The notes under the pieces were generated by a model, which was not told the origin of the DNA, did no database searches, and worked only from the letters and a program-made list of their open reading frames with translations. A stretch of DNA of 30,548 nucleotides, taken from the IMG/VR virus record IMGVR_UViG_3300042898_003871, positions 1 through 30,548 of that record; one strand, written 5' to 3'. The translations under genes were made by a program, and so were the position numbers. Positions 1 through 30,548 of this stretch are shown in pieces. The stretch's first letter is position 1. Every line of letters starts with the position of its first letter. The DNA is from a virus.

Positions 1-25
1 CGCCGAAAAATAATTTGGGGAAAAG

Positions 26-56
26 TTGTAAAATTGAAAAATTTTTTGTATATTTG
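26..56 (+). promoter_or_regulatory. Host-type (Bacteroidota sigma) promoter for the HD-domain gene
   Basis: TTG at 26-28, a 20-base spacer, then TATATTTG at 49-56. This matches the Bacteroidota -33 TTG / -7 TAnnTTTG pattern. Four other promoters in the window have the same 20-base spacing. Transcription would begin near position 62, giving an A-rich leader of about 80 bases before the ATG at 143. No mapping data are available; the call rests on the motif and its position. Confidence 0.75.
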
Positions 57-142
57 TGGTATCTTTTTATAGTATCATAAAACCAGGACAGATAAAAGAA
101 AAGCTTAAAAAAATAAAACTTAAAACAAAGAAAAAAAAGAAA

Positions 143-802
143 ATGAAAAGTTACACAGACCAAGAGCTAGAGACTAATTACAAGAAATTCTTAGGAATCG
201 TAGATAAGTACATCACAGGAGAAAGGAAGGAAAAACTTTTGAATATGTACTCAATGGACGAATTAGGGCCTAACCTTATGTTATCACCTGCTAGTGGTAA
301 TAAAAATTTCCATTACGCATATGAGGGTGGTTACATTGACCATATTTTTAATGTTTGTAAACATTCTCTGAAGATGAAAAATCTTTTTGTTGAATGTGGG
401 GGTACTATTGATTTCACAGATGAAGAATTAATTTTTGCAGCATTGCATCATGATTTAGGTAAGTTGGGCACTAAAGGTGAGTTACATTATGTTAAGAATG
501 ATTCAGATTGGCATATTAAAAATAGAGGTGAATACTTTAAAAGAAATGAAGAAATTCCTTTTATGGCTATTACAGATAGAGGATTCTTTACTATGAATCA
601 GTATGGTATTACTTTATCAGATAAAGAATGGTTTGGTATCAAATTAACAGATGGAGTTTACGATGAAGATAATGAAAAGTATTATAAGGTATATGACACT
701 TCTAAATACCTTCGTTATACCATTCAGTATATCCTACATTGGGCAGACCATATGAGTACTGTTATCGAAAGACAGCAGGGGTTGAAAGGAGATTTATTTT
801 AA
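143..802 (+). CDS. HD-domain metal-dependent phosphohydrolase
   Basis: A 219-residue protein carrying an HD-superfamily metal site: H67 (YIDHIF), H103-D104 in ALHHDLGK and a late D202 (HWADH), the H...HD...D arrangement of metal-dependent phosphohydrolases. Members act on nucleotides, cyclic nucleotides or nucleic-acid ends; the substrate cannot be told here. I start it at ATG 143. The reading frame is open back to a GTG at 56, but that codon is the last base of the -7 element of the promoter and the intervening residues are a lysine-rich low-complexity stretch, so it cannot be the start. No Shine-Dalgarno; an A-rich run precedes the ATG. It is followed by a short repeat and a strong terminator, so it is probably monocistronic. 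A role in nucleotide turnover is plausible but inferred. Confidence 0.7.
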   Translation: MKSYTDQELETNYKKFLGIVDKYITGERKEKLLNMYSMDELGPNLMLSPASGNKNFHYAYEGGYIDHIFNVCKHSLKMKNLFVECGGTIDFTDEELIFAALHHDLGKLGTKGELHYVKNDSDWHIKNRGEYFKRNEEIPFMAITDRGFFTMNQYGITLSDKEWFGIKLTDGVYDEDNEKYYKVYDTSKYLRYTIQYILHWADHMSTVIERQQGLKGDLF

Positions 803-837
803 TACTGACAATTTTTCATTAATATACTGACAATTTT
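802..837 (+). repeat. Direct repeat, two copies of a 14-bp unit
   Basis: ATACTGACAATTTT occurs at 802-815 and again at 824-837, a 22-base period, starting in the stop codon of the HD gene and running into the left arm of the terminator stem. Function unknown; it could be a small duplication. Confidence 0.7.
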
Positions 838-870
838 ACCATATCACTTCGGTGGTATGGTAATTGTTTT
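836..870 (+). terminator. Rho-independent terminator after the HD-domain gene
   Basis: A 12-bp stem (836-847 with 852-863, one G-T pair) closed by a TTCG tetraloop at 848-851 and followed by TTGTTTTT. The TTCG loop makes it very stable. It separates the HD gene from hsp20; hsp20 begins 34 bases after the stem, so that gene needs either read-through or its own promoter, for which I see no clear motif. Confidence 0.85.
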
Positions 871-896
871 TATATAGTAAACTAAACAAAAAAATT

Positions 897-1298
897 ATGT
901 ACAACATTACTAAAAAAAATTACACAACACTGGATGAAGTCTTTGACTCATTTTTCAACAATGCAGTTTTTACACCACCAGCTGTAAAATACCAAAACTC
1001 AAGATTATCTATTGATGTAACAGAGGAAGAGGCAGTTATAGCTTTATCAGTTTTAGGTCATAGTAAAGATGATATTACTATTGAATTGGAAGAAGATGCA
1101 ATTTTTGTAAAATCGGTAGAAAGAGAATTATTGAAAGTTGAAAAAGAAATAATTCATCCTATTAATGATAGAATTGCTGTAGGGGATAAATTTGATGGAG
1201 AAAAAACTTCAGCTAAAATCCTAAATGGTATTCTTTATTTAACGATTCCTAAAAAGGAAGAGGCAAAACCAAAAAAGGTTACGATTAAAGTTGGTTAA
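897..1298 (+). CDS. hsp20: Small heat-shock protein, Hsp20/alpha-crystallin family
   Basis: A 133-residue protein with an alpha-crystallin domain over roughly residues 35-133. The diagnostic A-x-x-x-NGxLxLxxP signature is seen as AKILNGILYLTIPK, and the C-terminus ends in an I-x-V tail (IKVG) of the kind that docks between sHSP dimers. The family holds unfolding proteins in an ATP-independent way; Hsp20 genes are common in marine T4-like phages, where a role in virion folding has been suggested. The frame is open back to a TTG at 864, but that lies in the terminator U-tract, so ATG 897 with its A/C-rich leader is preferred. The N-terminal arm is short. Confidence 0.85.
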   Translation: MYNITKKNYTTLDEVFDSFFNNAVFTPPAVKYQNSRLSIDVTEEEAVIALSVLGHSKDDITIELEEDAIFVKSVERELLKVEKEIIHPINDRIAVGDKFDGEKTSAKILNGILYLTIPKKEEAKPKKVTIKVG

Positions 1299-1321
1299 TT
1301 GAAAAATTATACTTATCTTTG
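1291..1321 (+). promoter_or_regulatory. Host-type promoter overlapping the following terminator
   Basis: TTG at 1291-1293 (in the end of hsp20), a 20-base spacer, and TATCTTTG at 1314-1321. Predicted initiation near 1327 falls inside the left arm of the hairpin at 1323-1349, so a transcript starting here would lack part of the stem and could escape termination. It would then transcribe the gene at 1394. Confidence 0.55.
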
Positions 1322-1322
1322 T

Positions 1323-1353
1323 AAGGAAGACTAAATACTAGTCTTCCTTTTTT
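1323..1353 (+). terminator. Rho-independent terminator after hsp20
   Basis: A perfect 11-bp inverted repeat (1323-1333 and 1339-1349) with a 5-base loop, ending in an uninterrupted T run to 1353. It should stop transcription coming from hsp20. Confidence 0.85.
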
Positions 1354-1363
1354 ATTTAATATA

Positions 1364-1371
1364 TATTTATA
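1364..1371 (+). promoter_or_regulatory. Candidate phage late promoter, TATTTATA
   Basis: TATTTATA 10 bases after the terminator T-tract and 22 bases before ATG 1394, with an A/C-rich leader between. One of seven spacer copies of TATTTAT (see findings). Its place directly after a terminator supports a promoter role. Confidence 0.5.
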
Positions 1372-1393
1372 ATATACAACAAACAAAACAATT

Positions 1394-1570
1394 ATGGCAA
1401 AGTTTCAACAAAGAATCATCGATAACAACGATGCAGTTAAACAGAGAATCCGCATCGTATTAGATATGATGAATGGTAATAGACCGGCTAATAACGTAGA
1501 AGCGATTAGACTATTACAGGAGGTTAAGAATTTAATAGACACAAACAACGACTTAGTTACTTTAGGGTAA
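1394..1570 (+). CDS. Small uncharacterised protein, 58 residues
   Basis: An ATG-started frame beginning MAKFQQRIIDNNDAVKQR and ending in DLVTLG, closed by TAA at 1568-1570. It is predicted to be helical and charged, with no cysteine and no membrane segment. The candidate late promoter at 1364 and an A/C-rich leader precede it, and the next gene starts one base after its stop, so they are very likely co-transcribed. The MAK/MA start resembles the other late genes here. I do not recognise a family; a virion or late accessory role is only inferred from its promoter. Confidence 0.65.
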   Translation: MAKFQQRIIDNNDAVKQRIRIVLDMMNGNRPANNVEAIRLLQEVKNLIDTNNDLVTLG

Positions 1571-1571
1571 T

Positions 1572-2579
1572 ATGAATTGGTTAAAATTTTTAGTAGGGGT
1601 ATCAGCAGTTATCATCGCAGGATGTGCTGCATTCTTTTCCGTAACAGGATTAGGTGTTCTCTTTGCAGGAGCATCTACTTCTGTTATGGTAATGGCGGGT
1701 TCATTAGAATTCGCTAAATTAGTGGCTGCAACCTATCTAAAACAGACTTGGGATGAGATTAAGGGGTTTAATAAGTGGTATTTAACCCTTTCGGTGGGTA
1801 TCCTGATGATAATTACCTCTGCGGGTATATTTGGTTACCTTTCTAATGCATTCCAACAGCAATCCTTACAATTACAACAAGTGGATAGGGAAGTTGCGGT
1901 GTGGCAAACGAAAATTGACCAAAATAACACCCAAATTACCCAATTATCCACTCAAATTACCGAATCTAACACCAATCAGGGTAAAATTTTGGATGGTGGT
2001 AAGGTAAATAGTAGATTACTTCGTTCAGTTGATAATAGAGATAGAGAAATTAGTAAATTGAACGATAAAATTGGTAAATTACAGGAGGCTAATGCTAAAA
2101 ATACCGAAGAAATCAACAAAATTAAGATTGCTAACATCGATTTAGAGAAAGAAGTAGGTGGATTTAGGTTTGTGGCGGATGCTTTTGGTATAGAACTCAA
2201 AAATGTGGTTAAATTCTTCATATTTTTGATTGTCTTTGTGTTTGACCCACTCGCAATTGCTCTTATTATCGCATTTAATGGGTTGGTAATGAAAAGAGAG
2301 GAAGAAAAAGTACCTTCTATGTATGAAGTTTACGGAGAAACACCGATATTGAAATCAGAGAAGGATGCTGAGGTGTTTTTTAATGAAATAGAGAATCCAA
2401 CCGAACCAAATGAACAATTAGTCAATGCGGCTACTCAATATAATGAGGACATAAAAAAAAACGAAATTAATTCCACTACAACAAATGTGGAAAAAGATGA
2501 AGTGATACTAACCGATGAAGAATTAAAAAAAAAGTCAATGAATCCGTTGATGAAAATGTGGAAGAAGATATCGACTTAA
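1572..2579 (+). CDS. Membrane protein with central coiled coil (zero-frame product)
   Basis: A 335-residue protein with hydrophobic segments near residues 5-25, 27-50 and 70-92, a long heptad-like region (about 95-190, rich in Q, N, K, E) and a further membrane segment near 213-240, then an acidic tail. Similar 'coil-containing' membrane proteins occur in marine phages; the function is unknown. The last 14 residues (SMNPLMKMWKKIST) are unlike the acidic tail before them, and begin just after an A-AAA-AAG heptamer at 2528-2534. A -1 shift there would join the protein to the frame ending at 2857 and give about 428 residues. The late-type promoter at 1364 probably drives it together with the 58-residue protein. 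Confidence 0.7.
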   Translation: MNWLKFLVGVSAVIIAGCAAFFSVTGLGVLFAGASTSVMVMAGSLEFAKLVAATYLKQTWDEIKGFNKWYLTLSVGILMIITSAGIFGYLSNAFQQQSLQLQQVDREVAVWQTKIDQNNTQITQLSTQITESNTNQGKILDGGKVNSRLLRSVDNRDREISKLNDKIGKLQEANAKNTEEINKIKIANIDLEKEVGGFRFVADAFGIELKNVVKFFIFLIVFVFDPLAIALIIAFNGLVMKREEEKVPSMYEVYGETPILKSEKDAEVFFNEIENPTEPNEQLVNAATQYNEDIKKNEINSTTTNVEKDEVILTDEELKKKSMNPLMKMWKKIST

Positions 2580-2857
2580 CAAAGCTTACCAGAGATTTTA
2601 GTGTAAGGGGAATTGATTTAGATGGAGATGGTTCTATTGATGGAATTGATACGGATGGAGATGGTTTAATAAATAAAGTAACAGCTCACCCAAACAGGGC
2701 ATTGGTAATGAAAGATATGTTACCATATTATGCTAGACCTGAATTTAATTGGAATGACACGCAAAAGTGGATAAACGACCAAAATGCAGTAAACTATTGG
2801 TTAACACATAGGGAGCCAATTAAATATCCTACTGATTTTAATTCAAAAACATATTGA
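2519..2857 (+). CDS. C-terminal part of the frameshift protein, with Ca-binding-like loops
   Basis: This frame is open from 2519, after a stop at 2516-2518, to TAA 2857. Its only plausible independent start is GTG 2558, inside the upstream gene. It holds two adjacent DxDGDG loops, DLDGDGSIDGID and DTDGDGLINK, with acidic residues at EF-hand loop positions 1, 3, 5 and 9, like dockerin or thrombospondin-type-3 calcium sites. An aromatic tail follows (FNWNDTQKWINDQNAVNYW). I read it as the C-terminal domain of the protein starting at 1572, made by -1 frameshifting, rather than as a separate gene. If separate, it would be a 99-residue protein starting at GTG 2558. Its side of the membrane is unknown. 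Confidence 0.55.
   Translation, partial: RIKKKVNESVDENVEEDIDLTKLTRDFSVRGIDLDGDGSIDGIDTDGDGLINKVTAHPNRALVMKDMLPYYARPEFNWNDTQKWINDQNAVNYWLTHREPIKYPTDFNSKTY
2528..2534 (+). other. Candidate -1 ribosomal frameshift site, A-AAA-AAG
   Basis: Nine A residues (2525-2533) followed by G. Parsed in the frame of the gene starting at 1572, this gives A AAA AAG, the heptamer used by the E. coli dnaX frameshift. After a -1 slip the next codon is GTC at 2534-2536, and the frame continues VNESVDENVEEDIDLTKL into the downstream EF-hand-like region, an acidic run that continues the zero-frame tail naturally. I see no strong downstream hairpin and no upstream Shine-Dalgarno stimulator. Alternatives are transcriptional slippage on the A tract or a homopolymer sequencing error. 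Confidence 0.6.
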
Positions 2858-2861
2858 TTTA

Positions 2862-2893
2862 TTTGTAAATTTCAAAAAGTTTTATTATCTTTG
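2862..2893 (+). promoter_or_regulatory. Host-type promoter for the gp55/carbamoyltransferase operon
   Basis: TTTG at 2862-2865, a 20-base spacer and TATCTTTG at 2886-2893, in the spacer before ATG 2914. Predicted start is near 2899, leaving a short A/T leader. It would drive the run of closely packed genes from 2914 to 7173, so gp55 would be expressed by host RNA polymerase before late genes. Confidence 0.8.
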
Positions 2894-2913
2894 TATAATA
2901 TTAAATAAAAAAT

Positions 2914-3465
2914 ATGAAATTAACTAAAATTGAATCAACTCCTTTTACAAAATCAGATGAGGAATTGATATTAAAAACATTAAAGCGTTACGCTAATAAC
3001 ACAAAACTTTCAGCAGTTTGTACCAGAAGTGTTAATCTACCATTCAGAGCATTCTATCTTAACACAGAAACTCCACTTCTTTTAATCAATCCATACATCA
3101 CAAAATATTCTAATGATGCATTTCAATCGACTGAGATGTCTGAATTCGATACTAATGGTAAAAATAGAATTGTAGTTAGAGCGTTTTCAATAGAAGTTCA
3201 AACTGATAATTTAGGATTAGTGGTATTCAAAGGTGATATGGAAAATGATAGAGAAGGATTGGATGAGTGTATTTTTGCTCAACAAATGATTGACCTATTA
3301 GATGGTATAACAATTGCTGATAAGAATATAAATCAACCAATTAAAAAGCCAATTCAGTATGAAAGAAACCAAATAGTTATGGCTAAAGACCCTAATGGTA
3401 ATATTGAACAAATAAAATATAAACATATATCAAAGTATATGGAAAAGGGTTACGTTTTAATGTAA
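2914..3465 (+). CDS. Peptide-deformylase-like protein, catalytic residues lost
   Basis: 183 residues with the outline of peptide deformylase (PDF). LLLINPYI matches the LINP strand of PDF, and the late helix reads CIFAQQMIDLLDGI where E. coli PDF has IQHEMDHLVGKL. The three key helix residues are replaced (H to Q124, E to M125, H to L128), and the EGCLS cysteine loop is not recognisable near residues 72-80. Metal binding and deformylation are therefore not expected; it is probably a PDF-fold pseudoenzyme, perhaps binding ribosomes or nascent chains. Active PDFs are known in marine T4-like phages. Residues 140-183 are an extra tail ending IKYKHISKYMEKGYVLM. First gene of the gp55 operon. The homology is my own reading of short motifs and needs a profile check. 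Confidence 0.55.
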   Translation: MKLTKIESTPFTKSDEELILKTLKRYANNTKLSAVCTRSVNLPFRAFYLNTETPLLLINPYITKYSNDAFQSTEMSEFDTNGKNRIVVRAFSIEVQTDNLGLVVFKGDMENDREGLDECIFAQQMIDLLDGITIADKNINQPIKKPIQYERNQIVMAKDPNGNIEQIKYKHISKYMEKGYVLM

Positions 3466-3472
3466 TATCAAA

Positions 3473-3730
3473 ATGAATCAAAAAGAATTGAACGATGTTT
3501 TAACTAATAAAATAGTAGAACAATCCAATCAACTGATATCAATACAAATCCTATTATATTCATTAGTAGATTTGGTTATAGAAAAAGAATTGGTTTCAAA
3601 AGAAGAATTAGAGGAGATGATAGATAGTAAAAAGGCTATTGTTGAGCAATGGATATCATCAGAGTTAAAAACCCATACTAAAGATGATTCTTCGTATATG
3701 ATGCATTTCGGAAAACCAGGAGAAGCTTAA
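3473..3730 (+). CDS. Small uncharacterised helical protein, 85 residues
   Basis: Starts 8 bases after the previous stop. It is predicted to be mostly helical, with a hydrophobic middle (ISIQILLYSLVDLVIEK, about residues 23-39) and acidic flanks (EELEEMID), ending FGKPGEA. No Shine-Dalgarno; AT-rich upstream. No family recognised. Position upstream of gp55 raises the thought of a late-transcription co-activator such as gp33, which is a protein of similar small size, but I see no motif that supports this. Confidence 0.6.
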   Translation: MNQKELNDVLTNKIVEQSNQLISIQILLYSLVDLVIEKELVSKEELEEMIDSKKAIVEQWISSELKTHTKDDSSYMMHFGKPGEA

Positions 3731-3742
3731 AAATAAAAAATT

Positions 3743-3991
3743 ATGGAATATATTTTGATTTCAGTATTAATTGTGATAATTGGATTATTATATTACACCT
3801 TAAAAACTGCGTTAGATAAGATAGAAGTTTATGAGCAATTTATATTAGATAGAAGGGATTCATATTATCAATTGCTACAGAACATTAGAGATATTGATGC
3901 AAAGCAAATCTTTGAAAAAGATGATGAAGTTGGTGTTACATTTGATGATATTAAAAATGAGATAGAAGAATTTAAAAACATTATAGAATAA
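3743..3991 (+). CDS. Small membrane protein, 82 residues
   Basis: An N-terminal hydrophobic segment (residues 2-20, YILISVLIVIIGLLYYTL) without a signal-peptidase or lipobox site is followed by a charged, probably helical domain with an acidic end. This suggests a single-pass inner-membrane protein with the soluble part in the cytoplasm. It lies 12 bases after the previous gene and one base before gp55. Function unknown; a lysis role cannot be excluded but has no positive evidence. Confidence 0.6.
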   Translation: MEYILISVLIVIIGLLYYTLKTALDKIEVYEQFILDRRDSYYQLLQNIRDIDAKQIFEKDDEVGVTFDDIKNEIEEFKNIIE

Positions 3992-3992
3992 G

Positions 3993-4712
3993 ATGCCGAG
4001 AAAACCAAAAACTCCTAAAAGTAAAATGTATTTCACTTTGGAGACGGAGGAAGCAATAATAGCTTACAATAAATCCGAAAACCAAAGAGAAAAAAATACA
4101 CTATATGTGGATAAGATAAAATATCCGTTTGAGAAAATAGCGGAAAATGTTTTAAATACTTATAAGTTTTCTTACTTTGATGATGGACATGGAGATGTAA
4201 AAAGAGAGGTAGTATCTCAGATGATTTACAAAATTCACATGTTTCAGGAGGGAAAGGGTAAAGCATTCTCTTACTTTACTAGAATGGCATTAAACCATTT
4301 GATTCTATTAAACAACTCAAATTATAAAAGGTATAAACAGAATGAATTGATGTCTGTAATGCCGGAAAGTTGGAATCCATCGGAAGATACATTGGCAATT
4401 GAAACCGATGCTACTCACGTTGAATTTAGAACCCTTATGTTATCATATTGGGATATTAAACTAAATGTGGTGTTCGATAAAAAGAGAGATATACAAATTG
4501 CAGATGCTATATTAGAATTGTTTAGGAGAGTTGATTACATTGAAAATTTTAACAAAAAAAGTTTATACCTGTTAATAAGAGAAATGACAGGGCATAAAAC
4601 ACATTACATAACAAAGGTAATTTCAACTATGAAAGTACATCAAGATAAAATCTTAGAAGAATACTTAAACACAGGAGATATTACCATAGAAGAAGATATT
4701 TTTTATAGATGA
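3993..4712 (+). CDS. 55: Late-transcription sigma factor, T4 gp55-like
   Basis: A 239-residue protein whose centre (residues 87-113, including KGKAFSYFTRMALNHLILL) matches the conserved core-binding/melting region of gp55-type sigma factors of T4-like phages, here FSYFTRMALNHLI-x-NNSNYKR. gp55 binds host RNA polymerase and recognises a -10-only late promoter, with gp33 and the sliding clamp gp45 as partners. The C-terminus, TIEEDIFYR, is acidic then hydrophobic, as expected of a clamp-binding tail (inference). It begins one base after the previous gene and its stop overlaps the next start (ATGA). It lies behind a host-type promoter, fitting a middle gene. The TATTTAT motif in front of virion genes is its likely target. 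Confidence 0.75.
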   Translation: MPRKPKTPKSKMYFTLETEEAIIAYNKSENQREKNTLYVDKIKYPFEKIAENVLNTYKFSYFDDGHGDVKREVVSQMIYKIHMFQEGKGKAFSYFTRMALNHLILLNNSNYKRYKQNELMSVMPESWNPSEDTLAIETDATHVEFRTLMLSYWDIKLNVVFDKKRDIQIADAILELFRRVDYIENFNKKSLYLLIREMTGHKTHYITKVISTMKVHQDKILEEYLNTGDITIEEDIFYR

Positions 4713-6394
4713 TACAAATAGGAATAAGTTGTTATTATCATGATTCATCCGTATGTTTACTTAAGGATGGTAAAGTGATATTGGCAGTAGAGGAAGAAAG
4801 ATTTAGTGGGATAAAGCATGATAGTTCGTTTCCAGAAAAATCAATTAAGTGGATTATTGAAGAATCCAGATTTAGTTTTGAAGATATTGAAGAGGTTTGT
4901 TTTTATGAGAAGCCTTTAGTTAAGACACATAGAGTTGTAACAAATTGTTTGAAGAATTTCCAAATAAAAGATGCATTTAGATTTGGAGTAAAAGGAATCA
5001 AACAATATTTTAATTTGGTAAGGAAACTAAAATGGATGTTTTCTAAGGCTCAAATTAAATTTACATCACATCACGATTCACACATTGGTTATTCATATTT
5101 AACTTCTCCATATAGAGAAGCGGCGATATTAAGTATCGATGGAGTTGGTGAATGGGATACGACAGTTTTAGCATATGGAAAAGGAAATATTTGGGATACA
5201 TTGGAAACTACAAAGTTCCCACATTCTATGGGAATGTTATATTCTACGTTTACTGCGTTCTTAGGATTCAAACCTAATGAAGGAGAATATAAAGTAATGG
5301 GATTAGCACCTTACGGTAACCCAAAAACATTTTCACATAAATTCAGAGAAATTATTTATCCTTCTAAGAAAGGAGGATATACATTGAATATGAAAATGTT
5401 TCAATATGATAAAAGTGATGAGGTGATGTTCACTTCAGAATTATCAAATCATTTAGGAATTCTACCTCGTTTACCGGAAGAAGAAATTACTCAAGAACAT
5501 AAGGATTTAGCAGCGGCGGTACAATTCATTTATGAAATGTACTTTTTTCGTTTATTAAAAGATTTACATCGTAAAACAAAATGTGATAATTTAGTATTAG
5601 GTGGAGGGTGTGCATACAACGGAACTGCTAACGGAAAGATTTCAAAGAAGACAGGCTTTAAAAATGTATGGATACCAAATGCACCATCGGATGCGGGTTC
5701 TTCAATTGGGGCATGTTTAATATCATATTATAATAGTACACATCCGCATAGAATTGATAATACAAATCCTTATTTGGGCCCAAAATATTTAAGCGATGTG
5801 GTTAAAAAAGAATTACAAAATTACAATAAAAAATTAATATACAATAAACTATCCGATGATGAAATTATTTCAGTTGTTGCAGATGCAATATCAAATGGTA
5901 AAGTTGTGGCTTGGTTCGAAGGTAGATTGGAATTTGGTGCTAGAGCCCTTGGGCATCGTTCTATTTTGGCTGACCCTACAAATGGGGAAATAAAAAGTAG
6001 AATAAATAAGATAGTAAAAAAGAGAGAAGGGTTTAGACCATTCGCACCAATTGTAAAGTTGGAAGATGTTTCTAAATATTTTGAATGGGATAAATCAGTT
6101 CCATATATGAATCAAATAGTAGGTGTTAAAAAAGAGTATAGAGATATGTTACCTGCGATTACTCATGTTGATGGAACTGCTAGAATACAAACTTTAAATA
6201 GAGAAGATTGTGTTAGAATATATGATTTACTTACTGAATTAGAAAAACAAAATGGATATCCAATAGTTCTTAACACATCATTTAATATTAAAGACCAAAC
6301 AATGATTAGAGACCCAAAAACTGCAATAGATACATTTTTAGAGGTTGGGTTGGATATGTTGGTATTAGAAGATTATGTTATAACTAAGAAATGA
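4709..6394 (+). CDS. Carbamoyltransferase, NodU/CmcH/TobZ family
   Basis: 561 residues, full length for the family. An N-terminal Kae1-like ATPase/carbamoyl-adenylate domain is seen from GISCYYHDSS at the start, HHDSH at 121-125, SIDGVGEWDT near 142-151 and GGGCAYNGTANG at 298-309. A C-terminal YrdC-like part carries the family hallmark GRLEFGARALGHRSILADP (405-423) and FRPFAP. The family makes carbamoyl-adenylate from carbamoyl phosphate and ATP and transfers carbamoyl to a hydroxyl, often on a sugar (Nod factor, cephamycin, tobramycin). Such genes are known in marine T4-like phages, with unknown acceptors. The start overlaps gp55 and the end overlaps an SGNH-like gene (both ATGA), which suggests a shared pathway with the latter. 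Acceptor here unknown. Confidence 0.9.
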   Translation: MIQIGISCYYHDSSVCLLKDGKVILAVEEERFSGIKHDSSFPEKSIKWIIEESRFSFEDIEEVCFYEKPLVKTHRVVTNCLKNFQIKDAFRFGVKGIKQYFNLVRKLKWMFSKAQIKFTSHHDSHIGYSYLTSPYREAAILSIDGVGEWDTTVLAYGKGNIWDTLETTKFPHSMGMLYSTFTAFLGFKPNEGEYKVMGLAPYGNPKTFSHKFREIIYPSKKGGYTLNMKMFQYDKSDEVMFTSELSNHLGILPRLPEEEITQEHKDLAAAVQFIYEMYFFRLLKDLHRKTKCDNLVLGGGCAYNGTANGKISKKTGFKNVWIPNAPSDAGSSIGACLISYYNSTHPHRIDNTNPYLGPKYLSDVVKKELQNYNKKLIYNKLSDDEIISVVADAISNGKVVAWFEGRLEFGARALGHRSILADPTNGEIKSRINKIVKKREGFRPFAPIVKLEDVSKYFEWDKSVPYMNQIVGVKKEYRDMLPAITHVDGTARIQTLNREDCVRIYDLLTELEKQNGYPIVLNTSFNIKDQTMIRDPKTAIDTFLEVGLDMLVLEDYVITKK

Positions 6395-7173
6395 AACGAA
6401 TAGTTGCATACGGAGATAGTTGGACAGTTGGAGAGGGTTGTAATCGAGAAATTGAGGATACCCTCTCTAAACACGAAAAGATAATCTTCCAAAAAGAAAA
6501 TAGTTGGGTTAGACACTTAAGTGATAAATTGGGATTACCTTATCAAAATAATGGGATAAGTGGCAATCCCAATAACGTTATATTCAATCAGATAGTAGAC
6601 GATGTTAAGAGCGGTGAAACAACTAAGAATGATTTGGTTGTTATAATGTGGAGTTCATCTTTAAGAGATTACTTACCATTTTTCCCAAAAGGGCCGAAAG
6701 GTGAGTGGTTAAGTTGGAGTACAAAACATCTTATGGAAACTCCGGATAGATTCTTTACTTCTACCCAAACAGAGAATAGATACTATGATTTCTTTATGGA
6801 AGATTATAAGAAGTTCTATTTAGTTAATCTATATGAGGAGAATTATTATAGTATAGTCAACCAAAACTATATTGTATTCCTACAGGAGTTTTTTAAGCAT
6901 TATAAGATATCTCACATCTTTATAGATGGTATCGAAGATATGTTTATGGGTATTTTGCCTCACTATGACAAGACGGATTTGATAGATGGTAGAGTTTATT
7001 GGGAATTCAGAAAACAAACCGCTAGAGGGTATTTAAATACGTTTAATAGAGCTGATTTATGGGAACACACCGAACGATGGGATACACGTGGAACTCAACA
7101 TCCTAATTCAGAAGGATATGGATTATTATCCGAAGAATTCTATAGATTTATAGATTCACAAAAAATTATTTAA
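6391..7173 (+). CDS. SGNH/GDSL-hydrolase-like protein 1
   Basis: 260 residues with an SGNH fold signature: block I GDSW with the presumed nucleophile S10 near the N-terminus, block II around NGISGNPNN (54-62) giving the oxyanion glycine and asparagine, and a C-terminal GTQHPNSEGY with the presumed catalytic H237. The usual block III GxND is not clear; DLVVIMWSSSLRD takes its place. The family includes esterases, O-acetyl-esterases and O-acyltransferase domains. No signal peptide, so it acts in the cell or is packaged. Translation is coupled to the carbamoyltransferase (overlapping ATGA). First of three SGNH-like proteins in the window. Confidence 0.7.
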   Translation: MKRIVAYGDSWTVGEGCNREIEDTLSKHEKIIFQKENSWVRHLSDKLGLPYQNNGISGNPNNVIFNQIVDDVKSGETTKNDLVVIMWSSSLRDYLPFFPKGPKGEWLSWSTKHLMETPDRFFTSTQTENRYYDFFMEDYKKFYLVNLYEENYYSIVNQNYIVFLQEFFKHYKISHIFIDGIEDMFMGILPHYDKTDLIDGRVYWEFRKQTARGYLNTFNRADLWEHTERWDTRGTQHPNSEGYGLLSEEFYRFIDSQKII

Positions 7174-7178
7174 TAAGG

Positions 7179-7186
7179 TATTTATT
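7179..7186 (+). promoter_or_regulatory. Candidate phage late promoter, TATTTATT, 3 bases before the start codon
   Basis: The motif lies between the SGNH gene and the first virion-type gene, with ATG at 7190. By T4 late-promoter geometry (start about six bases after the motif) the message would begin at or next to the ATG, so it would be almost leaderless. Confidence 0.5.
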
Positions 7187-7189
7187 AGT

Positions 7190-7621
7190 ATGGCAAAACA
7201 ACAATCTACAGATTTTGTAATGTTCGGTGAAAAGAAGTTATCTGACTTATTCGGTGAGATATATTCTAACCAACATTCAAAAAAACAGAAAATAAGTGAT
7301 TTGATTGAGGAATTCAAAAAACAAATCAGACATGCGGGGGATATAGCATCCATTGGTCCGGTTATTAAGGATTTAGTTAAGTTCTCAGTAGAGAATGATG
7401 ATATTCTAATTAGATTAGCAACAATTGGACAAAGGTTCGTTGCTATGGAATATAAAGGAATTAACGATGGAGGATTACTATCCGACAAAGAAAAGGAAGA
7501 GTTACTGGGTGAATTGGAGAAGATTTCAAAGGATGTTCAAGCTAAAACTATGGATAAGGTAGATGATATTGAATATGAATTGGAAGAAATCCAAAGGAAA
7601 CTAGAGCAAACTAAAAAATAA
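7190..7621 (+). CDS. Uncharacterised protein at the head of the baseplate operon
   Basis: 143 residues, charged and largely helical, with a C-terminal coiled-coil-like stretch (about 95-143, including DDIEYELEEIQRKLEQTKK). No membrane segment or known motif recognised. It follows a candidate late promoter and its stop overlaps the ATG of the hub gene (TAATG), so it is very likely a virion component or assembly chaperone for the baseplate hub. That role is inferred from context alone. Confidence 0.65.
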   Translation: MAKQQSTDFVMFGEKKLSDLFGEIYSNQHSKKQKISDLIEEFKKQIRHAGDIASIGPVIKDLVKFSVENDDILIRLATIGQRFVAMEYKGINDGGLLSDKEKEELLGELEKISKDVQAKTMDKVDDIEYELEEIQRKLEQTKK

Positions 7622-8907
7622 TGAGTGATTTTTTAAGAACGGTATCGGGGTTTCACCCTAACACAACAAGTGATAGGATAAACCCAAAAAAGAGTACAAC
7701 CTACTTAGCTAAAGTAGAAAGAGTTTACTTAGACTCAGATACAGACCAATCTGGTAACCCGATTGCACCAGGAGTATGTTTAGTTAAACCAATTTCAACA
7801 AGTACACAGCAACCTCTTTTGGTATATCCACTGGATGAGATGTTTTTAAATGTTCCACTACAAAACGAAATTGTTGAATGTTTTGGAGATTCGGTAGTAC
7901 CATATTATAGAAGATACAATTTTAATGTTACTATAAATAATTCCAACACTAAGCAAGCTGGAGCTAATTCGTTGGGTAATGTATTAAATCCTAGTAAAGC
8001 CATAAAAGATTTTAAAACAATGGCGTTATCCTCTAATACTGGTATATCAAGTTTGTTAAATCCAGGAGGATATTTTAAGGCAAATGAAAAAATTAAAAGG
8101 TTAAAGATATATGAGGGTGATACTATAATACAATCTCGTTTTGGACAATCAATCAGAATGAGTGGGTATAATAATGGTGGTAATAGGTTTTCACCTACGA
8201 TTATAATAAGAAATAAACAGGCTGAATCGGGATTATTAGGAGGATTATTTAGTGGAGGTGATATAGAAGAGGATGTAAATAAAGATGGTTCTACTATTGC
8301 CATAACAAGTGGTAAATATAAATCAGATTTTATACCAGGTTCACCTAAACCATTATTAGGAACTAATTTTAAGATGAATCCTGCTAAAGGTAACCCTAAC
8401 CCAGTATTGGCACAGGATGCGGATGCATTTGAAGCATATCCTACTAAATTAGATGGAAACCAAATATTAATCACATCTGATAGATTAGTATTTTCTTCAA
8501 GAAAGAGTGAGATGCTATTTTGGTCAAAGAATCACTTTGGGGTAATTACAGATGGTATATTTTCGGTAGATACACTTTTAGGTGTTACTATAAATTCAAG
8601 AGGAAATGTTGATATACAATCTCCTAATAAGAAATTTACTATATATAACGGTGATAGTGGTACTATTGATATAGGTAATACCTATACACAGCAGGCGGTA
8701 AACGGAGAAAGTTTAGTTGAGGTTTTAGACGAATTAATCACTTCCATTATAAATTTAGCAGATTCTGGATTACTTACTCCTGCTGGTCCTGTTAGTGGTA
8801 TGAAAAAAGGAACAAGAGATGAGTTTACTCAACTAAAAAATAAATTAGAATCCAGACTCCTTTCCGTTGCAGTTCGAATCTCAACCGGTAAGCCACCTAC
8901 TTCTTAA
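7621..8907 (+). CDS. Baseplate hub/central spike protein with OB-fold (gp5-like)
   Basis: 428 residues. The N-terminal part (about residues 25-95, TTYLAKVERVYLDSD to VECFGD) looks like the OB-fold domain of gp5-type hub proteins, with the PL...P...GE-like strand order. The middle and C-terminal part (LITSDRLVFSSRKSEMLF, then ITDGIFSVDT, ITINSRGNVDIQSPNKKFTIY and DSGTIDIG) is a succession of short beta strands as in spike or beta-helix regions. T4 gp5 carries OB-fold, lysozyme and beta-helix in one chain; here no lysozyme is inserted, and a lysozyme-like domain is found in the next gene. Homology is inferred from pattern and gene order. Confidence 0.55.
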   Translation: MSDFLRTVSGFHPNTTSDRINPKKSTTYLAKVERVYLDSDTDQSGNPIAPGVCLVKPISTSTQQPLLVYPLDEMFLNVPLQNEIVECFGDSVVPYYRRYNFNVTINNSNTKQAGANSLGNVLNPSKAIKDFKTMALSSNTGISSLLNPGGYFKANEKIKRLKIYEGDTIIQSRFGQSIRMSGYNNGGNRFSPTIIIRNKQAESGLLGGLFSGGDIEEDVNKDGSTIAITSGKYKSDFIPGSPKPLLGTNFKMNPAKGNPNPVLAQDADAFEAYPTKLDGNQILITSDRLVFSSRKSEMLFWSKNHFGVITDGIFSVDTLLGVTINSRGNVDIQSPNKKFTIYNGDSGTIDIGNTYTQQAVNGESLVEVLDELITSIINLADSGLLTPAGPVSGMKKGTRDEFTQLKNKLESRLLSVAVRISTGKPPTS

Positions 8908-8918
8908 CACTTACTAAT

Positions 8919-10352
8919 ATGCCAGGATGGGAGACATTTAGACAACAAGTTAGAACAACTATGGAACTATTACCTGCCGATTCGGATGATTTGGCTAAGG
9001 TATTAGCTACTGCATATGATATCGCGGTTAAGACTCCACCTGCAGGAGATTTGACAGTTGGAAATCCTGTATTAGCAGGAAATGTAACCGCATTGGAAAA
9101 TGTAATTAAAAGTGTATTCGATTTACAACTTGTAAGTGCAGAACAATTACCTTTGTTTGAATTATTTACTAGTGGATTTCAGGCATATTGGGCAGGTACT
9201 ACTTTACAGATAATTAGACCATGTTTGTTTCCGATAGCACCATTGGCTACTGTAAATACTCAGACCCTAAGTGTACTATGTTCTAATCCTGGACAAAAAA
9301 TACCTTTACCCGCTGAATTAATAGGACCTGAAAGTAGTACTACACCATTTATAGAAAATTTCATAAATGCAGCTGAAATGCATTTTAAAACAATTACCGG
9401 TGTGTATAATGTAATGGCTATATATGGAGTAGCACCAACTGCAACTACCGGTCCTGGAATTGTTCCTTGGGTTGGATATACTATTGATGCATCTAAGATA
9501 ATTGAAAATAATGAGATAGAACTCAAAAATCTATTACAAAAATTGGGTGGGTTTGAGACAGTTGAAGATTTGGTTTTTGCATGGGAAAATGGTGCAACAG
9601 ATTCGGGTTCGCTTGAAAGTATATTAAATGGTGCAAGTGGTTCATTTAGTGCAACATCCGGTTCTATCAAAAAAGAAGACAACGATTTCAATGTAGTTTG
9701 TTCTAGAGTTATTAAGGAATTAGAAGGTGGATATTATCATCCTGATATGTTAGCAGATGGAAGAATTAAAGATGGTAGATATAGTGCATCGGGTGAAACT
9801 ATGTATGGAATTGATAGAAAAACAGGTGGAACTATTAATGAAACCGCAGAGGGAAGAAAGTTTTGGTCTTTAATAGATGCTAAAGGAGCGAGAAAATCCT
9901 GGAAATATAATTTTCTTCCAAGTGACCCACTAAAAACTCAATTGTATAAATTATGTTGCGCTATGATAAAAAGAAATTATGATAGCTTTCTTAATAGATA
10001 TATAGGAGACCCAGAGATTATAGGTGTAATAAATTCGGATGGTAGATTGATGTTTAACTTTGTATATGCAACGTGGAATGGACCAGGATGGTTTCAGGGG
10101 TGGGCAGGTGAGATAAAATCTAAGTATTTAGGAGGGATGAAGGATTCTGAGCAACTGGCATCATACTTCGTAAAAAGGAGAATTAGTAATAAAGGTGTGT
10201 TATCAGGAGGAAATAAGCAAAATTCACTTATTGCACAAGGAGGTCAAAAGATTTCTAAGATACTGGGAATGTCATTTGGAGCATCCGGTGTATCTAATTC
10301 TACCTTAGCTGCGGTTACAACCCCTACTACTAAAAAAGTGAGCACGGGATAA
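8919..10352 (+). CDS. Tail lysozyme: structural N-terminus plus GH108-like muramidase domain
   Basis: 477 residues. Residues 1-245 are an alpha/beta, low-charge region without recognised motif, probably for virion attachment. From about 258, NVVCSRVIKELEGGYYHPD followed by SGETMYGIDRKTGG resembles the ELEGGY...DPGGxTxxGI signature of glycoside hydrolase family 108 (N-acetylmuramidases), with E269 as the likely catalytic acid. Aromatic-rich RLMFNFVYATWNGPGWFQGW at 371-390 would be part of the same domain. It likely cuts host peptidoglycan during tail penetration. It lies 11 bases after the hub/spike gene and ahead of gp25/gp6. The low-complexity C-terminus (S/T/K rich) may be a linker. GH108 assignment is moderate; another lysozyme-fold family is possible. 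Confidence 0.55.
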   Translation: MPGWETFRQQVRTTMELLPADSDDLAKVLATAYDIAVKTPPAGDLTVGNPVLAGNVTALENVIKSVFDLQLVSAEQLPLFELFTSGFQAYWAGTTLQIIRPCLFPIAPLATVNTQTLSVLCSNPGQKIPLPAELIGPESSTTPFIENFINAAEMHFKTITGVYNVMAIYGVAPTATTGPGIVPWVGYTIDASKIIENNEIELKNLLQKLGGFETVEDLVFAWENGATDSGSLESILNGASGSFSATSGSIKKEDNDFNVVCSRVIKELEGGYYHPDMLADGRIKDGRYSASGETMYGIDRKTGGTINETAEGRKFWSLIDAKGARKSWKYNFLPSDPLKTQLYKLCCAMIKRNYDSFLNRYIGDPEIIGVINSDGRLMFNFVYATWNGPGWFQGWAGEIKSKYLGGMKDSEQLASYFVKRRISNKGVLSGGNKQNSLIAQGGQKISKILGMSFGASGVSNSTLAAVTTPTTKKVSTG

Positions 10353-10375
10353 TTTTACCAAATAATAAAACTAAA

Positions 10376-10383
10376 TATTTATA
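10376..10383 (+). promoter_or_regulatory. Candidate phage late promoter, TATTTATA
   Basis: Spacer copy of the motif, 17 bases before ATG 10401, followed by an A/C-rich leader (TAAACAACAAACAA). Precedes the gene block that includes gp25 and gp6. Confidence 0.5.
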
Positions 10384-10400
10384 TAAACAACAAACAATGT

Positions 10401-10871
10401 ATGGACACGAACAAACTATTTAAAGCAATTCAAATAATCGTTCAGGAGGAAGTAAAAAAAGAAATTTCTCTTATTAAAGAAGAAATAAGAAAAGAGGTGT
10501 TAGCGGAGGTTAAAAAATCACAACCGGTTAAACAACAATCTTCTCTTAAATCATTAGTAGAGGAAAGTGCTGACCCGTTCGATTTAGCTAACAAAATTTT
10601 AAGCAGAGATAGAGAAGACAAACAATACTCTAGTAATCCTCTGTTAAACCAGGTTTTAAACGAAACCTCTATTAGACCTAATTTCTCAAGAACAGATGGT
10701 GATTATGGTACTATAACTCCGGATATGATTGGATATGGTAATCCACAAATGGGTATGCAAACACAATATGCTAATCCATCTGCTCCAATCAGTACAGGAA
10801 ACGATATATTAGATAAAGCAATCGCAAGAAGTGCTAAGGTTTTGGCGGCAAGTAAAGATAAAAATAGATAA
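10401..10871 (+). CDS. Uncharacterised virion-associated protein with N-terminal coiled coil
   Basis: 156 residues. Residues 1-45 form a strongly charged helix (EEVKKEISLIKEEIRKEVLA); the rest is polar, with N/P/G-rich low-complexity stretches such as GYGNPQMGMQTQYANPSAP, ending in a short helix (DKAIARSAKVLAASKDK). The start chosen is ATG 10401; a second ATG at 10397 is out of frame. Its stop overlaps the ATG of gp25 (TAATG), so it is translated with the baseplate wedge genes. I do not recognise a family; a structural or assembly role is inferred from position. Confidence 0.65.
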   Translation: MDTNKLFKAIQIIVQEEVKKEISLIKEEIRKEVLAEVKKSQPVKQQSSLKSLVEESADPFDLANKILSRDREDKQYSSNPLLNQVLNETSIRPNFSRTDGDYGTITPDMIGYGNPQMGMQTQYANPSAPISTGNDILDKAIARSAKVLAASKDKNR

Positions 10872-11302
10872 TGGCAATCATAACCGGCCCTAAGTTAGTA
10901 AAAGACCTACCTGAAAAGGATAGGGTGGCAATAGGAATTACTCTCCCAATCCAAAGAGGGAATGGTGGATTCTTTGCCCAATCTTACCAAACTTCAGAGC
11001 AGGTTAAATCCAATATTAAGAATCTCATTTTAACAAGAAAAGGTGAGAGAATTATGCAACCGGAGTTTGGTACAACGTTATATGATGCACTTTTTTCATC
11101 GAATACAGATGATTTGGAAACCGAAATTGAATCATCCATAGAAGATGCTGTTCAAAAATGGATGCCATATGTATCTATTGAAGATATTGTGGTGGACCAG
11201 TCGAATACAAGTAGAGATACATATTTCTTTACCGTTACACTTAAGTTTAGAGTTTCAGGTCAACAAAATTTAGAGACAGTAACATTCAATGTAATTCAAT
11301 AA
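10871..11302 (+). CDS. 25: Baseplate wedge protein gp25 (gp25/W family)
   Basis: 143 residues, close to the T4 family size. It contains the family signature NLILTRKGERIMQPEFGTTL (residues 51-70) with the characteristic ERxMxPxFG core, then acidic DDLETEIESSIEDAVQKWMP. gp25 is the sheath-initiating wedge protein that, with gp6 and gp53, forms the core bundle of contractile-tail baseplates. It overlaps the preceding gene and gp6 by one base at each end, the classical gp25-gp6 order. The N-terminal 40 residues are somewhat longer than in many homologues. Confidence 0.9.
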   Translation: MAIITGPKLVKDLPEKDRVAIGITLPIQRGNGGFFAQSYQTSEQVKSNIKNLILTRKGERIMQPEFGTTLYDALFSSNTDDLETEIESSIEDAVQKWMPYVSIEDIVVDQSNTSRDTYFFTVTLKFRVSGQQNLETVTFNVIQ

Positions 11303-13338
11303 TGGCATTTAAAGTAACAAATAAGAATATAGGTAAAAATAGTAGAGATATATCCTATTTAGGTAAAGATTTCGAAGCGTTTAGAAATAATCTAATCGAA
11401 TATTCTAAAACGTATTTCCCTAACACCTATAATGATTTTAATGAAACTTCTCCTGGTATGATGTTCATAGAAATGGCATCGTATATAGGAGATGTGTTAG
11501 GATATTATACGGATGCTTCATTAAAGGAAAGTTTGATACAATATGCAGGAGAAGAGAAAAATGTATTTGCATTAGCTAACCTATTGGGATATAAACCTAA
11601 ATCAACTGCTCCAGCGGTAACTACGTTATCGGTTTATCAATTATGTAAATCCGATGCAGCAGGACAAGTTGATACTAGATATTTGTTAAGAATAAATTCT
11701 GGGTTAACCGTTAAGTCCACTTCAAACGGAGATATAACTTTTAGAACGGTTGAAAACTTAGATTTTAATGACCCTACTGATAGAGAGATAAGTGTATATA
11801 GCGTAAACGAAATAACAAATAATCCAGATTATTTTTTAATAAAGAAACAAATACAGGCTATATCTGCAACAGAAGCGAATGTTACAAAAATATTCGGTTC
11901 AGCTGAGGCATTTTCTTCTATTATGTTAGAAGATACGAACGTAATTTCAATTGAATCTGTAACAGATGAAGATGGTAATAAGTTTTATGAAGTTCCATAT
12001 TTGGCACAGGAAACAATATATATCGATTATCCTAACGTAGAGCAAAATGACCCCGATTTATATCAATTTAGGGATACTGTTCCATATTTACTTAAATTAT
12101 TAAAAACAAGTAGAAGATTTACAACTAAAGTAAACGATGATTTTACCACATCAATTCATTTTGGTGGAGGAGATAGTTCTTTATCCGATGAATTAATTAT
12201 ACCCAATATAAAAAATGTAGGTCTTGGATTAAATAGTTCTATAGATAGAATTGGAGAATCATATGACCCAACCAATTTTCTTAAAACAAAAACATATGGG
12301 CAGGCTCCGGCTAATACAACTATAACTGTTAATTATTTAATAGGAGGTGGAATTGGTTCAAACGTTTCTCAAGGAGATTTAACTTCTATATCTGGAATTG
12401 TATTTGATGATAGTTCAGTTACTACATCTGATTTAGATGAAACAATATTAACATTTGTTAAGAATTCAGTAGCTGTAGAAAATGAAATACCCGCTAAAGG
12501 TGGTAGAGGAGTTGATACTATTGAAGAAATTAGAGAAAGTGCATTGGCGAACTTTGCATCTCAGAATAGAGCCGTAACTGCAAAAGATTATCAAGTTAGA
12601 GCATTAGCAATGCCTTCTAAGTTTGGTTCTATTGCTAAAGTATTTGCAATAGGTGATAATTCATTGAATTCCAATTCACCTGAAAGTATTTTAAACTCAA
12701 CAGATAATTTAGATGAGTTTACTAATATCGTTAAAACTATTTCAACATATGCAATTTCTCAAGGAGGCAATTTACCTTCAACTACTGAAATTAAAGATAT
12801 AGTAAGAAGTTTTGTTCAGAAAACAACTCAAAATACTGAACTAGTAAATCCATTTGCAATTAACTTATATACATTAGGATATGATTCTAATGGAAATCTA
12901 ACTAATCTTAATAGAGCGGTTAAAGAGAATTTAAAAACCTATATAAATGAGTATAGAATGTTAACCGATGGTATTAATATAATAGATGGATTTATTATTA
13001 ATATCGGTGTTAACTTTGAGATAACTACATATAAAAACTTTAATCAAAGAGAGATTGTTTTGACTTGTATAAATGAGTTAAAATCGTTCTTTGATGTAAA
13101 CAATTGGCAGTTCAACCAACCAATTAATCTATCTGATATAGAATTAACACTTGCTATGGTAGAAGGTGTTGCATCTGTTCAAAGTGTAGAGATAGTTAAT
13201 AAATGTGGTGGGATATATGCTAGAAATAGTTACGATATAAAAGCGGCAACAAAGAATAAGATTATCTATCCATCGTTAGACCCATCTGTCTTTGAAGTTA
13301 AGTTTCCTGATAAAGACATTAAAGGTAAAGCGATATAA
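11302..13338 (+). CDS. 6: Baseplate wedge protein gp6 (J family)
   Basis: 678 residues, matching T4 gp6 (about 660). The start region, DFEAFRNNLIEYSKTYFPN and SPGMMFIEMASYIGDVLGYY, is typical of gp6 of T4-like phages, as is the later RAVTAKDYQVRALAMPSKFG in the baseplate J-like core. gp6 dimers form the inner ring of the baseplate wedge and drive its conformational change. It directly follows gp25 (TAATG overlap) and its own stop overlaps the next structural gene. Nothing unusual seen in length or key regions. Confidence 0.9.
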   Translation: MAFKVTNKNIGKNSRDISYLGKDFEAFRNNLIEYSKTYFPNTYNDFNETSPGMMFIEMASYIGDVLGYYTDASLKESLIQYAGEEKNVFALANLLGYKPKSTAPAVTTLSVYQLCKSDAAGQVDTRYLLRINSGLTVKSTSNGDITFRTVENLDFNDPTDREISVYSVNEITNNPDYFLIKKQIQAISATEANVTKIFGSAEAFSSIMLEDTNVISIESVTDEDGNKFYEVPYLAQETIYIDYPNVEQNDPDLYQFRDTVPYLLKLLKTSRRFTTKVNDDFTTSIHFGGGDSSLSDELIIPNIKNVGLGLNSSIDRIGESYDPTNFLKTKTYGQAPANTTITVNYLIGGGIGSNVSQGDLTSISGIVFDDSSVTTSDLDETILTFVKNSVAVENEIPAKGGRGVDTIEEIRESALANFASQNRAVTAKDYQVRALAMPSKFGSIAKVFAIGDNSLNSNSPESILNSTDNLDEFTNIVKTISTYAISQGGNLPSTTEIKDIVRSFVQKTTQNTELVNPFAINLYTLGYDSNGNLTNLNRAVKENLKTYINEYRMLTDGINIIDGFIINIGVNFEITTYKNFNQREIVLTCINELKSFFDVNNWQFNQPINLSDIELTLAMVEGVASVQSVEIVNKCGGIYARNSYDIKAATKNKIIYPSLDPSVFEVKFPDKDIKGKAI

Positions 13339-14303
13339 TGATATATTTTGTAACGGCATCAAAAGATGCATCTGTTTATAGTTTATATGTGAATAAAAAC
13401 ACAGGTTTAGATGAGATATTAACTATATCTAAACATTACTCACGCTTTGCGGAAAGAGATAATGCTAGAACATTTATTAATTTTGATATAGAAAATGTAC
13501 CATCGTATGTAACAGCATCATCAGCTACATTACATTTAAAACTTACTCAACCTGAAGAGTTGGCAGTGAGCTATTCAGTATATGGATATGCGGTAACTGA
13601 AAGTTGGGATATGGGGAGAGGAACTTGGCCAGAAAATATTAATACAGATGGTATAAATTGGACCAACCAAAGCGGTGTAGATTACACAATAGAAACGGTT
13701 CAATCATTTACATATTTTGATTCCGATTTAAATATGGATATTAAACCAATATATGATTATTGGACAGGTTCAGCTAATTATGGAATTAGATTATCACATA
13801 CATCATCTGCTGAAAGTTCTTCATTAGATTATGGTGTTCTTAAATATTATTCAAAGGAAACTAATACTATATTCCAACCCCTTCTTAAATTAGGATGGGA
13901 TGATTCTCAATTTATAACTGGTTCTCTTACTGCTTTAACTGATTCACAAATTATAGTTAGAAGTAAAGAATTAAGAGATAATTATAGAGAGGGTAATAAA
14001 GTTAAAATAAAAATAATAGGAAGAAGTTTATATCCAACCAAAACTTTTACAAACGCTTTTTCATATAGTGATATTAAATATTTACCTCAAACTTCATATT
14101 ATGGAGTTAGAGAAGAAATAACTAAAGTTAATGTAATAGATTTTTCGGATTACACAAAAATCAGTTGTGATGCGAATGGTAATTATATTAATTTAGATAC
14201 TTCTAATTTCCCTAAGAATAGAGTTTATAGATTATTATTTAAGATAGTTAGAAATGGTATAAATGAATTTATTGAAGATGATTTAACCTTTATAATTAAG
14301 TAA
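13338..14303 (+). CDS. Beta-rich structural protein with DNRLRE-like domain
   Basis: 321 residues. The N-terminal two thirds follow the DNRLRE/CBM96-like pattern of extracellular carbohydrate-associated domains: a start such as ASKDASVYS, then RTFINFDIENVP, strand-rich SSATLHLKLTQPEELAVSY, an ESWDMGRGTW segment, and GIRLSHTSSAESS. The last 100 residues are another beta/alpha part. It sits in the place where gp7/gp8 wedge genes would be expected in a T4-like order and overlaps gp6 and the next gene by one base, so it is taken as a baseplate or fibre-attachment component. A glycan-binding role is inferred from the domain type only. Confidence 0.55.
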   Translation: MIYFVTASKDASVYSLYVNKNTGLDEILTISKHYSRFAERDNARTFINFDIENVPSYVTASSATLHLKLTQPEELAVSYSVYGYAVTESWDMGRGTWPENINTDGINWTNQSGVDYTIETVQSFTYFDSDLNMDIKPIYDYWTGSANYGIRLSHTSSAESSSLDYGVLKYYSKETNTIFQPLLKLGWDDSQFITGSLTALTDSQIIVRSKELRDNYREGNKVKIKIIGRSLYPTKTFTNAFSYSDIKYLPQTSYYGVREEITKVNVIDFSDYTKISCDANGNYINLDTSNFPKNRVYRLLFKIVRNGINEFIEDDLTFIIK

Positions 14304-15283
14304 TGGAATTTGAATTAATTAAAAAATCTTTACAGGATAGTGGTTCTTTTGCCGCTAGGGATAAAAAATCGCCATACTTTGAAACATCTGTAAGTGATGC
14401 TAAAGGTGGGTTTGTATATGCTCCATCTAAAAAAAGAGTATATAATACCGATGAATTAAAAAAAGCAATTGATGTAACTGTTTTTGAATTGATACCTGAA
14501 GGTCAAGAAACTGAATTAGATTTAGTTCCTAGACCAGTTTATAATGATGTAACTCGTTCATTAGAATTAGCAAACGAAACAATTGCATCACAATCAGTTG
14601 AAATAGGAAATCTTGAATCGCAGGTATCGGAATTAACATCTATATCAGCATCATTGGATATTCAATTAGATAATGAGAGATTACTTAGAGTAACAGCTGA
14701 ATCTAACTCAGAGCAACTTAGAAAGCAGTTTGCATTAGTAAATGATACATTGCAAACATCACTACAGCGTTCTGTTTTAGAAGGAATTGATAGAACCTCA
14801 TTGCAAGCTAGAAATGAAGGTCAGACCGCAACGGTTCAATCTCTTACTAAACAAGTAGATAGCTTAACTCAACAATTGAATGGTAAAAATGCAAGATTAG
14901 CGGAAGGAGCTAAAGCAGGTGCAGATATAACTGCTAGAGTAGTAGAAAAATCTAATGCAACTTTAGCTGATTTATATTTTGATTATAAAAATAAAAGTGC
15001 ATCTGGTACTTGGTTAAATGGCCCAACCGTTGAATTATTCAATACTACATTAGAGGATGTGACAGTGAATATAAAAATGAAAAATGCTAATTTAGTTTGG
15101 ATTAATGGTCCATCTATAGTAACACTTAAGCCACAAGAAAAGGTAGATATAACACTTCAAGTAGATTATCCTAAATTCAACCGAATAAATAGTAAAGGAG
15201 AAAACTATGGAGGAAGTGTGGTATTTTCAACACCAAATGGAGAATTATCATTTACTGCTAATATGTGGAGACATAAAAAATAA
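14303..15283 (+). CDS. Structural protein with central coiled coil and tandem beta motif
   Basis: 326 residues. Residues 1-80 are mixed alpha/beta; residues about 85-200 form a long coiled coil (SLELANETIASQSVEIGNLE and onward); residues about 215-326 are beta-rich and contain a repeated motif, TWLNGPTVELFN and VWINGPSIVTLKP, about 38 residues apart. This head-stalk-head build suggests an elongated virion part such as a wedge spacer or fibre. Genes on both sides are structural and the start overlaps the upstream stop. No family name recognised. Confidence 0.6.
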   Translation: MEFELIKKSLQDSGSFAARDKKSPYFETSVSDAKGGFVYAPSKKRVYNTDELKKAIDVTVFELIPEGQETELDLVPRPVYNDVTRSLELANETIASQSVEIGNLESQVSELTSISASLDIQLDNERLLRVTAESNSEQLRKQFALVNDTLQTSLQRSVLEGIDRTSLQARNEGQTATVQSLTKQVDSLTQQLNGKNARLAEGAKAGADITARVVEKSNATLADLYFDYKNKSASGTWLNGPTVELFNTTLEDVTVNIKMKNANLVWINGPSIVTLKPQEKVDITLQVDYPKFNRINSKGENYGGSVVFSTPNGELSFTANMWRHKK

Positions 15284-15288
15284 AAATT

Positions 15289-16665
15289 ATGGCACTAAGT
15301 AAATTTAAAAATATTGATGATGTATTAAAGAAGGGAACTTCATTAACTACAGAACTTAGTTCAACTGAATTTAAGTTAATAGATAAAGGATTTATACCAA
15401 CACCATTTGATATAGGTAATAATGATGTATTAGAGTTTTTATTATACGATTCTAGTAATAATGTGTTAGAACAAAAAGATTATGGAAATGTTAGATACAT
15501 ACCATCTTCCGAAATTCAGGATTACATAATAAGAAGTGAAAATATTATAGATAAGGTATATGATGGAGGCGGATTTTTAATAGATGTAAAAAGGTTAGTT
15601 AAGGAAGCTGGGTACAATACCGGAATATTTAGAGTTCAATTTAACTTTGTAAATAACAGAGTGGGTAGTAATATAGAAATGGATAGAATGTGGATACATC
15701 AGATTTCTCCATCTAGAAGTGAATTGAGATTGTTACCATATAATAACTTCAATGAAACAAATCCGTATGAAGTTGATATAATGATTGATTTAAATCAGGC
15801 TTATAGTAGTTTTGTAAATGGTAAGTTTAGTGGAGATGAAGTTTATTCGGAGATAGATGAAATAATAAATAGATTAAACGTAGCAGATTTACAAACATCT
15901 TTTTCAAAATCTAAATCTAAGGATTATATAGATAGAATACAATATGAATTTGGTATCCAAAACTATGACCAATTTTTTACAAAGATTTTAGAATCTATGA
16001 AAGAATCAGTTAGACATACTTTGTTACATAAAAATGCAGTAATAGGAGGAAGTGAATTTGGACAACCGCTTGGTGATGAAATAGATTTTACTTATTACAA
16101 TAAAAATGATATTATCAATCTATTAGGAAAAAAATTTAGAGAATCATGTGAGTTTCATCTACCTACTAGAACTTTACTAGAGGAGACTGTAATAGATGCA
16201 ACTACCCAACAAAGTATAGATAATCTTACTAATTTAATTCAAAAATTAGAATCAGATAAAGTATCTGAAAATGTTAAGGTAGAGAGAGTATCCGTTTCAA
16301 TCCCAACATATGGAGAGGTTAAAGATGCAGTTGTTGCAATTAAAAAAGAAGAGAAGATAGTGCCTGGAGTGGAAGAACCTATTGTGATTGAGACACCTGT
16401 AATGGTTACGCCTGAAACAAATGTATCCGATGTTGTAAATGAAAGAGGTGGATTCTTAGGTAGATTAAAAGGTAAAAAAAGAACAGGATTTTTAGGTAGA
16501 GATTTAAATAAAAATAAAATATCTAAGTTTTTTGGAGCTAAAAAGGCAGAAGGACTATCGGGAGCATCATCTGCAGGAGGTGGAGTAGCAAGTGATTTAG
16601 GTACTGAAAGAGGTGGAGTTCCTTCATCAATAGCTGGAATACTTAGAAAAAATAGAATTAAATAA
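15289..16665 (+). CDS. Baseplate/tail structural protein with disordered C-terminus
   Basis: 458 residues. The first 300 residues look folded, with MWIHQISPSRSELRLLPYN (about residues 130-150), a segment type I associate with marine T4-like virion proteins, then a helical region. The tail from about 320 is low-complexity: IVIETPVMVTPE, two related basic repeats GGFLGRLKGKKR and GFLGRDLNKNK, and a G/S/A stretch. The basic tail could bind DNA or another virion protein. Five bases follow the previous stop and eight precede the next gene. Function inferred from context. Confidence 0.6.
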   Translation: MALSKFKNIDDVLKKGTSLTTELSSTEFKLIDKGFIPTPFDIGNNDVLEFLLYDSSNNVLEQKDYGNVRYIPSSEIQDYIIRSENIIDKVYDGGGFLIDVKRLVKEAGYNTGIFRVQFNFVNNRVGSNIEMDRMWIHQISPSRSELRLLPYNNFNETNPYEVDIMIDLNQAYSSFVNGKFSGDEVYSEIDEIINRLNVADLQTSFSKSKSKDYIDRIQYEFGIQNYDQFFTKILESMKESVRHTLLHKNAVIGGSEFGQPLGDEIDFTYYNKNDIINLLGKKFRESCEFHLPTRTLLEETVIDATTQQSIDNLTNLIQKLESDKVSENVKVERVSVSIPTYGEVKDAVVAIKKEEKIVPGVEEPIVIETPVMVTPETNVSDVVNERGGFLGRLKGKKRTGFLGRDLNKNKISKFFGAKKAEGLSGASSAGGGVASDLGTERGGVPSSIAGILRKNRIK

Positions 16666-16673
16666 TTTATAAA

Positions 16674-17327
16674 ATGGCAGAAAGAACTATAGAAGAATTA
16701 GCTGGTAATTTTACTTACACCGGTGCAAATTCGTTTGATACAAATTCTTTTGCTCAACCGGGTGGAGGTGGCGGTGGCGGTGGTAGAAATGAGTATGTTC
16801 CTCCATATTCTATTGACCCATATACTAGTCCATACATACAACCTAGAGTTGTAGTTTTTACTATAAACACATATGCAAGTTTAAGTAGAAAAGGTGTATT
16901 AGCAAAAGCGTTTTTAGATGGAGTAGAGGTTGAAGACCAAACATCTACTAAGGGTAAGATAACTTTTACTATAAACGAACAAAGATTATTAAATCCATCT
17001 ACGTTAACTATAGTTAGTGGAGATTTAAAAGCACAGAAGTATTTTTTAATACAATCTAGAAAAGATGTTGAAAATGAAGTATCTGTTATAGAATATGATA
17101 ATACTGAAGTATCACCTGTAGAGGCCTCACCTGCTATACCTGTTGTAATTGAAACACCTGCTATACCTGTAGCAATTGAAACACCTGTTTTTAGCGGTGG
17201 TGGTGGTGGTGCCGGTGGTTTTGCAGGAGGCGGAGCAGGTGGTGGAATGAGGGAAGTTAATCCAAACGATTTTAGAGGAGCAGGATTTGGATTAGCCGAT
17301 GTAACTCAAAGAGAAAACCTACAATAA
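16674..17327 (+). CDS. Glycine-rich structural protein
   Basis: 217 residues: an N-terminal stretch with eight consecutive glycines (about residues 27-34), a beta-rich domain of about 95 residues (PRVVVFTINTYASLSRKGVL and onward; possibly carboxypeptidase-regulatory/Ig-like), a proline repeat (SPAIPVVIETPAIPVAIETP, period about 9-11) and a second glycine-rich segment (GGGGAGGFAGGGAGGG). The IETPV motif recurs in the tail of the preceding protein, suggesting matched flexible linkers. Probably an adaptor or fibre-hinge protein; no family recognised. Confidence 0.6.
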   Translation: MAERTIEELAGNFTYTGANSFDTNSFAQPGGGGGGGGRNEYVPPYSIDPYTSPYIQPRVVVFTINTYASLSRKGVLAKAFLDGVEVEDQTSTKGKITFTINEQRLLNPSTLTIVSGDLKAQKYFLIQSRKDVENEVSVIEYDNTEVSPVEASPAIPVVIETPAIPVAIETPVFSGGGGGAGGFAGGGAGGGMREVNPNDFRGAGFGLADVTQRENLQ

Positions 17328-17330
17328 AAA

Positions 17331-17338
17331 TATTTATT
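17331..17338 (+). promoter_or_regulatory. Candidate phage late promoter, TATTTATT, 5 bases before the start codon
   Basis: Located between the glycine-rich gene and the 1631-residue gene (ATG 17344). With T4 spacing, +1 would be the A of the ATG itself, a leaderless message. Confidence 0.5.
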
Positions 17339-17343
17339 AACTA

Positions 17344-20300
17344 ATGGCAGAGATAAGGGAAATAAAAGTAGCTTTTAATGATTATAGAGCAGATTTAACA
17401 CTTGATGTTGGGTTTGTAGGTAATATCCCTATGGATGTCCCATTATTAGCTTTACCTGAAGTTGTAAATATAACGATAAATAATTCATTATCAGATGGAA
17501 CTGCTATAGCTTACTATAGAAACGCTGATAATAATGATGCTACTCAAGTATTGTATGCTAATACCGTATTAACCGTATTAAAAAATACAAAAGTATCAAT
17601 TGGTAGAGCAAATCCAACTTTATTTAACATAACTAATATAAAGGTTACTTCTCAGGATGGAACTTTACTAAAAGATACTAACGCTAATTTATTCGATTTA
17701 GAAAATATTCAGCAACCACAGACTATAGATATTACAAGTCAAAAGTTACTTACAACTGAAAATTTAGCTAGATTTATAACTGTATTAGATAGTGCTTATA
17801 AGTTTAATACTGAAATTGAAAATGAATTTACTATAAATGTTGCAACTAAAAATGCAACGTATGTAAAATATTATTTCCCAAATCAACCTGGTGCAGATTC
17901 CAAAGGAGCTAAGATTGCTCCTGTAACCGAAGGTAGTGCTAACATTATACTTTCAAATCCAAATGCGGTTGGGATATATGAATTAGTAATTATTGCAGGT
18001 AATGAAATATTAAAAGATGGTGATGAGCAAAGAACTAGAGTAAATGTAATAAGAGAAAGAACATATGGCCAGCCAGATGTAACTAATATTATATTTGATA
18101 GAAATATCACAGAAGCAGATTTACGACCATTAGATTTTGATTTTAACTTTGATATAGATACTGTAAACTCAGAAGGAGTAGATGTATTTTTAGGAGATAA
18201 TTTGATTTTCAACACTCCTATAGCAAACGGGGAAGCTAAAATTAAATTACCCGCTAAAAGTTTATATAATTCTTATAAAACTTTCTTTAATGAAAGTGAT
18301 AGTAATTATGAAATTACATTCAGTCTTCAGCCATATTTTAATGGTATAGGAGGAAAGATAGTTGGAAAGAAAGAAAGTTTTACCGTATTCGTTGAAAGAG
18401 CTAAATACTTAGTATCAAGTGGAGAAGTATTAGATGTATTTACTGGAGTTTTTTCTCAATTATTTTCAGGAAATGATACTAAGGCAAATTTCGAAGATAA
18501 GATTATTTTTGAAGACGACAAACACTTATATTATCAAGTAAAAACTGATAATGATTCTTCGTTTGTAATAACAAATACTGCTGTAGATGACGTTACGTTT
18601 TCTTTGGAGAACGGGAAAATAGTCCCATCTAGATTTGAGGTAGACCCTGAGAATGGTAGTACTAAGAAGGTAAGAGGTCAGAGTACATATAATTCATTGG
18701 TAGTTAAGTTATTAGAACCAATTGATGAAAATGTAGTTGAAAATCAGTTAGTATGGATAAGTAAACAAATCATACCTTCGATTGTAGAAACTATTATCAT
18801 AAACGATACCGATACAAATGAATGTATAGAGTTAAAGCCAAATTTTACAGTAGATGTAGTAGATGAAACTGGATTTGAATTTTTTAATCAAATAGTATCA
18901 AGTGGTTCAGTAACATCTACTGATATAGTAAATCAGTATTTATCAAAATCTCAATTTAGTTTAGAAGACCTTAACATAGATTACACAAGTGGTAGTAATG
19001 TTACATCTTCGTATTTTGTAGTATTTGATAATTTTGTTAATTTCTCAAGTGCTAAAACTAGAATAGAGAATTTTCAATATAAGATAGAAACAATAGAAAA
19101 CTGGGAAAACAAAATAACTAGTACTTTGTATTCTTCATCCGTTTTATCTACTTCTTCGATTTCATTATTAACAAGTGCTTCTTATAATGATAAGATAAAA
19201 TCTATTACAAATGGGTTTGATGGGTTTGAAAAGAAGATGTACTTTGAATATGGAATAAGTTCATCAAATGCACAATTTTTTGAAATACAAACTGATTATG
19301 CAGAAGTTTATGATAGAAACAATAAAAATTATTTAGTAAAACATTTACCACAATTCATTCAAGAAGATAATGGTAGTAATGAATTTTTAATTTTTATGGA
19401 AATGATTGGGCAACACTTTGATGTTATCTGGTCATACATAAATGGTATAAATAGAATAAGAAAAATATCAAATAAATCAACTGATGGTATATCCGATAAG
19501 TTGGTTTATACTTTATTGGAATCATTTGGATGGGACCCGAAGCAACCATTTAGTGGACAACAATTATGGAAACAGGCTTTTGGCTTGAATGAAGATGGTA
19601 GTACTAATTCAAATTCAAATGTATTAGGAAATGATGTTGGGTCTTCATTTACTCCTGAACAAGCAAGAAATCAAGTTTGGAGAAGAATATTAAATAACTT
19701 ACCATACCTATTAAAACATAAAGGAACTAAGAAAGCTATTAATGCAATTATGGCTTGCTATGGAGTACCATCTTCGTTGTTAACAATAGTTGAATTCGGT
19801 GGACCATCTGTAACAGGTTCTCAGAGTACTAAATATACATACGAAGATAGAACTGCGGCACTTAATATTGCTAGAGATGAATATCTTACTGTTGATTGGA
19901 AAGAGGGAACATCGTTTAATGACCCGGATGCAATTGAATTAAGATTTAAAACATCTGTGTTACCATTTTCATCCGCATCTGCAACTCTTTATCATACACA
20001 AAGTTTAGTAAACATTGGTGGAGGGGGTAGTGGTATATGGAATGTTAAATTAGTTCCATCCGGTTCTACGATATATGGTGATATAGTATTCCAAATGAGT
20101 GCGAGTAGTAATGTTTATATAGGTCCTGGTGTAATTACCACAGGTTCTGAATTAGTATCAATGAGTATTCAAAATGTTCCTATATTTGATAATACCTACA
20201 AACAATTCGCTATTCAAAGAGAAGTTATTAGTAGAGATGAATACATTGGTAATACTTTAACTAGAAGCTTGGATTATGAACAATATACAATGTTTTATAA

Positions 20301-22239
20301 ACAAGCTAATGGAGATAGAATTAATATTAGTGAATCGGATGAATTAAATTTATTAATCACATCTAATTCGGGTTCATTAGTTTCTAATGCAAAATATTAT
20401 ACTGGTATAGGTTGGTTAAGTGGTAGTACTGTTAATTTCGGTGGACAAAATGCAGGTGGTATTAGTGGTTCGATTGATGAAGTGAGAATTTGGGGAGGTG
20501 CATTAAGTGAATCTGTAATAACATCTCATACATTAAATCCTGATACTATATTTGGAAATGATGTGTATTCATCTACATCAGACCTTTTCTTCCGCTCGGA
20601 TTTCGAATATCCTAAAAATAGACAAATAAGTGGAAGTGGTGTCACTAGTGGTGATATGTTTATTAAAAACGTAGCACCTTTTGTAACATATTCATCTTCA
20701 TTAGATGCCAATGGTAAACAAAAAGTAGTTAGTGGATATAGTGGTTATGCAACTGCTAGTATTTTTACAACTGCAAGTAACTATCCATATCAGTATGATG
20801 TATATGAAAGATTTGTAACTGCTGAAGTACCATCTATAGGATTTGTTGGTAAGGATAAAGTAAGAACTGAAGATATAACATTAACCGGACAATTATCATA
20901 TAAACAAAGAGCAACTAAAAAGGCTTACGATAGAGCACCTATTGATTCAAACAGATTGGGATTATTCTTCTCACCTGTTAAGGAAATTAATTTGGATATA
21001 CTTCGTTCATTGGGCCCTATTAATATTGGAGATTATATTGGTGATTGGGATGAGGAATATGGAACTGATACTTATGTAGATTTAGACCAACTTAGAAATT
21101 ATTATTTTGAAAGAACTCAATTAAATTTTGATGAATATATTAAATTAATAAAATCTATAGATAAATCATTATTTGATATGCTTACTCAGGTAATACCTGT
21201 CAGAGCTAACGTATCAAAGGGTTTATTAATTGAGCCATCATTATTAGAGAGAAGTAAAATTAAGATTACCAAACCGGTAGCTGAAAATATATTACATACC
21301 GCTTCTATTAATACAATGGATAACATTTTAATAGAAATGAGTGTTCCAGTATATACTGGTTCTCTTAATATGAACGATGGTATAACATTTGAAGCGACTA
21401 TTCCATACTATTCAGGAAGTTATGATATAATTGAAAATTTAAATATAACAACAGAGTATCCTACTTATGGAGGAAATTATAGTGTTATTGGAAATATTAC
21501 ATCTAGTGCATCTATATTATCAAATATTCCAAATGCAGGAGGAATAGTAATAGAAATAGATTGTGGGTTGAAAAATCCTACTATTTTGGGTGAAGTTGAT
21601 TTAGAAGATGCATACCAATCAGTTGGTAATGATGTAGACTCTCCGTTCAACAGAGGATTTGGTATCATTGGAACAAATGGTACAGTAGACAGAACATATT
21701 ACGATGATAATGGTAACTTAATTTTAACTCAAAGATATAATTCATATATTATAACTGTAAAATATACTAGAAGTATCCCTAAGAGAGTTCCTGCAAATGG
21801 ATTATCGGGTTCGTTATTTAATACAACTAAATTGAGTGCTACGGATAAAGTAGTATTAGAGAAAATAGAAAGATATGAAAAGAAGTTAATTTTAATTAAT
21901 CCGATAGATTATTCTCCGACAGTTATCCCACCTGCTTTTAGAGGGCCATTGCAACACTCATTTTATATAGATATATTGGCTAATTTAGGAACATATCCAT
22001 ATAAAAATGGTGTAATAACTGCAATTGAACCATTTGTAGGATTAACATCCGGTCATTATAGTAACACAAAGGATACCGCTAGAGGTTTAGAAAATAGTTT
22101 TTATGGAGGTGCTAAGCAAACATCTCTTACAACTTTAGATGGGACACCTGCGGTAGAAACATTCACAACTAACCCTAACAGATTAAGAGTTGGAGCAGCT
22201 GGAAGAGGTAGCGGAGAACCAATATTAGAAGTAGATTAA
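17344..22239 (+). CDS. Giant baseplate/tail-fibre protein with gpI-like and LamG-like modules
   Basis: 1631 residues. Residues 1-600 are beta-rich, Ig-like in pattern. About 667-820 (YLVKHLPQFIQEDNGSNEF through NLPYLLKHKGTKKAINAIM) resembles the P2 gpI-like tail module that links fibres to the baseplate. About 856-1076 looks like a concanavalin-type LamG domain (AIELRFKTSVLPFSSAS, later GSIDEVRIWGGALSE). Residues 1328-1385 contain three 19-residue repeats with prolines at 1335, 1354 and 1373. The C-terminus is polar. The likely role is the baseplate component that carries receptor-binding fibres, with LamG binding a surface glycan; this is inferred. It is the largest gene in the window and has its own candidate late promoter. 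Assignment to gp7 of T4 is possible but unsupported by motif. Confidence 0.6.
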   Translation: MAEIREIKVAFNDYRADLTLDVGFVGNIPMDVPLLALPEVVNITINNSLSDGTAIAYYRNADNNDATQVLYANTVLTVLKNTKVSIGRANPTLFNITNIKVTSQDGTLLKDTNANLFDLENIQQPQTIDITSQKLLTTENLARFITVLDSAYKFNTEIENEFTINVATKNATYVKYYFPNQPGADSKGAKIAPVTEGSANIILSNPNAVGIYELVIIAGNEILKDGDEQRTRVNVIRERTYGQPDVTNIIFDRNITEADLRPLDFDFNFDIDTVNSEGVDVFLGDNLIFNTPIANGEAKIKLPAKSLYNSYKTFFNESDSNYEITFSLQPYFNGIGGKIVGKKESFTVFVERAKYLVSSGEVLDVFTGVFSQLFSGNDTKANFEDKIIFEDDKHLYYQVKTDNDSSFVITNTAVDDVTFSLENGKIVPSRFEVDPENGSTKKVRGQSTYNSLVVKLLEPIDENVVENQLVWISKQIIPSIVETIIINDTDTNECIELKPNFTVDVVDETGFEFFNQIVSSGSVTSTDIVNQYLSKSQFSLEDLNIDYTSGSNVTSSYFVVFDNFVNFSSAKTRIENFQYKIETIENWENKITSTLYSSSVLSTSSISLLTSASYNDKIKSITNGFDGFEKKMYFEYGISSSNAQFFEIQTDYAEVYDRNNKNYLVKHLPQFIQEDNGSNEFLIFMEMIGQHFDVIWSYINGINRIRKISNKSTDGISDKLVYTLLESFGWDPKQPFSGQQLWKQAFGLNEDGSTNSNSNVLGNDVGSSFTPEQARNQVWRRILNNLPYLLKHKGTKKAINAIMACYGVPSSLLTIVEFGGPSVTGSQSTKYTYEDRTAALNIARDEYLTVDWKEGTSFNDPDAIELRFKTSVLPFSSASATLYHTQSLVNIGGGGSGIWNVKLVPSGSTIYGDIVFQMSASSNVYIGPGVITTGSELVSMSIQNVPIFDNTYKQFAIQREVISRDEYIGNTLTRSLDYEQYTMFYKQANGDRINISESDELNLLITSNSGSLVSNAKYYTGIGWLSGSTVNFGGQNAGGISGSIDEVRIWGGALSESVITSHTLNPDTIFGNDVYSSTSDLFFRSDFEYPKNRQISGSGVTSGDMFIKNVAPFVTYSSSLDANGKQKVVSGYSGYATASIFTTASNYPYQYDVYERFVTAEVPSIGFVGKDKVRTEDITLTGQLSYKQRATKKAYDRAPIDSNRLGLFFSPVKEINLDILRSLGPINIGDYIGDWDEEYGTDTYVDLDQLRNYYFERTQLNFDEYIKLIKSIDKSLFDMLTQVIPVRANVSKGLLIEPSLLERSKIKITKPVAENILHTASINTMDNILIEMSVPVYTGSLNMNDGITFEATIPYYSGSYDIIENLNITTEYPTYGGNYSVIGNITSSASILSNIPNAGGIVIEIDCGLKNPTILGEVDLEDAYQSVGNDVDSPFNRGFGIIGTNGTVDRTYYDDNGNLILTQRYNSYIITVKYTRSIPKRVPANGLSGSLFNTTKLSATDKVVLEKIERYEKKLILINPIDYSPTVIPPAFRGPLQHSFYIDILANLGTYPYKNGVITAIEPFVGLTSGHYSNTKDTARGLENSFYGGAKQTSLTTLDGTPAVETFTTNPNRLRVGAAGRGSGEPILEVD
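21325..21498 (+). repeat. Three 19-codon repeats inside the giant tail gene
   Basis: Protein residues 1328-1385: segments reading MSVPVYTGSLNM, ATIPYYSGSYDI and TEYPTYGGNYSV, each with P-x-Y-x-G-[SN] and a hydrophobic tail ending in [GN]-[IL]. The exact 19-residue period (P1335, P1354, P1373) suggests stacked beta hairpins. Confidence 0.7.
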
Positions 22240-22268
22240 AAGATTTTGTATAAAACGAATAAGTTATA

Positions 22269-22276
22269 TATTTATA
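22269..22276 (+). promoter_or_regulatory. Candidate phage late promoter, TATTTATA
   Basis: Motif 28 bases before ATG 22305 with an A-rich leader. Here a TTTG also ends 20 bases upstream (22245-22248), as in the host-type promoters, so this site could be read by both polymerase forms; no other TATTTAT site shows that. Confidence 0.5.
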
Positions 22277-22304
22277 ATAGAAATAACAAAAAGAAAACCA
22301 ACAT

Positions 22305-22919
22305 ATGGCATACTTAGATAACTCGGAAATCATTGTAGATGCTATTCTAACTAAAAAAGGTAGAGAGAAATTAGCAGCAGGTCAAAGCTTAGGTATTACT
22401 CAATTCGCATTGGGTGATGATGAGATTGATTACCAATTGTTTGATGCAGCACACCCAAAGGGTTCTGCGTATTACGATGCAGCAATTAAAGCTACTCCTA
22501 TATTAGAAGCTTCTCCAGATGAAACACAAGTTTTGAGATACAAACTTGTAACTCTTCCAAAAAACACAACAAAAATACCTCAAGTATCAATCGGTGTAAC
22601 ATCGATTACTACAAACCAAACGAGAGGTAAAGTTACTATTTCACCTACAACTTCACCAGCTGGTAACACTACAAGTGGTTACACTGCGGTATTAGCTGAT
22701 AAGACAGCGGGTACATTGGTAGGTTTAGGTATCGCGACATCAGGACAAATTTCTGTTAGTGATAATGTAACTGCTACTGCGGATGTTAAGAAAGGTTTAT
22801 CTTTCGAATTCATCCCTAATCCAAATTTAACTTCAGCAGTTATAACAACATTGACAGTTTATGGAAACGAAACAGGTGGTTCGATTTCTATTCCGGTGAC
22901 AGTAAACTATGTAGCATAA
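22305..22919 (+). CDS. Tail structural protein with Ig-like C-terminus
   Basis: 204 residues. The N-terminal motif LDNSEIIVDAILTKKGREKL followed by ITQFALGDDEIDYQLFD is of a type I associate with tail/baseplate proteins of marine T4-like phages. From about residue 90 it is threonine/serine-rich beta sequence ending in ITTLTVYGNETGGSISIPVTVNYV, an Ig-like pattern. The codon use is slightly richer in G/C-ending codons than its neighbours, as in a highly expressed gene, though I have not counted this. It has its own candidate late promoter and a long leader, suggesting high expression. Exact role unknown. Confidence 0.6.
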   Translation: MAYLDNSEIIVDAILTKKGREKLAAGQSLGITQFALGDDEIDYQLFDAAHPKGSAYYDAAIKATPILEASPDETQVLRYKLVTLPKNTTKIPQVSIGVTSITTNQTRGKVTISPTTSPAGNTTSGYTAVLADKTAGTLVGLGIATSGQISVSDNVTATADVKKGLSFEFIPNPNLTSAVITTLTVYGNETGGSISIPVTVNYVA

Positions 22920-22936
22920 AAATATAATATAATAAG

Positions 22937-24184
22937 ATGGCACAAATTACAGGAGCACAAGGAGCAGATTTAACCCAGAAACTTTCCCAATATTTAGTGG
23001 ATAATGCTGGATTAATAGATTCTACTACAGTAGCTAATTTATTGAACCAATATCTTCCTGCTAATGAAAAAGTAGGTTTGACAAGTGGTGGAGTTATTTC
23101 AAACGGAATATATAAAAAGTTTGGAGACTTTGATGTTATTTCAAATAAAATAGAAGTAGTAACTGAAGGATTATGGAGTAATGGTAGTGGTAGTTTAAAC
23201 GGAGTAATTGCAACGGGTTCGACTGTAACTATAGCAGGGCATAGTGGTTCGGATGCATCAAAGTATTACTTAAATGTATTCTTAACCGGTTCTAATACGG
23301 GTTCATCTGCACCAATAGAATTCGCTTTAGCTTATGGGCACAAATATGGTAGCGGTTCAGTTCAATTGACAACTTCCGATTCAGCATTATTACCTACTAA
23401 GGCAATATACTCTCAATATAGAATTTTATTAAATAATAACTTTGAGGGGGATGCAGATGATTTCTTCACTTTTTATTCATCATCGGTAGAAGATGGATAT
23501 CAAGCTGACCAAATTTATGTTATTAACTTAGCTAGAGCTAGATATAGACAACAAGCAGATGCTGGTAATATTAAACTTACGTTAAGCGGTTCAAATACTT
23601 CTTCATTTACATTGATTGATGATAGTGGTAAAAAATTCTCTGATAAAGCAGGTAAAGCTGGAACAGTATTTAATATGGTATGGGGTGATAATAATTTAGG
23701 AACTGAATTAAACGCGACGATAAATAGTTATACAGCTTCTAACCAACAAGGATTTGGTAAATTTTATCCACATTTGGGTATAGTTGTATTGAACCCTTCT
23801 GCAATTGCAGATAGAGTTGGCACTGAGTTAATACCATCTACCGCTACAACCCCTGCAGCTGAAACATATAATCACAGAAGATTATTTAACGCAATTAAAG
23901 GTGGTGGTGATTTTGAAATGAGAAGAACTGAAAATGTATCAACTCAACACTTCTTTGTAAGAGCAACTAATAGAGAGTTTAACTTCTCTAATAATCCTAC
24001 ATTCACAAGTGGTTCAGATGGTACTTTAAGAGAACCTTCATTTGAAACAGACCCTAAAACATATATTACATCGGTTGGTTTGTTCAACGATGCTAACGAA
24101 TTATTGGCGGTGGCTAAAACTTCCCAACCAATAGCAAAATCCTTCGATAAGGAGGTGTTGATTAAGGTAAAACTTGACTTTTAA
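22937..24184 (+). CDS. Virion structural protein with shared C-terminal module, copy 1
   Basis: 415 residues. The N-terminus has a helical, Q/L-rich segment (LTQKLSQYLVDNAGLIDS), the middle is glycine/serine/threonine-rich beta sequence with 'SGS' clusters typical of fibre proteins, and the last 85 residues include FSNNPTFTSG, then YITSVGLFNDANELLAVAKT and a final VLIKVKLDF. This terminal module recurs in the gene at 24284 (YITTVGLYDDEMNLVAVAKL...IVVRFD), so the two share a module. The module occurs in structural proteins of marine T4-like phages as I know them. Likely a fibre or baseplate component. Its stop overlaps the first unit of a 13-bp tandem repeat. Confidence 0.65.
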   Translation: MAQITGAQGADLTQKLSQYLVDNAGLIDSTTVANLLNQYLPANEKVGLTSGGVISNGIYKKFGDFDVISNKIEVVTEGLWSNGSGSLNGVIATGSTVTIAGHSGSDASKYYLNVFLTGSNTGSSAPIEFALAYGHKYGSGSVQLTTSDSALLPTKAIYSQYRILLNNNFEGDADDFFTFYSSSVEDGYQADQIYVINLARARYRQQADAGNIKLTLSGSNTSSFTLIDDSGKKFSDKAGKAGTVFNMVWGDNNLGTELNATINSYTASNQQGFGKFYPHLGIVVLNPSAIADRVGTELIPSTATTPAAETYNHRRLFNAIKGGGDFEMRRTENVSTQHFFVRATNREFNFSNNPTFTSGSDGTLREPSFETDPKTYITSVGLFNDANELLAVAKTSQPIAKSFDKEVLIKVKLDF

Positions 24185-24235
24185 ACTTTATTTTTAAACT
24201 GTGTTTTTAAACTTTATTTTTAAACCTTAATTTTA
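24179..24235 (+). repeat. 13-bp tandem repeat, four and a half units
   Basis: Units TTTTAAACTTTAT (24179-24191), TTTTAAACTGTGT (24192-24204), TTTTAAACTTTAT (24205-24217), TTTTAAACCTTAA (24218-24230) and a partial unit (TTTTA). The first unit contains the stop codon of the upstream gene. Since 13 is not a multiple of 3, the TAA in each unit gives stops in all frames. Confidence 0.9.
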
Positions 24236-24239
24236 ATAG

Positions 24240-24262
24240 AACCCGCTTCGGCGGGTTTTTTT
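24240..24262 (+). terminator. Strong Rho-independent terminator
   Basis: AACCCGC / GCGGGTT stem (24240-24246 with 24251-24257), TTCG tetraloop at 24247-24250, then a T run (24256-24262). The GC-rich stem stands out in this AT-rich region. It closes the structural unit ending at 24184. Confidence 0.95.
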
Positions 24263-24270
24263 AATTGTGA

Positions 24271-24278
24271 TATTTATT
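24271..24278 (+). promoter_or_regulatory. Candidate phage late promoter, TATTTATT, 5 bases before the start codon
   Basis: Directly after the strong terminator and just before ATG 24284; the gene needs its own promoter here, which is the best positional support for the motif. T4 spacing places +1 on the A of the ATG. Confidence 0.6.
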
Positions 24279-24283
24279 GGTGT

Positions 24284-25825
24284 ATGTTTAAATCAATTTC
24301 TAAATCGGATATTACGATACGACCATTTAAGGTCTATAAAAACTGGTCTTTTAATGAAGATACCATTAATCTTCACGCCATCCAACATAGAGAGGGTGCG
24401 TTTGAAGATTATGAGGGGTTTAAATTATATGGTTCTGGTAGTAATTATGGATTTCCGTATTCGTATAGTGAATATGCAACTGATAGAAGTGTTAGAGCTA
24501 TGTTTTACAACAATGCACCTAAATTAGTAGCAGTTGTAACAAATTGGAATTTAGAAAAACACAAAGCAAAAAAACAGAGATATTACATCATACAGGATAT
24601 CAATAATAATACAAACGAAACAACAACATTTGAGTATTATTATGATTTATCAACGGATTCTTACATAGATGAATTTCAATCATATTTAGATAATCATGGT
24701 TACATAGTTAGTGATAGGGGGCAGGTATTAGCTGGTAAATTTACAGATATCACTAAAATGTACGGAGCTATGAATAACTTAGGTTCTGTTCAAGAAAGAA
24801 ACATAGATAACAGATTTTTCTTATGGAATATACCTCAGAAATTTGTAGGAGAGGGTATTAAGCCTGGCTCATTTAGAGTAGTTGATTATGGTAGAAAAAG
24901 AAATTCAAAAGGAAATAAAGGTGAATTTGTAACTATCGTAGATGATGGTAAATCAAATTTAATAGATAACGATAGAGATTTTTTAGGATTTGTGGAATTA
25001 GATTTTAGTGGGAGTAATGATACCGGAAGTATGATTATTAGAACTACAGAAGGATTAGATTATACATTTAATTTGTATGAAAATGATTTTGGAGATGATA
25101 TGGTTAATAATGATGAGATTTTAACATATCAATACCAAAATGATAGACCGTATGGTATCGATAGTAGAGATATAGATGAAATAGATGTTATGTCAGGAAC
25201 TATGTTTGCTGATGTAGAATGGAATTTACCTTACCCAATTCAGAACCCTAAAAAAACATTAGGTAATATATTTTATGCAAATGGTATAGCTACTGTAACT
25301 TGGCAAACAGGATTTGCTACAAGTAGTGGTCTATTTACAGAGGGTAGAAATTTTGATTTCGGAAGTGCGGGATATCAGATGAGTTTTCAATCTACCAAAA
25401 CAATATTTGAAAATGAAGTGTTCTTAGAGGTTCACCCAACGGAGTTTAATACATCAACGAATCCATCTGCAACAACTCATTATAGTGGAGGATTATACAT
25501 AAATAAGTATATAGAACATCAACCATCTTCATTAGGAAATAGTGGTTCTTTCTATGATTTAGATTTCAGAATAAAATCAGAGCATGTATTTAATTATACC
25601 TCATCTTGGGGGGCACCTGGTACTTCGGTTACGCGTTCAATAGGATTTGGTGATTATGAGATTAGCTCTTCACTAGACCCGACGGGTTCGTATCTGGCAC
25701 CATATATAACAACAGTTGGATTGTACGATGATGAGATGAATTTAGTTGCAGTAGCAAAGTTACCCTCCAAACCAAAATCAACACCCGATTATCCAGTGAA
25801 CATAGTAGTTCGTTTTGATACTTAA
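24284..25825 (+). CDS. Virion structural protein with shared C-terminal module, copy 2
   Basis: 513 residues. The N-terminal region (SITIRPFKVYKNW-like segment at the start) and the D/N/G-rich middle are unlike copy 1, but the C-terminal about 110 residues match it in pattern (LAPYITTVGLYDDEMNLVAVAKLPSKPKS...VNIVVRFDT). A common distal or attachment module on different bodies is the simplest reading. The start at ATG 24284 lies five bases after the candidate late promoter, so the message would be leaderless. No Shine-Dalgarno. Probably a fibre or baseplate-associated protein; no family name recognised. Confidence 0.6.
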   Translation: MFKSISKSDITIRPFKVYKNWSFNEDTINLHAIQHREGAFEDYEGFKLYGSGSNYGFPYSYSEYATDRSVRAMFYNNAPKLVAVVTNWNLEKHKAKKQRYYIIQDINNNTNETTTFEYYYDLSTDSYIDEFQSYLDNHGYIVSDRGQVLAGKFTDITKMYGAMNNLGSVQERNIDNRFFLWNIPQKFVGEGIKPGSFRVVDYGRKRNSKGNKGEFVTIVDDGKSNLIDNDRDFLGFVELDFSGSNDTGSMIIRTTEGLDYTFNLYENDFGDDMVNNDEILTYQYQNDRPYGIDSRDIDEIDVMSGTMFADVEWNLPYPIQNPKKTLGNIFYANGIATVTWQTGFATSSGLFTEGRNFDFGSAGYQMSFQSTKTIFENEVFLEVHPTEFNTSTNPSATTHYSGGLYINKYIEHQPSSLGNSGSFYDLDFRIKSEHVFNYTSSWGAPGTSVTRSIGFGDYEISSSLDPTGSYLAPYITTVGLYDDEMNLVAVAKLPSKPKSTPDYPVNIVVRFDT

Positions 25826-25840
25826 TCCGTTACGAAGTAA

Positions 25841-25848
25841 TATTTATA
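25841..25848 (+). promoter_or_regulatory. Candidate phage late promoter, TATTTATA
   Basis: Motif 16 bases before ATG 25865, with an A/C-rich leader (AACATACACAC). Same arrangement as at 1364 and 10376. Confidence 0.5.
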
Positions 25849-25864
25849 TAAAACATACACACAT

Positions 25865-26098
25865 ATGGCAAAGCAAATTATTGATTTATACAAAACCTCT
25901 AGAATAAAGGAGAAGAACGCTTCAGGGCAAGCGGTAGACTTTATTAAACCTAAAGTAGGTGGACAAATAGCGGTTAATGGATTTACTCCTAAAGCTGTTA
26001 CAGGAATCACAGATTTTAGATTAGATGATAAAGTATTGGAAGCAGCTAGAAAAGGCAAAGTAAGCGGAAATAAATACACATCTTCTACAAGAAGATAA
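25865..26098 (+). CDS. Small basic uncharacterised protein, 77 residues
   Basis: Basic protein (K/R-rich, ending KYTSSTRR) beginning MAKQIIDLYKTSRIKEKNA, with a G/V-rich centre. No membrane segment. Candidate late promoter and A/C-rich leader directly upstream, so a small virion or DNA-associated protein is possible. No family recognised; the gene is supported by its promoter position and start context. Confidence 0.6.
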   Translation: MAKQIIDLYKTSRIKEKNASGQAVDFIKPKVGGQIAVNGFTPKAVTGITDFRLDDKVLEAARKGKVSGNKYTSSTRR

Positions 26099-26113
26099 TA
26101 AAAAATAAAGGTT

Positions 26114-26560
26114 ATGTGGAAATATGATAAGGGGGAAATCTCAGATATAAGTGAGATTCCCTATGGAGCATTTGGGTTTGTATATGAGGTGTTGCATAAA
26201 CCATCTGGTAAGAAATATATCGGAAGAAAACAACTTATATCAGTAACTACAAAAGCATTAGGTAAAAAAGAACTAGCTGAAATAACTGATAAAAGAGCTA
26301 GTAAGAAAAAGAAGGTTCAAAAGGAGAGTGATTGGAAAACATATTATGGTTCTCACTCTGAAATCAAACAACTTATAAAAGAAGGTAAGCAAGAAGAATT
26401 TGAAAGAAAGATTCTTGAATTTGCCTTTGCCCCAAAGCATCTTACTTATTTAGAAACAAAGTATCTATTCTCATTAGGAGTATTGGAAAATGGAGATGTC
26501 TATTTTAATGATAATATATTAGGAAAGTTTTTCCGAAAAGATTTACCAACATATGAGTGA
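26114..26560 (+). CDS. Free-standing GIY-YIG endonuclease
   Basis: 148 residues. The two-part GIY-YIG motif is seen as FGFVYEVLHKPSGKKYIGRK (about residues 20-39): the GIY half is varied to FVY, the YIG half is intact with its following arginine. Then SDWKTYYGSHSEIKQLIKEG and YLETKYLFSLGVL, whose E is the likely catalytic glutamate. This WKTYYGS / ...LE form is common in phage-encoded free-standing endonucleases related to I-TevI/Seg enzymes. No separate DNA-binding domain follows. It stands alone with no intron visible. Its 3' end overlaps the next SGNH-like gene by eight bases. Confidence 0.7.
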   Translation: MWKYDKGEISDISEIPYGAFGFVYEVLHKPSGKKYIGRKQLISVTTKALGKKELAEITDKRASKKKKVQKESDWKTYYGSHSEIKQLIKEGKQEEFERKILEFAFAPKHLTYLETKYLFSLGVLENGDVYFNDNILGKFFRKDLPTYE

Positions 26561-27377
26561 TTTATTAATTACAATCGGTGATTCATTTACTTATGGTGAA
26601 GGATTACACTTCCATTTGTGGAAAGAAAAATATACTAATAGTTTTGAAAGGTTTAAAGGTAAAACTTCATATGAACCATGTCAAACTGTAAGTGAAACAT
26701 TTTCGGAATTCTATGAATATAGAATGGCTAATAACTATAGTGGAGTATTAGGAAAACTTATGGGAGTTAGTAGAGTATCCAACTTTGGAAATGGTGGTAG
26801 TAATTATGGTGCATTGGAAACTATGGATATTTGGTTAGATTATCTAAAACTAGAAAATGCAATAACTCCAAAATTATGTGTATTTCAATTTACTAATGTT
26901 ATCAGAGATATTGGTCATGTTCAGGGTAAATATAGAAATACAGGAGGTGTATTTGAAGCGGAACTTTATGAAGATATAAAATATACTATAGCTAGGCTAA
27001 ACCCTGCTCATATTCAGGGAAAGAATGATATAGAAAAAATGAATCCTATACTTGTAAAAGTATTTAATGTAATGCTTTTGGAAATTAAAAAAAGATTTAC
27101 TATCTTAGAGGAGAAATATGGATGTAAATGTATATTTCTATTAGGTTCAGTTGAAGAGTATTCGAGGAATCTTGTCTATAATGAGGTTAAGGATGATGAG
27201 TATTATCTTCCTACGATATACAATGATATTCCATATGAATGTTGGGATATAATGAATAAAAAATGTGGTCTAACTCTAAGAGAAAGTATAGGGGTAAATG
27301 ATGACCATCCTTGTTTAGAATCACACAATTGGTTAGCAAACCAACTCTACAAAAAGTATTTGGAAATATCGAAATAA
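26553..27377 (+). CDS. SGNH/GDSL-hydrolase-like protein 2
   Basis: 274 residues with a clear block I ITIGDSFTYGEG (presumed nucleophile S11), block II GNGGSNYGALE, and a C-terminal DDHPCLESHNWLA with a presumed catalytic H252 after D250-D251. CVFQFTNVIRD corresponds to the block III strand. Related in block I to the proteins at 6391 and 27394, but otherwise diverged, so recent duplication is unlikely. No signal peptide. The substrate is unknown; esterase or O-acyl transfer on a glycan are family-based possibilities. Confidence 0.7.
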   Translation: MSDLLITIGDSFTYGEGLHFHLWKEKYTNSFERFKGKTSYEPCQTVSETFSEFYEYRMANNYSGVLGKLMGVSRVSNFGNGGSNYGALETMDIWLDYLKLENAITPKLCVFQFTNVIRDIGHVQGKYRNTGGVFEAELYEDIKYTIARLNPAHIQGKNDIEKMNPILVKVFNVMLLEIKKRFTILEEKYGCKCIFLLGSVEEYSRNLVYNEVKDDEYYLPTIYNDIPYECWDIMNKKCGLTLRESIGVNDDHPCLESHNWLANQLYKKYLEISK

Positions 27378-27390
27378 TTTCGTATATTTG
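27359..27390 (+). promoter_or_regulatory. Host-type promoter for the SGNH-3/primase/thymidylate synthase operon
   Basis: TTTG at 27359-27362, 20-base spacer, TATATTTG at 27383-27390; only 3 bases separate this from ATG 27394, so the transcript should start at or within the codon region and be leaderless. Confidence 0.75.
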
Positions 27391-27393
27391 GGT

Positions 27394-28098
27394 ATGAAAA
27401 AATTGTATCTTTTCGGAGATTCGTTCTCTCTATTTGATATGGATTTAAAGAATGCTATGTCAAGTAGGATAGAATTCAATACCCATCATTCTCTATCAAA
27501 TGACCACATCCTTAAATTGGTCAAATTGAAACTTAATAAGATACTACAACAAAACATTGATATAAGTGGTAGTACTATATTAATTCAATTAACCGTTTGT
27601 AGTAGAATGTGTGTTAATGAATCGAGTATTCCATATGAAAAAGACTTATTAAGAAGAATTTATTCATACGATACATCATCCATCCAATATGGAGATGATG
27701 ATATTTTTAACAATAGATACTATACCCTATATCCAAATATGGGTTCAGTTAATACTGATTTAATTAAAATGGTATTCTCTCCTTATTTGGGTTTTTTTAT
27801 AAATCAAAATGAGTTGAATATATTAAATGATTTATTATTAGAAATAAGTTTACTTAAAAAATTAGCAGAATCTATTGGTGTAAACTTAGAATATTTTTTC
27901 TATTCTTCTGATTTTAATAGAGTAATCAGCAAAACAATAATGAATAGTTCTCATATTAAATTTGGTGAGTTTGATAGTATGCATGCTCATATTGCATCAA
28001 TTAATCCAGAATATTTTGTATCTAAGATGGATATTCATTTTAATAACAAAGGTAACATATGGTATATGAGATGGTTAAAAGAAAGATATGATATCTGA
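27394..28098 (+). CDS. SGNH-hydrolase-like protein 3
   Basis: 234 residues. Starts MKKLYLFGDSFSLFD, giving block I GDS with S10. An asparagine near SLSNDHILK may be the block II residue, and DIHFNNKGNIWYMRW near the end (D213, H215) would supply Asp/His. It is less canonical than the other two. The ATG at 27394 is preferred over a TTG at 27388 that is part of the promoter. It overlaps the primase gene by 11 bases, so primase translation is coupled to it. Function unknown. Confidence 0.6.
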   Translation: MKKLYLFGDSFSLFDMDLKNAMSSRIEFNTHHSLSNDHILKLVKLKLNKILQQNIDISGSTILIQLTVCSRMCVNESSIPYEKDLLRRIYSYDTSSIQYGDDDIFNNRYYTLYPNMGSVNTDLIKMVFSPYLGFFINQNELNILNDLLLEISLLKKLAESIGVNLEYFFYSSDFNRVISKTIMNSSHIKFGEFDSMHAHIASINPEYFVSKMDIHFNNKGNIWYMRWLKERYDI

Positions 28099-29017
28099 AA
28101 TAGATAAACAATATGTATTAGGCCAAATGAATATAGTTTTGGGAGAAGGGAGAAACTTAGGTAGTTCCGAAATCCAATACTATTGCCCATTTTGTTCCCA
28201 TCATAAACCTAAATTACAGGTCAACTTAGAATCACAGAAGTGGAGATGTTGGGTTTGTAATGCTAGAGGTAAGAAGGTTCATTCTCTATTAAAGAAGTTA
28301 AGTGTAGATTATGATGTTATCCAAAAGGTAATGAAAATCTACGATGAATCTGGATTTGTAGCAAGAGCAGAAGATGAAGAATTTGTAGAAATAAAATTAC
28401 CATCAGAATACAAAACTCTTTTAGATAATCAACATATCATCGAATTCAGAGTAGCTTATAATTACCTAAAGAAAAGAGGGATAACTGATAAGGATATTCT
28501 TAAACATAAAATAGGATATTGTGATGGTGGAATGTATAAAGGAAGAATCATCGTACCATCTTACAATTCACTTCATCAACTTAATTTTTTTTTGGCTAGA
28601 AGTATTTATCCAGATGAGAAATTAAAATATAAAAATCCACCTGTATCGAAAAATATAATTGGATTTGAATCAATGATAAATTGGAAAATGCCAGTAACAC
28701 TTTGTGAAGGAGCATTTGATGCAATAGCAATCAAACGAAATGCTTCTCCGGTATTAGGTAAAACACTTTCCAAAGAATTAACTGATAAAATCCTAACGGA
28801 GAAACCATCAATCAATATTGTATTAGATGATGATGCAATGGGAGATGCTATTAGGCATTACGAATACTTAACTGCAAACGGAATAGATTGTAAGTTAGTT
28901 AGATTGAGTGGCAAAGACCCTTCAGAAATGGGATTCATAGAAGTAACAAAACAAATAGAACAAAACACAACCTCATCATTTGAGGATTTAATAAGATTAA
29001 AACTATCATTTACATAA
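28088..29017 (+). CDS. DNA primase, zinc-finger plus Toprim (gp61-like)
   Basis: 309 residues. An N-terminal zinc ribbon has C33, C36, C54 and C57 (CPFC...CWVC); a Toprim catalytic domain shows CEGAFDA (E207) and VLDDDAMGDA (D247-D249), the conserved Glu and Asp-x-Asp type metal residues. It makes RNA primers for lagging-strand synthesis with the replicative helicase. The start overlaps the SGNH gene and the stop overlaps thymidylate synthase (TAATG). Shorter than bacterial DnaG and with no helicase domain, as in T4 gp61. Confidence 0.8.
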   Translation: MISEIDKQYVLGQMNIVLGEGRNLGSSEIQYYCPFCSHHKPKLQVNLESQKWRCWVCNARGKKVHSLLKKLSVDYDVIQKVMKIYDESGFVARAEDEEFVEIKLPSEYKTLLDNQHIIEFRVAYNYLKKRGITDKDILKHKIGYCDGGMYKGRIIVPSYNSLHQLNFFLARSIYPDEKLKYKNPPVSKNIIGFESMINWKMPVTLCEGAFDAIAIKRNASPVLGKTLSKELTDKILTEKPSINIVLDDDAMGDAIRHYEYLTANGIDCKLVRLSGKDPSEMGFIEVTKQIEQNTTSSFEDLIRLKLSFT

Positions 29018-30063
29018 TGAATAACTTAGACAAAAAATATCAACAACTATTAAGTGATATTATTGAATTTGGTGTAGAGAAAGAAGATAGAACCGGAACG
29101 GGCACTATATCAGAATTCGGGCATCAATTTCGACATAAAATGAGTGAAGGGTTTCCATTACTTACCACAAAGAAGATGCATTGGAATTCTATTGTAACAG
29201 AACTCCTATGGTTTTTAAGAGGTGATACTAATATTAAATTCCTATTGGATTATGATTGTCACATTTGGGATGGTGATGCTTATAAGAACTATCAAACAGA
29301 ATGGTTAAAAGAAAATCCACCATTCTCTGGTCCATATGATAATGTTTGTTTAACAAAGGAACAATTCACACACAAAATTAAAACCGATGAAACATTTGCT
29401 GAAAAATGGGGTGAGTTAGGACCAATCTATGGTAAGCAATGGAGAAATTGGGAAAGTGTAGATACAAGTCAGTATTGGCAAGAAGATTGGAGTAGTAAAG
29501 ATACCGACCAAATACAAAACCTAATCAACGAACTTAAAACAAATCCAGATAGTAGAAGATTAATGGTATCCGCTTGGAATGTGGGAGAGTTAGACAAAAT
29601 GGTATTACCTCCGTGTCATTATGGATTCCAACTTTATACGAGAAAAACGACAAGAGAAGAAAAGATAGTTCATCCTGGAAAATATAGAGCAATCTCACTA
29701 ATGTGGAATCAAAGAAGTGTGGATACATTTTTAGGATTACCATTTAATATTGCTTCTTATGGATTGTTATTAGAAATTATTGCAAAGGAAGTGAATATGA
29801 TACCTGATGAATTAATTGGAAACTTAGGCGATGTTCATTTATATAAAAACCACATCGAACAAGCAAAAGAACAAATCAGTAGAACCCCATATGAATTACC
29901 AACGGTGGAAATTACCGAAAGGAATTGGTATCAACATCAGTTGGTTAAAGAAAGATTGGGTGAAAAAACTTTAGATGAAAAACTTAAAAGTTATAGACCC
30001 GATTGTTTTGAATTAATAGGATACGAATCACATCCAAAAATTAAAGCACCATTAAGTAATTAA
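29017..30063 (+). CDS. thyA: Thymidylate synthase (ThyA type)
   Basis: 348 residues. It methylates dUMP to dTMP using methylene-tetrahydrofolate. Seen: RTGTGT with phosphate-binding R25, LGPIYGKQWRNW, PDSRRLMVSAWN (R180/R181), catalytic C200 in LPPCHYGFQLY, and NQRSVDTFLGLPFNIASY with N244. That asparagine selects dUMP; dCMP hydroxymethylases have aspartate there, so modified cytosine synthesis is not indicated. It is longer than E. coli ThyA (264) owing to an insert of about 50 residues between about 95 and 130 plus residues 145-165, as in other long-form ThyA proteins. Overlaps the primase gene; one base separates it from the cupin gene. Confidence 0.95.
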   Translation: MNNLDKKYQQLLSDIIEFGVEKEDRTGTGTISEFGHQFRHKMSEGFPLLTTKKMHWNSIVTELLWFLRGDTNIKFLLDYDCHIWDGDAYKNYQTEWLKENPPFSGPYDNVCLTKEQFTHKIKTDETFAEKWGELGPIYGKQWRNWESVDTSQYWQEDWSSKDTDQIQNLINELKTNPDSRRLMVSAWNVGELDKMVLPPCHYGFQLYTRKTTREEKIVHPGKYRAISLMWNQRSVDTFLGLPFNIASYGLLLEIIAKEVNMIPDELIGNLGDVHLYKNHIEQAKEQISRTPYELPTVEITERNWYQHQLVKERLGEKTLDEKLKSYRPDCFELIGYESHPKIKAPLSN

Positions 30064-30064
30064 T

Positions 30065-30457
30065 ATGAAATTAGAAGTAGAAATTAAACAACCCCTTAAA
30101 ATAGAAAAGGCATGGGGTTACGAATTATGGATTCACAATAACGAAGAGTATTGTGGAAAATTATTAGTATTCAATAATACCGGTGATAAGTTCTCAATGC
30201 ATTATCACTTAAAGAAAAAGGAGAGTTGGTATGTTCAGCAAGGTAGTTTTATATTCAGTTGGTTAGATGTAGAGGATGGTAAATTAATATCACAAATAAT
30301 CAAAGTAGGAGATTCTGTAACAATAGAAAGAGGATTACCACACCAACTGCAAGCTATAGATGATAATTCTACTATATACGAGGTTAGTACTCAACACTTT
30401 AATGAGGATTCATATAGAATATTTCGTAACACACCAATGGATTTAATTGGTAAATAA
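30065..30457 (+). CDS. Cupin-domain protein, possible sugar isomerase-like
   Basis: 130 residues, a single small beta-barrel. The cupin metal ligands are all present: GDKFSMHYHLKKKESWYVQQG gives H46, H48 and E53, and GDSVTIERGLPHQL gives H93. The start KAWGYELWIHNNEEYCGKLL resembles mannose-6-phosphate isomerase type II/GDP-mannose pyrophosphorylase cupin domains, which often begin with 'PWG'. Such proteins act on sugar phosphates, but other cupin chemistry is possible. It is the last gene of the operon from 27394, without a clear terminator. Confidence 0.7.
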   Translation: MKLEVEIKQPLKIEKAWGYELWIHNNEEYCGKLLVFNNTGDKFSMHYHLKKKESWYVQQGSFIFSWLDVEDGKLISQIIKVGDSVTIERGLPHQLQAIDDNSTIYEVSTQHFNEDSYRIFRNTPMDLIGK

Positions 30458-30489
30458 TTTGGTAGTCTCACCTTTTTTTCGTATCTTTG
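30458..30489 (+). promoter_or_regulatory. Host-type promoter at the right end of the window
   Basis: TTTG at 30458-30461, a 20-base spacer containing a T run, TATCTTTG at 30482-30489. Followed by an A/C-rich leader to ATG 30512. Confidence 0.75.
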
Positions 30490-30511
30490 TAACACAACAT
30501 ATAGTATAAAC

Positions 30512-30548
30512 ATGCTTAATATAAAAGTAGATTACATCTATCACTTAG
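30512..30548 (+). CDS. Start of a gene cut by the window edge
   Basis: ATG 30512 begins MLNIKVDYIYHL and runs off the window. It is called because a host-type promoter and leader precede it; twelve residues are too few to name it. Confidence 0.5.
   Translation, partial: MLNIKVDYIYHL

Follow-up and report, generated by a model that had tools for sequence, protein, structure and literature searches.

The window, the whole stretch of DNA analysed here, is a 30.5-kb virus record (30,548 nucleotides). It encodes T4-type baseplate wedge proteins, Hsp20, and a Nol-like carbamoyltransferase, together with primase-like and thymidylate synthase genes, and the phage is T4-like in that it carries baseplate genes. 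Directly 3' of the gene studied here, A/B, positions 2914-3465 encode a peptide-deformylase-like protein (Pfam PF01327, just under the cut-off). A homing-endonuclease-like protein is encoded at 26114-26560, near the primase and thymidylate synthase genes; its profile matches were PHROG 447 (labelled NAD synthetase) and PHROGs 7363 and 314 (homing endonuclease). The features of A/B are as follows.

1572..2579, plus strand: gene A, the 0-frame ORF, a membrane coiled-coil protein of 335 aa (the short form, made without a slip), with homologues in >200 loci
1572..2306, plus strand: conserved core of A, defined by alignments, in which membrane-length helices are predicted, along with a long coiled coil and a last membrane helix bearing a conserved FDP-A motif
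2453..2461, plus strand: tract 1, A9 (ATA AAA AAA AAC), with an A9-A11 counterpart in fused relatives
2525..2533, plus strand: tract 2, the putative A9 slip site (TTA AAA AAA AAG), including the heptamer A_AAA_AAG at 2528-2534
2535..2579, plus strand: 0-frame tail past the slip site, 14 aa and then TAA
2534..2857, plus strand: B, the -1 frame extension of 107 aa (long form, 428 aa), recognized by selection and by its relatives
2615..2632, plus strand: DxDGDG loop 1 of B (DLDGDG), in columns mostly invariant in the B alignment
2648..2665, plus strand: DxDGDG loop 2 of B (DTDGDG), from the same alignment

Frames and predicted proteins

The letters at 2520-2540 are GAATTAAAAAAAAAGTCAATG, with A9 at 2525-2533 and G at 2534, and the 0-frame codons around tract 2 are GAA TTA AAA AAA AAG TCA ATG. 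The heptamer A_AAA_AAG therefore lies in the phase claimed by the original prediction, as read directly from codons TTA AAA AAA AAG. Beyond tract 2, the 0 frame adds the 14 residues SMNPLMKMWKKIST before a stop at 2577-2579, whereas the -1 frame continues as VNESVDENVEEDIDLTKL...GIDLDGDGSIDGIDTDGDGL... through the two DxDGDG loops to a stop at 2855-2857. The predicted product sizes of about 335 and 428 residues also agreed with the sequence (335 aa, and 321+107 = 428 aa), so that the earlier observation of the A9 tract and its frames was correct. Its statement that the -1 frame has no convincing start holds, with the correction that a GTG is present at 2558, 8 codons into B. Tract 1 sits 72 bases upstream of tract 2 in the same gene. 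One extra A (or a -1 shift) at tract 1 gives CGA AAT TAA, with the stop at 2468-2470, and the predicted product is a form of ~299 aa.

The AlphaFold2 model of the A core was all-helical with good confidence (pLDDT 87), with helices at residues 2-30, 32-58, 66-141, 147-187, 189-205, and 209-244, and A is probably an inner-membrane protein. Membrane proteins that phages make in two lengths often function in assembly or lysis. A fold search with the A core against the PDB returned only generic helical proteins with E above 0.05, and matches among viral models were confined to uncharacterised phage proteins. One of 36 A family members matched DUF4407 (Pfam PF14362) weakly (E 1.2e-4); the window protein did not. 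A Rz-like spanin identity was rejected, as PHROG matches reached only E 0.003-0.008 over the coiled coil and the model suggests several membrane-length helices. Homologues of A were also found in isolated jumbo and T4-like phages. Further homologues (L313-L370) were found in contigs assigned to Bdellovibrionales, Verrucomicrobia/Opitutia, a few Flavobacteriales, and others; these contigs are either prophage, mis-binned phage, or cellular.

The structure of B was predicted with moderate confidence (pLDDT 78). No match to B was found in the isolated-phage collection or in Pfam, PDB sequence matches were weak (E 0.46 or worse), and the best hit in the fold search had an E of 8.8, which is no match. 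Searches of Pfam, PDB sequence, and fold thus gave B no known relatives outside the A/B family. The loops had been described as Ca-binding-like: the resemblance of the DxDGDG motif stands, and the description gained no Pfam or convincing PDB match. EF-hand, dockerin, and TSP3 identities were considered for B and set aside, since Pfam, PDB sequence, and fold searches offered nothing beyond the motif.

Relatives, selection, and recurrence of the poly-A tracts

Relatives of A were encoded by 70 viral loci. The nearest clade shares an identical TTAAAAAAAAAGTC followed by B in the -1 frame, and in a wider set of relatives A and B form a single ORF of ~350-480 aa. A search started from B rather than A, and restricted to loci away from contig ends, yielded 110 distinct B-encoding loci: 89 with A and B in one frame, 21 with exactly A9 and B in the -1 frame, and none with B as a separate gene. 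The full-length fused homologues that the original prediction had proposed to look for thus exist in most loci, and its central claim, programmed -1 recoding joining A to B, was supported by the 21 A9/-1 loci, the fused relatives, and the lack of separate B genes. In most slip loci of the window clade, the 0-frame stop is a TAG one codon past the run (TCG/TCA TAG). In a close relative, L012 (867-876), A10 occupies the junction of the window and A and B are naturally fused; this fusion is either ancestral or has arisen by reversion. The slip loci all come from metagenomes.

We examined selection on the -1 frame extensions. Pooled pN/pS of B in the window group was 0.35 (-1 frame, 45 pairs), indicating purifying selection, and differences by -1-frame codon position were 862/731/1521, highest at the third position. 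The -1 tail of the L162 group was likewise under purifying selection (pooled pN/pS 0.365). Selection was weaker in the L116 group (pN/pS 0.61), where A itself gave 0.54. Third -1-frame positions held most differences in all three groups. Given the purifying selection and the excess of third-position differences, B looks translated. Most slip loci examined have no ATG, GTG, or TTG upstream of the DxDGDG loops, so slippage would be the economical route to this translation.

Tracts at which a slip reaches the extension were termed class I, and in-frame tracts of fused loci at which a slip reaches a stop were termed class II. In-frame A9-A11 runs occur in the A/B linker of 39 of 90 distinct fused loci, mostly in the context ...KKKEIN/KKNEID..., and the flanking residues vary (EIN, EID, ETN, ETD, ETS, VEI, AEI, KID). 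The tracts listed as class II include a few runs at other places in the tail or at the junction of L012; in 40 of the 41, adding one A, or shifting by -1, brought up a stop no more than two codons on, compared with 35% of control positions. In fused relatives, which have only this kind of tract, the long form would be the default product, and a slip would yield the short one. The older tract, of the tract 1 type, is kept in L055 and in most of the window clade, and the window gene carries both types in tandem.

Class I arrangements were also found in divergent A proteins. An exact-site search detected TTA-A9-GTCTTAG, identical to the window site, in another A homologue, L077, where the -1 frame opens into an unrelated coiled coil of 294 aa; this suggests that the tail was replaced at the slip point. 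The L077 arrangement is located at L077:7401-8294 of contig IMGVR_UViG_3300025413_001414. Matches of the pattern TTAAAAAAAAAGTCNTAG in L074, L082, and L083 were attributed to chance, as no A homologue is present there. A family-wide scan added L095 (A10, then T), L096 (A10, then G), and L116, L213, L214, and L215 (A10, with next base G, G, C, and T, respectively). It also added the L162 clade, which shares ~35-38% identity with the window protein and has A9, TAG/TAA immediately after it, and tails of 45-118 aa; in L190 of this clade, A9 is followed by T. In the divergent slip loci, the 0-frame stop came 0-1 codons past the run (baseline for a stop within one codon, 0.16), and the -1 tails were unrelated to B. 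Tract-less sisters of the L162 clade (such as L191-L205) reach similar C-terminal peptides in frame, so the L162-clade -1 ORFs probably encode normal tails. The -1 open frames of L195 and L210 have no poly-A near the stop and probably represent the next gene.

Mapped on a tree built from 165 A cores, the slip state required 6 changes, at least 5 of them forced by well-supported branches, although recombination of tails may mean that fewer of these origins were independent. The arrangement has thus evolved repeatedly, and in both orientations, in lineages that may not be fully independent. Most class I loci (drawn from L001-L011, L077, L095, L096, L116, and the L162 group) use TAG as the stop past the run. 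As a control, the 29 other genes of the window end in TAA (25) or TGA (4), and none in TAG. The TAG preference may be a by-product of acidic residues in the -1 frame, or it may play a part in slippage.

Probable mode of slippage and alternative explanations

We compared the features conserved around the tracts. What is conserved is the run length, 9-10 A in class I and 9-11 in class II, and not A-AAA-AAG. Among A-runs of at least seven, those reaching nine made up 2.7% in the other long ORFs of these phages and 31 of 42 close to the stop of the A gene, where lengths were bimodal (9 runs of 7, 2 of 8, 25 of 9, and 6 of 10); probabilities calculated from these lengths treat lineages as independent. 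With this enrichment and with 89 fused and 21 A9/-1 loci, the A9/-1 arrangement is beyond chance. Each of the 21 distinct slip loci in the window clade has exactly A9, as do all distinct slip loci of the L162 group; the L116 group, L095, and L096 have A10. The base past the run varied among G, T, and C (AAT in L190, L095, and L215; AAC in L214). Downstream RNA structure was not enriched across 23 loci (mean z -0.14 for 50 nt and 0.00 for 80 nt; only nested structures were considered), nor were SD-like stimulators (2.26 versus 2.03 in controls), a signal that may be irrelevant in Bacteroidota hosts. The alternative frame was always the one given by adding one A, and in that one-base-insertion frame the downstream ORF was open and conserved.

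Escherichia coli RNA polymerase slips on more than seven A's and inserts about three times as often as it deletes (PMC6260861), and conservation of a 9A length across homologues is a published criterion for purposeful transcriptional slippage (PMC1088944). The conserved run length, the varying next base, the lack of a structure or SD signal, and the insertion direction fit transcriptional slippage better, and the different codon phase of poly-A in the fused relatives points further in that direction. The dnaX-type A-AAA-AAG heptamer put forward as the signal in the original prediction was not upheld, since only the run is conserved, the next base varies, and no structure or SD-like stimulator was detected.

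Programmed -1 ribosomal frameshifting at A-AAA-AAG or A-AAA-AAA, as in dnaX, would give the same two products and is the main competitor, although we consider it rather unlikely. The heptamer at 2528-2534 is in the correct phase. An A_AAA_AAA shifty heptamer is in phase in every class I tract, so that ribosomal slippage would yield the same frames, which counts against RNA polymerase; most of these tracts end in AAG. The last A of every class I run falls at codon position 2, as expected under a ribosomal rule but also if the runs arose by loss of one A from AAA codons. Sites lacking stimulators can work in some tailed phages (PMC5009743). However, six A's and a G would suffice for the ribosome, yet every lineage has at least nine; the variable next base and the lack of structure or SD-like enrichment also argue against it, and class II tracts sit in other codon phases than class I. 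Slippage at nine A's is suppressed in some bacteria, which would count against slippage here if the host were one of them.

The remaining explanations do without recoding. Long A runs are mutable, and L012 with its fused A10 junction is what DNA-level phase variation between A9 (short) and A10 (fused) would produce. We regard this as improbable, because the 21 B slip loci all have A9 though they are mutually diverged (pooled pS of B, 0.55), the L162 group is equally uniform, a 0-frame stop adjoins the run in most loci, and purifying selection on B persists out of frame. If B were a gene apart, with a start of its own or translated through reinitiation, it could draw on the GTG at 2558 of the window; the absence of start codons ahead of the loops in most slip loci examined and of any separate B gene among the 110 loci makes this highly improbable. 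The chance that sequencing or assembly has altered an ordinary fused gene, or that the gene broke only recently, is close to negligible: homopolymers are error-prone and fused relatives exist, but a miscounted A is unlikely when the 21 distinct slip loci of the clade, taken from different assemblies, agree on A9, and the same run recurs in divergent lineages with adjacent 0-frame stops in most.

From these comparisons, it is almost certain that this single gene is set up to yield two proteins, one short and one long, and recoding of some kind very probably occurs at the A/B poly-A tract. The choice of slipping machine leans toward RNA polymerase, with a substantial share left to the ribosome. 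We therefore favour, as the probable reading, a two-product gene with programmed poly-A slippage, most likely by RNA polymerase. Where the A9 at 2525-2533 is copied and read exactly, ribosomes would stop soon afterwards and release the 335-aa protein. One extra A in the mRNA, most likely introduced by RNA polymerase, would carry translation into B and give the 428-aa form; by a less likely route, the ribosome would move back one base on AAA-AAA and reach the same extension. A slip at the older tract, 2453-2461, would give a form ending at about residue 299. Sequence itself shows the frames, the conservation of run length, fusion in homologues, constraint on B, and recurrent evolution in either orientation; slippage in infected cells, RNA polymerase as the slipper, and a ratio of forms that matters are inferred. 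More tentatively, the family may have repeatedly evolved A9-A11 transcriptional slippage that sets the short/long ratio, with switches of the default form and exchange of tails at the slip point; in the window clade, tandem tracts of opposite effect could then yield three isoforms (~299, 335, and 428 aa).

Comparison with known systems

If real, the A/B family would allow the gain, loss, and inversion of recoding in evolution to be tested directly, as the same gene occurs fused, as a slip-to-extend form, and as a slip-to-truncate form. A/B proteins are cut short by standard gene callers, which miss their tails. The family also flags an unstudied phage membrane protein, with apparent selection on the ratio of its two forms. 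In open papers, we found no published phage gene family with recurrent conserved poly-A slippage; the nearest mention was a single gene, the CPt10 methyltransferase gene, which has a frame-shift in a poly-A tract and was no more than suggested to be expressed by slippage (PMC2853527).

The closest parallels are Citrobacter rodentium tssM1 and Yersinia pseudotuberculosis tssM3, in which transcriptional slippage has been proven in both orientations (PMC4256274). As in these genes, A/B appears to encode an inner-membrane protein, with poly-A shortly 5' of the 0-frame stop and no SD or structure signal, and the same two orientations are found, slippage adding a C-terminal domain in tssM1 and truncating the product in tssM3. 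The tssM genes differ in being bacterial secretion genes with A11 and slippage shown experimentally, whereas A/B belongs to an unrelated phage family, has A9-A11, and is known from sequence only. Unlike tssM, the A/B tracts recur in many lineages and sometimes occur as two in tandem.

Thermus thermophilus dnaX (PMC1088944, PMC5009743), a different gene, likewise has a sense-strand A9 near the ORF end, nearby shifted-frame stops, and products of two lengths; its long form is in frame, as in class II, and tract 2 of the window is the reverse. E. coli dnaX (PMC5009743) shares the in-frame A-AAA-AAG and the -1 direction. Its site has stimulators, whereas none was detected in A/B, where the next base is not conserved and the runs are longer than needed; unlike in E. 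coli dnaX, the short form at the A/B slip site is the 0-frame product. Short and C-terminally extended forms are also known from lambda gpG/gpGT, the T3/T7 coat extension, and Ig-like extensions (PMC5009743), and some relatives of such phage proteins encode the same extension in frame, as in A/B. Those cases concern tail or capsid proteins with ribosomal slip sites, whereas A/B combines a membrane coiled-coil protein with poly-A.
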